DNA of 64,000 nucleotides, taken from positions 22,732 through 86,731 of the forward strand of contig DAIDGR010000017.1 of the NCBI GenBank assembly GCA_027452265.1. Direction: 5' to 3'. This document shows, in pieces, positions 1 to 64,000 of this stretch; position 1 is the first letter of the stretch, and each line of letters opens with the position of its first letter. Source of the DNA: Caulobacteraceae bacterium (GTDB taxonomy: Bacteria; Pseudomonadota; Alphaproteobacteria; Caulobacterales; Caulobacteraceae). The notes under the pieces were generated by a model that worked only from the letters and a program-made list of their open reading frames with translations, made no database searches and was not told where the DNA came from. Both the position numbers and the translations under genes were made by a program.

Positions 1-272
1 TCGGTTTCGAAGGGGCTCTGGCGCTTGGTCGGCGGATTGATCGCGGCGACTGGGTCCCCGAGGCCATCAGCCTGATGAAGCGAAACAATTGCGGCAAGGC
101 CCTGGATATCGCCCGGGTCGCCCGCGACATGCACGGGGGCAACGGCATCTCCGGCGAATACCATGTCATGCGTCATGCGGCGAACCTGGAGACGGTCAAT
201 ACCTACGAGGGCGCGCATGATGTCCACGCCCTGATTTTGGGCCGCGCCATCACCGGCGAAAACGCATTCTGA
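1..272 (+). CDS. Acyl-CoA dehydrogenase, probably glutaryl-CoA dehydrogenase, C-terminal part (5' truncated by window)
   Basis: Frame open from window edge; [59 protein letters not shown] matches the GCDH-type C-terminus. Confidence 0.85.
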
Positions 273-282
273 CCTTCGCCCC

Positions 283-1962
283 ATGACGTCCTTGCAAGGC
301 GCGGCGCCGGCTGCGGAGACCGCAAACCCGTCCCTTGTCACGGTGGTCGCCGCCTCGTCCCTCGGGGCCATTTTCGAGTGGTACGATTTCTTCGTCTTCG
401 GGGTTCTCGCCCCGGTGATCGCCAAGGTGTTCTTCAGCGGCCTGGACTCTACGGCCGGACTTCTGGCCGCGCTCGGCCTGTTCGGCGCCGGCTTCTTCTT
501 TCGGCCCATGGGGGCGCTGATCTTCGGCCGTCTTGGCGACCGGCTGGGGCGAAAGGGCGCCTTCCTGACCACCGTCACCATGATGGGGGGCGCGACCATC
601 GCCATCGGCCTCCTGCCCACCTGGCGCCAGGCCGGCGCCATCGCGCCTATGCTGCTGATCCTGATGCGAATCCTGCAGGGTCTGGCGCTGGGCGGCCAGT
701 GGGGCGGCGCGGCCGTCTATGTCGCGGAACACGCTCCAGCGAACCGGCGAGGCGCCGCCACGGGTTGGATCGCGGTAGCGGCGGCGCCGGGTCTGGTGGC
801 GGCGCTCGGCCTGATCCTGATCCTGCGCGCCTTGATGGGCGAGGCCCGCTTCGCCTCGGATGGATGGATCGCCGGCTGGCGCATCCCGTTCCTGGTCTCC
901 TCCCTGCTTCTGGGAATTTCGGTATGGATGCGCCTGAGGCTGACCGAAAGCCCGGCCTTCCAAGCCATGGAGGCCTCCGGCGGCGCGTCCAAGGCGCCGT
1001 TGAGAGACGCGTTCGGACGCTGGTCCAATCTGAAGCTCGTCCTCATTGCCCTTGTCGCGGTGATGAGCGCCCAGGGCGCGGTGTGGTACACGGTCTTCTT
1101 CTACGCCGAGCAGGTGTTTCTGGAGCGCTTCATGAAGCTCTCGCCCCAGACCGGCGCGGCCCTCCTCCTGATCGCCACCGCGGCCAGCGGCCCGCTCTAT
1201 ATCTTCTTCGCCGGACTGTCGGACCGGGTCGGCCGCAAATGGGTGATCTGGTCGGGCATGGCCCTGGCCCTGGCGACGTTTCCGCCGGGCTTCCACCTTC
1301 TGGCGCGGTTCGCCAATCCGGCCCTGGTCGAGGCCCAGGCGCGCACCCCAATCCAGGTGGTCGCCGACCCGGCGCGCTGCGCGGTTCAGTTCGATCTCGT
1401 GGGCAAGGCAAGGTTCGTCGGGTCCTGCGACATCGCCAAATCGGCTCTGGCCAATGCCGGGGTCTCGTATGCGAATCTGGCCCGCCCCGGGCCGGGCGTC
1501 GCCATCGTTCAGGTCGGGGACCAGGCGGTGCCGGCCTTTGAGGGCGCTGGCCTTGGGGCGCCCGCCCTTGCCGCCGCGCGCGCAGGGTTCGAGGCCCGGC
1601 TCCATGCCGCCCTCGCCCGGGCGGGGTACCCGGCCAAGGCGGATCCGGCGCGGGTCAACTTTCCGGGCCTTCTGGCGGTGATGCTGGTCTTCGTGGTGGC
1701 GGCCACGGCTCTGTATTCTCCAATCGCCGCCACGCTGGTGGAGCTGTTCCCGACCCGCATCCGCTACACCGCCCTGTCGCTGCCATACCATGTCGGGACA
1801 GGTTGGGTTGGCGGCTTCGTGCCGGTCAGCGCCTTCGCCATCGTCACGGCCACGGGCAGTCTCTATGCCGGCCTCTGGTATCCGGCGATCTTCACGGGAT
1901 TGAGCGTTCTCACCCTTCCCTTCCTCCTGCCCGAGACCCGCGGACGATCGCTCGACGGGTAG
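283..1962 (+). CDS. MFS transporter, metabolite:H+ symporter type, with large soluble insertion
   Basis: 559 aa; FEWYDFFVFG N-terminus and GRLGDRLGRK / GLSDRVGRK MFS signatures. Confidence 0.85.
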   Translation: MTSLQGAAPAAETANPSLVTVVAASSLGAIFEWYDFFVFGVLAPVIAKVFFSGLDSTAGLLAALGLFGAGFFFRPMGALIFGRLGDRLGRKGAFLTTVTMMGGATIAIGLLPTWRQAGAIAPMLLILMRILQGLALGGQWGGAAVYVAEHAPANRRGAATGWIAVAAAPGLVAALGLILILRALMGEARFASDGWIAGWRIPFLVSSLLLGISVWMRLRLTESPAFQAMEASGGASKAPLRDAFGRWSNLKLVLIALVAVMSAQGAVWYTVFFYAEQVFLERFMKLSPQTGAALLLIATAASGPLYIFFAGLSDRVGRKWVIWSGMALALATFPPGFHLLARFANPALVEAQARTPIQVVADPARCAVQFDLVGKARFVGSCDIAKSALANAGVSYANLARPGPGVAIVQVGDQAVPAFEGAGLGAPALAAARAGFEARLHAALARAGYPAKADPARVNFPGLLAVMLVFVVAATALYSPIAATLVELFPTRIRYTALSLPYHVGTGWVGGFVPVSAFAIVTATGSLYAGLWYPAIFTGLSVLTLPFLLPETRGRSLDG

Positions 1963-1972
1963 GGGTGGGGCC

Positions 1973-2884
1973 TCAGGGCTGTTCGATCGCTGGCGCGGGG
2001 CGGATCAGATCAACCCGTGCGCCGCGTTCGCGCAGGGCGCCCGCATGGGCCTCAGGTTCCTTGGCCGCCGCCACGGTCACAATCAGACCGTCCTGCGTGG
2101 CCTGAACCAGCTCGCCGGCCTGACTCAGACCGCCGCGCGCCGCATCGCGGCGAGCAAATCGGGTCACGGCCGCCTCACCTCCCTCGTCCGCCGCCACGAG
2201 GTCCGCCGCGCTCAGAGCCTGAACGGCGCGCAAGGACAGGCGTTCAAGGTCCGACGGGACTTCGACCAGGGCGATTCGCCCCGCCGCCGCCGCGACTTCC
2301 CGGGCCAGCGCGGCGTCGAGCGCGCGGCTGGCCGCGTCGACATCGCCAAGGTCCGCGGCCCGCGCGGCCTCGCCGGTCAGCATCTCGCGGAAGAAGGCGC
2401 GGCGCCGGGCCATGTCCGGAAAGGCGTTCACGATCGCTTCGCGCCGCGCGCCGAAGAGGTCGGCCAGCGGCCCGAGCCCTGGGGGCAGCAGGGCCTCCAG
2501 CCGCGCGCGCAGCCAGGAGGCCATGACCGGCGCGGCGCCGCTGGTGCCGATTCCGATCACCAGGCGGCCGCGATCAATCACGCTGGGGCTCGTGAAGTCA
2601 CAGAGGTCAGGTTGATCGACCACGTTCAACGGCGCCCCACCCGACGGACAGGCGGCGCGCGCGGCGGCGGCGGCGGCTCTCGCCCAGGCCGAATCGAACG
2701 AGGCGACGAAGATCAGATGGGCGCCCTGATAGGCCGACGGGTCCAGGCCCTCGTCGCGCCCCAATCGGCGCACCCGCGCGGGAGAGCCCTCGAAAAGTCT
2801 GGCCTTGGCGTGCGCCGGCTCGCCATCTCCGGCGATGACCACCAAACGATTCCTCAGGGGGAAAAAGGCGGGGAAGGCGTCCAT
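1973..2884 (-). CDS. Siroheme synthase N-terminal domain-like protein (precorrin-2 dehydrogenase/ferrochelatase) with atypical C-terminus
   Basis: FPLRNRLVVIAGDGEPAHAKARLF, VVDQPDLCDFTSPSVIDRGRLVIGIGTSGAAPVMASWLRARLE typical of CysG-N/Met8p. Confidence 0.85.
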   Translation of the reverse strand: MDAFPAFFPLRNRLVVIAGDGEPAHAKARLFEGSPARVRRLGRDEGLDPSAYQGAHLIFVASFDSAWARAAAAAARAACPSGGAPLNVVDQPDLCDFTSPSVIDRGRLVIGIGTSGAAPVMASWLRARLEALLPPGLGPLADLFGARREAIVNAFPDMARRRAFFREMLTGEAARAADLGDVDAASRALDAALAREVAAAAGRIALVEVPSDLERLSLRAVQALSAADLVAADEGGEAAVTRFARRDAARGGLSQAGELVQATQDGLIVTVAAAKEPEAHAGALRERGARVDLIRPAPAIEQP

Positions 2885-2995
2885 GTCAGGGCGTTAACCT
2901 TCACTCAAGCTCCTCGATACCCCTTCTTTACACCTGTCGGCCATGTTTCGCCCGGCCGCCGCATCGCCGGTGGAGACAGGAAGGCGGCGGATCGC

Positions 2996-3877
2996 ATGCA
3001 TCCCCTTTTGGCGAAACTCGGTCTGGGCGTGGCCCAGTTCGGCCTCGATGGAAGGTCGCGCGGGGCGGCGCGTCCGCCCGAGATTGAGGTGCGCGATATG
3101 CTGGCCCTGGCCGAACGCTCGGGCCTGTCGGTGCTCGACGCCGGCGCCGCCTCGGCCCATGGCGAGGCCGTGATTGGCGCGGTCATGCCCCGGCCCTGGG
3201 GTCTGCGCGTGACCGTGCGCGCCGCGCGCGGCGACAAGGGCCCCGATCATGTGGAGGCCGAGGCGCGCGCCTCTCTGGCTCGCCTGGGCGTCCAGAAAGC
3301 CGACGCCATCATGGTCCAGGCCGCGGGCGACCTGTTCTCGCCATTTGGGGCTGAGATGTGGACGCGCCTGCTTCGCCTGCGCGATGAGGGCCTGTTCGAC
3401 CGCGTGGGGATCTCGGCCTACGCCTCCGATGATCCGCCTGGCCTGGCCCGGCGCTTTCACCCCGATCTGATCCAGGCGCCTGCCAGCCTCCTCGACCAGA
3501 GGCTTCTGGTGGATGGCAGCCTCAAGGCCGTGCGCGACCTCGGCGTCGAGGTGCATCTGCGCGCGATCTTCCTCAATGGCCCCCTGTTCCGCCCGGCGGA
3601 CCGGGCTCCGGCGCACCTGAAGGCGGCGGCCATCCGCCTGTCCCGCGCCCGCCGCCTGATCGCCGAGGGCCGCAGTGATCCGCTACAGGCGGCTCTCGGC
3701 TTCGCCCTTTCGCGACATGAAGCCGACGTGGTCATCGCTGGCGCGTCCTCGGCGGCGGAGCTTTCGGCCATCATCGCCGCGGCCTCCAACCCTCCCCCCG
3801 ATCTCGACTGGGACGACATGGCGCTGGAGGAGCCGGATCTGTTCGACCCGACCCCTCACCGCTGGGCGGCCGCCTAA
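2996..3877 (+). CDS. Aldo/keto reductase family protein
   Basis: LGLGVAQFGLDG... RVGISAYASDDP... ALGFALSRHEADVVIAGASSAAEL; ATG at 2996 in frame. Confidence 0.75.
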   Translation: MHPLLAKLGLGVAQFGLDGRSRGAARPPEIEVRDMLALAERSGLSVLDAGAASAHGEAVIGAVMPRPWGLRVTVRAARGDKGPDHVEAEARASLARLGVQKADAIMVQAAGDLFSPFGAEMWTRLLRLRDEGLFDRVGISAYASDDPPGLARRFHPDLIQAPASLLDQRLLVDGSLKAVRDLGVEVHLRAIFLNGPLFRPADRAPAHLKAAAIRLSRARRLIAEGRSDPLQAALGFALSRHEADVVIAGASSAAELSAIIAAASNPPPDLDWDDMALEEPDLFDPTPHRWAAA

Positions 3878-5823
3878 CCCCCCGGCCTGGCGGCGTCGAA
3901 GCTCCATGTCACGCCACCAAAGGCGCCGATCCCTGGGCGCTCGAACCCGATCGGGTCCTGATAGTGGCGATTCAAGAGGTTATCGATCCTGGCGAACAGG
4001 CTGATCCGGTCATCCAGCCTGTAGGTCGCCGCCAGATCGACCGTGGCGTAGGGGCTGGCCCACAGGCGTGGAACGCTGAAATCGCGGCTCGCATCAACCC
4101 AGCCGCCCTTATATTCCAGTGTCGCTGACAGCTTGAGGCGGGAGGTCGCCGACCAGGCGCCGGTCAGGCTGGCCACGTCCTTGGGCCGTCTCAGAAGCTC
4201 CAGCCCCGTCGTATCGTCCTGGGTGAACGTGTAGGTGTAGTCCGCCCGCACGCTCAGACGCGAGGTCGGGTTGAGCGTGATGAAGGTTTCAGCGCCATAG
4301 GTCGTGGCCCGGCCGATATTGGCGTAGGACGTCCCGTCGGCATTGGTGTCGATCAGGTCCTTGATGACATTGTGAAACCAGGTTGCCCCGACGCGCAGGA
4401 CCGGTCCGAACAGAGGCTGCTCAAAGCCGATATCATAGCCCTGACTGCGTTCGGGCTTGAGGTTGGGATTGGCGAAGAAATCGAAGCTGGGAAAGCTGAC
4501 ATAAAGGTCCGACAGGGTCGGGGCCTTGAAGCCGGTCCCATAACTCGCCTTCAACTCCGTGCCGGTCGCCGCGATCGTATAGACGGGTGCGATGCGCCAG
4601 GTGGCCGCAGATCCGAACCGCTGATCGTGATCCTCGCGCACGCTGGCCGAGAGATCGAAGCCGCGCAGCGGCGTCAGATCCGCCTCCAGATAGGCGGCCT
4701 CGCGGGTGTCGCTGGCGTTGATCGGGCTGTCATTCAGGCGGTCGAGGTCCGCGTCCGCCCCACCGACCAGGGTGACGGCGGGCGATAGCTTCAGGGTTCC
4801 CTGCCAATCGCCCTTGATCCGGTCGCCGTTGTCGATGGTCGGCGGCGGGGCGCCAAAGCCATCGTTCGGTGAGAGGATCGTGGTGCGATAGAGGGTGTAA
4901 CCAAGGCCAAACACATCCTCCAGCCGGCCATCCAGGCTGCTCAGTCGCGCCTCCGCGCGGGTGAAAAGCTGGCGGGTGAGCTGGTCGGAGGGGTTGGGGT
5001 CGGGAATGGCCGGAAATACGCTGTAGTCTTCGCCGGTATAGTGCAGGTCGGCGTCGACGAAGCGAGCGACGAGACCCAGGCTGAGATCCGGGGTCGCCTG
5101 ATAGTCGAGCTTGGTCCCGGCAGTGAAGTTCTCGTCGCGATCCTTGTTGAGCGCCTCCCCGGGGGCGAGCAGGCCCGCGGGCGTCACCGGCGTGGCGCCG
5201 GAATAGTCATTGGCGACCTCGAGGCTGTAGTCGAAGCGCGAGTCTCCGCCCGACAGCCTCGCATTGGCGTTCACCGTGTCGAAGCTGCCGCCCTCGACGG
5301 TGGCCTCGATATGGGCCGGGCCGCTGCCCCGCTCGGTGATGATGTTGATCACCCCACCCACCGCGTCTGAGCCATAGAGGCTTGAGGCGGGGCCGCGCAG
5401 GACCTCGACGCGCGCGATCCCGGTAGTCAGGACCTGGCCGAAATCGAACGCGCCGACGCTGGGATCGTCCACATCGACGCCATCGAGGACGACCTTGGTG
5501 TGATCCGAATCCGCGCCTCGGATGAAGACCGAGGTAAGCCCCCCCGGCCCGCCGGTCTGGACGACGGCCAGCCCTGGCGTGGCGCGCAGCGCCGAGGGCA
5601 GGTCGCGCCACTGAAAGGTCTTGAGGTCGCTCGCCGTGATTAGGCTGATCGAACTCGCCACATCGGTGAGGGGGGTGGCGACCCGGGTCGCCGTGATGAC
5701 GACGGGGGTGACATCGGTGGGCTGCGGCGCCTGACTGATGTCCTGGGCCAGAAGTGGCGTTGCGGCGCAAACCGCGCCGAACAGGAACGCCCCGCCGGCG
5801 GCGGGGTTGAGGAGGGCGGACAT
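3874..5823 (-). CDS. btuB: TonB-dependent vitamin B12 receptor
   Basis: Plug domain (VVITATRVATPLTDVASSISLITASDL, GVDVDDPSVGAFDF, RVEVLRGPASSLYGSDAVGGVINIIT) and C-terminal beta-barrel; downstream of cobalamin riboswitch; signal-peptide start at 5823. Confidence 0.88.
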   Translation of the reverse strand: MSALLNPAAGGAFLFGAVCAATPLLAQDISQAPQPTDVTPVVITATRVATPLTDVASSISLITASDLKTFQWRDLPSALRATPGLAVVQTGGPGGLTSVFIRGADSDHTKVVLDGVDVDDPSVGAFDFGQVLTTGIARVEVLRGPASSLYGSDAVGGVINIITERGSGPAHIEATVEGGSFDTVNANARLSGGDSRFDYSLEVANDYSGATPVTPAGLLAPGEALNKDRDENFTAGTKLDYQATPDLSLGLVARFVDADLHYTGEDYSVFPAIPDPNPSDQLTRQLFTRAEARLSSLDGRLEDVFGLGYTLYRTTILSPNDGFGAPPPTIDNGDRIKGDWQGTLKLSPAVTLVGGADADLDRLNDSPINASDTREAAYLEADLTPLRGFDLSASVREDHDQRFGSAATWRIAPVYTIAATGTELKASYGTGFKAPTLSDLYVSFPSFDFFANPNLKPERSQGYDIGFEQPLFGPVLRVGATWFHNVIKDLIDTNADGTSYANIGRATTYGAETFITLNPTSRLSVRADYTYTFTQDDTTGLELLRRPKDVASLTGAWSATSRLKLSATLEYKGGWVDASRDFSVPRLWASPYATVDLAATYRLDDRISLFARIDNLLNRHYQDPIGFERPGIGAFGGVTWSFDAARPGG

Positions 5824-5967
5824 GAAAGAACCTCGCGGTTGGACGTGACACGTCACCGCGAATGAGACGCCTCCCCGCCGCGCCGGCGCCCATCTGGGTC
5901 GCCCGCCCGCCAGCTTGGTCGTCCGCCTCGGCTCACCCCGTCCGACGCGTTCGCGCGTGACCACGGC

Positions 5968-6165
5968 GTGTGGCAGGTCTCCTGGCTCACGGGTCACTGC
6001 CTTCGACCGGCCTTCCCAGCCCGCGAGGGACCAGTGGCGCGCAAGGGTCTTCAGGCTCGCCGCTCACAGTTGCGGGGGCAGCCGCGGGTTTGATGGGGCC
6101 CAAAAGTCGAGGCCCGTTTCGCACCGCGTTCCCTATTAATCCCTTTCGGGAGCCACGCCGCGAGG
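5968..6165 (-). promoter_or_regulatory. Cobalamin riboswitch upstream of btuB
   Basis: Minus strand contains GCTGCCCCCGCAACTGTGAGCGGCG, GCCACTGG...GGGAAGG, and B12-box GTGAGCCAGGAGACCTGCC; 5' CCCGAAAGGGATTAATAGGGAA. Confidence 0.93.
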
Positions 6166-6182
6166 TGCGCCCCAAACGCGCC

Positions 6183-6671
6183 TCAAGTCAAGCTTGCAGC
6201 GGCAAGGGACTTCAGCGCCGCGCCGCTCAACCGCCGGGTGATCCAGGCCGAGGCCTCGATCGCGCCCAGGCGATCATAGAAGTCGCGGGCCGGGGTGTTC
6301 CAGTCCAGGACCGCCCAGTCCATCCGCGCGAGTCCCTCGGCTTCGCAGCGTCGGGCCAGATGAGCCATAAGGGCCAGACCCACCCCACGCCCCCGCGCCT
6401 CCGGCCGTACGAACAGGTCCTCCAGATAGATGCCGTGCCGGCCCTCGAAGGTGGAGAGATTGTAGAACCAGAACGCGAACCCCACCGGTACGCCGTCCAG
6501 TTCGGCAATGTCGCAAAAGGCGCGAGCGTGATCGGTGAAGAGCATGGCCTCGATGGCCGGAAGGTCGGCCTTCACCTCGTGCTCCAGCCGCTCATAGGCC
6601 GCCAGTTCCCGGATCAGGGCGAGCACGAGAGGCCCTTCGTCGCGCCGGGCGGGGCGGATGGTGAGGGACAT
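6183..6671 (-). CDS. GNAT family N-acetyltransferase
   Basis: IRPARRDEGPLVLALIRELAAYE, LEDLFVRPEARGRGVGLALMAHLARRC acetyl-CoA binding motif. Confidence 0.88.
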   Translation of the reverse strand: MSLTIRPARRDEGPLVLALIRELAAYERLEHEVKADLPAIEAMLFTDHARAFCDIAELDGVPVGFAFWFYNLSTFEGRHGIYLEDLFVRPEARGRGVGLALMAHLARRCEAEGLARMDWAVLDWNTPARDFYDRLGAIEASAWITRRLSGAALKSLAAASLT

Positions 6672-6787
6672 GGGCTTAGCTCCAGGGATAAGGCCCAGAG
6701 GGCCAGTCGATCTTGACCCCCAGGGTCCACGCGAGGCATGGGGAAACGCAAGAGCCTCGAAGCCGGGGCGAACGAGGGAGACGTTCC

Positions 6788-8164
6788 ATGCGGGCGATTC
6801 GCGCGGGGCTCGTAGCGGTCCTGATGTTGGCCTTTCTGGCGCCTGTGGCCGCCTGGGCCAAGGCGGCGGCGCCGCCGCCGATTTCCAAGGAGGCGCGAGC
6901 TAAGGGCATGGCCGACGCGCCGGCCCTGATCACGGCGTCCGGGACGGACTGCCAGCTCGCCGACGCCCGTCTGGTCGGCGAGGGGACGGACCCCAAGACC
7001 AAGATCAAGCAGACCGCCTATGAGGTGGCGTGCACCGGCGGCGAAGGCTTCCTGCTGGTCAAGAAGGGCGACGCGGTCAACGCCTTCCCCTGCATTCAGG
7101 CGGATATGCCCCAGGCGGACGGCAAACCCAGCACCTCGCGCTGCGAATTGCCCGGGAACGCCGATCCCAATGCCGGCCTAGCGCCCTATATCGCCAAGGC
7201 CAACCTGACCTGCGCGCCGGACAAGGTGCGCGCCATCGGCCAGTCCGCCACCAACACCTTCTTCGAGCTGTCCTGCCCGAACAATCCTGGCGGCTTCATC
7301 ATGGTCACCTCCTCGCCCATGCGCCCGGACAAGCCGGTTCAGGTCAATCCCTGCATCATGGTGCCGGAGACCTCGAACCTCGCCTGCACCCTGACGCCGC
7401 GCGCGGCTCAGCTTGCCGTGGTCGACCGGCTGAACAGCCTGGCCAACAAGAACTGCACCATCAAGGACGGGGGCCGCGGGTTCCTGGGCGAAGCCCAGAG
7501 CGGCAAGACCTATTATGAGGCGGCCTGCTCCGACGGAAAGGGCTTCATCCTGGTCGAGGCGCCCAACGGGTCGCTGGCCGAGGCCATCCCCTGCGCCGAT
7601 GCCGACATGATCCTGGGCGGCTGCAAGCTGACCGACACGCGTCAGGCCAAGACCGAACAGGCGGCGCTCTACACCGATCTCTCGAAGAAGGCGGGCTTTG
7701 ACTGCGCCGTGTCCGGATATGCGCCCCTGCCTGGCAAGGCGGGTCTCGCCAATACCGAGGTGGTCGAGCTGGCCTGCTCCAACCGGCCGGATGGCGGAAT
7801 CGGCTTTTTCGGAGCCACGGCCTCGGACCCGTCGACGGTCTATGACTGCGCGCGGTCGGAGCTTGTGGGCTATCGTTGCAGCCTGACCAAGCCCTCGGCG
7901 GCCTATGCCGCCCTGACGGCCGATCTCAAGGCCCTGGGCCGCGACAGCTGCACGGTCTCGGAGTCGCGCGTCGTCGGACTCAACGCCCAGGAAAAGACCG
8001 GGTTTGTCGAGGTCGGCTGTTCGGACGGATTGCAGGGCTACATGCTGAAATACAGCGTCGACCCGCCGCTTCCGATGAAGCCTCAGGCCGCGATCATCTG
8101 CGTTCAGGCCAGCGGCATCAGCGGCGGCTGCCAGCTTCCCGGCAACAAGCCCAAGGCAAGCTGA
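6788..8164 (+). CDS. Secreted protein of five tandem four-cysteine modules, unknown function
   Basis: Signal peptide MRAIRAGLVAVLMLAFLAPVAAWA; repeats each with C...C...C...C. Confidence 0.8.
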   Translation: MRAIRAGLVAVLMLAFLAPVAAWAKAAAPPPISKEARAKGMADAPALITASGTDCQLADARLVGEGTDPKTKIKQTAYEVACTGGEGFLLVKKGDAVNAFPCIQADMPQADGKPSTSRCELPGNADPNAGLAPYIAKANLTCAPDKVRAIGQSATNTFFELSCPNNPGGFIMVTSSPMRPDKPVQVNPCIMVPETSNLACTLTPRAAQLAVVDRLNSLANKNCTIKDGGRGFLGEAQSGKTYYEAACSDGKGFILVEAPNGSLAEAIPCADADMILGGCKLTDTRQAKTEQAALYTDLSKKAGFDCAVSGYAPLPGKAGLANTEVVELACSNRPDGGIGFFGATASDPSTVYDCARSELVGYRCSLTKPSAAYAALTADLKALGRDSCTVSESRVVGLNAQEKTGFVEVGCSDGLQGYMLKYSVDPPLPMKPQAAIICVQASGISGGCQLPGNKPKAS

Positions 8165-8200
8165 CCCCGCTCAGCCAAGCGGCCCATTCACGTTATGGAG

Positions 8201-8226
8201 GGGCGGGCGCCGCAAGGCGCCCGCCC
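8201..8226. terminator. Perfect 11-bp stem, GCAA tetraloop hairpin between convergent genes
   Basis: GGGCGGGCGCC-GCAA-GGCGCCCGCCC followed by tgttctc. Confidence 0.75.
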
Positions 8227-8231
8227 TGTTC

Positions 8232-10088
8232 TCATGCCGTGGCGTTATCGAGGCGCAGGACAGCGGGGTCGTCAGGGTCGGCGAACAGCCGCGCCACCTC
8301 GGCCGCCCGTCGGGACCGGGCCAGGGCTTGGTTGATATACCCCTTGTCGGTGATCTCACCGGACGGGGCATGGGGCGGATCGCTCAGAATCAAGGCCCGT
8401 TGCACGCGCCCCGCGCCGCCTCGTCCCGCCCTGTTGAGCCGTTCGAGGCCTGACGCGATGGCCTGGCGTACGGCGGGCGCTTCGGCGAGATTTTCAGGCG
8501 AACCGCGGCTGGGCGCCGAGGCCTCGACCAGGTCGCGGCAGAAGGGTGCGTTGAGGAAGATCAGCAGGCCAACGCCGCTTTCGCCCTCGCCGCAGACCAC
8601 CGCGTCCGCCGCCGCGCCGCCGATGCTGGAAAGGGCGTCGACACGCAGGGCCCCGACATTGACGAATGTTCCGTTGGCGAGCTTGAAGTTCTCCGACAAT
8701 CGGCCATCGAACCGAAGGCCAAGCTCCGGGCGGCCCGGGTCCACTGGCGTCGCCGCGTCGCCAAGCCGATAGAACCCCTCCTCATCGAAGGCGGCGGCCG
8801 TGGCTTCGGGATTGCGGTAATAGCCCGCGCAGAGCTGCGGTCCCTTCACGCGGAACTCCAGCCGTCCCTGGGCGGGCGTGAGCTTGACCGTGGTTCCTGG
8901 CACCGGAAGACCCATCAGGCCCATGGTCAGGTTCGGCCAGTGGACATTGGTTGCCGTGGGGCCGGTCTCGGTGGCGCCGTAGCCGCTGGCGAAACTGATG
9001 CCCTCGCCGCAGGTCGCCCTGGCCACGGCCTGGATCCGATCACAGGTGCTCTGGGACAGGGCCGCGCCGCCATATTGCAGCACCCGCACCCGGCTGAAGA
9101 ACCGCCGCCCGAGGGTCGGATTGCGCTCCAGCTCGCCGGCCAGAAGGTCCCAGCCGGCGGGAACCATGTTGTGATAGGTCGGCGCGATCTCTTCGAGATT
9201 CCGCACCGTCTCCAGATGGCGCCCGGCCACCGGCTGGCCGGCGTCGATATAAAGCGTCCCGCCGCGATGGGTGACCATCTGCAGGATGGCGTTCGCCCCC
9301 AGGCTGTGGCTCCAGGGCGCCTGATTGACCACAACGGGCGGCTCGGGATCGTCATAACAAGCGGCCACCTGAGCGGCTGTGATGGCCACGGCGACCTGAC
9401 GGCAGATCACCGCCTTGGGCTGGCCGGTGGACCCGGAGGTCAGGAGCAGCTTGGCGATATCCTCGGGTCTTGCGCGGACGGGGGTTGGGGGCGCGCGCAG
9501 CAGGGCCTCAAGCGTCACATGGCCCGGGCCAGGATGGCCCAGCGCGATCACGGGAAGGCCCGCCAGGATCTCGGAGTCGAGCGCCGTGGCGAAGGCAGGG
9601 GCGTCGTCCACCAGCACCGCGCCGGGGCGGATCAGGTCCACCGCGTGCGCCAGGCGAGACAGGATGGCCCCGGCCAGGCCGTATTGCGGAGAGATCGCCG
9701 CCACGGGGATCGCCTGGCTCATCGCGGCATAGGCGATCAGGGCGTGGTCGATCCCGTTGCGCGCGAGCACCAGGAGCGGCGTCTCACGGGTCAGGCCCAG
9801 ACCCGCCAGGCCACCCGCCAGGGCGGCGATACGCCCGGCCCCCTCGGCATAGGTCAGGATCCGCCAGCCCGCACCGGACCGCTCGGCCAGCCAGGGGGCC
9901 TTTGGGGTGCGCGCGCTCCAGCGGGCCACGGCGTCGAGCGGCGTCGCCAGTCCGGCCTCCACGGCCCCGGGATGGGTCAGCAGGATTTCGTTTCCGTCGC
10001 GCCGTTCGACGCGCAGGCGGCGAGGCGCGTAGCGCGGATCGCGAAGGCCGAGCGCGGCCGGATCCGGCGCCAGGCGGATTTCACTCAT
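8232..10088 (-). CDS. Acyl-CoA synthetase, feruloyl-CoA synthase-like
   Basis: AMP-binding LLLTSGSTGQPKAVI, SGYGATETGPTA, LRFDGRLSENFKLANGTFVNVGALR; overall layout resembles feruloyl-CoA synthases. Confidence 0.8.
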   Translation of the reverse strand: MSEIRLAPDPAALGLRDPRYAPRRLRVERRDGNEILLTHPGAVEAGLATPLDAVARWSARTPKAPWLAERSGAGWRILTYAEGAGRIAALAGGLAGLGLTRETPLLVLARNGIDHALIAYAAMSQAIPVAAISPQYGLAGAILSRLAHAVDLIRPGAVLVDDAPAFATALDSEILAGLPVIALGHPGPGHVTLEALLRAPPTPVRARPEDIAKLLLTSGSTGQPKAVICRQVAVAITAAQVAACYDDPEPPVVVNQAPWSHSLGANAILQMVTHRGGTLYIDAGQPVAGRHLETVRNLEEIAPTYHNMVPAGWDLLAGELERNPTLGRRFFSRVRVLQYGGAALSQSTCDRIQAVARATCGEGISFASGYGATETGPTATNVHWPNLTMGLMGLPVPGTTVKLTPAQGRLEFRVKGPQLCAGYYRNPEATAAAFDEEGFYRLGDAATPVDPGRPELGLRFDGRLSENFKLANGTFVNVGALRVDALSSIGGAAADAVVCGEGESGVGLLIFLNAPFCRDLVEASAPSRGSPENLAEAPAVRQAIASGLERLNRAGRGGAGRVQRALILSDPPHAPSGEITDKGYINQALARSRRAAEVARLFADPDDPAVLRLDNATA

Positions 10089-11419
10089 GCCGCCAGGGTC
10101 TCCAGGAAGCGGACGGGCGCGCCGCCATGCGGCGCGATGATCTCATCATCGCGCATCACCACCTCGCCGCGAATGATCGTCGCCACGGGCCAGCCCTGGG
10201 TCTCGAAGCCATCGAAGGGCGTCCAGCCCGCGCGCGAGGCCATGTCCGCGTGACGCAGGGTGCGCCGCGCCTTGAGGTCGACCAGGGTCAGGTCGCCATC
10301 GAAGCCCTCGGCCATGCGGCCTTTATCGGCCAGGCCAAAGATGCGCTGCGGACCGTGGCTGGTCAGATCCACCAGCCGCTCCAGGGTCAGTCGCCCGGCG
10401 GCCACGTGGGTCAGCATAATCGCCGCCAGGGTCTGAACCCCGGGCATTCCCGATGGCGAGGCCGGATAGGGGCGATCCTTTTCCTCCCGGGTGTGTGGCG
10501 CATGGTCCGACCCCATGACGTCGGCGAGCCCGGTCTCGATGGCGCTCCAAAGGGCCGCCTGATGATGGGCGTCCCGAATCGGCGGGTTCATTTGGGCGAA
10601 GCCCTTGAGGCGCTCATAGGCCTCCGGCGCGGTCAGGGTCAGGTGTTGCGGGGTCAGCTCGACGCTGGCCACGTCCTTGTGATCGGCCAGGAAGGCGATT
10701 TCTTCGGCGGTGGTGACGTGCAGCACATGGATGCGCTTGCCGAGCGCCTTGGCCAGGGCGACCAGTCGGCGGGTGGAGCGGATGGCCGACTCCGCGTCGC
10801 GCACCTCGGGGTGACTGGACCAGTCGCCGGTCCTGGCCAGCGGCCGGCGCTCGGCCAGACGGAACTCGTCCTCGGAGTGGAAGGCGGCGCGGCGGGTGAT
10901 GTGGCGCAGGATCGCCCCCACCCCCTCATCGTCGGGCACCAGCAGCGAGCCGGTCGAGGCGCCCATGAACACCTTGACCCCGCAGCAACCGGGCAGGCGC
11001 TCCATCTCGCCAAGATATGGGGCGTTGTCGTGCGTGCCCCCGACATAGAAGGCGTGGTCGCAGTGCATCCGGCCCTTGGCCCGGGCGAGCTTGTCGGCCA
11101 GGGCGTCGGGATTGGTCGTCGCCGGCTCGGTATTGGGCATTTCGAATACGGCGGTGATCCCGCCCAGAACCGCGCCGCGAGATCCACTCTCCAGATCTTC
11201 CTTCCATTCGAGGCCCGGTTCGCGGAAATGCACCTGGCTGTCGATCATGCCAGGCAGAACGGCGAGGCCCGTGGCGTCGAACACCCGGCCAGCCGAGGCC
11301 TGGCCGAGGTCGCCCACATCGACGATCTTGCCGTCCTTGATCCCCACATCGCCCAACCCTCGGCCGGCATGGTTCACCAATTCGCCGCCGCGGACGATCA
11401 GGTCATAGGTCTGGGGCAT
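10085..11419 (-). CDS. pyrC: Dihydroorotase (multifunctional type)
   Basis: GMIDSQVHFREPGLEWKEDLESGSRGAVLGGITAVFEMPNT; DVMGSDHAPHTREEK; 4-bp overlap with upstream-strand partner. Confidence 0.9.
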   Translation of the reverse strand: MPQTYDLIVRGGELVNHAGRGLGDVGIKDGKIVDVGDLGQASAGRVFDATGLAVLPGMIDSQVHFREPGLEWKEDLESGSRGAVLGGITAVFEMPNTEPATTNPDALADKLARAKGRMHCDHAFYVGGTHDNAPYLGEMERLPGCCGVKVFMGASTGSLLVPDDEGVGAILRHITRRAAFHSEDEFRLAERRPLARTGDWSSHPEVRDAESAIRSTRRLVALAKALGKRIHVLHVTTAEEIAFLADHKDVASVELTPQHLTLTAPEAYERLKGFAQMNPPIRDAHHQAALWSAIETGLADVMGSDHAPHTREEKDRPYPASPSGMPGVQTLAAIMLTHVAAGRLTLERLVDLTSHGPQRIFGLADKGRMAEGFDGDLTLVDLKARRTLRHADMASRAGWTPFDGFETQGWPVATIIRGEVVMRDDEIIAPHGGAPVRFLETLAA

Positions 11420-12440
11420 GGACGGAGCCTTGTTGCGAAGAGGACGGGGTGGACGTGGCGGCGGACCTGCCCGGAGGCGCGGTCATCTCCAGAAGCGTGC
11501 GCGCCGCCGTGAGCGCCGCCTCCGGCTTGAGTTCGATGATATGGCGGATGGCGAGGTTCAGCTTGGGGTCGATGCGCTTGAATTCGGCGAAGCCACGGGC
11601 GCCGCGGATGACCTGGGTCTTGGCGCCCCACGGGGCATAGAGGCTTTCGTCCGAGGGGCCAAACAGCGCCAGGCAGGGCGCGCCGGCCGCGGCGGCCATG
11701 TGCGTCAGACCCGTGTCGCCGCCGATGAACAGGCGCACCCGCTTGAGCGCGGCGTAAAGAACCAGCAGGTCCTCGCGGCCCACCAGGTCGATCACCCGGG
11801 CCTTGGGCGCCGCGCTCAGAACCGGCCCCGCCTCGCGTCGGTCCTCGGGCCCGCCCAGAACCATCAGGCGCCCTCCGGCCAGGGCCCCGCCGCGACCGAG
11901 TAGCTCGCGCGCCACCCGGGCATAGCGCTCCGCCGGCCAGGCCTTGCCGACCCAGTTGGCGCAGGGTGCGATGGCCAGGATCGGACCCCGGCCCTTGGTC
12001 AGGGCCTTGGCCCGGGACTCGATCTCGTCATTGGTGGCGAGGAACGGCGCCGGGGGGGGCTGCATGGCGCCCAGAAGGCGGCCGGCTTCGCGCACCTTGT
12101 GCACCGGCGCCGCGGTCTTGCGGTGCGCCAGGCGGCGGCGATGGTTGAAGACCGCGGTGATCGGGGCGCCTCGCAGATCGACGATCAGGCCCCAGCGGCG
12201 CAGGCCAAGCCGCCAGAAGAGTCGGAGCCAATGCAGGCCCAAGCGTTGCTTCTCCAGCACGATCAGGTCCTCCAGCCCCGGGGTCTGGGCGAACAGGGGC
12301 GCGGTGAGGGCCGAGGCGACGATCGTGAAGCGCGCCCCGGGGTGGCGCTCGGCCAGGGCCGGGATCAGGCCGGACGACAGCACCGCATCCCCCAGGCGGC
12401 TATGGGTGATGAAGAGGATCGGAAAGCGCGCGGACGCCAT
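11403..12440 (-). CDS. Glycosyltransferase family 9 (heptosyltransferase-like)
   Basis: ILFITHSRLGDAVLSSGLIPALAERHPGARFTIVA...LFIGGDTGLTHMAAAAGAPCLALFGPSDESLYAPWG; start inferred at 12440 inside longer ORF. Confidence 0.85.
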   Translation of the reverse strand: MASARFPILFITHSRLGDAVLSSGLIPALAERHPGARFTIVASALTAPLFAQTPGLEDLIVLEKQRLGLHWLRLFWRLGLRRWGLIVDLRGAPITAVFNHRRRLAHRKTAAPVHKVREAGRLLGAMQPPPAPFLATNDEIESRAKALTKGRGPILAIAPCANWVGKAWPAERYARVARELLGRGGALAGGRLMVLGGPEDRREAGPVLSAAPKARVIDLVGREDLLVLYAALKRVRLFIGGDTGLTHMAAAAGAPCLALFGPSDESLYAPWGAKTQVIRGARGFAEFKRIDPKLNLAIRHIIELKPEAALTAARTLLEMTAPPGRSAATSTPSSSQQGSVHAPDL

Positions 12441-12578
12441 GGATCGCCTTATAGACCACCCACCCTCGCGCTCCACCCCACGCCCTTGGCCTAAGCCGTT
12501 GGCCCAAGCCCTTGGCCCAAGGGCTTCATCCGACGCTTTGCCCTGGCGGCGTGGGCCGCGACTCCCTAGCTTGGCGTC

Positions 12579-13415
12579 ATGGCCAAGCCCCTGATCTGCG
12601 CCCGGCTGGACGACCGGGCGGTCCTCGCCATCTCCGGTCCCGACTGGCGCGACTTCCTCCAGGGCCTTCTGACCCAGGATGTCGCCCAGCTGACGCCCGG
12701 CGAAATCCGCTTCGGCGCCCTGCTCACGCCACAGGGCCGGCTGCTGCACGACCTGTTCCTGGTCGGACGCGATGAGGGCTGCCTGCTCGATGTCCAGGCC
12801 GGGCAACGCGAGGCGATCGCCGACCGCCTGGGCCTTTATCGCTTGCGCGCCAAGGTGGATCTGGCGCTTAGCGATCTGAAGGTCGCGGCCCTTTGGGGTG
12901 AGCCCGGCGCCGACGCGGGTCTGGACGGCTTTTCGCCCGATCCTCGCCTGCCGGAATTGGGCTGGCGCGGCTATGGCGCGGCGCCGCCGTCGGGCGCTGC
13001 GATCGCCGATGCCGCCGCCTACCGGCGCCACGCCATGGGGCTGGGAATTCCCGGCCCCGCCGATTGGGGACAGGATGAGACCTACCCCATCGAGGCCAAT
13101 TTCGACCTCCTGCAGGGCATCGACTTCAAGAAGGGCTGCTTTGTCGGCCAGGAGACCACCTCGCGCATGAAGCGCCGGGGGACGGTGCGAAGCCGCATGA
13201 TCCCGGTGCGTCTGCAAGGCGCCGCGCCGGAGGCCGGGGCCGAGCTCCTGGCGGGAACCCTGCGCGCCGGTGAGTTGCGCTCGGTCGAAGGTGAGCTGGG
13301 CCTGGCTCTGGTGCGGCTTGATCGGCTGGAGGCCGGGCCGCTCAACCATGCCGGCGGCGCCTGGGAGCCGATCTGGCCGCCCTGGCTTGAGGCGGCGCGC
13401 GCCTCAGAGCCCTGA
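12579..13415 (+). CDS. ygfZ: Folate-binding YgfZ/CAF17-like protein
   Basis: Conserved KGCFVGQE motif; LLTPQGRLLHDLFL. Confidence 0.9.
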   Translation: MAKPLICARLDDRAVLAISGPDWRDFLQGLLTQDVAQLTPGEIRFGALLTPQGRLLHDLFLVGRDEGCLLDVQAGQREAIADRLGLYRLRAKVDLALSDLKVAALWGEPGADAGLDGFSPDPRLPELGWRGYGAAPPSGAAIADAAAYRRHAMGLGIPGPADWGQDETYPIEANFDLLQGIDFKKGCFVGQETTSRMKRRGTVRSRMIPVRLQGAAPEAGAELLAGTLRAGELRSVEGELGLALVRLDRLEAGPLNHAGGAWEPIWPPWLEAARASEP

Positions 13416-14489
13416 TTCGGGCCCCGATCCGGCCCACCGCGCGCAGGGCCAGGGCTGGTCCCGGGCCCCGCCTTCGTCGAACAGCTGGGCCAGAACATAG
13501 GCCATGACCTTGTCGCCGTGGAACAGGTCCCAGGTTTTGCGCCAGCCGCGCTCGGCCAGGGCCCGCGCCCGCGCGTCATCGGCGATCAGGCGCGCCAGGG
13601 CGACCGAGAGGTCGGCGAGCTCGGAATAGAAAACCGCCTCGCTGGCGTCATAGTAGCGGTCGAAGCCGCCCCGCCGGTCGATCAGAACCGAGAGGCCCTG
13701 GCCGAACATGTGCGCCATGCGGTCGGAGGCGTAGAGGGGCTGGTCGCCGCGCCGCGACAGGGCCCAGCCGATGCGGGCGCTGAGGAGGGCGTCGAAATAG
13801 GCCGCGCCGCGCGCCTGCGGCTGATCCCCCACCCCCGGCGCCAGAAGCCTCAGACCCGGGGTCTCCGACTTCAGAAGGGCCGTGGCCAGGCTGGGGCTCA
13901 GCTCCCGGGAGCCCACCGCGCGCGGCGCCTCGTCGCTGGCGGGAAAGACGAGATCAAAGGCCGGGGCGGGGTTGTCGAAGGCGCGACCGGTTTCGACGCT
14001 CGGGTCCACCGGATTGGGCAGGAACGCGGCGAAGGCGCGGGGCCCGGCAAAGCGCGCCAGGGCCGGATCGGCGGTGGTGACGAAGAGCGCGTCCACATGG
14101 CCTTTCCGCAGAGCCATCCGCGCCTGGGTCTTGGGCGTCCAGACCGGGTCGATCTGAATGTCGGCCAGGATCACCCCCGGAGCGAGCCGGCGAGCCTCCG
14201 CCAGGGCCGCATTGGACAGGTCGTCGGCGAAATGCAGCCAGATCAGGTCAGGCCGGAGCTCGTCGACCGCTTGCAGGAATCGCCGGTCCGCCGCGCCGCG
14301 CCCCAGGGCGCGAACGCCAAATGGCGCGGATGAGCGCGCCACGGCCCGATCCGAATATTCCACCACCAGATGGCCCGCGCGGATGGCGGCCAGGCTGAAC
14401 TTGCGGCGAATGTCGAACAAAGAGAGGTTGGCGGTATGGCGCTCGGCCCCCGTCATCCAGTTGAAGTCTCCGACATTGAGGATTTTCAC
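13404..14489 (-). CDS. Glycosyltransferase, CgeB-like
   Basis: MKILNVGDFNW..., C-terminal LYASDRMAHMFGQGLSVLIDRRGGFDRYYDASEAVFYSELADLS. Confidence 0.7.
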   Translation of the reverse strand: MKILNVGDFNWMTGAERHTANLSLFDIRRKFSLAAIRAGHLVVEYSDRAVARSSAPFGVRALGRGAADRRFLQAVDELRPDLIWLHFADDLSNAALAEARRLAPGVILADIQIDPVWTPKTQARMALRKGHVDALFVTTADPALARFAGPRAFAAFLPNPVDPSVETGRAFDNPAPAFDLVFPASDEAPRAVGSRELSPSLATALLKSETPGLRLLAPGVGDQPQARGAAYFDALLSARIGWALSRRGDQPLYASDRMAHMFGQGLSVLIDRRGGFDRYYDASEAVFYSELADLSVALARLIADDARARALAERGWRKTWDLFHGDKVMAYVLAQLFDEGGARDQPWPCARWAGSGPESGL

Positions 14490-14575
14490 GGCTGGGTCTT
14501 CGTTCGGGCCTGAGAGCGGAGTCGAAAGATGGACTCGCCGGAGGTCGCGCGGCGAGGCGAGAGGAGGGGGCCAGG

Positions 14576-15181
14576 ATGGGCGTTCGACTGTTCGAGGGCG
14601 AGCCGACCCGGTGCGCCTGGGCCAATCCCGCGGACCCCCTCTACCTTGCCTATCATGACGAGGAATGGGGCGTCCCGGAATATGACAGCCGCGCCTTGTG
14701 GGAGAAGCTGGTGCTCGACGGCTTCCAGGCGGGCCTCGCCTGGATCACCATCCTGCGCAAACGCGAGGCCTTCCGCGCCGCCTTCGCGGGCTTTGACCCT
14801 GAGATCGTCGCCCGATTCGGTGAGGCCGATCGCGCGCGTCTGATGGCCGACGCCGGCATTGTCCGCTCCGGCGCCAAGATCGACGCCGCCATCCGCGGCG
14901 CCCAGATCTTTCTCGACATGCGCGAGGCGGGCGAGGATTTTTCAGCGTGGATGTGGGACCTCGCCGGCGGCGCCCCCTTACAGAACCGCTGGACCGACAC
15001 CCGCCAGGTTCCCGCCCAGACGCCCAAGGCGGTGGAGATGGCCAAGGCGCTCAAGGCGCGGGGATTCAAGTTCTGTGGCCCGGTGATCGTCTATGCCTTC
15101 ATGCAGGCGGTGGGCATGGTCAACGACCACGTGGTCACCTGTCCCTGTCACGCCAAGGTCGCCGCGCTTGCCCGGAGCTAG
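14576..15181 (+). CDS. tag: DNA-3-methyladenine glycosylase I
   Basis: [64 protein letters not shown]. Confidence 0.95.
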
Positions 15182-15794
15182 GCCCCTCCGGCGCCCCGGT
15201 CCGGACCTCAGTCTGGAGGCGGCCTGCCCGGCGCCGGTCTGCGGCGTCGACGAGGCCGGACGCGGGCCCTGGGCCGGCCCGGTCTGCGCCGCGGCGGTCA
15301 TTCTGGAGGCGCCGATCCCGGGGGTGGACGACTCCAAAGCCCTCAAGGCCGACCGGCGCGAGGCGCTCGAAGTCGAGATCAAGGCCTGCGCGCGCGCCTG
15401 GGCCGTCGCCTTCGCCAGCGTCGAGGAGATCGCCACGCTCAATATTCTGCGGGCGACCGAGCTGGCCATGTCGCGCGCCGTCTCCGCCCTTGACCCTGCC
15501 CCCGCCTTTGCCCTGGTCGACGGCTCCTATCGGTTCGCCCTGGCCTGCCCTGTCCGCCCGGTGGTCAAGGGCGACGCTTTGAGCGCCTCCATCGCCGCCG
15601 CCTCGATCCTTGCCAAGACCGCGCGCGACCGGGTGATGATCGAGCTCGACGCCCTCCATCCGGGCTATGGGTTCGCCCAGCACAAGGGCTATGGGGTGGT
15701 GGCTCACGCCGAGGCCTTGAGCCGGCTGGGCCCGTGCCCGGTCCACCGCATGGGCTTTGCGCCGCTCAAGCGGTGGGCGGAGCGGTCGCGTTAG
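15168..15794 (+). CDS. rnhB: Ribonuclease HII (start uncertain; TTG at 15168 proposed)
   Basis: [51 protein letters not shown]. Confidence 0.9.
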
Positions 15795-15810
15795 CCGGCC
15801 TTGCGTCGCG

Positions 15811-18663
15811 TCAGTGCGCCTCGTCCCAGTTGGCGGCCGCCCGGGCCTCGACGACCAGGGGGACGGAGATCTCGACGGCGGGCAGGGCGGCGCGGGACAT
15901 GACCTGGCGGGCGAGTTCGCAAACCGCCTCGGCCTCGGCCTCCGGCGCCTCGAAGACCAGCTCGTCGTGGACCTGCAGCAGCATGCGCGCCGAGAGGCCG
16001 GCCTCGGCCAGGGCGCCGGGCATGCGGATCATGGCGCGCCGCATGATGTCGGCGGCGGCCCCCTGGATCGGGGCGTTGATCGCGGCGCGCTCGGCGAACT
16101 GGCGCTCGCCCACCGACTTGGAGCGGATCATGGGAATGTGGATCCGGCGGCCGAACAGGCTTGTGACAAAGCCCTGCTCGCGCACCAGGGCCCGGGCCTG
16201 ATCCATGTAGGCGCGGATGCCCGGGAAACGCTCGAAATAGGTCTTGATATAGGCCCCGGCTTCGTCCTGCGGGATGCCGAGCTGGTTGGCCAGTCCAAAG
16301 GCCGAGATGCCGTAGATGATGCCGAAATTGATCGCCTTGGCGCGCCGCCGCGTTTCCGACGGCATGCCCTCAACCGGCACACCGAACATTTCCGAAGCGG
16401 TCATGGCGTGAATGTCGAGCCCGTCACGGAAGGCGGTCTTGAGCTGGGCGATGTCGCCGATATGGGCCAGGAGGCGCAGTTCGATCTGGCTGTAGTCGGC
16501 GCTGATCAGCACCGAACCCGGGCGGGCGACGAAGGCGGCGCGGATCTTTCGGCCCTCCTCGGTGCGCACCGGGATGTTCTGCAGGTTGGGATCAGATGAG
16601 GACAGGCGGCCGGTGGTGGTGGACGCCAGGGCGTAGGAGGTGTGCACCCGGTGGGTCTGTGGGTCCGCCGCCTGGGCCAGGGCGTCCGTATAGGTTCCCT
16701 TCAGCTTGGCCAGCTGACGCCAGTCGAGAAGGACGCGCGGCAGCGCGTGGCCGGCGGCGGCCAGGTCTTCCAGAACCGCGGCGTCGGTGCTGCGCGCCCC
16801 GGTGGCCGTCATCTTTCCGCCGTCGAGACCCAGCTCGCCGAACAGCACCTCGCCAATCTGCTTGGGACTGCCGAGATTGAACGGCCGGCCCGCCAGAGCG
16901 TGCGCTTGGGTCTCGAACTCGGCCATGCGCATGGCGAAGTCCTGAGACAGCCGCCGCAGGCGGTCCGGATCGATGCGCACCCCGTCGCACTCCATGGCGG
17001 CCAGGACCCCGGGCATGGGGCGCTCTAGGGTTTCATAGACGTTGAGAAGCCCTTCGCGCGGCAGCCTTGGCCGCAATAGCGCGTGCAGGCGCAGGGTGAC
17101 GTCGGCGTCCTCGGCGGCGTAGCGCGTGGCCGCCTTCAGCTCCACATGTTTGAAGCTCTTCTGCGCCTTGCCCGTCCCGGCCACGGTCTTGAAGCTGATG
17201 GGGTCGTGGCCCAGCCAGAGGCGGGACAGCTCGTCCATCCCGTGATTGTGCAGCCCGCCTTCGAGCACATAGGAGATCAGCATGGTGTCGTCGATCGGGG
17301 CGACCGCGACGCCATACCGCGACAGGACGGCGATATCGTACTTCGCGTTCTGGCCGATCTTGAGGACGGCGGGCGACTCCAACAGGGGCTTCAACCGCGC
17401 GATCGCCTCGGCCAGGGGAATCTGATCCAGATCGGCGACCGCCTCGAGGTCGAGACCCGGCTCCGGCTCGTGGCCGAGCGGGATGTAGCAGGCCTCGCCT
17501 GGGGCCACGGCCAAAGACACGCCGCAAAGGCCCGCATGGGAGGAGGACAGGGCGTCGGTCTCGGTATCGAACGCCACCTGACCTGCCGCGAAGGCGCGGG
17601 CGATCCAGGCGTCCAGGGTCTCAAGGTCGCGGACGCAGACATAGGCGTCATGGTTGATGGGCGCGCGCAGGGCCGGATCGACGCCGGAAATGTCCGACGC
17701 GGGGGGCGGGGGTCCGCTTGCCCTCGAGGCGGGCTCGGACGTGGCGCGAGAGGGGCCGGCGCCATCGCCGACGCGCCGCGCCAAGGTGCGAAACTCCATC
17801 GTCTCCAGGAAGCCCGCCAGGACCGCCGGGTCGGGCGGGCCCACGCGCAGGGCCTCCAGGGGCTCGGGAAGGGGCGTGGTGCGGTCGAGCGTCACCAGGC
17901 GCCGCGAGAGACGGATTTGATCGGCGAAGTCCAGGAGGATGGCGCGGCGCTTCTCCTGTTTGATCTCCCGCGCACGCTCCAGGACCGTATCGAGGTCGCC
18001 ATACTCGGCGATCAGCGCCGCCGCCGTCTTGACCCCGATGCCGGGGGCGCCGGGGATATTGTCCACCGGATCGCCGCACAGCGCCTGGACGTCGATCACC
18101 TTGTCCGGCGGCACCCCGAACTTCTCGACCACCTGCTCTGGCCCGATGCGCACATTCTTCATGGCGTCGAACATCACCACGCCGCCGCCGATGAGCTGCA
18201 TCAGGTCCTTGTCGGAGGAGACGATGGTCACCTGACCGCCCTGGAGGCGCACGGTCTCGGCATAGGCGGCGATGATGTCGTCGGCCTCGTAGCCGGCCAG
18301 CTCCAGGCTCGCCACGCCAAAGGCCCGGGTGGCGTCGCGCACGAGGGGGAACTGAGGCACGAGGTCGGGCGGCGCCGGCGGCCGATGGGCCTTGTAGTCG
18401 GGGTAGATGTGGTTGCGGAAGGTGGCTTCGGAGTGGTCGAACACCACGCCCAGATGGGTCGGCGCGTCCGGCCCGGTCTTCATCTCAACCAGCAGCTTCC
18501 AGAGCATGTTGCAGAAGCCCTGGACCGCGCCCACCGGAAGGCCGTCCGACTTGCGGGTCAGCGGCGGCAGGGCGTGGAAGGCGCGGAAAATGAAGCCCGA
18601 TCCGTCCACCAGATAGAGGCGCACGGCCTGGGGGTCCGCGGCGGCGTCGAGCGTGTCGGTCAT
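15811..18663 (-). CDS. polA: DNA polymerase I
   Basis: 950 aa; 5' nuclease, 3'-5' exonuclease and polymerase motifs (SADYSQIELRLLAHI, RRRAKAINFGIIYGISAFGLA, QVHDELVFEAP). Confidence 0.97.
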   Translation of the reverse strand: MTDTLDAAADPQAVRLYLVDGSGFIFRAFHALPPLTRKSDGLPVGAVQGFCNMLWKLLVEMKTGPDAPTHLGVVFDHSEATFRNHIYPDYKAHRPPAPPDLVPQFPLVRDATRAFGVASLELAGYEADDIIAAYAETVRLQGGQVTIVSSDKDLMQLIGGGVVMFDAMKNVRIGPEQVVEKFGVPPDKVIDVQALCGDPVDNIPGAPGIGVKTAAALIAEYGDLDTVLERAREIKQEKRRAILLDFADQIRLSRRLVTLDRTTPLPEPLEALRVGPPDPAVLAGFLETMEFRTLARRVGDGAGPSRATSEPASRASGPPPPASDISGVDPALRAPINHDAYVCVRDLETLDAWIARAFAAGQVAFDTETDALSSSHAGLCGVSLAVAPGEACYIPLGHEPEPGLDLEAVADLDQIPLAEAIARLKPLLESPAVLKIGQNAKYDIAVLSRYGVAVAPIDDTMLISYVLEGGLHNHGMDELSRLWLGHDPISFKTVAGTGKAQKSFKHVELKAATRYAAEDADVTLRLHALLRPRLPREGLLNVYETLERPMPGVLAAMECDGVRIDPDRLRRLSQDFAMRMAEFETQAHALAGRPFNLGSPKQIGEVLFGELGLDGGKMTATGARSTDAAVLEDLAAAGHALPRVLLDWRQLAKLKGTYTDALAQAADPQTHRVHTSYALASTTTGRLSSSDPNLQNIPVRTEEGRKIRAAFVARPGSVLISADYSQIELRLLAHIGDIAQLKTAFRDGLDIHAMTASEMFGVPVEGMPSETRRRAKAINFGIIYGISAFGLANQLGIPQDEAGAYIKTYFERFPGIRAYMDQARALVREQGFVTSLFGRRIHIPMIRSKSVGERQFAERAAINAPIQGAAADIMRRAMIRMPGALAEAGLSARMLLQVHDELVFEAPEAEAEAVCELARQVMSRAALPAVEISVPLVVEARAAANWDEAH

Positions 18664-18778
18664 GCTTGTCAGAATAGGCCGCCTTGCCGCTCAGGTCACC
18701 CGGGCGCCCGGCCGGCGCGTCTCCAGACCGCCTTGACGCGCAGCGCCCGACGCGGGACCCCTTGTCGCGGTCTCGGAG

Positions 18779-20116
18779 ATGTGGGCGGGAGGCGGGGGCG
18801 TGATGAGTCTGATGCTGGCGGCGTTGTTGCAGACGGCGGCCGCGCCGTCGCCGTCGGAGACGCCCGCGCGGCTTCTCGCCCCTCCGACTCAGGCGCAGGT
18901 CATGGCGGCCTGGCCGCAGCGCGCCCTGGTCGAGCACCGCTCGGGAAAGGCCGTGCTCAAGTGTCGCATTACCGAGGCCGGGACAGCCGAGGACTGTGGG
19001 GTGGTCTCGGAGGCCCCCAAGGGGTACGGTTTCGGGGCCGCCGCCATTAGCGTGGCTAAGGTGTTGAAATTCCAACCCGCGCAGGGTCCGGAAGGGCCCC
19101 ACGATTCCTTGCTGGACGTCCCTGTGGCGTTTGGGGCCCCCGACCCCGACCCGGGACTACCGCGATGGGTCGAACGGCCCTCGGGCGATGACGTTGTGCA
19201 GGTCTATCCGGAGGCGGCGATACGCGCCGGCGTTTCGGGACGCGTTGTCATGAAATGCGCCGTCGACCAAACGGGCGCTCTGCGAGACTGCGCGATCGTC
19301 TCGGAAAGCCCGGCCGGGTACGGCTTTGGCGCCGCTGCGCTGGAGCTGGCGCAGAAGTTCGCCATGACCCCGATGCCGGATGCAGGGCCGGGACGGGCGA
19401 CCATTACCATTCCCATTCAATTCGAGGCCGACCCCGTGGGCGTGAACACCACCTATGCCATTCGCAGGCCCATCTGGGTCGAGGCCCCGACTTTTGCGGA
19501 CGTGGATGCGGCGCGGCCCAAGACGCCATCGGCCGCATCGGCTGACGGGCGTGTCCTGTTGCGTTGCTTCCTTCATCCGGCCAATGAGATCGGCGGCTGT
19601 CGAATCCTCCAGGAGGCCCCGCCTCGCGCCGGCTTTGGCGCGGCGGCCCTGCGGCTCGTCTCGCGATTCCGGCTCGCCCCGCTCGATCCCTCGACAATCC
19701 ATGGCGTCTCGGCCGTGGTGGATCTCGATATCCGCTTTCCGGATCCGGCCAGCCCGGCCTGGATCCATCGCCAGATCGGCCAACCGCTCTGGGTGGCGGC
19801 GCCCAGCCAGCAAGACGCCATCGCCCTATTTCCCGCGAAGGCGCGGGCCAAGGGAATTCGCGAGGGAACCGGGGTCGCCGATTGCGTCGTCGCCCCGGGC
19901 GGGGGGCTCAGTGACTGTCGGCCCCTGCGCGCCACCCCCCCAGACCTGGGATTCGCCGAGGCGGCTGTCGAGGTGGTGAGCGGGATGCGCATGTCCGCCT
20001 GGAGCGCGTTGGACACGCCGGTCGACGGCGCCCGCCTCGAGGTTCCGGTGCGATTTGTCTTGCCAGACGAAACGCCCAAGCCCGCCGGTCAAGGCGCCGC
20101 CCCGTCCGGTCCCTGA
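18779..20116 (+). CDS. Secreted/periplasmic protein made of four TonB-C-like modules
   Basis: Repeated GxxxxKCxxxxxGxxxDCxxxxExPxGxGFGAAAxxxAxxFxxxP modules after a signal-like N-terminus (start may be 18803). Confidence 0.75.
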   Translation: MWAGGGGVMSLMLAALLQTAAAPSPSETPARLLAPPTQAQVMAAWPQRALVEHRSGKAVLKCRITEAGTAEDCGVVSEAPKGYGFGAAAISVAKVLKFQPAQGPEGPHDSLLDVPVAFGAPDPDPGLPRWVERPSGDDVVQVYPEAAIRAGVSGRVVMKCAVDQTGALRDCAIVSESPAGYGFGAAALELAQKFAMTPMPDAGPGRATITIPIQFEADPVGVNTTYAIRRPIWVEAPTFADVDAARPKTPSAASADGRVLLRCFLHPANEIGGCRILQEAPPRAGFGAAALRLVSRFRLAPLDPSTIHGVSAVVDLDIRFPDPASPAWIHRQIGQPLWVAAPSQQDAIALFPAKARAKGIREGTGVADCVVAPGGGLSDCRPLRATPPDLGFAEAAVEVVSGMRMSAWSALDTPVDGARLEVPVRFVLPDETPKPAGQGAAPSGP

Positions 20117-20128
20117 GCCAGCTCGGCC

Positions 20129-20461
20129 CTAGTCGCGAGGATCCCCGCCGCGGCGCGCCTCTCGGAAGGCGTGGCCTTCCCCGGGGCCTCTGCCGTGGAA
20201 TTCCCGGGCCCCGTCGCGTCGGACGTGGTCGAAATGGCGGCCCTCGTCGCGCCGCCAGCCATAGTCCGCGCTGTGATACCAGAAGGCGCCGTCGCTGCCC
20301 CAGCAGCCGTCGTCCACCGGTCCGTAGAAGCCGTCATAATAGCCGCCGCAGTCGGCCATCGCGACCGGGCCGCCGAAATCGCCTCCCACATAGCCGCCGG
20401 CGCATCCGCTGAGGGCGATGGAAAGGGCCATGGTCGCCAGGCTCGCCGCCAGAATCTTCAT
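20129..20461 (-). CDS. Small Gly/Asp-rich lipoprotein
   Basis: MKILAASLATMALSIALSGCAGGY lipobox; hydrophilic tail. Confidence 0.6.
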   Translation of the reverse strand: MKILAASLATMALSIALSGCAGGYVGGDFGGPVAMADCGGYYDGFYGPVDDGCWGSDGAFWYHSADYGWRRDEGRHFDHVRRDGAREFHGRGPGEGHAFREARRGGDPRD

Positions 20462-20538
20462 CTCAGGACCTCCCATGGGATTGGCGCCTGGGAGAGATAA
20501 CGCGGGGCGCGTCCAAAGGGATGCGCGGCGCCGCGGGG

Positions 20539-20793
20539 TCAGTGCCCTGGGGAGGTCTCATAAACGCCGGGCGCGTGGGACTCGGCGGCGGCGGGAGCCG
20601 AGGCGGAGCCCGCCAGGACGAAGCGACGGTCGCAATAGCCGCACTCGACCTCGTCCGCCTCGCCCATCTCCAGCCAGACGCGGGGATGGCCCAGGGCGCC
20701 GCCCACCCCATCACAGGCGATCCGGCGCGAATGCACCACCACCACTTCCGGCGCCTCTTGGGCTGGCGCATCGGGCGAGCGGGGTTGGGCCAT
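20539..20793 (-). CDS. Zinc-finger domain-containing protein (zf-CHCC / NDUFS6-like)
   Basis: ACDGVGGALGHPRVWLEMGEADEVECGYCDRRFVL. Confidence 0.88.
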   Translation of the reverse strand: MAQPRSPDAPAQEAPEVVVVHSRRIACDGVGGALGHPRVWLEMGEADEVECGYCDRRFVLAGSASAPAAAESHAPGVYETSPGH

Positions 20794-20929
20794 GGGCGGG
20801 GTGGTCCTTCAAAAGGTGCGACAGGCTGGCGCGCGGCGAGTCCTTGGCGGCTCACGGGCGCGGCCCTAGATAGGCGTGGGGCGGATCGAGCGTCAATCGG
20901 GCGCCCCTCGACCCCATTGGAGACGCCGC

Positions 20930-21883
20930 ATGGACCTTCCGGACAACGCCATCTCCGCGCGCGGTCTCGTCAAGACCTATCCCGCCACCCGGACCATGCC
21001 GGCCATGCAGGCCCTCAAGGGCGTCGACCTGACCATTCCGCGCGGGGCGATCTTTGGGCTCCTGGGGCCGAACGGGGCGGGCAAGTCGACCTTCATCAAC
21101 ATTCTCGCCGGCCTGACCAAAAAGACCGCGGGCCGGGTGGAGATCTGGGGGCGCGATATTGATACGCGGGCCCGCGACGCCCGGGCCGCCATCGGCGTGG
21201 TGCCCCAGGAGATCGCCGCCGACGTCTTTTTCACCCCGCGCGAGTCGCTCGATGTCCAGGCCGGCCTCTATGGGGTGCCCAAGGCCCAGCGGCGGACCGA
21301 CGAACTTCTGGCGGCGCTCGGCCTCAGCGACAAGGCCGACGCCTATGTCCGGCAGCTATCGGGCGGCATGAAGCGGCGTCTGATGGTGGCCAAGGCCATG
21401 GTCCACAACCCCCCGGTCCTGGTCCTGGATGAGCCGACCGCCGGGGTCGATGTGGAGCTGCGCCGTCAGCTCTGGGCCTATGTGGAGAGCCTCAACCGGC
21501 AGGGCGTCACCATTGTCCTGACCACCCATTATCTGGAGGAGGCGGAGGCCCTGTGCGACACCATCGCCATCGTCAATCGCGGGCAGGTCGTCGCGTGTGA
21601 ACCGACCGCTCAGCTGCTCAAGCGGCTGGACACCCGCACCGTGGTGGTGACGCCGGACACGGCCCTGGCCGCGGCGCCGCGTATCGGCGAGTTCGAGACC
21701 CGCCTGCGGCCCAATGGCGATCTCGCCGTGGCCTTCAAAAGCGCCGGCGCCGGGGTTGAACAGGTTCTCGCCCAAATCCGCGCCGCCGGCGTGACCATCC
21801 GCGACCTGCGCACCGAGGACCCGGACCTGGAGGACGTGTTCGTCGCCCTGACCTCGGATTCCCCGCGCCCCGAGGCCGCCTGA
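20930..21883 (+). CDS. ABC transporter ATP-binding protein (ABC-2/drug-export type)
   Basis: GLLGPNGAGKSTFINILAGL, QLSGGMKRRLMVAKAMVHNPPVLVLDEPTAGVDVELR, TTHYLEEAEALCD. Confidence 0.93.
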   Translation: MDLPDNAISARGLVKTYPATRTMPAMQALKGVDLTIPRGAIFGLLGPNGAGKSTFINILAGLTKKTAGRVEIWGRDIDTRARDARAAIGVVPQEIAADVFFTPRESLDVQAGLYGVPKAQRRTDELLAALGLSDKADAYVRQLSGGMKRRLMVAKAMVHNPPVLVLDEPTAGVDVELRRQLWAYVESLNRQGVTIVLTTHYLEEAEALCDTIAIVNRGQVVACEPTAQLLKRLDTRTVVVTPDTALAAAPRIGEFETRLRPNGDLAVAFKSAGAGVEQVLAQIRAAGVTIRDLRTEDPDLEDVFVALTSDSPRPEAA

Positions 21884-21918
21884 TCGTTCATCGCCCGCCC
21901 GTCTGGTGGGACGGCGCT

Positions 21919-22791
21919 CTAAAAAGCAGCCGAGCCGATCTCCCCGCCCGCTCCCAGCCAGGCGCGCTTCATGCCTCGGCTGTTGAACGGCATGGCGATC
22001 TCGCCGGCGGCGGAGAGGGCGATGAGGCCACCTTCGCCCGCGAGGGCCCCCACCTCGGCCAGGGTCGCCGTCGTCGCGGCCTCGAGAGACTGACCGCCAA
22101 AGCGCATGCGAAAGGCGATCTGCGCCCCGACCGCGGCGCGGATGAACATCTCGCCCTCGCCGGTGCAAGATATGGCGGCGGTGTCGTCCGCCCACATGCC
22201 GGCGCCGGGGATCGGGGTGTCGCCGACCCGGCCGGGAAGCTTTCCAAACACGCCCCCGGTGGAGGTTCCCGCCGCCAGCGCCCCGCTCTCATCGAGCGCC
22301 ACGCAGCCCACCGTTCCGGTCTGGGACGACGCACCGCCCTCGCCGCGGGGTGCGGCCGGAGTGAACCAGGTCGCGGGATCGGCAATCGTCTCCAGGCCTT
22401 CGTCGGCGGCGAAGGCGGCGGCTCCCTCGCCGGCCAGAAGCACGTGGCGGGTCCGCTCCATCACGGCCCGGGCGGCCTGAATGGGTGAGGCGAAGCCCCG
22501 CAGGGCCGCCACCGCCCCAACCCGCCGGGTCGGGCCGTGCATCAGGCTGGCGTCGAGTTCATAGACCCCGGCGCGGTTGGGCGAGGCGCCCCGTCCGGCC
22601 ACATAGAGCCCTGAGTCCTCAAGGGCGGCGATCGTCTCCACGACCACATCCAGAGCCGGCGCGCCGCCGTTCAGCCGGTCGCGGCCGGCCTCCACGAGGC
22701 CCCGCATATGGGCGATCTGGCGCGAATAGTCGCGATCAGGGAGAGCGCCGGCTCCGCCATGCAGAACCAGACGCACGCGGTTCGAGGCCAT
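21919..22791 (-). CDS. Isoaspartyl peptidase/L-asparaginase (Ntn-hydrolase)
   Basis: LVLHGGAGA..., autocleavage site SQTGTVGCVALDESGALAAGTSTGG. Confidence 0.92.
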   Translation of the reverse strand: MASNRVRLVLHGGAGALPDRDYSRQIAHMRGLVEAGRDRLNGGAPALDVVVETIAALEDSGLYVAGRGASPNRAGVYELDASLMHGPTRRVGAVAALRGFASPIQAARAVMERTRHVLLAGEGAAAFAADEGLETIADPATWFTPAAPRGEGGASSQTGTVGCVALDESGALAAGTSTGGVFGKLPGRVGDTPIPGAGMWADDTAAISCTGEGEMFIRAAVGAQIAFRMRFGGQSLEAATTATLAEVGALAGEGGLIALSAAGEIAMPFNSRGMKRAWLGAGGEIGSAAF

Positions 22792-22888
22792 CACGACGTC
22801 TCCAAACAGATCCGGAAATACCGGGCTTCGCGGCCTTCCGCGCGCCGGCGCCTTCCGATAGCCTCCCCGCGCCCGAAAACAAGCGGGC

Positions 22889-23004
22889 AAGAGCACGATG
22901 CGCTTTCGCGGACCGGGCGAAGCGTTGAATCGGGCTCTCTCTTCAAATTCCTGAGCGTGCGGCGACCCCCCTTATGGGTTCGGCCGCAAGGCAAGGCGCT
23001 CAAG
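22889..23004. repeat. Degenerate full-length copy of the ~118-bp double-hairpin repeat
   Basis: aagagcacgatgcgctttcgcgga..gaagcgttgaatcgggctct..cttcaaattcctgagcgtgcggcg...gcaaggcgctcaag aligns end to end with the 63735 copy. Confidence 0.65.
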
Positions 23005-23025
23005 GCGAGGAAACGCGAGGACGAG

Positions 23026-24024
23026 ATGAAGGCGCTCCTGAGCAAGGCCGTCGGCGGACCCGAAACCCTGGTTCTGGAGGACGTTCCAAGCCCGACGCCC
23101 GGGCCCGGCCAGGCGGTGATCCAGGTGAAGGCCTGTGGGGTGAACTATCCCGACGTGCTGATCATCGAGGACAAGTATCAGTTCCGCCCGCCCCGGCCCT
23201 TCTCGCCGGGGGGTGAGATGTCGGGTGTGGTCAAGGCTGTGGGCGAGGGCGTCACCGCGGTCAAACCCGGCGACCGGGTCCTGGCCAACAACACCGCCGG
23301 CGGAATGGCCGAGGAGGTCGCGGTGGACGCCGGGCGTCTGATCCCGATTCCCGACGCCATGCCGTTCGACGAGGCGGCGGCCTTTATCATGACCTACGGC
23401 ACCTCCTATTACGCCCTCAAGGACCGGGGCCATCTGAAGCCCGGCCAGTCCCTGCTGGTCCTGGGCGCGGCGGGCGGGGTGGGCCTCGCGGCCGTGGAGT
23501 TGGGCGTGGCCATGGGCGCGCGGGTGATCGCCGCGGCCTCGTCCGAAGACAAGGTGGCCCTGGCCAAGGCGCACGGCGCCGCCGAGGGCGTGGTCTATCC
23601 GTCCGGTCCGTTCGATCGCGAGGGCCAGAAGGCCCTGGCCGACCTCTTCAAGGGCGCCTGCGGCGCGGGCGGGGCCGACCTCGTCTATGACGGGGTGGGC
23701 GGCGACTATGCCGAAGCCGCCCTGCGGGCCATGGCCTGGGAGGGCCGCTTCCTGGTGGTCGGCTTCCCGGCCGGGATTCCGCGCATCCCGCTGAACCTGA
23801 CCCTGCTCAAGGGCTGCGACATCGTCGGGGTGTTCTGGGGCGCCGCGGTGGCGCGCGACCCTGCCGCGCACCGACGCAATGTCGGCGAACTGATGCAGCT
23901 CTACAGGGACGGTAAAATCCGTCCTCACGTCTCCGAACGCTTCTCCCTGGCCGACGGCGCCAAGGCCATCGCTCACCTCGCCAGCCGCAACGCCATGGGC
24001 AAGGTCGTGGTGGTGATGGACTAG
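23026..24024 (+). CDS. NADPH:quinone oxidoreductase family protein (zinc-independent MDR)
   Basis: MKALLSKAVGGPETLVLEDVPSPTPGPGQAVIQVKACGVNYPDVLII; LVLGAAGGVGLAAVELG. Confidence 0.9.
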   Translation: MKALLSKAVGGPETLVLEDVPSPTPGPGQAVIQVKACGVNYPDVLIIEDKYQFRPPRPFSPGGEMSGVVKAVGEGVTAVKPGDRVLANNTAGGMAEEVAVDAGRLIPIPDAMPFDEAAAFIMTYGTSYYALKDRGHLKPGQSLLVLGAAGGVGLAAVELGVAMGARVIAAASSEDKVALAKAHGAAEGVVYPSGPFDREGQKALADLFKGACGAGGADLVYDGVGGDYAEAALRAMAWEGRFLVVGFPAGIPRIPLNLTLLKGCDIVGVFWGAAVARDPAAHRRNVGELMQLYRDGKIRPHVSERFSLADGAKAIAHLASRNAMGKVVVVMD

Positions 24025-24074
24025 GTCCCGGAGGCAGGGAACACGCAGGACCGATTGGAGGGAAGGACGGGCCC

Positions 24075-24950
24075 ATGGCCAACAGACTGGACGGCAAGGT
24101 GGCGGTGATCACCGGGGGATGCTCAGGCATCGGCCTTGGAACGGTGGAGCTGTTCGTCGCGGAAGGGGCCAAGGTGGTGGCCGCCGATCTGCAACAGGAG
24201 AAGGGCGCCCGCCTTGAGGAGCGTTTCGCCGGGTCTGTGCGCTTCGCGCATTGCGACGTGACCCAGGAGGCGGACATCGCCGCCGCCTGCCGGCTTGCCG
24301 CCGAGGCCTTTGGCGGCCTGGACATCCTGTTCAACAACGCCGGCCATGCGGGTCTGCCGGGGGGCGTCGAAGGGATCGACGGGGAGGGCTGGGACAAGAC
24401 CTTCGCGGTCCTGGTGCGGGGCCCGGCGCTCGGCATGAAGCATGCCCTGCCCCTGATGAAAGCGCGCGGCGGCGGCTCAGTCATCAATACCGCCTCGATC
24501 GCCGGTCTTCAGGCGGGCTGGGGGCCCCTGGCCTATTCGGCGGCCAAGGCGGCGGTGGTGCATATGAGCCGGTGCGCGGCGGCTGAGCTGTCGCCCCAAC
24601 GCATCCGCGTCAACGCCATCTGTCCCGGCCTTATCGCCACCTCGATCTTCGGCGCGGCGCTGGGCCTGCCCCGGGAGGCAGCCGACCAGATGGCGGCCAT
24701 GGTGGCGCAGAACGCGGCCATCGCCCAGCCGATCCCCAAGGCAGGCTTGCCGCAGGACATAGCCGCAGCGGCCCTCTATCTCGCCAGCGACGAGTCGGCC
24801 TTCGTCACCGGCACGCACATCGTCGTCGATGGCGGAATCACGATCGGCTCGCGCCACGCCTGGGATCCGACGGCCGGCTCGCCCTTCGCGGCCATATTCG
24901 GCGCCACGGCCGAAGAGATGAGCGCCATGGCCAGCTCACGCGCGGGTTGA
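24075..24950 (+). CDS. SDR family NAD(P)-dependent oxidoreductase
   Basis: AVITGGCSGIGLGTVELF, NNAGHAG, YSAAKAAV. Confidence 0.92.
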   Translation: MANRLDGKVAVITGGCSGIGLGTVELFVAEGAKVVAADLQQEKGARLEERFAGSVRFAHCDVTQEADIAAACRLAAEAFGGLDILFNNAGHAGLPGGVEGIDGEGWDKTFAVLVRGPALGMKHALPLMKARGGGSVINTASIAGLQAGWGPLAYSAAKAAVVHMSRCAAAELSPQRIRVNAICPGLIATSIFGAALGLPREAADQMAAMVAQNAAIAQPIPKAGLPQDIAAAALYLASDESAFVTGTHIVVDGGITIGSRHAWDPTAGSPFAAIFGATAEEMSAMASSRAG

Positions 24951-25002
24951 GCGACGCAGCCGGAGTTCACCTCCGCCTCCGTCCAGGCGTATAGAACGGC
25001 CC

Positions 25003-25935
25003 ATGGCGGTCGCCGCGCGCATCGATCCCAAGGCCTATTTCGCCCCGGACGACTGGGCGCGTCTGACCGCGCGTTCGTCTTGGAAGGGTCTGGCCCTGAT
25101 CGGCCATTGCTGGGCGGTGATTGGCGCGGCCACCGTGATCGGCCTCATCTGGCCCCTGACCCTGCCCCTGATGATCGTCGTCATCGGCGCGCGCCAGCTC
25201 GGTCTCGCCATCCTGCTGCATGACGCCGCCCACGGGGCCCTGCACCCCAATCCGGCGATCAATGACGCGGCGGCCGAGTGGCTCTGCGGCGGCGGCGTCG
25301 CCAGCTATCGCAAATACCACCTGCAGCACCACAAGTTCGCGCAGCAGGCCGAAGACCCGGATCTTGTCCTCTCCGCGCCGTTTCCGATCAGCCGCGGGTC
25401 GTTCCGCCGCAAGGTGGTGCGCGACCTGACCGGTCAGACCTGGTTCAAGCAGCGCTTTGGCCGTCTCGTCGCCCGCCTCAAGGCGCGCCGGCCGGACGAG
25501 GCCGTGACGCCGATCCTGATCGAGGAGGCGGGACGGCAGCGTCGCTGGCTGATCGTCAATGGCGTGGCCATTCTGGCCTTCACGGCCGCCGGCTACCCCT
25601 GGGGCTGGTTCGCCCTGTGGCTCGTCCCGCGCGCCACCTGGTTCCAGCTTGTGACGCGGATCCGCAACATCGCCGAGCACGCCCTGGTGGCCAAGGACGA
25701 GCCCGACCCCCTGCGTCACGCCCGCACCACCCGCGCCAGCCTCCTCGAACGGGCCCTGATCGCGCCCTACTATGTGAACTATCACTGCGAGCATCACATG
25801 GTGATGCACGTGCCCTGCTGGAGCCTGCCCCGCGCCCACCGCCTCCTGACCCGCGACGGGGTCCTGGCGCGGATGGAGACCGCGCCCGGCTATCTGCATG
25901 TGCTGCGGGCGGTGACCCAGACTCCCGCGCCCTAG
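25003..25935 (+). CDS. Fatty acid desaturase family protein
   Basis: Histidine boxes HDAAH, HLQHHKF, HCEHHMVMH. Confidence 0.9.
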   Translation: MAVAARIDPKAYFAPDDWARLTARSSWKGLALIGHCWAVIGAATVIGLIWPLTLPLMIVVIGARQLGLAILLHDAAHGALHPNPAINDAAAEWLCGGGVASYRKYHLQHHKFAQQAEDPDLVLSAPFPISRGSFRRKVVRDLTGQTWFKQRFGRLVARLKARRPDEAVTPILIEEAGRQRRWLIVNGVAILAFTAAGYPWGWFALWLVPRATWFQLVTRIRNIAEHALVAKDEPDPLRHARTTRASLLERALIAPYYVNYHCEHHMVMHVPCWSLPRAHRLLTRDGVLARMETAPGYLHVLRAVTQTPAP

Positions 25936-25948
25936 CCGGGGACCCCGT

Positions 25949-26335
25949 ATGACCTTTGACGAGGTCCGCGCCGTCATTTTCTCCCTCCCCGGCGTGGAGG
26001 AGGGGAGGTCCTATGGATTTGCGTCCTTCAAGGTGAACGGCAAGTTCCTGACCCGACTCAGAGACGAGGACGAAAGCCTCGTCTTGCTGGAGGTGAACTT
26101 CGACGAGCGCGAACTCCTGATCGAGGCCGAGCCCGCGACCTTCCACATCACGGATCACTATCGGAGCCATCCCTCGGTCCTGGCGCGGATCGGCCCCCTG
26201 GACCCGGCCCGGCTACGTGGCTATCTCGAACGCCGCTGGCGTCGCATCGCGCCCCGGGCCCTGGTCAAGGCGCATGACGCAGGCGCCGGGACGAACCGTC
26301 CCGACGGCTCCGGGAGGGGCGGAGAGACCTCTTGA
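25949..26335 (+). CDS. MmcQ/YjbR family protein
   Basis: MTFDEVRAVIFSLPGVEEGRSYGFASFKVNGKFLTRL...LDPARLRGYLERRWRRIAPRALVKAHD. Confidence 0.85.
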   Translation: MTFDEVRAVIFSLPGVEEGRSYGFASFKVNGKFLTRLRDEDESLVLLEVNFDERELLIEAEPATFHITDHYRSHPSVLARIGPLDPARLRGYLERRWRRIAPRALVKAHDAGAGTNRPDGSGRGGETS

Positions 26336-26394
26336 CTTGAGCGCCCGGGTCAGGAGCTTTCTAGCCCTGGTGGCCGAGCCCAGCAGGAGCGTTC

Positions 26395-27039
26395 ATGACC
26401 GTCTCGTCGGATCCCGCATCTCACCCGACCCCGTCTCCCCAGACCTCTCCATGGGCCGCTCCGCCGCCGGCGCCGTCAGCGGCATACAAGCCCGCGGCCA
26501 TCGCCTTGCATTGGTTGATTGCCGCCCTGATCGCCGCCCAGCTCGGCCTTGGCTGGTACATGAACGAGGTCCTGCCCGACCATTCCGCGGCCCAGGAGCA
26601 GATCGAGACCCTGCACATCTCTCTGGGCCTGACCCTGATGCTGGTGGTGGCCGTGCGCATCCTTTGGCGTCTGGCCAACCGGCCGCCGGCCCTGCCCGAG
26701 GATCTCAGCGCCTGGGAGAGGCGCCTGGCCCTGCTCGTCCATGTGGCGCTCTATGTCCTGATGGTGGGGATTCCGCTCAGCGGCTGGGTGCTGGTATCGG
26801 GTCGCGGCCACCCGATCGGATTCTGGGGCTTCGCCTGGCCGGCCATTCCAGGCGTCGGGGTCCTGCCTCGGCCTGAGCTGCACCAGATCAAGCACCTTCA
26901 CGTCTTCATCCTGATCTGGGCCCTGGTGGTGACCTGGGCCCTGCATGTCGCCGGCGCCTTCAAGCACCAGTTCGATGGCCACCCCGTGCTCTGGCGCATG
27001 GTCCCGTTCCTCAAGCGCCCCGCCGGCAAGCCGGACTGA
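26395..27039 (+). CDS. Cytochrome b561 family protein
   Basis: YKPAAIALHWLIAALIAAQLGLGWYMNEV...HISLGLTLMLVVAVRILWRLANRPP...LHVAGAFKHQF. Confidence 0.9.
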   Translation: MTVSSDPASHPTPSPQTSPWAAPPPAPSAAYKPAAIALHWLIAALIAAQLGLGWYMNEVLPDHSAAQEQIETLHISLGLTLMLVVAVRILWRLANRPPALPEDLSAWERRLALLVHVALYVLMVGIPLSGWVLVSGRGHPIGFWGFAWPAIPGVGVLPRPELHQIKHLHVFILIWALVVTWALHVAGAFKHQFDGHPVLWRMVPFLKRPAGKPD

Positions 27040-27064
27040 CCGCCTGGCCGGCCGCCGCCGCGCA

Positions 27065-28954
27065 TCACGGCAAGACGATATTGAACCAGAAGTCGAAGCG
27101 ATCGAGGCAGGCGAGGAGCTGGGCGAGGCCTTCCACACCCGGCCCGGCCACCCGACCGGAGGCGGTGGCGGCGGCCATGTCCAGGGCGCCTGAGACCAGC
27201 GCAATGAGGTCGGCGCGGCTGAGGCGCACCTCGGGGCCCGCAAGCTCGGTTTCGTGAGGGAGTTCGCCCGGAGAGATCGCGGCGTGGCGCAGAACCGCGT
27301 TCTCCACCCGCAGCGCGAAACGCGCCGCCACGTCCGTGAAGGCAAGGGTCAGGGCGAGGTCCAGCGTGTCGGCCCGCGCCGCGTCCAGGCGGACCGAGAG
27401 CGAGTCGAGCAGCTCGTCCGCCGGGAGGTCGCGTAGCTGTCCCAGGGCCCCCTGGCGCGGTTCCTCCGCGGCCGGTCGGGGGTTTCTCAGCTCCATGGCC
27501 CCCGTGAGATAAAAGTCGCGCCAGGGCCCGGACTCCGCCTGATAGCCAAGCTGTTCCAGGGCGTCGGCCTGGAGCTCGCGCGCGGCGACGTTGTCGGGAT
27601 CGGCGAACACCAGATGGTTTACGACCTCGGCGACCCAGCGATAGTCGCCCGCCTCGAAGGCGACCCGCGCCTTGGCCAAAAGCGCCTCCGCCCCGCCGGC
27701 CAGATCCACGTAGCGACGCCCCGCCGCCTCGGGGGGATGGGGGTTCAAATGGGCCGGATTGCCGTCGAACCAGCCCAGATAGCGTTGGTAGACCGCCTTG
27801 GCGTTGTGGCTGAGCGTTCCGTAATAGCCGCGGGTATGCCACTCGGCGCGGAGGCGGCTCGGCAGCTCGAGACGCTCGGCGATCTCGCTGGCCACCAGGC
27901 CGTGATTGGCCAGCCGCAGGGTCTGGTCGTGGATGAACTTGTAGAGGTCGCGCTGCTGACGCAGGAAGAGGTCGGCCTCGTCGCCGCCCCAGCGCGGCCA
28001 GTGATGGCTGGCGAACACCACGTCGGTCTCGCCGCCGAACAGACGCCGCGCCTCGTCGATATAGTGGCTCCACGCCTTGGCGTCCCGAACCTGCGCCCCG
28101 CGCGGCGTATAGATGTTGTGAAGCTGGCAGGAGCAGTTCTCCGCCATGCACAGGGCCCGGTGACGCGGAAAGAAGAAGTTCATCTCCGCCGGGGCCTCGG
28201 TGTCAGGCGTCACCTGGAAGACGATTTCGACCCCATCCAGGGTGAGGCGCTCACCGGTGCGGCCGATGCTGCGGGTTGGCGGGACGAGGCTGACCTGGCC
28301 GAGGGACACGCTCTTGCCCAGGCCGCAATCCACGTGCCCTTCGGGGCCGCGCGGGAGAAGCGAGCCATACATGTAGGTGGCGCGACGGCCCATGGCGTTT
28401 CCCGCCAGGACATTCTCGCTGACCGCCGCCTTCAGGAAGCCTTCGGGCGCGACGATCTCCAGTCCGGCGGCGATATCGGCGTCGCTCAGCACCCCACGCA
28501 CGCCGCCATAATGGTCCACGTGGCTGTGCGTATAGATGACCCCGGTGACCGGCTTGTCGCCGCGATGGGCGCGCATCAAGGCCAGCGCCGCGGCCGCCGG
28601 CTCCGCCGAAATCAGGGGGTCGATCACCAGATAGCCGCGCTCGCCCTCGACGAAGGTGATGTTGGAGAGATCAAATCCCCGCACCTGATAGATCCCTGGC
28701 GTCACCTCGAAGAGACCGTGCCGGGCGTTGAGGCGCGCCTGACGCCAGAGGCCGGGATGGACCGTGTCGGGCGCCTTCGCCGCATCCAGAAACCCATAGG
28801 GAGCCATCGACCAGGCGCCGGGAATCGTGGCGTCGGCAATCGTGCCCATGAACCCACGATCAACCCGCGCGGCGTCCTGGCCGTCTTCCTTGGGCAGGAG
28901 GGCGGTCTGATTCGCCTTGCGCGTGGCCTCCGTGGCGTTTTTGGGTGCGTTCAT
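27065..28954 (-). CDS. Alkyl/aryl sulfatase, metallo-beta-lactamase fold (SdsA1-like)
   Basis: 629 aa; VIYTHSHVDHYGGVRG metal motif, AENCSCQLHNIYTPRGAQVRDAKAWSHYI. Confidence 0.92.
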   Translation of the reverse strand: MNAPKNATEATRKANQTALLPKEDGQDAARVDRGFMGTIADATIPGAWSMAPYGFLDAAKAPDTVHPGLWRQARLNARHGLFEVTPGIYQVRGFDLSNITFVEGERGYLVIDPLISAEPAAAALALMRAHRGDKPVTGVIYTHSHVDHYGGVRGVLSDADIAAGLEIVAPEGFLKAAVSENVLAGNAMGRRATYMYGSLLPRGPEGHVDCGLGKSVSLGQVSLVPPTRSIGRTGERLTLDGVEIVFQVTPDTEAPAEMNFFFPRHRALCMAENCSCQLHNIYTPRGAQVRDAKAWSHYIDEARRLFGGETDVVFASHHWPRWGGDEADLFLRQQRDLYKFIHDQTLRLANHGLVASEIAERLELPSRLRAEWHTRGYYGTLSHNAKAVYQRYLGWFDGNPAHLNPHPPEAAGRRYVDLAGGAEALLAKARVAFEAGDYRWVAEVVNHLVFADPDNVAARELQADALEQLGYQAESGPWRDFYLTGAMELRNPRPAAEEPRQGALGQLRDLPADELLDSLSVRLDAARADTLDLALTLAFTDVAARFALRVENAVLRHAAISPGELPHETELAGPEVRLSRADLIALVSGALDMAAATASGRVAGPGVEGLAQLLACLDRFDFWFNIVLP

Positions 28955-29107
28955 TGGTCAATCCCTCCGCGCCGCCCGGCCATCGGGGCGATCTGGTTTT
29001 CGAGTCTCCAACTTAATCCTACATGCCGGCAGTCCAGGGCCGCTTTTTTCTCGCGCCGCGAGCGGACCTTAAGCAAGACTGACCCGGCGGCGACGGGGGC
29101 CCGAAGG

Positions 29108-29908
29108 ATGCGGTTGACCGGGAATACGGGCGGGATGGCGCGGCTCGCCGGCGTGGCTATGGCCTTTGGCGCGGTCGTCGCCGGTGCGGGGCCCGCCCTG
29201 GCCCAGACCGATGAGATCCAGGTCTATAACGCCCAGATCGCCCCGCCCGGCGTGCTCAATCTCACCCTGCACGACAATTTCACGCCCGAGGGCCGCCTGA
29301 CGCCGGACTTTCCCGGCGGCATCGTTCCCAATCATGCCTGGAATGGCGTTCCGGAATTCGCCTATGGCGTCACCGACTGGTTCGAGGCCGGGCTCTATCT
29401 CCCGCTCTACAGCCTGCCGTCGCCAGGCCATTTTCAGCTCGACGGCTTCAAGGTGCGGGCGCTGTTCGTCTCGCCCCACGCCGAGACCCGGACCTTCTTC
29501 TACGGGGTGAATTTCGAGTTCAGCTTCAATGAGGCCCATTGGGATCCTCACACCTACACCTCGGAGATCCGCCCGATCGTGGGCTGGCGCCTGGGCAAGG
29601 TGGACCTGATCTTCAATCCGATCCTGGACAATTCCTATATCGGGGTGAAACGCCTCGACTTCGCGCCCGAAAGCCGGATCGACTACAACTTCAACGACCT
29701 GTGGACCGTCGGGGTGGAGGCCTACGACGATTTCGGACAGATCAACGCGTTCGAACCGCCCCGCCTTCAGCAGCACCAGCTGTTCTGGGTCGTGGACTAC
29801 AACGGCAAACCGATCAATGTGGAGGTCGGCGCCGGGGTCGGGCTGACGCCCAATACCGATGGTCTGGTGTTCAAACTGATCCTGTCCAAGGACATCGCCC
29901 GGTTCTGA
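29108..29908 (+). CDS. Uncharacterised outer-membrane/secreted beta-barrel-like protein
   Basis: Signal peptide ending GPALAQ; alternating aromatic beta-strand pattern, C-terminal F (VFKLILSKDIARF). Confidence 0.65.
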   Translation: MRLTGNTGGMARLAGVAMAFGAVVAGAGPALAQTDEIQVYNAQIAPPGVLNLTLHDNFTPEGRLTPDFPGGIVPNHAWNGVPEFAYGVTDWFEAGLYLPLYSLPSPGHFQLDGFKVRALFVSPHAETRTFFYGVNFEFSFNEAHWDPHTYTSEIRPIVGWRLGKVDLIFNPILDNSYIGVKRLDFAPESRIDYNFNDLWTVGVEAYDDFGQINAFEPPRLQQHQLFWVVDYNGKPINVEVGAGVGLTPNTDGLVFKLILSKDIARF

Positions 29909-29926
29909 ACCTGCCGTTCCGCCCGT

Positions 29927-31477
29927 TCAGGCGTCCGCCAGCGTCCGCTCCCGCCCCTGAAGCTGACCTGAGGCCTGCGCCTGCGATCGGCGAGCCGATG
30001 GCTTGCGCGGCGGGTCGCCCCGTTCGGCATGCGAGAAGCGCAGGACCCCGTCCTCGATCCTCCCAAAGCGGAAGGCCAGGAGGTCGAGAAGGTAGTTCTG
30101 ATAGACCCGCCAGGGCGCCTTCGTCCCCTGCCGGGGAAGCCGGCCGAGGGCGCGCTGCACATAGCCCGAGGTGAAGTCGAGCCAGGGGGTCGGCTCGATG
30201 GGGCCGTCCGCCACCGGGGTGCAGACCTGGTAGCCGCGCGCCGCCATATGGTTCAGCAGACGGCAGAGAAAGGCTGAGGTCAGGTCCGCCTTCAAGGTCC
30301 AGGAGGCATTGGTGTAGCCGAAGCTGGAGGCCAGATTGGGGACCCCGCTGTACATCATGCCCTTATAGCTGAAGGCGTCGGGGAACGAGACCGGCGCCCC
30401 GTCCACCCGCGCTTCGAGCCCGCTCATCAGTTGCAGCTCCAGGCCCGTCGCGGTGACGATGATGTCGGCCTCCAGAGACTTGCCCGAAGCCAGCTCGATC
30501 CCGGTGGGCGTGAACCGCGCGATCTGGTCGGTGACCACCTGGGCGCGACCGGACTTGAGGGCGGTGAAGAGATCCCCGTCGGGAACCAGGCACAGCCTCT
30601 GGTCCCAGGGGTTGTAGTGAGGCGTGAAGTGGGTTTCGACGTCGAAGTCCTCGCCCAGCTGACGCCGCACTATGTCGATCAGGGCGGCCTTGGTCTGGTC
30701 CGGCCTGCGCCGGGCCAGGCGGAAGAAATAGAGGCCGAACAGGACGTTGCGCCAGCGGATCAGCTGATAGGCCAGGGTCGCGGGCAGGAGCGCGCGCAGA
30801 CGGTTGGCCAGGGCGTCCTCCGCCGGCCGCGAGACGACATAGGTGGGTGAGCGCTGCAGCATGGTCACCTGGGCCGCGGTCTTGGCCAGCTCCGGGACCA
30901 GGGTCACCGCCGTCGCGCCGCTGCCGATGACGACGACCTTCTTTCCGGCGTGGTCCAGATCCTCGGGCCAGAACTGCGGATGGACGATCCGGCCGCGGAA
31001 CGTCTCCTCGTCGGCGAAGCGCGGCCGGTGGCCCCGGCCGTAGTCGTAATAGCCCGCGCACATGTGCAGGAAGCCGCAACTGATCTGGCGCACCTCGCCC
31101 GCCTCGCTCTCCTCATACTCCACCACCCAGCGCGCCTCGGCGCTTTGCCAGTCGGCGCGGCGGACCCGGCGGCGGTAGCGAATGTGCGGCGCGAGGCCGT
31201 GCTCAGCCACCGTCTCGCGGAGATAGGCAAGGATCGACGGCCCATCGGCGATCGCCTTGGGCGAGCGCCAGGGCCGGAAGCTGAAGCCCAGCGTATACAT
31301 GTCTGAATCGGAGCGGATGCCGGGATAGCGGAACAGGTCCCAGGTCCCGCCCAGATCGGGCCGGGCCTCGAAGATGGCGAAGCTTCTGTTGGGGCAGCGG
31401 GTCTTGAGATGATATCCCGCACCGATGCCGGAAATTCCCGCCCCGACGACAAGGACGTCGACGTGCTCCATGTGCAT
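29927..31477 (-). CDS. Flavin-containing monooxygenase, type I Baeyer-Villiger-like
   Basis: VLVVGAGISGIGAGYHL; FRGRIVHPQFWP fits BVMO fingerprint FxGxxxHxxxWP; VVVIGSGATAVTLVPELA. Confidence 0.9.
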   Translation of the reverse strand: MHMEHVDVLVVGAGISGIGAGYHLKTRCPNRSFAIFEARPDLGGTWDLFRYPGIRSDSDMYTLGFSFRPWRSPKAIADGPSILAYLRETVAEHGLAPHIRYRRRVRRADWQSAEARWVVEYEESEAGEVRQISCGFLHMCAGYYDYGRGHRPRFADEETFRGRIVHPQFWPEDLDHAGKKVVVIGSGATAVTLVPELAKTAAQVTMLQRSPTYVVSRPAEDALANRLRALLPATLAYQLIRWRNVLFGLYFFRLARRRPDQTKAALIDIVRRQLGEDFDVETHFTPHYNPWDQRLCLVPDGDLFTALKSGRAQVVTDQIARFTPTGIELASGKSLEADIIVTATGLELQLMSGLEARVDGAPVSFPDAFSYKGMMYSGVPNLASSFGYTNASWTLKADLTSAFLCRLLNHMAARGYQVCTPVADGPIEPTPWLDFTSGYVQRALGRLPRQGTKAPWRVYQNYLLDLLAFRFGRIEDGVLRFSHAERGDPPRKPSARRSQAQASGQLQGRERTLADA

Positions 31478-31549
31478 CGCGCCTCCCTGGATCTGGCGCG
31501 GCGCAGGACGCCAGGGTCCGGCCGCGCGGTCAAGCCGGCAGAGCCTGCC

Positions 31550-32425
31550 GTGAACGCCCCAGCCCCTCCGCCCGCCGCGCCGCTGGCGCCCGGTCTCTAT
31601 CTCGTGGCCACACCCATCGGCCACCTGCGCGACATCACCTTGCGCGCGCTCGATGTGCTGGGCGGCGTCGACCTCGTCCTCTGTGAGGATACGCGCATGG
31701 GCGCCAAGCTGCTCTCGGCCCACGGGCTGAAGGCCAGGCTCGAGCGGTATGACGAGCACGCCGCCGCCCGGGCGCGCCCGGAGATTCTGCGCCGCCTGAG
31801 CGAAGGTCAGAGGATCGCCCTGACCTCCGACGCCGGCACGCCCCTGGTGTCCGATCCCGGCTATCGGCTGGTGCGGGAGGCGGCGGCCCTGGGAGTCGCG
31901 ATCTATCCGGTGCCGGGGCCGTCCGCCCTCCTGGCCGCCCTGACCGTATCGGGCCTGCCCAGCGACCGCTTCCTGTTCGCGGGCTTCACGCCGCCCCGCT
32001 CGGCCGCACGCCGACGGGTCCTCGAAGAGCTGGCGACGGTTCCCGCCTCGCTGATCTTTTTCGAGACCGGGCCGCGCCTGGCGGCATGCCTGGCGGATAT
32101 GGCCGCCGTGTTCGGCCCGCGCGAGGCGGCCGTGGCGCGAGAACTGACCAAGCTGCATGAGACCGTCCTGCGCGGCCGTCTCGATGACCTGGCCCAGGAT
32201 CCGCTCTGCCAGACGCCCAAGGGCGAAATCGTGGTGGTGGTCGGCCCGCCTCTCGACGTGGCGCCCCTTTCCCTGGCCGAGGCGGACGCGGCGCTCATCG
32301 AGGCGACGGCCAGGCTTGGCCCCTCCGCGGCCGCGGCGGAGGTGGCCCGGGCGACGGGTCTTGGCCGCCGCGACCTCTATGCCCGCGCCCTGGCGCTCAG
32401 GTCCGCCGGCGAGTCCAAGCGATGA
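31550..32425 (+). CDS. rsmI: 16S rRNA (cytidine(1402)-2'-O)-methyltransferase
   Basis: LYLVATPIGHLRDITLRALDVLGGVDLVLCEDTR; GTPLVSDPGYRLVREA; GTG start proposed. Confidence 0.94.
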   Translation: MNAPAPPPAAPLAPGLYLVATPIGHLRDITLRALDVLGGVDLVLCEDTRMGAKLLSAHGLKARLERYDEHAAARARPEILRRLSEGQRIALTSDAGTPLVSDPGYRLVREAAALGVAIYPVPGPSALLAALTVSGLPSDRFLFAGFTPPRSAARRRVLEELATVPASLIFFETGPRLAACLADMAAVFGPREAAVARELTKLHETVLRGRLDDLAQDPLCQTPKGEIVVVVGPPLDVAPLSLAEADAALIEATARLGPSAAAAEVARATGLGRRDLYARALALRSAGESKR

Positions 32426-32826
32426 TCCGCCCCGGCGTCCGTTCCGCGGGGCGCGCGCCGGATCGGCAGACGCGCGGCGGCCGCGCCCGGCGAGAGGGAC
32501 GACGGGCGGAATGGTGGTGCGCCCTCTGGCTGATGCTCCGGGGGTATCGTCTGCTCGGCTTTCGCCTGAAGACGCCCCAGGCGGAGATCGACATCCTCGC
32601 CCTGCGCGACGGGGTCGTGGCGGTGATCGAGGTCAAGCGGCGGCGCACCCTGGGCGAAGCCTTGGAGGCGGTCGGCGCGGCGCAGAGACGCCGTCTGATC
32701 GCCGCCGCCGGGGGCCTGGCCGCCCGCCGACCAGACCTGGCCGCCGCGCCGGTGCGCCTGGACCTCATCGCCCTCGCGCCCGGACGCCTTCCCCGCCATA
32801 TACCTGACGCGTGGCGCGACGCCTGA
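32422..32826 (+). CDS. YraN family (UPF0102) endonuclease-fold protein
   Basis: [41 protein letters not shown]; 4-bp overlap with rsmI. Confidence 0.92.
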
Positions 32827-32875
32827 CGGCGCCTCCCGCCTCGCTCTTCGTCGGACGCTCCAGAAAAGGCCCGCC

Positions 32876-33823
32876 ATGTCGCTCCAGGTCGCCGTGCAAA
32901 TGGATCCCATCACCGGGATCAATATCGACACCGACACCACCTTCTTTCTGATGTGCGAGGCCCAGGCGCGCGGTCATGCCCTCTTCGTCTATGCGCCCCA
33001 GGCCCTGGCCCTGGAGGATGGCCAGGCCTATGCGCGGGGCCGCAGCGCCGTTCTGCGGGAGGTCAAGGGCGACCATGTCACCCTCGGGCCGGAAGAGATC
33101 CGGCCTCTGGCGGAGATGGACGTCGTCCTCATGCGGCAGGACCCGCCCTTCGACATGGCCTACATCACCGCCGCCCACATTCTCGAGCGGGTCCATCCCC
33201 GGACCCTGGTGGTCAACAATCCCGCCGAGGTGCGCAACGCGCCGGAAAAGATCTTCGCGACAGACTTTCCCGGCCTGCAGCCGCCGACCCTGATCACCGC
33301 CGATGTGGAGGCGATCCACGCCTTCCGGGCGCGACATGGCGACATGGTGCTCAAGCCGCTCTATGGCGGCGCCGGCTCGGGCGTGGTGCGCCTCAAGCCT
33401 GATGATCCCAATCTCGACGCGCTGCTGGAGCTGCACGCCCTGGTCGGCCGCGAACCGGTCATCGCCCAAAAGTTCATCCCGGCTGTCTCGGCCGGAGACA
33501 AGCGCATCCTCTTGGTGGACGGGGCGCCGGTGGGGGCGATCAACCGCATTCCAGGCGCGGGGCAGGTGCGCTCCAACCTCGCCCGGGGAGGTCGGGCCGA
33601 GCCCGTGGGCCTCACCGCGCGGGATGAGGAGATCTGCGCCATGATCGGCCCCGAGCTTCGGCGACGCGGCCTGATGTTCGTCGGGATCGACGTGATCGGC
33701 GACTACCTCACCGAGATCAACGTGACCTCGCCCACCGGCGCGCGCCAGCTCAAGCGCTTCGGCGGCGCTGACGCCGCGACGGTGCTGTGGGATCGGATCG
33801 AGGCCATTCGCCGCGGCCCCTGA
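32876..33823 (+). CDS. gshB: Glutathione synthase
   Basis: [59 protein letters not shown]. Confidence 0.96.
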
Positions 33824-33917
33824 CGCCATAGGTTCCGTCTTTGTTCTTGATCTTGGCCGCGCTGCGCCGCACTCTGTCGCGCGGTTCGGAAGGCCGGGGT
33901 TTGCGAGGGGGACGGGC

Positions 33918-35567
33918 GTGGCGGCGCGGGTGACAAGTCTGGCCTTCGAGGGGGTCGAGGCCCGGCGGGTCGAGGTGGAGGTGCAGCGCGTCCCCGCGGG
34001 CCAGTCGGCCTTCGTTGTGGTCGGCCTGCCGGACAAGGCCGTGGGCGAGGCGCGCGAGCGGGTCCGCGCCGCCTTCGCGGGCCTGGGTCTTGCCCTGCCG
34101 GTGGGGCGTCTGGTGGCCAATCTTGCGCCGGCGGACCTGCCCAAGGAGGGCAACCATTTCGACCTGCCCATCGCGCTCGCCCTTCTCTGCGCCATCGGCG
34201 TCATCGCCCAGGACAGCCTCGAAGGCTGGGCGGCCATGGGCGAGCTCAAGCTTGATGGGGGAATCGCGCCTGTGGCCGGCGCCCTACCGGCGGCCATGGC
34301 GGCGGGAGCGCTGGGCCTGGGTCTCATCTGCCCCGAAGCCTGCGGACCGGAGGCGGCCTGGGCCGGAGACGTCAAGATTCTCGCCCCGCGCTCGCTGGTG
34401 GCGATCGTCAATCACTTCAAGGGCAGCCAGCCCCTCTCCGCCCCTGCGCCAGGCCCCCTTCTGGAGGCGACCGAGCTCGCCGACCTGCGTGACGTGAAGG
34501 GCCAGGAAAACGCCAAACGCGCCCTGGAGATCGCCGCCGCGGGCGGACACAACCTGCTCTATGTGGGCCCGCCCGGGTCGGGAAAATCGATGCTGGCCCA
34601 GCGCCTGCCGGGTCTGTTGCCGCCCATGAGCCCCGCCGAGGTGTTGGAGACATCCCTGGTCCACTCCATGGCGGGCCTGATCGCCCGAGGGGCCCTGACC
34701 CGGGCGCGACCCTTCCGCGCGCCGCACCACTCGGCCAGCATGGCCGCCCTGACCGGCGGCGGAAGCCGGGCCCGGCCGGGCGAGGTGTCCCTGGCGCACA
34801 ATGGCGTGCTGTTCCTCGACGAATTGCCGGAGTTCGCACCCCAGGCCCTCGACGCGCTGCGTCAGCCGCTCGAGACCGGCGAGGTGGTGGTGGCCCGGGC
34901 CAATGCCCATGTGCGCTATCCGGCCCAGACCCAGCTTGTCGCGGCCATGAATCCCTGCCGCTGCGGCCATGGCGGGGCCGGACGGGGCGCCTGCGGTCGC
35001 GCGCCGCGCTGCCAGCAGACCTATCAGGGGCGAATTTCAGGTCCGCTGCTCGATCGGATCGATCTGGCCGTGGATGTGCCCGCGGTGACGCCTGCGGATC
35101 TTGCCTTGCCGCCGCCGGCCGAGGGCTCCGCCGAAGTGGCCGCCCGGGTGGCCGCCGCCCGCGACCTGGCGGCGGATCGCGCCGCGCGCGGGGGCGAGGG
35201 GACGGCGGCCCTCAACGCCCGCGCCCAGGGCGTCTGGCTCGAGACCATCGCCGCCCTCGACCCTCCGGCCCAGGCGCTTCTCACGCGGGCCGCCGAGGTG
35301 CAGGGCCTCACCGCCCGGGGCTGGACCCGCACCCTGCGCCTGGCCCGGACCATCGCCGATCTGGAGGGCTCGGAGACCGTGCGCCGGGTCCATGTGGCCG
35401 AGGCCCTGGTCTATCGGCGCGCCGCTCCCGGCCCCGAGCCGGAGCGGGGTCTCGCCGCGCCGGGCGCCTCGCCGCGCCGGCCGCTGTTTCGCCTGGGCGC
35501 AAGGGCCGGCGCAAGGGCCGGCGCGGGGCCGGACGCGGAGGCCGGGACGGAGGCGGGCGGGCCTTGA
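33918..35567 (+). CDS. comM: YifB family Mg chelatase-like AAA ATPase (ComM-like)
   Basis: VVGLPDKAVGEARERVRAAF; LLYVGPPGSGKSMLAQRLPGLLPPM; HNGVLFLDELPEF; AAMNPCRCGH. Confidence 0.95.
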   Translation: MAARVTSLAFEGVEARRVEVEVQRVPAGQSAFVVVGLPDKAVGEARERVRAAFAGLGLALPVGRLVANLAPADLPKEGNHFDLPIALALLCAIGVIAQDSLEGWAAMGELKLDGGIAPVAGALPAAMAAGALGLGLICPEACGPEAAWAGDVKILAPRSLVAIVNHFKGSQPLSAPAPGPLLEATELADLRDVKGQENAKRALEIAAAGGHNLLYVGPPGSGKSMLAQRLPGLLPPMSPAEVLETSLVHSMAGLIARGALTRARPFRAPHHSASMAALTGGGSRARPGEVSLAHNGVLFLDELPEFAPQALDALRQPLETGEVVVARANAHVRYPAQTQLVAAMNPCRCGHGGAGRGACGRAPRCQQTYQGRISGPLLDRIDLAVDVPAVTPADLALPPPAEGSAEVAARVAAARDLAADRAARGGEGTAALNARAQGVWLETIAALDPPAQALLTRAAEVQGLTARGWTRTLRLARTIADLEGSETVRRVHVAEALVYRRAAPGPEPERGLAAPGASPRRPLFRLGARAGARAGAGPDAEAGTEAGGP

Positions 35568-36709
35568 GCGAGCCGGCCGCGGGCGTGGGGCTGGAGGAGG
35601 CGGCCGCCGCCTTCGTGGCCGCGCCGCCGCCGGCGCATCGGCGCAAGATCATCCATGTGGACATGGACGCGTTCTACGCGTCGGTGGAGCAACGCGACGA
35701 TCCGGCCCTACGCGGCGTCCCCGTGGCGGTCGGGCACGGCGCCGCGCGCGGCGTGGTGGCGGCGGCGAGCTATGAGGCCCGGACCTTCGGCGTGCGCTCG
35801 GCCATGCCCTCGACCACGGCCTTGCGCCTCTGCCCGCATCTGATCTTCGTGCGGCCGCGCTTCGAGGTCTATCGCGCCGTCTCGCGGCACATCCACGCGA
35901 TCTTCGCCCGCTACACCGACCTCATCGAGCCCCTGTCCCTGGACGAGGCCTATCTCGACGTGACCGCCAATCGCGCCCGGCTCGCCTCCGCCAGCGACAC
36001 GGCCCGCGAGATCCGTGCGCGCATCCTGGAGGCGACTGGCCTGACGGCCTCGGCGGGCGTGTCGTACAACAAGCTCCTGGCCAAGCTTGCCTCGGACATG
36101 CGCAAGCCCAATGGCCAGTATGTCATCCCGCCTGAGATGGGCGCGGCCTTTGTCGCCAGCCTACCCGTGGAGCGCCTTCCGGGGGTCGGCCCGGTCACGG
36201 CGGCCAAGATGCGGAGCCTGGGACTGGTCACCGGCGCGGATCTCAGGGACGCGGACGCGGCCTGGCTCGCCGCTCGCTTTGGCAAGATGGGCGCGGCCTT
36301 CCACCGTATGGCGCGCGGCGAGGACGACCGGCCCGTGCGGCCGGATCGCGAACGCAAATCGGCCGGCTCGGAGACCACCCTCTCCACCGACCTGACCGCG
36401 CCGGACGAGATCGCGACGGCGGTGATGACGATGGCGGCCGACGTCTGGGCGTGGCGCGACAAGCACGCGGCTCTGGCCCGCACGGTGACGGTGAAGCTCA
36501 AATATGCCGACTTCCGCATCGTCACGCGCAGCCGCACATTCGCTGCGCCGGTCACCGATCGCGGAGCGTTCGAGGCGGCCTGCCGCGAGCTGGTCGGCCG
36601 GCTGATGCCGCCGGAGCGGCCTGTGCGGCTGGTGGGCGTCTCGCTGCACGGCTTTCTGGACGCGCCCGAGGCGACGGCGTCCGCCCCGCAGCTCGCCCTG
36701 CCCTTTTAG
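35564..36709 (+). CDS. dinB: DNA polymerase IV
   Basis: IIHVDMDAFYASVEQRDDPALRGVPVAVG; SLDEAYLDVT; start may be internal, 4-bp overlap with comM. Confidence 0.95.
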   Translation: MSEPAAGVGLEEAAAAFVAAPPPAHRRKIIHVDMDAFYASVEQRDDPALRGVPVAVGHGAARGVVAAASYEARTFGVRSAMPSTTALRLCPHLIFVRPRFEVYRAVSRHIHAIFARYTDLIEPLSLDEAYLDVTANRARLASASDTAREIRARILEATGLTASAGVSYNKLLAKLASDMRKPNGQYVIPPEMGAAFVASLPVERLPGVGPVTAAKMRSLGLVTGADLRDADAAWLAARFGKMGAAFHRMARGEDDRPVRPDRERKSAGSETTLSTDLTAPDEIATAVMTMAADVWAWRDKHAALARTVTVKLKYADFRIVTRSRTFAAPVTDRGAFEAACRELVGRLMPPERPVRLVGVSLHGFLDAPEATASAPQLALPF

Positions 36710-37731
36710 GCGCCCTTCAGGGCCGCCACCAGGGTCGCCACCTGATCCGGCGTCGCCTGGGGGGTGATGCCGTGGCCGAGATTGAAGATGTGTGGCGAGC
36801 CCGCGAAGCTGTCTTTCACCCGCCGCACCTCCCGCACCAGGGTCTCGCCGCCGGCGATCACCGCCTGCGGGTCGAGATTGCCTTGCAGGGGCATGCCCTG
36901 CGGCGCCTCTCGGCGAGCGAAGGCGGCGGGCGTCTGGGTGTCCACGCCGACAGCCGTGACGCCCGTCTCCCGGGCGTAGCGGCCGAACAGGGCGCCCGCC
37001 CCGCGCGGAAAGCCGATGATCGGCGCCTCCACGCCCAGAGCCCGCAGCCGGGCCACGAGGGCCTTGGTGGGGTTGAGGATGGCGGTTTCGAAGAGGGGTT
37101 CAGGCAGACCCTCGGACCAGCTTTCGAAGATCTGCACGCAGTCCGCCCCCGCCCGAACCTGAGCCGCCAGATGCTGGGCCGAGGCCTCCACCAGCACCTC
37201 CAGCAAGATGGCAAGATCGGCTGGACGTTGATAGGCGAAGCGGCGGCAGCGATCCTTGTCGCCGCCCTCGCCCTGGATCAGATAGGTGGCGACCGTCCAG
37301 GGCCCGCCGGCGAAGCCGATCAGGGTCAGATGAGGCGCCAGGGTCTGACGCAGCCGCGCCACCGTCTCATAGACCGGGGCCAGATGGCGCAACGCCTGCT
37401 CGGGATCGGCGAAGGCCGGAAGGGGCGCGTCGAGAAGCGGCTCCAGCCGCGGACCCTCGCCCGCGACGAACCAGACCTTGCGGCCCAGGGCGTCGGGCAC
37501 CACCAGAATGTCCGAGAACAGGATGGCCGCGTCGAGATCGAAGCGCCGCAAGGGCTGAAGCACGGCCTCAACCGCCAGGTCCGGCGAATAGCAGAAATCC
37601 ATGAAGTCCTTGGCCCGGGCGCGAAGCTCCAGATACTCGGGGAGGTAGCGCCCCGCCTGACGCATGATCCACACCGGCGGCGGGTCGAGCCGCTCGCCCG
37701 ACAACACGCGCATCAGCGCTTTTTCCGCCAT
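36706..37731 (-). CDS. hemE: Uroporphyrinogen decarboxylase
   Basis: PPVWIMRQAGRYLPEYLELRA; DAAILFSDILVVPDALG; GFAGGPWTVATYLI; NLGHGITPQATPD. Confidence 0.97.
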   Translation of the reverse strand: MAEKALMRVLSGERLDPPPVWIMRQAGRYLPEYLELRARAKDFMDFCYSPDLAVEAVLQPLRRFDLDAAILFSDILVVPDALGRKVWFVAGEGPRLEPLLDAPLPAFADPEQALRHLAPVYETVARLRQTLAPHLTLIGFAGGPWTVATYLIQGEGGDKDRCRRFAYQRPADLAILLEVLVEASAQHLAAQVRAGADCVQIFESWSEGLPEPLFETAILNPTKALVARLRALGVEAPIIGFPRGAGALFGRYARETGVTAVGVDTQTPAAFARREAPQGMPLQGNLDPQAVIAGGETLVREVRRVKDSFAGSPHIFNLGHGITPQATPDQVATLVAALKGA

Positions 37732-37893
37732 TGGCCCCTCACTCCGCAGATCAATATGCCAGCCTAGACCGGTGCGGCGGTCCGGGCCAAGGGCCGGGCG
37801 TCGCCTGGCCCCTCGCGGTCGACGGGGGTGCGGTGGGCCCGGAAACCGGATATCTTCGCGCCCCCTGGATCTGGGTGACGCAAGAGGTCGGGT

Positions 37894-38940
37894 TTGACGA
37901 CGGATATGAGTGAACTGGCGGACGTCCTGGCGCGCCGCGCCAAGGTTGCGGGCGGGCGGGCGGTCGAGACGATCCCGGTGATCCTGGCCTTGGCCGACGC
38001 GGCGGCGCGGCTGGCGGCCTTCGTCGCGCAGCCAAGCGCGGACGGATCGCACGGGGCCTATGTCGGGGCCGCCAACAGCGACGGCGACGCCCAACGCAAA
38101 CTCGACCTCGTCGCCGAGGAGATCTGCCAGGCCGCCGCCCGCGCCTCTGGCGTGGGACCCTATCTTTCAGAAGAGACCGAGGCCGCCCTGACCCTCGATC
38201 CGGCCGGCGCCCTGGCCATGGCCATCGATCCGCTGGATGGCTCCTCGAATATCGCCGTCAACGGGGTGATCGGCACGATTTTCGCCCTCCTTCCGGCGCC
38301 GCCCGGGTCCCTGGCGACGCCTGCCCTGGCCTTCGCCCAACCCGGCCACGCCGTCATCGCCTCCGGCTTTTTCATGTACGGCCCGCAGACCCGCCTCGTG
38401 GTCAGTCTTGGCGCGGGGGTGGATATCTTCGCCCTCGACCCGGACACGGGCCGCTTCGTTCTCTTTGAGTCCGCGGCGACGGTTCCCGCCGGAGGACGCG
38501 AATTCGCCATCAATGCCTCCAATGCCCGTCACTGGGCGGCGCCGGTACGGCGCTATATCGACGCCTGTCTCGAAGGCGCCGACGGTCCCCGGGGCGTGGA
38601 TTTCAACATGCGCTGGGCCGGCTCCATGGTGGCCGATGTCTATCGCCTGTTGGGCCGCGGCGGTGTGTTTCTCTATCCGTCCGACGCCCGGAGCAATTAC
38701 GCTCAAGGGCGCCTACGCCTCGTCTATGAGGCCTTTCCCATGGCGTTCCTGATCGAGCAGGCCGGGGGCAGGGCGATCGATGGCCATGACCGGATCCTCG
38801 ATCTCACACCGAGCCGGCCCCATCAGCGCATTCCCCTGATCCTGGGTGAGGCCGAGGAGGTGGAGGTGTTGCGCCGCTTGCACGCGGACGATCTCGGCGC
38901 CCCGTCCGAAGGCCCGGCGTCGCGCCGCGGCGCGGCCTGA
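37894..38940 (+). CDS. fbp: Fructose-1,6-bisphosphatase class I
   Basis: [61 protein letters not shown]. Confidence 0.94.
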
Positions 38941-38944
38941 CCTC

Positions 38945-39649
38945 ATGAGCGGCGCCGGCGTCGTCATCGCCCCTTCGATCCTCTCGGCGGACTTCGCCCG
39001 GCTGGGCGAGGAGGTTCGCGCCGTGGGCCAGGCGGGCGCGGACTGGATCCATGTGGACGTGATGGACGGGCATTTCGTGCCCAATCTGACGATAGGGCCG
39101 GACGTCCTGCGTGCGGTTCGCAAGTGGACGGACAAGCCGATGGACGTGCACCTGATGATCGCGCCCGTGGACCCCTATCTCGAAGCTTTCGCCAAGGCCG
39201 GGGCCGACCTCATTACCGTCCATGTGGAGTCGTCGCCCCACGTGCATCGCACGCTGCAGGCCGTTCGGGCTCTGGGCAAGCAGGTGGGCGTGACGCTCAA
39301 TCCGGGCACCCCGGTCTCGGCCCTGGAGCCGATCATCGGTCTGGTGGATCTGGTGCTGGTGATGTCGGTGAATCCCGGCTTTGGCGGGCAGGCCTTCATT
39401 CCCGAGGCGATCGGCCGGGTCGGGGCCATCCGCGCCATGGCCAAGGGGCGAGCGATGCGGATCGAGGTGGACGGCGGGGTCAGTGCGGACAATGCCGGCC
39501 TCCTGTCCGCCGCCGGGGCCGACACCTTCGTCGCCGGCTCGGCCGTGTTCCGGGGCGGCGAGCCCGCCTATGCCGGCAATATCGCCGCCATCCGCGCCGC
39601 CGCCGTGACGGGCGCGCGCGCCTACGCTCCACCCCTGCCCGACGCCTGA
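38945..39649 (+). CDS. rpe: Ribulose-phosphate 3-epimerase
   Basis: [56 protein letters not shown]. Confidence 0.97.
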
Positions 39650-39711
39650 GGCGCGAACGCGGCGTGGGAGCGGTCTTCCCCCGCCCGGTCCGGCCGGGCT
39701 AAACGAGGAAG

Positions 39712-41658
39712 ATGGCCCAGAAGGAGTCCCCCGGCGAAACGTTCAAGCGCGCGCTGGCCAACGCCGCGCGCTCTCTGGCCGAGCAGCCGGACCTTGAAGT
39801 CGTGTTTTCAGGGGATGGCCCCAGCCTCCAGGGGCATCGCGCCATCCTGCCCCATCCGCCGCGTGAGCTGTCCGGGCCCGAGGCGCAGCGCCTGCGCGGC
39901 CTCGCCGACCAGATGGCCCTCCGCGTCGCCCACCATGACGAAGCGGCCCATGGTCGGGCGCGGCCCAAATCCGCCGAGGGCGCTCAGGTCTATGACGCCC
40001 TGGAGCAAGCCCGCATCGAGGCCATCGGCGCCAACGCCCTTGTGGGCGTCAAGGCCAACCTTGCCGAGGTCTGGGAGCAGGCCGCCCAGCGCAAAGGCCT
40101 CAACCATGTGATCGACCCGGCCGCCGCCCCGATCGCGGACGTGGTCGCGCTCCTGGCCCGCGAGCGCATGACCGGGGCGCCGCCCCCGGCCTCCGCTCAG
40201 CTCGCCGTGGATGCGCTTCGCGAGTCGATCGAGGCCAGGGCCGGCGGCGCTCTGGACCGCCTCACGGGGAGCCTGCAGGACCAGAAGGCCTTCGCGCGTC
40301 TGGCCCGGGAGATCGTGCGCGACCTCTCCATGGGCGATGATCTGTCCGACGCCCCCGACCAGGACGTCCAGGACGACGAAGACCAGGAGGGCGAGGCGGA
40401 GTCCTCGAGCGAGTCGCAAAGCCAGGAAGAGAGTCCCTCGCCCTCCTCTGACGCCTCGGACGACGGCGAGGCCAGCTCCGAGGACGCCGACAGCGCCGAG
40501 ACCGAATATGCCGCCGCTGAGGATGACTCCGATGTCCAGGACGTGGACGAGGAGATGGATACGGCCGAGGGCGATCGCCCCGCGCGGCCGGACCTCAAGG
40601 ACTCCGGTCGCCCCGAACCGACCTACAAGGTCTACACCGCCGCGCACGACGAGATCGTTCAGGCGGAGGATCTCTGTGACGCCGAGGAGCTGACCCGGCT
40701 CCGCGCCTATCTCGACCAGCAGCTCGCCAACCTTTCCAACGTCGTGGCGCGCCTCGCCAACCGGCTGCAGCGCAAGCTCCTGGCCCAGCAGAACCGCAAC
40801 TGGAGTTTCGATCTCGAGGAAGGCATCCTCGATGTGGCGCGTCTGACCCGGGTGATCATCGATCCCACGGCCCCGCTCTCCTTCAAACAGGAAGAGGACA
40901 CCGAGTTCCGCGACACGGTGGTCAGTCTGCTGATCGACAATTCGGGGTCCATGCGGGGGCGTCCGATCATGGTCGCCGCGGTCTGCGCCGACATTCTTGC
41001 TCGCACGCTGGAGCGGTGCGGCGTCAAGGTTGAGATCCTCGGCTTCACCACCCGGGCCTGGAAGGGCGGCGCGTCGCGCGACGACTGGTTGAAGGCGGGA
41101 AAGCCGGCCTCGCCTGGTCGCCTCAACGACCTGCGCCACATCGTCTACAAGAACGCCGATGCGCCCTGGCGGCGGGCGAGGCGCAATCTTGGCCTGATGA
41201 TGCGCGAGGGCCTGCTGAAGGAGAATATCGACGGCGAGGCCCTGATGTGGGCGCACCAACGCCTCATCGCCCGGCCCGAACAGCGCCGCATCCTGATGGT
41301 CATTTCCGATGGCGCGCCGGTGGACGACAGCACCCTGTCGGTCAATTCCGGCCATTATCTCGAACGCCACCTGCGACGGGTGATCGGCGAGATCGAAAGC
41401 CGCTCGCCGGTGGAGCTGATCGCCATCGGCATCGGCCACGATGTGACGCGCTATTACAGCCGCGCGGTGACCATCGTCGATGTGGAGCAGCTCGGCGGGG
41501 CCATGACCGAACAGCTTGCCGCCCTGTTCGAGGAGCGCCCCCGTGCGAGCGGGGGTCGCGGTGGACTCTATCTGGAGCCGCCGCCGGTGGTCGAAGGCGC
41601 CGCCCTGGCCAGGTCAGGGGGATCCCGGCGGGCCGCGAGCCGCCCGGTTCACGCGTGA
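39712..41658 (+). CDS. cobT: Aerobic cobaltochelatase subunit CobT
   Basis: Acidic linker plus VWA domain [53 protein letters not shown]. Confidence 0.95.
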
Positions 41659-42821
41659 GACCCGTCTCGGTCGCGGACTATCGCCTGGCGGCGCGCCGCC
41701 GACTGCCCCGGGTGCTGTTCGACTATATAGACGGCGGCGCGTACGGCGAGCGGACCCTCGCGGCCAACACCGAGGATCTGGCCCGCGTGACCCTGCGCCA
41801 GAGGGTGCTGCGCGATGTCTCGCGCCTGGACTTTGGCGTGGAGCTGTTCGGCCAGACCCTCTCCATGCCGGTGATCCTGGCCCCGGTGGGACTTTCGGGC
41901 CTCTATGCCCGACGCGGCGAAATCCAGGGCGCGCGCGCGGCGGCCCGGGCCGGTGTGCCCTTCAGCCTCTCCACCATGGGCGTGGCCACGGCGGCGGAGG
42001 TGGCCAAGGCGGTCGCCCCGCCCTGGTATCAGCTCTACATGATCAAGGATCGCGGCTTCATGAGCGAGCTCATGGCCAGGGTGCGCGAGGCGGGTTGCCC
42101 CGTCCTCTACTTCACCGTCGATCTGCCCGTCCCCGGCTCGCGCTATCGCGACGCGCGCCATGGCATGACCGATCCGCGCCTTGCCGCGCGCCTGCGGCAG
42201 GCGATGGACGGCCTCGCTCACCCGGCCTGGCTGTGGGACGTGCGCGTGCGCGGCGGCGCCTGGACCCTGGGAAATCTCGCGGGCGCCGGCGAGGGCCTCA
42301 CCAGCCTCAACCAGTTCTGGAGCTGGATCGGGCGCCAGTTCGACGCCTCGATCACCTGGAAGGACATCGACTGGGTGCGCGAGCGCTGGCCCGGCCCCCT
42401 GGTGCTCAAGGGCGTGCTGGATGTTGAGGACGCCCGCGCGGCCCGAGCCTGCGGCGTCGACGGGATCGTCGTGTCCAATCATGGCGGACGGCAACTCGAC
42501 GGGGCCCCCTCCTCGATCTCGGTCCTGGAGGAGATCGCCCAGGCCGTGGGGTCGGACCTGAGCGTGCTGATGGACGGCGGGGTGCGTTCGGGCCTGGACG
42601 TGCTCAAGGCGCTCAGCCTGGGGGCCCGGGCCTGTCTCATCGGCCGGGCCTGGGTCTATGCCCTGGGGGCCCGGGGCGAGGAGGGGGTGACGCGGGTGCT
42701 CGACCTGTTCCGCCAGGAGCTGCGCATGGCCATGTCCCTGACCGGCTGCACCTCGGTGCGCGAGGCCGGTCCCAATCTGCTGATGCGCGGCAAGTTCGAG
42801 AGCGGTTTCGGCACGGACTAA
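41655..42821 (+). CDS. lldD: Alpha-hydroxy-acid oxidase / L-lactate dehydrogenase (FMN)
   Basis: [60 protein letters not shown] start overlaps cobT stop (GTGA). Confidence 0.88.
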
Positions 42822-42857
42822 ATCGCGATCCCTATCCGCTCTCGATTCCAGTGGTTA

Positions 42858-42904
42858 CGCGCCGTCTGACCGCCCAAACAACTCCCATCTGATCGGACGG
42901 CGCG
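42858..42904. terminator. 12-bp stem (11/12) long-loop hairpin after lldD, abutting repeat copy
   Basis: cgcgccgtctga ... tcggacggcgcg, right arm ends at base before CTAG of the repeat. Confidence 0.4.
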
Positions 42905-43022
42905 CTAGAGCGCGTTGCGTTTGTACGGAACCAACCCGGCGCTTCGCAACGCGCTCAGGAACCTAAAGATAGAGCACGATTCAGCGTCTTCGCCGATTCC
43001 ACGAAAACGCATCGTGCTCTAG
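42905..43022. repeat. 118-bp CTAG-bounded double-hairpin repeat, copy 1
   Basis: ctagagcgcgttgcg...cgcaacgcgctc...gagcacgattcagcg...atcgtgctctag; about 110/118 identical (hand count) to inverted copy at 63735. Confidence 0.95.
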
Positions 43023-43729
43023 GCGTTATCGCCCAGCACGCAGCGGGCCAGCCCGTCGCGCGCCACCGTTCCCGAGCGCGCCTCGATGCTGTCGGTCCGC
43101 CGCCGGACATAGGGCCCTGGCCTGGCCGCCTTCCACTTCAGGGGATCGGGCAGAATGGCGGCGAGCCGGCCGGCATCGGCCGGGCTGAGGGCCTTGGCCG
43201 GGACGCCGAAATAATGCTCCGACGCGGCGCCCACGCCATACAGTCCCGGTCCCATCTCAATCGTATTGAGATAGACTTCCATGATCCGCCGTTTGCCCCA
43301 GATCCCTTCGATCAGGACGGTGAAGGCCGCCTCGGCCCCCTTGCGAACCCACGAGCGCTCTGGCCAGAGAAACACGTTCTTGGCGGTCTGCTGGGAAATG
43401 GTCGAACCGCCGCGCAGGCGTCCGCGCCCGCTCTGGTCGTGCTTCAGCGCCGCGTCGATGGCCCGAAAATCGAACCCGTGGTGGCTGCAGAACCGGGAGT
43501 CCTCCGAAGCGATCACCGCCCTCACCATGGTCGGGGAAATGTCCGAGATCGGCGTCCAGACCCGGGTGAGGCCGTGGCCCTCGGCCAGGCGCTCAATCAT
43601 CAGGATCGTGATCGGCGGGGGGACGAAGCGATAGATGGCCACCCACAGCGGGGGAATGACGATCAGCAGGATCACGAGGCGCATGAGAAGCCGCCTCAGT
43701 CCGCCGCGCGCGCCTGGTTTGCGAGCCAT
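43019..43729 (-). CDS. mtgA: Monofunctional biosynthetic peptidoglycan transglycosylase
   Basis: ASEDSRFCSHHGFDFRAIDAALKHD; GGSTISQQTAKNVFLWPERSWVRKGAEAAFTVLIEGIWGKRRIMEVYLNTIEMG; stop codon lies in repeat copy 1. Confidence 0.95.
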   Translation of the reverse strand: MARKPGARGGLRRLLMRLVILLIVIPPLWVAIYRFVPPPITILMIERLAEGHGLTRVWTPISDISPTMVRAVIASEDSRFCSHHGFDFRAIDAALKHDQSGRGRLRGGSTISQQTAKNVFLWPERSWVRKGAEAAFTVLIEGIWGKRRIMEVYLNTIEMGPGLYGVGAASEHYFGVPAKALSPADAGRLAAILPDPLKWKAARPGPYVRRRTDSIEARSGTVARDGLARCVLGDNA

Positions 43730-43861
43730 ACCCGTTCCCGTCACGACGATTATCGCCCGCGCTTGCGCCGCGACCAACACCCGCCTTAGGTCTCCCGCGC
43801 CCCGCCAAGCGTCAAGGCCATCAGCGCTCCGGGTGGGGGACGGACGAACGGAGAGTTGCAG

Positions 43862-44518
43862 ATGCAGGTCAGCGAGGCGCTCAGGGCGCGCAAGTCGGTG
43901 CGGGCGTTCAGGCCCGACCCCGTGCCGGGCGCGGTGGTGCGCGAGATCCTCGAGGCCGCGCGGTGGGCCCCCTCGGGCGGCAATCTGCAGCCCTGGCGCG
44001 TCTATGCCCTGGCCGGCGAGCCCCTGGCCGCCTTCAAGGCCAAGGCGGCCGCCGACGGGCCCCAGACGCCTGAATACGACGTCTATCCCCCTGATCTCTG
44101 GGAGCCCTTTCGCACCCGGCGCTTTGTCTGCGGCGAGGATCTCTACGCCGCGATCGGCATTCCGCGCGAAGATCGCGCCGCCCGGCTAAGGCAACTGGCG
44201 CGCAACGCCGAGTTCTTCGGCGCGCCCGTGGGCCTCTTCTTCTGCCTGGATCGACGCCTTGGCCCGCCGCAGTGGTCGGATCTTGGCATGTTCATGCAGA
44301 GCGTGATGCTGCTGGCCGAAGAGAGGGGTCTCGCCACCTGCGCGCAGGAGTTCTGGGCCCGCTATCCGCGCACCATCTCTGAGACCCTTGGTCTAGCCGA
44401 GGATCACCAGATCTTCAGCGGTATGGCCCTGGGCTATGAGGACAAGACCGCCCCAATCAATCTCTGGCGCACGCGCCGCGACCCCTTCGAGGACTGGGGT
44501 GAGATGCGCGGGTTCTAA
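43862..44518 (+). CDS. Nitroreductase family protein
   Basis: ALRARKSVRAFRPDPVPGAVVREILEAARWAPSGGNLQPWRVYAL; SVMLLAEERGLATCAQEFW. Confidence 0.92.
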   Translation: MQVSEALRARKSVRAFRPDPVPGAVVREILEAARWAPSGGNLQPWRVYALAGEPLAAFKAKAAADGPQTPEYDVYPPDLWEPFRTRRFVCGEDLYAAIGIPREDRAARLRQLARNAEFFGAPVGLFFCLDRRLGPPQWSDLGMFMQSVMLLAEERGLATCAQEFWARYPRTISETLGLAEDHQIFSGMALGYEDKTAPINLWRTRRDPFEDWGEMRGF

Positions 44519-44611
44519 ACCCGCCCGACCAGGGGGCGTCGATCTGGGCCGCTCGATCCAGAGTCAACGCAAGGCAAGCGTTTGAACTCAGACCGCCCGG
44601 CCGCCGCCGGC

Positions 44612-45250
44612 TCAGGCCGATGCCGCGTCCGGGGTGGCCGGATGGGCCTTGGCGGCCTTGGTCTTGGTCTTCTTCTTCGCCGCCTTGGCTTCGCTCTTGG
44701 CGGGTTTGGGCTTGGCCGATTTGCCCTTCCCCGTCTTGGTTTTGGCCGTCTTGGCCTTGCGCGCGCCGGCCGGGACGTCGGCGACCAGGGCGAGCTGACT
44801 CAGGAGCTTGAGGAAGGTCTCCCGCTTTTTGGGCGACAGCAGGCCCAGGAGGCGGCGATCCCCCGCCGCGGCCGCGTCGGCCGCCCCATCCAGGGCCGCG
44901 CGTCCGGCCGGCGACAGGCGCACCGTATTGGCTCGCCCGTCGGTGGCGGATTTCTCGCGCTGTAGCAGGCCTTTGGCCAGAAGCCGGGCGACGAGGTCGG
45001 CCAGGGTCGAACGGTCGATCCCGGTGGCGCGCACCAGATCGTTCTGGGTTGATCCGTCGCTTCCCGCCGCCGCCGCAAGGACCGTGAATTGTCTCTGGGT
45101 CACAGCCGAGTCCCCGGCCGCCTCGGCGTGGAAGTCGAGCGCCAATTGAAGGGCGCGATGCAGCAGGTGGGTAGGCGAGGCGTGCAGCGCCTCTCTCGAC
45201 AGCTTCAATGCCGCCTTGTCCGCGCCAGACTTCGATTTGGCCTTGGTCAT
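44612..45250 (-). CDS. MarR family transcriptional regulator with Lys/Ala-rich C-terminal tail
   Basis: VTQRQFTVLAAAAGSDGSTQNDLVRATGIDRSTLADLVARLLAKGLLQREKSATDGRANTVRLSPAGRAAL then KAKTAKTKTGKGKSAKPKPAKSEAKAAKKKTKTKAAKAH. Confidence 0.88.
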   Translation of the reverse strand: MTKAKSKSGADKAALKLSREALHASPTHLLHRALQLALDFHAEAAGDSAVTQRQFTVLAAAAGSDGSTQNDLVRATGIDRSTLADLVARLLAKGLLQREKSATDGRANTVRLSPAGRAALDGAADAAAAGDRRLLGLLSPKKRETFLKLLSQLALVADVPAGARKAKTAKTKTGKGKSAKPKPAKSEAKAAKKKTKTKAAKAHPATPDAASA

Positions 45251-45285
45251 GGCGAGCACCTCCATGCCGACCGACCCTCGAAGGC

Positions 45286-45296
45286 TAGCTCAGCTA
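45286..45296. promoter_or_regulatory. Palindrome TAGCT-C-AGCTA, candidate MarR operator
   Basis: Perfect 5-bp half sites, 36 bp upstream of the MarR start. Confidence 0.35.
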
Positions 45297-45368
45297 AGCG
45301 TCAGTTTCACGACAAAAAAGCTCCGTGGACGTCGGACGCCATCGCGCCGGACGCCGACACGCGGTGGG

Positions 45369-45992
45369 TCAGGGGGCAGGGTCCGGGGCGGCGGGCGCCT
45401 TTGACGAAGGCTCCGGCGGCGTCGGTTCAGGTGGGCCGCCGATCTGAACATGGTGGCGCAGGAGAAAGGGCGTCTGGGCGAAGGCGAAGATCACGGCCAG
45501 GACGATGACGCCCCCTCGGAAATAGACAAAGGTGTGATCGCTCTGGGTGCGGCGCACCCACTCGTTGGCGGCGGCGCAAACCCACCAGAAAACGGCGTAG
45601 CGCACGGTCAGGGTCCGCCAGGCGTGGTCAGGGAGGCTGAAGGCGCCGCCCAGAATGGCCTTGAGCGGGTTCTTTCCCAGCGCCAGGCCGGCGAACAGCA
45701 CCGCCCCCAGAAGGCCGTCGACGAGGGTCATCTTCATCTTGATGAAGTCGTTGTTCTTCAGCGCCAGGCTGAGGCCGCCGAAGATCAGGGCCAGGGCCCC
45801 GCTGACCGCCGGCAGAGGCGCGACGCGCCGCTCGACGATCAGTCCAAGACCAAGGCTAAGGGCGGATCCTATGACCACGCACCAGGTCGCCAGACGAAAA
45901 TCCCGGGTCAGGACATAGGCCCCGACGAAGGCGATGGCTGGCGCCCCATCGACGATGATCTTCAGCCGCGAACGCCCGCCCAGCTCGCTCAT
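45369..45992 (-). CDS. yciB: YciB/septation protein A family inner membrane protein
   Basis: FVGAYVLTRDFRLATWCVVIGS; LALGKNPLKAILGGAFSLPDHAWRTLTVRYAVFWWVCAAANEWV. Confidence 0.9.
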   Translation of the reverse strand: MSELGGRSRLKIIVDGAPAIAFVGAYVLTRDFRLATWCVVIGSALSLGLGLIVERRVAPLPAVSGALALIFGGLSLALKNNDFIKMKMTLVDGLLGAVLFAGLALGKNPLKAILGGAFSLPDHAWRTLTVRYAVFWWVCAAANEWVRRTQSDHTFVYFRGGVIVLAVIFAFAQTPFLLRHHVQIGGPPEPTPPEPSSKAPAAPDPAP

Positions 45993-46930
45993 GCGGACGT
46001 CTCGGCGAGGCCGACCAGCGAGCGGGCGAAGGCCGCAGGGTCAAAGGGTTGCAGATCCTCGATCCCCTCGCCAACGCCAATCAGCTTGATCGGCGAGTCC
46101 GACGCCTCGGCGACGGGGACCAGGACCCCGCCCCGCGCCGTCCCGTCGAGCTTGGTGACGACAAGGCCGGTCACGCCGATGGCGTTGCCGAAGATGTCCT
46201 CCTGGGCGAGCGCGTTGCGTCCGACCGTGGCGTCGAGCACCAGAAGCACCTCGTGCGGCGCCTCGGGCTCGACCTTGCGCAGGACGCGGATCATCTTGGT
46301 CAGCTCATCCATCAGATCCTGCTTGTTCTGCAGGCGTCCGGCGGTGTCGATCAAAAGGACGTCGAACCCCTCGTCCTTGGCCTTCCGCGCGGCGTCGAAC
46401 GCAAGACCCGCGGCGTCCGCCCCATTGGGACGGCTGATGAAGCTCGCCCCGGCGCGATCTGACCAGACCTTGAGCTGCTCCACCGCCGCGGCGCGGAACG
46501 TGTCCCCCGCCGCGATCAGCACCTTGGCGCCGCGCCCCGTGAGGTCGGCGGCGATCTTGCCAAGCGTGGTGGTCTTGCCCGATCCGTTGACGCCGATGAA
46601 CAGGACAACATAGGGCCGGGGGCCGGACAGCGGCTCGAACCGGCCGGCCCGGGGCGCCAGTTCGGCGGCGATCGCCTCGGCGAGGGCCTCCTTGATTTCG
46701 ACGTCCGTGCAGGCCTTTCCGAACCTCTGGGCGCCGAACTCCCGGGCGATCCGGGCGGCGGCGCGGGGGCCCAGATCCGCCTCGATCAGCATGTCTTCGA
46801 GCGCGTCGAGTTGAGCCTGGTCCAGGGGTCGGGCCACGAAGGCCTTGACGACCTGATCCGACATCTGCCGCGAGGTTCGCGACAGCCCCTCGCTCAAACG
46901 ACGCCACCAGCCGGGCTTGGACTCCACCAT
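45989..46930 (-). CDS. ftsY: Signal recognition particle receptor FtsY
   Basis: VLFIGVNGSGKTTTLGKIAADL; LLIDTAGRLQNKQDLMDELTKM; VVTKLDGTARGG. Confidence 0.96.
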   Translation of the reverse strand: MVESKPGWWRRLSEGLSRTSRQMSDQVVKAFVARPLDQAQLDALEDMLIEADLGPRAAARIAREFGAQRFGKACTDVEIKEALAEAIAAELAPRAGRFEPLSGPRPYVVLFIGVNGSGKTTTLGKIAADLTGRGAKVLIAAGDTFRAAAVEQLKVWSDRAGASFISRPNGADAAGLAFDAARKAKDEGFDVLLIDTAGRLQNKQDLMDELTKMIRVLRKVEPEAPHEVLLVLDATVGRNALAQEDIFGNAIGVTGLVVTKLDGTARGGVLVPVAEASDSPIKLIGVGEGIEDLQPFDPAAFARSLVGLAETSA

Positions 46931-46941
46931 GGGCGGGCGGT

Positions 46942-48315
46942 TTAGCCGACCAGACGCGCGGCGGGTAGGGGCCCCGGCGCCGGCCGCGACGGGCGATCGA
47001 TGTCCGGGTCCAGGCGTCCCCAGGCGCCCAGGCGCGCGCGACGCCCTTCGATGGCGACAATTTCGCCCACGATCAGGGCGCCCACCGGGGCGTCGCCCGC
47101 GAAGGAAATCTCGAGATAGTCCTCGTCCCGGGCCCGGCCGGGCGCCTCCACCAGGGCGCGGGCGGTCGATCCCAGCCGTCTCTGGAGGCGGCGGCCCAGG
47201 GCGCGTTCGCCGGCCTCGCGCAGCCGCGCCGCGCGCGCCTCGATGACGTCAGAGCGCACGGCAGGCATGCGGGCCGCCGGTGTCCCTGGCCGGGGGCTGA
47301 AGGGAAAGACGTGCAGGAAGGTCAGGTCCGCCTCCTCCACCAGGGCCAGGCTGCGGGCGAAGGCGTCCTCGGATTCGGTGGGAAAGCCGGCGATCAGGTC
47401 CGCCCCGAAGGCGACCCCGGGACGGCGCTCCCGCACCTTGGCCACAAGGTCCAGAATGTCCTGCCGCCCATGCCGTCGCTTCATCCGCTTCAGGACGAGA
47501 TCGTCTCCCGCCTGGATCGAGAGGTGAAGGTGGGGCATGAGCCGCGCCTCGACGCCGATCACGTCGAGGAGATCGTTATCCAGTTCGGCGGCGTCGACCG
47601 AAGATAGCCGCAGCCGCGGAAGCTCCGGGACTTCGGCCAGGATCCGTCTGGCCAGGGCCCCTAGGGTCGGGCGGCCTTCAAGGTCCTCGCCCCAGCTGGT
47701 CAGGTCCACCCCGGTCAGCACCACCTCGGCAAACCCGGCCGCGACCTGCGCCCGGATCTGGTCGACCACGACGGCCGGCGGCGTGGAGCGCGACTCGCCC
47801 CGGCCATAGGGGATGATGCAAAACGTACAGCGGTGATCGCAGCCGTTCTGGATCTGGACATAGGCCCGGGCCCGACCGGCCCGGCCCGCCAAAGCCCCCG
47901 CTCGCGCGACCTGAACGACGGTCTCGTCCGCGCCGGGGGCGAACACGTCGCCGACGCGCAGGCGCGGCCCTTCAAGGGCCAGAGCCCCGGGCGCCGTCTT
48001 GTCGCGATTGCCGAAAACGAGGTCGAGCTCGGCCATGCTCGCGAAGGCCTGCGGATCGACCTGAACGGCGCAGCCCGTGGCCGCCAGGCGCGCGCCCGGC
48101 CGGGCGCGGCGCACCTTGCGGATCGCCTGCCGGGCCTGGCGCACCGCCTCGCGCGTCACGGCGCAGGTGTTGAACACCACCAGGTCACGATGCCCCGCCG
48201 CGCGCGCCTGAGCGGCGATCTGGTCCGACTCGCAGGCGTTCAGGCGGCACCCGAAGGTCACCACCTCGACCTCGGCCGGGTCGCTCGTCCGGGCCGCCTC
48301 GGCCGCCGTCGGCAT
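46942..48315 (-). CDS. mtaB: tRNA t6A37 methylthiotransferase MtaB (radical SAM)
   Basis: VVTFGCRLNACESDQI; QNGCDHRCTFCIIPYGRGESRS; LILAEVPELPRLRLSSVD-type layout. Confidence 0.92.
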   Translation of the reverse strand: MPTAAEAARTSDPAEVEVVTFGCRLNACESDQIAAQARAAGHRDLVVFNTCAVTREAVRQARQAIRKVRRARPGARLAATGCAVQVDPQAFASMAELDLVFGNRDKTAPGALALEGPRLRVGDVFAPGADETVVQVARAGALAGRAGRARAYVQIQNGCDHRCTFCIIPYGRGESRSTPPAVVVDQIRAQVAAGFAEVVLTGVDLTSWGEDLEGRPTLGALARRILAEVPELPRLRLSSVDAAELDNDLLDVIGVEARLMPHLHLSIQAGDDLVLKRMKRRHGRQDILDLVAKVRERRPGVAFGADLIAGFPTESEDAFARSLALVEEADLTFLHVFPFSPRPGTPAARMPAVRSDVIEARAARLREAGERALGRRLQRRLGSTARALVEAPGRARDEDYLEISFAGDAPVGALIVGEIVAIEGRRARLGAWGRLDPDIDRPSRPAPGPLPAARLVG

Positions 48316-49190
48316 CAGAGGCCGCGCTCGGCGAGATAGGCGGCAAAGGCCTCGCGCCAGTCGGGATGCCACCGCGACAGGGGTGGCCTGTTCTCGGTGA
48401 GATCCTGTGCGGCCCAGGCGATCCGGGCGTTGTCGAGGGCGCGGCTGACCTCGTTGTCGGGGCAAAGGATATAAAAGTCCCCCGCCGCCATGCGCTCCAG
48501 GGCAAAATCCACCACCTGACCCGCGCTCCAGGCGCCCGGCGGCTTCTCGGCGCGACGCGGACGGGTGATCCCGGTGAAGGTAAAGCCGGGCACGAGCAGG
48601 TGGGCGCGGACCTTGGCGCCCGGCTGGTTGCGCAGGGTATGCTCCAGCCCTTCGGTCAGAGTCTTCACGCCGGCCTTGCTGACATTGTAGGCGGTGTCGC
48701 CGGGAGGCGCGGTGATGCCCTGCTTGGAGCCGGTATTGATGATCGCCGCCGGCCGGTCCTGGTCGAGCAGGGTCTGGGTGAAGGCCTGCACGCCGTGGAT
48801 CACGCCCATCAGGTTGACGCCAAGGACCCGGCGCCAGCGGTCGGGCGGAGCCAGGACGTCGCCGCCGCCGCCGATCCCGGCATTGTTCATCACCAGGGCG
48901 ACATCGCCGAAGGTCTCCAGCGCGTGGTCCCTGAGCGCCTCGACCTGATCGGCGTCGGACACGTCGGTCACCCGCGCCTCGATCCGTCCGCCGCCCGCCG
49001 CGGCGCGGACCTCTTCGACCGCCGCCGCCAGACGCTCGGCGTTAATGTCGGCCAGAAGCAGGTTCATTCCGGCCTGGGCGAGCCGCAAGCCCATGGCGAG
49101 GCCGATGCCGTCAGCTCCGCCGGTGATCACCGCCGTGCGTCCCGGACGGAGCCAGGTGAGAGTCTCAAGGTCTGTGGGCAGGGCGCTCAT
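48315..49190 (-). CDS. SDR family NAD(P)-dependent oxidoreductase
   Basis: AVITGGADGIGLAMGLRLAQAG; MNNAGIGGGG; YNVSKAGVKTL. Confidence 0.92.
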   Translation of the reverse strand: MSALPTDLETLTWLRPGRTAVITGGADGIGLAMGLRLAQAGMNLLLADINAERLAAAVEEVRAAAGGGRIEARVTDVSDADQVEALRDHALETFGDVALVMNNAGIGGGGDVLAPPDRWRRVLGVNLMGVIHGVQAFTQTLLDQDRPAAIINTGSKQGITAPPGDTAYNVSKAGVKTLTEGLEHTLRNQPGAKVRAHLLVPGFTFTGITRPRRAEKPPGAWSAGQVVDFALERMAAGDFYILCPDNEVSRALDNARIAWAAQDLTENRPPLSRWHPDWREAFAAYLAERGL

Positions 49191-50047
49191 GCTGCAAGAT
49201 CTCCCAGATCAGGAATCCGTCCGGAATATTCGAGGCGCACCGGCCCGGTCATGCGGACGTGGTTGTCGACCGCGCTCCATTCGATCTCCAGAGGTCCGCC
49301 ATCCGTCAGCACCGTGACCTCGCGCCCCGTCAGGCCGCGGCGCACGGCATTGACCACCGCGGCGCAGGCGCCCGTTCCACAGGCGGAGGTGAGGCCTGCG
49401 CCCCGCTCCCAGACCTTGAGCCGCAGCCGCTCGGGCCCAAGCGGTTCGGCGAACCCGACATTGACCTTCTGCGGAAACAGGGGCGCGGTCTCGAGGGGCG
49501 GCCCCAGGACAGTGACCCGCGTGGAGTCGAGATCGGCGACAAAAAAGGTGACGTGTGGATTGCCCATGGAGGCGGCCGCGCCCAGGCCCAGCTTCGCGCC
49601 TCCGTCCTGGAGGAGTCCGGCGGTGAGATCCGCCGGCAGGTTGAGCGTGTCCGCGGGGTGGGCGAGGGGAATCTCGCTCCACTTCAGACGCGGCTCACCC
49701 ATGTCCACCTGCACGAGCCACTGCCCCCGACGGCTCGCCGCCAGAACCCCCGAAGCGGTGTCGAGCCGGACCGAATCGAGATCGAGGGCCGCCATCATCA
49801 GCCAGGCGACGCAGCGCGCGCCGTTGCCGCAATGCTCAACCTCCTCGCCGCTGGAGTTCCAGATCCGCATGGCGGCGTGAGCGCGAGGGGATCGGGTGAT
49901 GGCGATCACCTGATCGCAGCCATAGGGGCCTTCCCGCGAGGCGAGCGCCCGGATCTGGGCCGGGGTCGGCGCAAAGGGGGCGCCGCTGTCGGCGACGACA
50001 ATGAAGTCGTTGCCCAACCCGTTCATTTTCACGAACGGCCAGGTCAT
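49187..50047 (-). CDS. dapF: Diaminopimelate epimerase
   Basis: FVKMNGLGNDFIVV; HCGNGARCVA; TSACGTGACAAVV. Confidence 0.97.
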   Translation of the reverse strand: MTWPFVKMNGLGNDFIVVADSGAPFAPTPAQIRALASREGPYGCDQVIAITRSPRAHAAMRIWNSSGEEVEHCGNGARCVAWLMMAALDLDSVRLDTASGVLAASRRGQWLVQVDMGEPRLKWSEIPLAHPADTLNLPADLTAGLLQDGGAKLGLGAAASMGNPHVTFFVADLDSTRVTVLGPPLETAPLFPQKVNVGFAEPLGPERLRLKVWERGAGLTSACGTGACAAVVNAVRRGLTGREVTVLTDGGPLEIEWSAVDNHVRMTGPVRLEYSGRIPDLGDLAA

Positions 50048-50976
50048 GCGCGCCTCGCCAGGGGCGGCGTCTCCGAGTCCGCCAGAGCGTCGCCGAACAG
50101 GTCGGCCAGCAGCCGCGCTTCGGCCCCGCGCGCGGAACCTGCCCGCCAGGCCATGACGATCTCGCGGGCCCCGGGCTGGGGGGCCAGGGGGCGGACAGCC
50201 ACTCGCGCGGCCTCGGCCAGGCCAGCCTCAACCGCGAGGGCCGGAACCAGCGAGACGCCCAGGCCCGACCCGACCATCTGCATCAGGGTCCCCAGCGATG
50301 TGGCGGCGAAATGGGCCTCGGAGTCCGACCGCCGATCATCCAGGCGGCACGCCGCCAGGGCGTGGTCGCGCAGACAATGTCCGCCCTCCAGAAGGATGAT
50401 CTCCTGTTCGGCCAGGGCGTCCACCGGGGTGCGGTCGGCGCCGGCCAGGGGGTGGTCAAGCGGCAGCGCGGCGAGCAGCTCGTCATGCCGGATATGGGCG
50501 ACTTCGAGGCCGCCGACATCATAGGGAAGGGCGATCAGGACCAGGTCGAGCTGCCCGGCCTTGAGATCCGCGATCAGGCGGTGGGTCAGGTCTTCACGCA
50601 GGAACAGCCGCAGGCGGGGATGGCGGCTGCGCAAGGCGCCCAGGGCGCGGGGCAGAAGAAACGGCGCCACGGTAGGGATGACGCCCAGGCGAAGGCGCCC
50701 CTCCAGCGGCAGGGCCGCGCCACGGCATGCCTCCACCAGGTCCTCGACGGCTGTGAGGATATCGCGCGCCCGGGTGACCGCCTCGACCCCCGCGGGGGTG
50801 AGAATGACCCCGCCTCTCGCCCGGTCCACCACCGGCCCGCCCAGGACCCGCTCCAGTTCCTGAACCCCGGCCGAGAGGGTCGGCTGGGTGACGTGCGCCG
50901 CCTCGGCCGCACGGCTGAACGAGCCGTGCTGGGCGAGCTGGGTCAGATATTGCAGCTGGCGCAGGGTGGGGAGCAT
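50044..50976 (-). CDS. oxyR: LysR family regulator, OxyR-like
   Basis: LRQLQYLTQLAQHGSFSRAAEAAHVTQPTLSAGVQELE; LLEGGHCLRDHALAAC matches OxyR redox-Cys pair spacing. Confidence 0.88.
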   Translation of the reverse strand: MLPTLRQLQYLTQLAQHGSFSRAAEAAHVTQPTLSAGVQELERVLGGPVVDRARGGVILTPAGVEAVTRARDILTAVEDLVEACRGAALPLEGRLRLGVIPTVAPFLLPRALGALRSRHPRLRLFLREDLTHRLIADLKAGQLDLVLIALPYDVGGLEVAHIRHDELLAALPLDHPLAGADRTPVDALAEQEIILLEGGHCLRDHALAACRLDDRRSDSEAHFAATSLGTLMQMVGSGLGVSLVPALAVEAGLAEAARVAVRPLAPQPGAREIVMAWRAGSARGAEARLLADLFGDALADSETPPLARRA

Positions 50977-51055
50977 GTCCGGGTCACATAGGCGGGATCG
51001 ATGACAAGTCCAGTAGAATAAGGGTGGGTCTTGGACAGCCCCCCCCGCCCAGGCG

Positions 51056-51907
51056 TCATACGGGCTCAAACACCAGGGGTTCGCCCCAGAAGCGTTCCGC
51101 CAGGCCGTTCTGCCGTCCGCCGGGTCCCGTGGTCAGGAATCGACGCCCCCCGCCGTGACCGGGATTCAGCTCGGGATGGCGTTGCAGATAGAGGGCGGCC
51201 GCCTCGGCCGTGGCCTTGGGCTGATGGATCAGGGGCGTGCCGGGGGGGAGGGCCTGGCGGAACAGGGCCGCCGTGATCTCATAGTGTGTGCAGCCGAGGA
51301 TCGCCCGGTCGGGCGGCCGGCCGATGCGCCGCGTCAGGGCCGCGACATGGGCCTCGATCTGTCGCCGCAACTCCGCCTCCGGTGCATCGGTCTCGATCGC
51401 GGCGGCCAGTCCAGGGCAGGGCTCGCTGAAGACCGCAACGTCCTGGCTGCGCTTGTCGATCTCGATCTCATAGACCCGGCTGGCGGCCGTCGCCGGGGTG
51501 CAGAAGATGCCCAGGACATCCAGGCGCTCGATCTTGTCGCCGCGCCGCTCCGCCTCATGCTCCCAGGGCACGCCGGTGGCCGCCTCGATCGTCGGCACGA
51601 TGATGCCCAGCGCATTGACCGGTCGGCCCAGGGCGCGGCGATGGTCCGGCAGCCAGGTCTGCTGCAGGCGCCGCAGCGCCACCGCGGCGGCCGTGTTGCA
51701 GGCCAGGATGACGAGGTCGCAGCCCTGGGCGAAGAGGCGCGCACAGCCGGCCCGGGTCAGCTCGACGATCTCCTCGCCCGGGCGGCCGCCATAGGGCGTC
51801 ATGGCCTGGTCCGCGAGATAGATGAAATCGGCCTTGGGCAGACGCGCGGTCAGCTCGCGGTGGATCGAAAGTCCGCCGATCCCGGAATCAAACACGCCGA
51901 TGGCCAT
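51056..51907 (-). CDS. murI: Glutamate racemase
   Basis: IGVFDSGIGGLSIHREL; DLVILACNTAAAVALR; LGCTHYEI. Confidence 0.93.
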   Translation of the reverse strand: MAIGVFDSGIGGLSIHRELTARLPKADFIYLADQAMTPYGGRPGEEIVELTRAGCARLFAQGCDLVILACNTAAAVALRRLQQTWLPDHRRALGRPVNALGIIVPTIEAATGVPWEHEAERRGDKIERLDVLGIFCTPATAASRVYEIEIDKRSQDVAVFSEPCPGLAAAIETDAPEAELRRQIEAHVAALTRRIGRPPDRAILGCTHYEITAALFRQALPPGTPLIHQPKATAEAAALYLQRHPELNPGHGGGRRFLTTGPGGRQNGLAERFWGEPLVFEPV

Positions 51908-51925
51908 GCCGCGCGTCTAGCACAT

Positions 51926-52912
51926 TCAGGGCGTGTGAAACGCCGCGAGCGCCTCGGCGACCCGTTCGGCCACGGGGGGACTCGGCGCCGGAGGGGTAAA
52001 GGCGCGACCGGTGATCCGTTCGTACGCCTCGACATAGGTCAGGGCGGTCTTCCAGATCAGCTCCGGCGGAATCTCCGGGACGGCGTCCTTGTAGGGGTCG
52101 CAGCGCGCCGCGACCCAGGCGCGGATCACATCCTTGTCGAAGCTTTCAGGCGCCGCGCCGGCGGCCAGGCGCGCGGCGTAGGTGTCCGCCCGCCAGTAGC
52201 GGCTGGAATCGGGGGTATGAATCTCGTCGGCGAGGCGGAGCACGCCCTCGGCGTCCAGGCCAAATTCATACTTGGTGTCGGCAAGGATCAGGCCTCTCTC
52301 CGCCGCCAGGGCCTGGCCCCGGGCGAACAGGGCGAGCGCGGTCTCGTTCACCTCTCGCCACTGCGCCTCGCTGAGAAGGCCGCGGGCCAGGATCTCCTGC
52401 GACGTCAGGGGCTCATCGTGAGCCCCGTCGGCCGCCTTGCTGGTGGGCGTGATGATCGGCGCGCTCAGCGCCTGGTGGTCGGCGAGTCCGTCGGGCAGGG
52501 TGTGGCCATACATCTGGCGCTGGCCTGTCCGGTAAAGGGTCAGGATCGAGGTGCTGGTGGTTCCCGTCAGATAGCCGCGCACGACAACCTCCACCGGCAG
52601 GATGGTCAGGCGCCGGCCGACGACGATGTTCGGGTCGGGATAGTCGAGCACGTGGTTGGGACAGATATCGGCCGTCTGCTCAAAGGCCCAGCGGGCGACC
52701 CCGTTCAGCACCTGGCCCTTGAAAGGGATGCAGCAAAGCACCCGGTCGAAGGCCGAGAGGCGGTCGGAGGTGACCAGGATGCGCCGCCCGTCCGGCAGGT
52801 CGTAATTGTCCCTCACCTTGCCGCGATAAAGGCCAGGAAGGCTGGGGTCGATGGCCTCGCGCAGCACCTGGTGCGCGCTGGCCCTGAGGCGGGTCTCGTC
52901 AAGGACGGACAT
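51926..52912 (-). CDS. purC: Phosphoribosylaminoimidazole-succinocarboxamide synthase, long (ADE1-like) form
   Basis: [64 protein letters not shown]. Confidence 0.95.
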
Positions 52913-53014
52913 GCAGGTCTCCCCGATCAGATCGAATGCGCGCGTCCGGGCGAGCCCTGACGGGACCCCGGCCCAGGGGGCGGGCGCCGCCCCGCAAACA
53001 CCCCGATACGACAA

Positions 53015-53042
53015 GGCCCCCCGTCCAGCGGGACGGAGGGCC
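53015..53042 (-). terminator. GC-rich hairpin downstream of aldehyde dehydrogenase
   Basis: Minus strand GGCCCTCCGTCC-CGCT-GGACGGGGGGCC followed by TTGT. Confidence 0.65.
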
Positions 53043-53069
53043 AGGTCCCTAAAGCGTCAGGCGATCAGC

Positions 53070-54509
53070 CTATTCGGCCGCCTGCTTGGGCGTGAAGCCC
53101 AGCACCGCCTTGACCTCGAGATATTCATGGAAGCCGAAATCGCCCCACTCGCGGCCGTTGCCGCTCATCTTGTAGCCCCCGAAGGGCGCCATCATGTCCC
53201 CGCCCGAGCCATTGATCGACACCTGACCGGCGCGCAGGCGCGAGGCCACGGCGCGGATCTGGTTCATGTCCGTGCCCGAGATGTAGGCGGCGAGACCGTA
53301 TTCAGTGTCGTTGCCGACCTGCACGGCCTGATCGACGCTGTCATAGCCGAGGATCGAGACCACCGGTCCGAAGATCTCTTCCTTGGCGATCGTCATGTCG
53401 TTGGTGACGTTGGCGAAGACGGTGGGCTTCACATAATAGCCCTTGTCGAGCCCTTCCGGGCGGCCCACGCCGCCGGTGACCAGGGTGGCCCCCTCGTCGA
53501 TACCGGCCTTGATCAGGCGCTGGATCTTCTCCCACTGCGTCTTGTTGACCACCGGGCCCATCTGAGCGTTGCCGTTGGGATCGCCCACCGTGGTGGATTC
53601 GGCCGCCGCCTTTGCGATGACGATCACCTCGTCCATCTTCTTGGCCGGGACCAGCATCCGGGTCGGCGCGTTGCACGACTGACCCGAATTGTTCATCACG
53701 TGCTTGACCCCGCCGGTGATGGCGGAGGGAAGGTCCGCGTCCTCAAGGATGATGTTCGGGCTCTTTCCGCCCAGTTCCTGGGCCACCCGCTTGACCGTCG
53801 GAGCGGCCGCCTTGGCCACCTCGACGCCCGCCCGGGTCGAGCCAGTGAACGACACCATGTCGATTCCGGGATGGCTGGCGATCGCCGCGCCGACATCGAC
53901 GCCCGTGCCGTTGACCATGTTGAACACCCCGGCCGGAACGCCGGCGGCGTGCAGGATCTCGGTCCAGATATAGGCCGAGAAGGGCGCCTCTTCCGAGGGC
54001 TTGAGCACCATGGTGCAGCCCGTGGCCAGGGCCGGCACCACCTTGCAGGCGATCTGGTTGATCGGCCAGTTCCAGGGCGTAATCATGCCGCAGACCCCGA
54101 TGGGCTCGCGCACCAGGCGGGTCGTGCCGCGATCTTCCTCGAACTTGAAGGCCTTGAGCACCGCGATGCCGGTGGCGATGTGGCCCAGTCCGATGGGGGC
54201 CTGGGCGCGCTGGGAGAGGCTGGCCGGAGCGCCCATTTCCTCTGTGATCGCCTGGGCGATGTCGCCAAAACGCTTTTGATACTCGGCCTGGATGCGCTCC
54301 AGGAGGTCGATGCGCTCCTCGCGGCTGGTGCGCGAAAAGGTCTCGAAGGCAGCCTTCGCGGCGGCCACAGCCTTGTCGACATCGGCGGCGGAGCCGTTGG
54401 AAATCCGGCCGCACACCTCTTCGGTCGCGGGATTGATCACGTCGAGGGTGCGCGGGGTGACCGGGTCCACCCACTTTCCGTCGATATAGAACTTCAGATA
54501 GTCGCGCAT
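53070..54509 (-). CDS. Aldehyde dehydrogenase family protein
   Basis: TPWNWPINQIACKVVPALATGCTMVLKPSEEAP; VSFTGSTRAGVEVA; ELGGKSPNIILEDADL; NSGQSCNAPTRMLV. Confidence 0.95.
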   Translation of the reverse strand: MRDYLKFYIDGKWVDPVTPRTLDVINPATEEVCGRISNGSAADVDKAVAAAKAAFETFSRTSREERIDLLERIQAEYQKRFGDIAQAITEEMGAPASLSQRAQAPIGLGHIATGIAVLKAFKFEEDRGTTRLVREPIGVCGMITPWNWPINQIACKVVPALATGCTMVLKPSEEAPFSAYIWTEILHAAGVPAGVFNMVNGTGVDVGAAIASHPGIDMVSFTGSTRAGVEVAKAAAPTVKRVAQELGGKSPNIILEDADLPSAITGGVKHVMNNSGQSCNAPTRMLVPAKKMDEVIVIAKAAAESTTVGDPNGNAQMGPVVNKTQWEKIQRLIKAGIDEGATLVTGGVGRPEGLDKGYYVKPTVFANVTNDMTIAKEEIFGPVVSILGYDSVDQAVQVGNDTEYGLAAYISGTDMNQIRAVASRLRAGQVSINGSGGDMMAPFGGYKMSGNGREWGDFGFHEYLEVKAVLGFTPKQAAE

Positions 54510-54616
54510 GATCCTCTCCCTTCAAGGCCGATGGGTCGCCCGCAGCCGGGCCCCCGCGATATGGCCGTCGTCCCTAGGCCGCCAATGCGACCGGCGTTTG
54601 ACGCGGCGTGTTGGAT

Positions 54617-54630
54617 TTCACTCTAGTGAA
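54617..54630. promoter_or_regulatory. Perfect palindrome TTCACT-CT-AGTGAA upstream of aldehyde dehydrogenase
   Basis: 6-bp exact inverted half sites in AT-richer intergenic DNA. Confidence 0.35.
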
Positions 54631-54792
54631 CGGCGTTCAGACAGAAAAGGGGACTCTCAAGGCCGGCCGTCCGCGATCCCGCATCCTGGCCCCCGCTCCC
54701 CCGGGGGGGCGTCTTGTCCTTCACGCCTCGCCTCGCTAAAGCCTGCCCGTGTCGACGCACCCCTTTGCGGGGTTTAGGGACCTTCGCCTCTC

Positions 54793-54879
54793 ATGACCCA
54801 CGCCGCCATCATCGCCGTTCTCTTGTTCGTCGTTGCCTTCGGCGCCCTGAACGCCCTTGAATTTCACCGCCTCGACTAG
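54793..54879 (+). CDS. 28-aa single-TM micro-protein
   Basis: atgacccacgcc...ctcgactag encodes MTHAAIIAVLLFVVAFGALNALEFHRLD; below ORF track length cutoff. Confidence 0.5.
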   Translation: MTHAAIIAVLLFVVAFGALNALEFHRLD

Positions 54880-54918
54880 GATCGGACGCGCGGCCGCCAC
54901 CGCCTCGCGGACCCGGGC

Positions 54919-55668
54919 GTGACCCGCCCGATGGATGGCTCCTGGGCGCTGGTCACCGGCGCCGCGCGTCGCATTGGCCAGGCGCTGGCCGTTCGTGCGG
55001 CCCGGGACGGCTATCATGTCGTGGCGCACAGCCGCTCAGGCGAGGCGGACGAGACCCTTGCCCAGGTCCGCGCCCTGGGCCGAGAGGCGGTCTCGGTCGG
55101 CGCCGACCTATCCGAACCCGAAGCGCTCGGCGGGGTGGTGCGCGCCGCGCCCGGTCCCCTGACCCTTCTGGTCAACTGCGCCTCGGTGTTCGAGGACGAC
55201 CGCGTCGAGACCTTGTCGGCCGAGCGCCTCGACCGGGCCTATGCCGCCAATATTCGCGCGCCCCTGTTGCTGTCCCAGGCCTTTGCCGCCTCCCTGCCGC
55301 AGGGCGCCGAGGGCCTGATCGTCAACCTCCTCGACCAGCGGGTGCTTCGACCCGATCCGCGCTTCTTCAGCTATGCGGTCAGCCGGGGCGCCCTGTGGAC
55401 CGCGACCCAGATGCTGGCCCAGGCGCTCGCCCCGCGGATCCGGGTCAACGCCATCGGTCCTGGGCCGACCCTGCCCTCGGTGCACCAGTCGCCCGAGACT
55501 TTCGCGGCGGAGGCCGCCGGCACCCTGCTCGGGCGTCCCGCCAGTCCCGCCGACCTGGCCGACGCCCTGAGCTATCTGATCTCGGCCCGGTCGGTCACCG
55601 GTCAGCTCATCGTCGTGGATAGCGGCCAGCACCTGGGCTGGCGGACGCCGGATGTCATCGGTGACTGA
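54919..55668 (+). CDS. SDR family oxidoreductase, pteridine reductase (FolM)-like
   Basis: ALVTGAARRIGQALAVRAARDGYHVVAHSRSGEADETLAQVRALG; overlaps folB. Confidence 0.85.
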   Translation: MTRPMDGSWALVTGAARRIGQALAVRAARDGYHVVAHSRSGEADETLAQVRALGREAVSVGADLSEPEALGGVVRAAPGPLTLLVNCASVFEDDRVETLSAERLDRAYAANIRAPLLLSQAFAASLPQGAEGLIVNLLDQRVLRPDPRFFSYAVSRGALWTATQMLAQALAPRIRVNAIGPGPTLPSVHQSPETFAAEAAGTLLGRPASPADLADALSYLISARSVTGQLIVVDSGQHLGWRTPDVIGD

Positions 55669-56023
55669 GCCCTTCGCCCGCGCCCGGGTGTTTCTGCGCG
55701 GCCTCAGCGTGGAGGCGGAGATCGGCGTCAATCCGGACGAGATGGGGCGTCGCCAGGTGCTGATCGTCGATATCGAAGCCGAGCTCGAGGGCGAGCCCTG
55801 GCGGGGCATCGGCCATACGGTTGACTATGACGACCTGGCGCGACGGGCGCGCGACCTGGCGGCGGCGGGGCACATCGGTCTGATCGAGACCTTTGCCTGG
55901 CGTCTGGCGCGGGCCTGCCTGGAGGCGTCCCGGGTGCTGGCGGTGCGTGTGCGGGTGGAAAAGCCCGAGGCCCTGGCCCCGGCCCATGCCGGCGCCGAGA
56001 TCGAGCTGCGCCGGGTCGCTTGA
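55652..56023 (+). CDS. folB: Dihydroneopterin aldolase
   Basis: VFLRGLSVEAEIGVNPDEMGRRQVLIVDIEAELE; TVDYDDLARRARDLAAAGHIGLIETFAWRLA. Confidence 0.9.
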   Translation: MSSVTEPFARARVFLRGLSVEAEIGVNPDEMGRRQVLIVDIEAELEGEPWRGIGHTVDYDDLARRARDLAAAGHIGLIETFAWRLARACLEASRVLAVRVRVEKPEALAPAHAGAEIELRRVA

Positions 56024-56148
56024 GATCCCACCCTTTGGCCCCCTGATCGGCGGGTGGACGCCTAAGGCCCGCCCTCGCTCGCCCCGTCTGGCGCCCGGTC
56101 GCCTTCGGGGGTAGCCTCACGCGTCAAGGCATCGTTAGGGGGAGTTCG

Positions 56149-56517
56149 ATGACCGACACGCCCGCCACGGCCGCTCCGCCGCCGATCACCTCGGATCAGC
56201 GCCAGACGGCCTTGATCGTCTACATCCTGATGCTGGTTCCGGTGGTGATTCCGATCACCCACCTGGTCGGGCTCGTGATGGCCTACGTCAATCGCGACTC
56301 CGCGCCGGACTGGCTGAAGAGCCACTATACCAACCAGATCCGCACCTTCTGGATCGCCATGCTCTACCTGGTGGTCGCGGGCCTCTCCTGCTTCCTTCTG
56401 GTGGGGTTCCTGCTCGTTCCCGCGGTCTGCGTCTGGTACATCGTGCGCTGCGCCATCGGCATCAGCCGCCTGATGAACAACGAGCCCTATCCCAATCCGC
56501 AGAGCTGGATCCTTTAG
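56149..56517 (+). CDS. DUF4870-like membrane protein
   Basis: Multi-TM; LKSHYTNQIRTFWIAMLYLVV...VWYIVRCAIGISRLMNNEPYPNPQSW. Confidence 0.8.
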   Translation: MTDTPATAAPPPITSDQRQTALIVYILMLVPVVIPITHLVGLVMAYVNRDSAPDWLKSHYTNQIRTFWIAMLYLVVAGLSCFLLVGFLLVPAVCVWYIVRCAIGISRLMNNEPYPNPQSWIL

Positions 56518-56524
56518 GCTCCCG

Positions 56525-57412
56525 TCAGGCCGGGCGGGTCTGGCGCCGCACCAGCTTGGCGTAGTCGTCCATGAGGGACAGGGAGATATTGCCCGGGGTG
56601 AAGCGATACTCGCCCACCTGAGCCACCGGCGTGACCTCGGCCGCGGTGCCGACGATGAAGCACTCGGTGAACGTGGCCAGCTCTTCGGGCTGGATATGGC
56701 GCTGCACCACATCAAAGCCCCTGGACCGCGCCAGATCCATCACCGTGCGTCGCGTGATGCCGTCCAGAAAGCAATCGGGCTCGGGCGTGTGCAGCGCGCC
56801 GTCGCGCACGAAGAAGATGTTGGCCCCGGTGGCCTCCGCGACATAGCCGCGCCAGTCCAGCATCACCGCATCGGCATAGCCCTCGCGCTCCGCCGCGTGC
56901 TTGGAGATGGTGCAGATCATGTAGAGGCCGGCCGCCTTCGCCTCCGTCGGAGCGGTCTCCGGTGAGGGACGGCGATACTTGGCCCAGGTCAGGTTGATGC
57001 CCTTGGCCTTCTGCGCCGGGTCGAAATAGCTGGGCCACTCCCAGACCGCGACCGCCACATGGATCCGGCTCGCCTGGGCCGCCACGCCCATCACCTCCGA
57101 CCCGCGCCACGCCACGGGGCGGACATAGCAATCCTCAAGCCCGTTGCGCCGGCAGGTCTCCTTGCACGCCTCGTCGATCTCTGCGACCGTGAACGGGATG
57201 GCGAAGTCGAGGATTTCGGCCGAGCGGAACAGCCGCCGCGTATGGTCGGTCAGGCGGAAGATTTCCCCCCCGTAGCACCGCTCCCCCTCGAACACGGATG
57301 AGGCGTAATGCAGGCCATGGGTCAGAACATGCACGCGAGCCTCGCGCCAGGGGACGAATTTCCCATCCATCCACATCCAGCCGTCGCGGTCGTCGTAAGG
57401 AATGAGGTCCAT
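56525..57412 (-). CDS. ilvE: Branched-chain amino acid aminotransferase
   Basis: WMDGKFVPWREARVHVLTHGLHYASSVFEGERCYGG; EATGANIFFVRDGALHTPEPDCFLDGITRRTVMDLAR. Confidence 0.95.
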   Translation of the reverse strand: MDLIPYDDRDGWMWMDGKFVPWREARVHVLTHGLHYASSVFEGERCYGGEIFRLTDHTRRLFRSAEILDFAIPFTVAEIDEACKETCRRNGLEDCYVRPVAWRGSEVMGVAAQASRIHVAVAVWEWPSYFDPAQKAKGINLTWAKYRRPSPETAPTEAKAAGLYMICTISKHAAEREGYADAVMLDWRGYVAEATGANIFFVRDGALHTPEPDCFLDGITRRTVMDLARSRGFDVVQRHIQPEELATFTECFIVGTAAEVTPVAQVGEYRFTPGNISLSLMDDYAKLVRRQTRPA

Positions 57413-57456
57413 GGGGCAAATCCGTCTTGGAGTTCGGAGGCGGCTTAGACCCTCAG

Positions 57457-58173
57457 ATGCGGTCCTCGTCAAACGAAATGGCGTCCAATCAGCCTGAGCC
57501 CCAGCACCTTCTGGTGGTGGATGACGATGCGCGGCTGCGCGACCTCCTCAAAGCCTTCCTGAGCGGAGCGGGCTACCGGGTCACGGTCGCCGCCGATGCA
57601 GCCCGGGCGCGGAAGCTGATGGCCGCCCTGGCCTTCGACCTCTTGGTGCTCGATCTGATGATGCCCGGCGAGGATGGCCTGTCCTTGACCCAGTGGGTGC
57701 GCACCCGCGGCGGGGCGGCGTCCCAGGCGCCGATCCTGATCCTGACCGCGCGCGGCGAACCCGATGACCGCATCGCGGGCCTCAGCGTCGGAGCCGACGA
57801 CTATCTCGCCAAGCCGTTCGAGCCGCGCGAACTGCTTCTGCGGATCAGCGCCATTCTGCGCCGCTCTGGCGCCGCGCCCCGCCCGCCGGAGCGCCTGAGC
57901 CTGGGGGCGCTCGATTTCGACGCCGCGCGGGGCGAGTTGAGCGCCAACGGCACGCGGGTGCGTTTGACCGAGGCCGAGACTCATCTGCTGCGCATCCTGG
58001 CGCAGTCTCCCCACGGGGTCGTGGGACGTTCGGCCTTGGCCGGAGGGGTCGGTGAAGGACGCGCGGTGGATATCCAGGTGACCCGCCTGCGCCGCAAGAT
58101 CGAGCCGGACCCGGCCAATCCCCGCTATCTGCGCACCGTCCGGGGGCGCGGCTACATGCTCACGCCCGACTGA
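57457..58173 (+). CDS. OmpR-family response regulator
   Basis: LLVVDDDARLRDLL; DLLVLDLMMPGEDGLSL; C-terminal winged helix LRRKIEPDPANPRYLRTVRGRGYML. Confidence 0.93.
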   Translation: MRSSSNEMASNQPEPQHLLVVDDDARLRDLLKAFLSGAGYRVTVAADAARARKLMAALAFDLLVLDLMMPGEDGLSLTQWVRTRGGAASQAPILILTARGEPDDRIAGLSVGADDYLAKPFEPRELLLRISAILRRSGAAPRPPERLSLGALDFDAARGELSANGTRVRLTEAETHLLRILAQSPHGVVGRSALAGGVGEGRAVDIQVTRLRRKIEPDPANPRYLRTVRGRGYMLTPD

Positions 58174-59531
58174 TGCGCCTGCCCCGTCCCTGGCCGCGGC
58201 CGCTGTGGCGCTTCGCCAAGCGCCTGACCCCGACGTCTCTGTTCGGTCGCAGCCTGTTGATCGTCGTCCTGCCCATGGCCCTTCTGCAGGTGGCCGTGAC
58301 CTATGTCTTCTTCGACGCCCACTGGCAGGAGGTGAGCGGACGGCTCAGCAACGCCCTGGCCGGAGACGTGGTGCAGTTGGTCGATCGCGTCTCGGCCGAT
58401 CCGTCTCCCGCCGCCCTGGCGCGGGTGCGCCGCGAGGCGGTGGAGACCTTCGAGCTATCCGTCGATTTCGAGCCGGGCGCGAGCCTGCCCCCCAACCCGA
58501 CCCGCCTCGATTTTCAGCGCCTGCGCCGCGCCCAGGCGGACGCGCCCCTGGTCGAGGCCCTGTCCCACCGCCTGTCGACCCCCTTCACCGTCGATGCGGC
58601 GCGCTATGGAGGTCTGGTCGACATCCAGGTGGCGATCCATGGCGGGGTGTTGCGCATCCTGGCGCCCAAGGATCGCGCCTTCGCCTCGCGCGGGCATATC
58701 TTCATCTTCTGGCTGACCGTCACGACCATGCTCCTGATCGTTGTTGCGGTGCTGTTCATCCGCAATCAGGTCCGGGCCATCGAGCGCCTCGCCCTTGCCG
58801 CCGATGCCTTCGGCCGTGGTCAGGACGTCCCGTTCCGTCCGCATGGCGCGCGTGAGGTGAGGCAGGCGGCCCGCGCCTTCCTGGCGATGAAGGCCCGCCT
58901 GCAACGCCATATGGAGCAACGAACGGTCCTCCTCGCTTCGGTGAGCCATGATCTGCGCACCCCGCTCACCCGGCTGAAGCTTCAGCTCGCCATGAGTCGG
59001 CGCAGCGCGCGCGCAGAGGCCATGGCCGCCGACGTGCGGGAAATGGAGGCGATGATCGACGACTATCTCGCCTTCGCCCGGGGCGAGGGGAGCGAGGGGG
59101 CGGAGACGCAGCGCCTCGACGAGCTTCTCACCGCCGTACGCCAAGGTCTTGATCCCGGCGGCGCGCGGATTGGTCTCGACGTGGCCCCGGATCTGGAGGT
59201 CCAGGGCCGGCCCGCCGCCCTGAAACGCGCCATCTCCAATTTGGTGGACAACGCCCTCTCTCACGCCGCCCGCGTCCGCGTTTCGGCGCGCCCGTCTCCG
59301 GCGGGAGGGGTGGAGATCGCAGTGGATGACGATGGCCCCGGCATCGCGCCGGAGCAGTACGAGGACGCCTTCGCGCCGTTCTCGCGACTGGATCCGACGG
59401 GCGCCGCCAACGCCAAAGGGGTGGGCCTGGGCCTCGCCATCGCCCGCGATGTCGTGCGCAGCCACGGGGGCGAGGTCACCCTGGGGCGCTCGGCGCTGGG
59501 TGGTCTCCAGGCCCTGGTGCGGCTGCCCTGA
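58173..59531 (+). CDS. EnvZ-like sensor histidine kinase
   Basis: HAMP region, SVSHDLRTPLTRLKLQLAM H-box, DNALSHAARVRV N-box; 1-bp overlap with response regulator. Confidence 0.95.
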   Translation: MRLPRPWPRPLWRFAKRLTPTSLFGRSLLIVVLPMALLQVAVTYVFFDAHWQEVSGRLSNALAGDVVQLVDRVSADPSPAALARVRREAVETFELSVDFEPGASLPPNPTRLDFQRLRRAQADAPLVEALSHRLSTPFTVDAARYGGLVDIQVAIHGGVLRILAPKDRAFASRGHIFIFWLTVTTMLLIVVAVLFIRNQVRAIERLALAADAFGRGQDVPFRPHGAREVRQAARAFLAMKARLQRHMEQRTVLLASVSHDLRTPLTRLKLQLAMSRRSARAEAMAADVREMEAMIDDYLAFARGEGSEGAETQRLDELLTAVRQGLDPGGARIGLDVAPDLEVQGRPAALKRAISNLVDNALSHAARVRVSARPSPAGGVEIAVDDDGPGIAPEQYEDAFAPFSRLDPTGAANAKGVGLGLAIARDVVRSHGGEVTLGRSALGGLQALVRLP

Positions 59532-59546
59532 TCCTGACGAGATCCG

Positions 59547-60521
59547 TCAGGCGATCGTCAACACCACCTTGCCCACATGGGCGCCGTCTTCCAGGCGGGC
59601 GTGGGCCTGCGCCGCCTCCGCCAGGGGGAAGGTGCGGTCGATCACCGGCTTGATCTGGCCCTGGGCCAGCCAGGGCCAGACGACGCGCTCCACCTCGCCC
59701 GCCAGGCGCGCCTTCTCGTCGGCGGTCCGGGGGCGCAGGGTCGAACCGGTGATCACGAGGCGCTTCTGCATCATCAGGCCGATGGGAAGCTGAACCGTCC
59801 CCCCCGCCAAGGCGGCGATGCAGCTCAGCCGGCCGCACGGCCTCAGGACCTCGAGATTCCGCGCAAAGTAATCGCCGCCGACCATGTCGAGCACAACATC
59901 GGCCCCGCCGGCGCGCCGGACGGCGTCGACAAAATCTTCGGCGCTGGCGTCGATCGCGAGGTCCGCCCCCAGCGCCAGGGCGGCCCTCGCCTTGTCGGCG
60001 CCCCGGCCCGTGGCGATCACCCGCGCCCCCGCGGCCTTGGCAAGCTGGATCGCGGTGACGCCGATCCCAGAGGTCGCGCCATGGATCAGCGCCGTCTCGC
60101 CGGCCTTCAGCCCGCCGGACTCGAAGAGATTGGCGAACACGGTGAACACGGTCTCGGGCAGGGAGGCGGCCTGGACGAAATCGAAGCCGGGCGGCAGGGG
60201 CAGGGCGTGGCGCGCATCGCATACAGCCCGCTCCGCATAACCGCCGCCCCCCAGGAGCGCGCAGACCGCGTCCCCCTCCCGCCAGCGCCCCGCGCCCCGC
60301 TCGACGACGCCCGCGACCTCCAGGCCGAGGGTCGAAGGGGCCCCGGGCGGCGGCGGATAGAGGCCAAGGCGTTGCAGGAGATCCGGACGGTTGACCCCGG
60401 CGGCCTTGACCGCGATCCGGATCTCCCCAGGACCGGGCTCCGGGCAGGGCTGTGTCTCCAGCCGGAGCGCCTCAGCGGCGCCCTTGCCGCCTTCCACCAC
60501 GATGGCCCGCATGTCCGCCAT
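59547..60521 (-). CDS. NAD(P)H-quinone oxidoreductase (MDR family)
   Basis: MRAIVVEGGKGAAEALRLETQPCPEPGPGEIRIAVKAAGVNRPDLLQRLGLYPPPPGAPSTLGLEVAG. Confidence 0.93.
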   Translation of the reverse strand: MADMRAIVVEGGKGAAEALRLETQPCPEPGPGEIRIAVKAAGVNRPDLLQRLGLYPPPPGAPSTLGLEVAGVVERGAGRWREGDAVCALLGGGGYAERAVCDARHALPLPPGFDFVQAASLPETVFTVFANLFESGGLKAGETALIHGATSGIGVTAIQLAKAAGARVIATGRGADKARAALALGADLAIDASAEDFVDAVRRAGGADVVLDMVGGDYFARNLEVLRPCGRLSCIAALAGGTVQLPIGLMMQKRLVITGSTLRPRTADEKARLAGEVERVVWPWLAQGQIKPVIDRTFPLAEAAQAHARLEDGAHVGKVVLTIA

Positions 60522-60578
60522 GTTCGTTCCCCACCTTGCGTCCGCCGATGCACGCCGCCAGATAGCGCGACGGCGCGG

Positions 60579-60603
60579 CTCAAGCACGATCCGTTTTCGC
60601 GGA
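60579..60603. repeat. Possible truncated remnant of the double-hairpin repeat
   Basis: ctcaagcacgatccgttttcgcgga vs ctagagcacgatgcgttttcgtgga, about 21/25. Confidence 0.4.
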
Positions 60604-60651
60604 TCCCTCGGGGTTCCGGATATGCCCGCCGCGGCATCGGAGGCTGATCTC

Positions 60652-60867
60652 ATGAGCGAGGATCCGGAAGACGTCCGGCGCGGACCGGATCAGGCGCTGA
60701 TCGATCTGACGCGGCAGGACCTGGAAGGCCATGCGGAAGCTGACCTGGAGGCGCGCATCGTCCTTTTGCAGGCGGAAATCGATCGCGCCCGCGCTCAGCT
60801 CGCGCGCAAGAGGGTCGGCCGCTCCGCCGCCGAGGCGCTGTTCGCGCGCAAGGACGGCCCGGATTGA
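60652..60867 (+). CDS. DUF1192-like small protein
   Basis: DLEGHAEADLEARIVLLQAEIDRARAQLARKRVGRSAAEALF. Confidence 0.85.
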   Translation: MSEDPEDVRRGPDQALIDLTRQDLEGHAEADLEARIVLLQAEIDRARAQLARKRVGRSAAEALFARKDGPD

Positions 60868-61529
60868 CCGCCTTCGACCTGACCACGCCCGCGGGCCGGC
60901 GCCGGGCGGTTCTCGACCATCTTTGGAAGGACCACGCCTATCTGAGGCTGGCCTTCTCCAATGCGCACTGGATCTCGGACGAACTGGTGCGCACGAACCA
61001 GCCCTGGCCGTTCCAGCTTGCCGCCTGGGCCAAGAGGGGCGTCCGCACGGTGATCAATCTGCGCGGGGGCATGGCCACCAGCTTCCGGGCCCTGGAGGTG
61101 GATGCGTGCGCCCGGCATGGCCTGGAGCTCGTGGATTTCGTCGTCGCCTCGCGCGAAGCCCCGAGCCGGGCCCAGGTGGAGGGGGCGAAGGCGCTGTTCG
61201 AGACCGTGCGCTACCCCGCGCTGATGCACTGCAAGTCCGGCGCCGACCGGGCCGGGGTCATGGCCGTCTTGTACAAGCATTTCCGCGAAGGCCAGTCGAT
61301 CGAAGCGGCGGTGGCGCAGCTCAGCCCGCGCTATCTACACGTCAAGGCGGGCCTGACCGGCGTCCTGGACTTCGTCTTCGAGCGCTATCTGACCGAGATC
61401 GCCCCGACGGGGATGAGTTTTCTCGACTGGGTCCGGAGCGACGCCTATGACCCCGTCCGGCTGAAGGCCGAGTTTCGCGCCTCCTGGTGGGGGACGCAGC
61501 TCACCGAGCGCTGGCTCAAGCGCGAATAG
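60864..61529 (+). CDS. Protein tyrosine phosphatase-like protein
   Basis: Active-site MHCKSGADRAG (HCX5R); VRTVINLRGG. Confidence 0.88.
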   Translation: MTAFDLTTPAGRRRAVLDHLWKDHAYLRLAFSNAHWISDELVRTNQPWPFQLAAWAKRGVRTVINLRGGMATSFRALEVDACARHGLELVDFVVASREAPSRAQVEGAKALFETVRYPALMHCKSGADRAGVMAVLYKHFREGQSIEAAVAQLSPRYLHVKAGLTGVLDFVFERYLTEIAPTGMSFLDWVRSDAYDPVRLKAEFRASWWGTQLTERWLKRE

Positions 61530-61644
61530 GTCCGAGCAAAAGGCGTATTGGTGGAGGCGGCGAAGGCGCCGAATTGTCCGGTGTCGTCTCGCCCTTGCGC
61601 GTCTTGCGAAACGCCGGGCTGATCCCGTCCAGGCGCAACGCGGC

Positions 61645-61881
61645 TTAGTGGGAGTCCGGATCTTCGCGTGGGTCCAGCAGCTTGTGCGCGTGGATGATGA
61701 AATAGCGCATATGGGCGTTGTCCACCGTCGCCTGGGCCTTGGCGAGCCAGGCCCGGCGGGCCTCGGCATAGCTGGGATAGGCGCCGACAAAGTCGAGCTT
61801 GGTCAGATCGCGAAAGGCCGTGCCGCCGATTTCGGCGAGCTCGCCGCCAATGACCAGATGAAGAAGCTGGGGGTCGTGCAT
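61645..61881 (-). CDS. DUF4170-like small protein
   Basis: LHLVIGGELAEIGGTAFRDLTKLDFVGAYPSYAEARRAWLAKAQATVDNAHMRYFIIHAHKLLDP. Confidence 0.85.
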   Translation of the reverse strand: MHDPQLLHLVIGGELAEIGGTAFRDLTKLDFVGAYPSYAEARRAWLAKAQATVDNAHMRYFIIHAHKLLDPREDPDSH

Positions 61882-61889
61882 GGTCGGTC

Positions 61890-63221
61890 CTATTTCCCGG
61901 CGATGGCCAGGTTGTCCACCAGAAGCGAGGGGATGCGCAGGCCGCCGCGGGTATAGGTGTCGGCCCCGACCACCAGGCGGGCATAGATGTCGATCAGGTT
62001 TCCGGCCACGGTGATCTCGGTCACCGGATAGGCAAGGGCGCCGCCCTCAAACCAGTGACCGGAGCAGCCCACCGACCAGTCGCCGGTATTGGCGTTGAGC
62101 GAGGGGCCGAACATGGCGGTGATCAGCACCCCCGACCCGGCGTCGGCCATCAGCCCGGCCAGATCCTTCTCTCCCGGCTCCAGGGTGAGATTGGTGGCCG
62201 AGACCCCGGGCGGGCCGGCGAGCCCGCGCGAGGCGTGGCCCGTGGTCTCGAGCCCCAGTTGCCGGGCGGAGCTGGCGTTGAGCAGCCAGGTCGTGAGCAC
62301 GCCATCGGCGATCAGGTCCCGCGCCTGGTTGGCGACGCCCTCGTCATCGAAGGGCTGCGAGGCCAGGCCCCGGGGCCGGTGCGGGTCGTCTCGCAGGGTC
62401 ACACCGGCGGGAAACAGGCGCTCACCCAGCTTGTCCTTGAGGAACGATACGCCCCTCGCCACAGCCGGACCGGCGATGGCGCCCAGGAGCGGGCCAATCA
62501 GGGCCCCGGCCAGGCGGTTTTCGAAGATCACCGGCGCGGTGCAGGACTCGAGCTTGCGGGCGCCCAGACTGGCGACGGCGCGCCGGGCGGCTTCGGCGCC
62601 GATGACCGCGGGGTCGGGGAGGTCAGCGACCCAGCGGCTGGAGGCGGCGTCGTAGCCCTGCTCCATCTCCGAGCCCTCGCCGGCGATGGCCTGGGCCGAC
62701 AGGGATGAGGCGGTGCCGCGCTGCGCTCCGGCAAAACCATCACTGGTGACGAAGCGCCAGGCCGAGGAGGTCCAGCTGGCTGAGGCGCCATTGGAGTTGG
62801 AGACGTTCGGCGTCGCCAGAAGCGCGGCCTCGGCCTCCAGGGCGCGCTGTTCGAGGCGCTCGGCGGAAGGTTCGTCCGGGTCGAAGAGGTCGAGATCGGC
62901 ATGGTCGCCCCGGGCCAGGAGGGAGGTCGGGGGAAGGCCGGCATAGGGGTCCTCGGCCGCCAGCCGCGCCATGGCCACGGCCCGCTCCACCAGCTTGCGG
63001 CAGCCCTCCGGCGAGACGTCCGAGCCTGAGACCGAGGCGTGGCGGCGGCCGATCAGGACCCTCAGACCGAGATCCTGTGATTCCCCGCGCTCCACCTCCT
63101 CAAGGGCGCCCTGCCGCACCCCCACCGAGAGGGACTGGCGTTCGGCGAACACCGCCTCGGCGGACTGCGCGCCAGCGGCGAGGGCGGATTTGATGACCTG
63201 GTCGAGCGCGTCGATATTCAT
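61890..63221 (-). CDS. pmbA: TldD/PmbA family metallopeptidase
   Basis: LGLRVLIGRRHASVSGSDVSPEG; IFENRLAGALIGPLLGAIAGPAVARGVSFLKDKLGERLF; TGDWSVGCSGHWFEGG. Confidence 0.93.
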   Translation of the reverse strand: MNIDALDQVIKSALAAGAQSAEAVFAERQSLSVGVRQGALEEVERGESQDLGLRVLIGRRHASVSGSDVSPEGCRKLVERAVAMARLAAEDPYAGLPPTSLLARGDHADLDLFDPDEPSAERLEQRALEAEAALLATPNVSNSNGASASWTSSAWRFVTSDGFAGAQRGTASSLSAQAIAGEGSEMEQGYDAASSRWVADLPDPAVIGAEAARRAVASLGARKLESCTAPVIFENRLAGALIGPLLGAIAGPAVARGVSFLKDKLGERLFPAGVTLRDDPHRPRGLASQPFDDEGVANQARDLIADGVLTTWLLNASSARQLGLETTGHASRGLAGPPGVSATNLTLEPGEKDLAGLMADAGSGVLITAMFGPSLNANTGDWSVGCSGHWFEGGALAYPVTEITVAGNLIDIYARLVVGADTYTRGGLRIPSLLVDNLAIAGK

Positions 63222-63281
63222 GCGGCGCGATATGCGCGACCCGGCGGCCGCCGACAAGCCGGACGAGACCCTCGCCCCGCC

Positions 63282-63353
63282 TCAGGCCCAGATCAGGCCC
63301 ACGTCAGGCCCACGTCAGGCCCACGTCGGGCCCACGTCAGGCCCACGTCAGGC
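63282..63353. repeat. Tandem repeat, 11-bp unit TCAGGCCCACG, about 6.5 units
   Basis: (c)tcaggccca-ga, tcaggcccacg x3, tcgggcccacg, tcaggcccacg, tcaggc read directly. Confidence 0.95.
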
Positions 63354-63599
63354 AATGAGATCGGGGGTCAAGGTGGCGGCCAGCACGGTGATCTGATCCT
63401 TGATCAGAAGTTTGCGCTTCTTCAGTCGGGCGAGCTGGAGCTGATCGGTCTGTGGTGCGTCCTGCAGGGCTGTGACCGCCGCCGAGAGGTCGGCGTGCAG
63501 CTCACGCAAGCGCTCCAGCTTGCGCCGGGTCTCCGCCTCCGTGGCGCCTTCGATCTCGCTGTCGTCCATGCCCGGCCAGATGTCCTCAAGCGCCGCCAT
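63348..63599 (-). CDS. YdcH/DUF465-like small coiled protein
   Basis: ETRRKLERLRELHADLSAAVTALQDAPQTDQLQLARLKKRKLLIKDQITVLAA; start at 63599 or 63569. Confidence 0.85.
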   Translation of the reverse strand: MAALEDIWPGMDDSEIEGATEAETRRKLERLRELHADLSAAVTALQDAPQTDQLQLARLKKRKLLIKDQITVLAATLTPDLIA

Positions 63600-64000
63600 G
63601 ACCAAGCTTAGACCCGGCGGCGGCGTCTGACCAATCGGCGAGCGCCGAGAGATGTCCGGCAAGCGCGGTGGGGTCGCCCTGGGCGCCATAGGCTCGCACG
63701 GCCTCCGCCAGGGCGTCGATCAGCGTCGTCGGGGCTAGAGCACGATGCGTTTTCGTGGAATCGGCGAAGACGCTGAATCGTGCTCTTTCTTGAAGTCCTT
63801 GAGCGCGTTGCGAAGCGACGGGCTGGTTCCGTTCAAACGCAACGCGCTCTAGTCCCCCAGGCGCATCCGCCAGGGGAAGGCGGGCCAGATCTTCCAGAAG
63901 GCCTCGCTCGACCTCGATTTCCCGGTCGAGAGCCCGCGCGCGAGAGGCTCCCGCCGCGAGGGCCCGACGTTCAGCGCGCAGAGGACGAAGACGGTGGGTC
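63586..64000 (-). CDS. Partial helical protein of unknown function with in-frame repeat insertion (5' end outside window)
   Basis: 138 codons including stop, open from window edge: THRLRPLRAERRALAAGASRARALDREIEVERGLLEDLARLPLADAPGG-[LERVAFERNQPVASQRAQGLQERARFSVFADSTKTHRAL]-APTTLIDALAEAVRAYGAQGDPTALAGHLSALADWSDAAAGSKLGHGGA. Confidence 0.7.
   Translation of the reverse strand, partial: THRLRPLRAERRALAAGASRARALDREIEVERGLLEDLARLPLADAPGGLERVAFERNQPVASQRAQGLQERARFSVFADSTKTHRALAPTTLIDALAEAVRAYGAQGDPTALAGHLSALADWSDAAAGSKLGHGGA
63735..63852. repeat. 118-bp CTAG-bounded double-hairpin repeat, copy 2, inverted relative to copy 1
   Basis: ctagagcacgatgcgttttcgtggaatcggcgaagacgctgaatcgtgctct...gagcgcgttgcg...cgcaacgcgctctag. 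Confidence 0.95.

Follow-up and report, generated by a model that had tools for sequence, protein, structure and literature searches.

A two-hairpin palindromic element with CTAG ends lies in frame within protein-coding genes of a Caulobacteraceae bacterium

In this study, we have analysed a 64,000-nucleotide stretch of DNA (the window) from a Caulobacteraceae bacterium whose genome is available as a 2.73-Mb draft in 117 contigs; position 64000 is the end of contig C17. On the minus strand, a single open frame of 137 codons runs from 63999 to 63586, ends with the TGA at 63586-63588 and spans an entire 118-bp repeat, as the original prediction had described and as translation confirmed. The repeat (63735..63852, minus strand, both CTAG included) is a two-hairpin palindromic element, and its putative target-site copies, assigned from the sequence and the matching-ends test described below, are a 5' CTAG (63849..63852) and a 3' CTAG (63735..63738), both on the minus strand and 114 nt apart as foreseen; the net insertion is 114 bp, or 38 codons. 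The surrounding gene (63586..64000, minus strand, 138 codons including the stop) is the 3' part of a TIGR02444/DUF2390 gene, as judged from orthologues and a contig overlap. Its last 14 nt are overlapped by the start of a small minus-strand gene (63348..63599), supported by its translation and conserved neighbour, which we take to be ydcH-like because the name YdcH was recognized from the sequence. Between this gene and the next minus-strand gene lies an 11-bp tandem repeat, TCAGGCCCACG, of 6.5 copies (63282-63353), and elsewhere in the window there is a cobalamin riboswitch on the minus strand (5955-6172; 110 bits versus a cutoff of 31.5).

The window contains three further copies of the element. 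A near-identical copy on the plus strand (42905..43022) contains no stop in this frame either, as had been proposed, but it is intergenic, and its CTAG provides the TAG with which the adjacent minus-strand gene ends. Two old, diverged copies lie on the minus strand at 22891..22999 (60 bits) and at 61534..61642 (57 bits), the latter between convergent gene ends.

The gene that was expected upstream of the window edge is present: its 5' part is at the end of contig C116, the last 141 bases of which are identical to the window end. Joined by this 141-base overlap between two contigs of one draft genome, the gene encodes a 213-aa protein from a TTG start (near C116:59011) that matches TIGR02444/DUF2390 (Pfam E 3e-18; NCBIfam E 2e-14); the partial 137-aa frame alone gave zero Pfam matches. 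The gene follows ubiX and precedes the ydcH-like gene, and both neighbours are on the same strand in 28/29 orthologous loci of relatives. In the DUF2390 frame the element reads LERVAFERNQPVASQRAQGLQERARFSVFADSTKTHRAL, a 39-residue stretch that is absent from all 29 orthologues recovered from relatives; those orthologues that extend beyond the insertion site, which is a variable linker in the alignment, align on both flanks. The sequence after the insert aligns to the conserved C-terminal helix region (ALAEAVRAYG / AL..A..AWG), and therefore the region downstream of the repeat is coding, in agreement with the prediction that orthologues would lack the insert and still be homologous beyond it. 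The open frame is not due to chance, since upstream, on C116, it runs on into a gene with orthologues that span the sequence on either side of the repeat.

Codon statistics gave a divided answer: the frame was favoured downstream of the copy (+20.7) and in a 240-base window, but it was not favoured in the 150 bases immediately upstream (margin, -7.9). This weak signal, together with the occurrence of the insertion in a single genome, would be compatible with a decaying pseudogene in which the frame is open by luck. We consider such decay very unlikely, because neither flank contains a stop or a frameshift, the ubiX-DUF2390-ydcH order is conserved in relatives, and the same exact 38-residue insertion is found in two further genes.

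Those genes belong to a set of at least three with internal in-frame copies, namely, DUF2390, an N-formylglutamate amidohydrolase (PF05013, C2:1313) and an acyltransferase (PF01757, C110:13720), and they bear out the expectation that the element peptide would occur inside other conserved proteins. The amidohydrolase reads GYMNEPAGPL[38]DAATWPTPFDPDRAA versus GYMDEPAGPPTPETWPSPFDPDRAA in a relative, and the acyltransferase reads PPL[38]GGPLHRALMKLGDAS versus PPLAGFPHRILTLLGDAS. Both are conserved genes with the insert in a variable linker, and their closest orthologues are short by exactly 38 residues at the site. A codon score against base composition was dropped, since it did not discriminate at 69% GC; competition among all six frames, run on all copies with no frame presupposed, recovered the same internal cases. 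The same competition led us to discard, as shadow frames, the long stop-free frames that cross other copies (298 aa at window position 42905, 427 aa at C30 and 398 aa at C116:25312). When the amidohydrolase was modelled with its insert in AlphaFold, the mean pLDDT was 86 and exceeded 90 over most of the fold; values below 50 were confined to residues 243-274, within the insert, which was followed by an intact C-terminal helix. The model fits a tolerated, disordered loop.

It can be envisioned that a repeat was wrongly joined into these genes during short-read assembly, given that the assembly has 117 contigs and that several of them end near copies; however, three unrelated genes continue in frame on both sides with exactly the expected change in length, and the in-gene copies bear their own copy-specific variants, so that an artefact of this kind is highly improbable.

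Other copies touch the ends of genes. Three genes, encoding a BBP2 porin (with two copies in tandem), an S9 peptidase and a TadE-like protein, carry copies at their N-terminal leaders; these cases are weaker, because the true start codon may lie downstream of the copy. Genes that end inside a copy include those for citrate synthase and a PGI-like protein, which gain tails of the ERVAFGRNQPGASQRAQGL type, and RibF, which gains a C-terminal EHDAFSWNRRSR in place of the few different residues with which its orthologues finish. Many further copies supply an adjacent gene with its stop codon, the TAG of CTAG.

Genome-wide there are about 80 copies (80 protein-level and 47 DNA-level matches), and a profile search of the fetched regions gave 83; most are between genes. 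The consensus consists of two hairpins and a 15- to 17-nt linker, and RNAalifold recovered two arms with 26 pairs. The 3' arm has two GANTC sites, kept in 52/69 and 49/69 full copies, the middle base of the second varying freely; GANTC is nine times denser in the element (0.0163 per base) than in the fetched genome sequence (0.0018). The ends of the element, AGAGCGCGTTGCG and AGAGCACGATGCG, resemble one another. In a search that covered PF01609, the only transposase locus of that family in the genome lacked element-like ends, and no Rfam family matched the element in the window. Tandem arrays with a 113- to 115-bp period were observed at L061 (C65:13610-13840), L083 (C15:1-337), L084 (C76:283-514) and L062 (C41:58418-58648). 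Adjacent copies within them share roughly the four bases of their ends, as though each new copy had landed in the end of an older one.

The four-base ends have the consensus CTAG and are generally CNNG (CTAG, CTGG, CCGG, CGAG, etc.), although they are degenerate in many copies. Among the 71 non-tandem copies to which the matching-ends test was restricted, 16 had identical 4-base ends versus 5.1 expected, a number reached in none of 20,000 shuffles. With copies carrying a CTAG end excluded, the full 4-mer match was weaker (10 versus 4.2 expected; P = 0.004), and where neither end was CTAG, the inner two bases matched in just 11 copies versus 7.8 expected (P = 0.13). As judged from sequence, the matching is consistent with a 4-base target duplication at CNNG, a feature of MITEs (small nonautonomous transposons). 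Each insertion would therefore add 110 + 4 = 114 bp, or 38 codons. An empty site agrees, in that CCC-CTAG-GCGG encodes P-L-G-G, which resembles P-L-A-G in an orthologue. The proposal that a CTAG duplication would preserve the frame is thus upheld by the exact 38-residue gaps and by the excess of matching ends.

The reading frames of the element differ in their stops. The coding frame contains a stop in 45/62 copies outside genes, mostly TAA at codon 19, and in none of the seven in-gene copies (Fisher P = 0.0003). Frame +1 is open in 24/69 full copies, and two other frames are open in 65/69, yet they are closed by the TAG within the CTAG end. Since every in-gene copy is intact in frame and stop-free, the added peptide might be considered useful to its host proteins and retained by selection; the original prediction spoke of exaptation. 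The in-frame location in a gene stands, but usefulness finds less favour than neutral tolerance: only stop-free copies fit inside genes, and their lack of stops is consequently a survival filter, no proof of function, as an intact frame is expected merely from the removal of broken genes. Furthermore, the inserts occupy variable linkers and are predicted to be disordered, the proteins that carry them are unrelated, and relatives manage without them. Exaptation is therefore very unlikely.

The observations as a whole are best explained by a mobile two-hairpin element whose insertion is frame neutral (114 bp) and which is tolerated in genes; we put the probability of this reading at roughly 0.88, on the strength of sequence comparisons. 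We infer that the element transposes, that the inserts are translated and that they are neutral. A nonautonomous palindromic element would be copied into CNNG sites, most often CTAG, with duplication of the four bases, and because 114 bp is exactly 38 codons, the host frame would survive. The codon phase at the target would then determine which element frame is translated. With the phase C|TAG, a stop codon is supplied by the element's own end, which accounts for the many copies that abut gene 3' ends. Where the phase is CTN|GAG, translation of the element would give LERVAF..., with most copies stopping at codon 19 to leave a short tail and stop-free subfamilies being read through to add 38 residues. 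In the DUF2390, amidohydrolase and acyltransferase genes, stop-free copies would have landed in variable linkers, where they are tolerated as an extra loop, probably a disordered one.

Relatives of the same genus and family carry divergent, genome-specific versions of the element with CTAG at most of their ends, and no convincing internal insertion was found among the 59 copies examined (30 loci and 29 copies of genome G064). Matched elements in relatives differ in length, mostly from 108 to 121 nt, and for that reason frame neutrality is no rule of the family. Genome G064 (e.g., L220-L249) has about 40 similar 106-bp versions, a net 102 bp or 34 codons; one frame is open in nearly all of them, and none of those examined is clearly in a gene. 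In the part of the Caulobacter vibrioides genome that was covered, a related 113- to 118-bp two-arm CTAG repeat was seen, in copies without GANTC, and a degenerate pattern and an RNA model of the element matched little in this species. Related two-hairpin CTAG repeats with different arms are present there at L347:8656 and L362:12827 and 16960, and one such repeat appears to begin at the TAG that terminates a gene.

Palindromic elements that keep the frame are best known from Rickettsia and Wolbachia, whose decaying genomes offer an easy explanation. The Bru-RS of Brucella and RIME of Rhizobium are two-palindrome intergenic repeats of about 100 bp from alphaproteobacteria, and by description the element is like them. 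The in-frame behaviour itself is already established, for the Rickettsia palindromic elements (RPE) that had been named as a parallel and for REP sequences (PMC2229807, PMC3733652). According to a 2007 review, RPE (Ogata et al. 2000) are palindromic mobile repeats of 105 to 146 bp, found in frame in unrelated conserved proteins to which they are tolerable or slightly harmful (PMC2229807). In behaviour, the element resembles them in its in-frame insertion into conserved genes with insert-free orthologues; however, RPE have one hairpin and another host group, whereas the element has two arms, GANTC sites, a putative CNNG target duplication and a mostly intergenic location. GTAG/CGTC REP units of 20 to 40 bp often give a neighbouring gene a TAG stop with their ends, and some copies are in frame in genes, with reported coding sizes of 20 to 82 residues (PMC3733652); they share with the element the donated stop and the occasional in-gene copy but lack its two-arm, 118-bp form.

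The original prediction knew of no named equivalent, but a close named relative by description is found in the CIR1-4 repeats (Chen and Shapiro 2003), which two reviews present as CcrM-associated intergenic repeats of Caulobacter (PMC2229807, PMC10969869). Among named families, CIR resemble the element most closely in their published description: both are about 110 bp long with two long hairpin arms and a linker, have GANTC sites in one arm and a TA dinucleotide at both termini, and occur in many, mostly intergenic copies in alphaproteobacterial genomes. The 2007 review reports that CIRs were not found in gene interiors and have multiple stops in all six frames (PMC2229807), the 2024 review calls them strictly intergenic (PMC10969869), and their target duplication is given as unknown in the reviews. 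By these accounts, CIR are out of genes with closed frames, whereas the element has in-gene copies, several open frames and matching four-base ends. In the literature searched, which includes few subscription papers, there was no description of this element family in genes or of its insertion arithmetic. It is possible, if doubtful, that a CIR-like lineage gave up an intergenic existence for one compatible with genes and that a stop-free subfamily has lately multiplied in genes and at their ends; a frame-neutral unit of 114 bp, together with a linker in which codon 19 is CAA or AAA and no longer the stop TAA, may have opened coding sequence to it.

In conclusion, behaviour of the Rickettsia type is now seen in an alphaproteobacterium from a different group, with a genome of 2.7 Mb, in a case that offers simple arithmetic (110 + 4 = 38 codons), a signature of matching ends and orthologues that compare cleanly. 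Should the element prove to be a CIR, it would contradict the view of the reviews that CIRs stay out of genes. The enzymes concerned are well defined and would allow the cost or benefit of the inserts to be measured.
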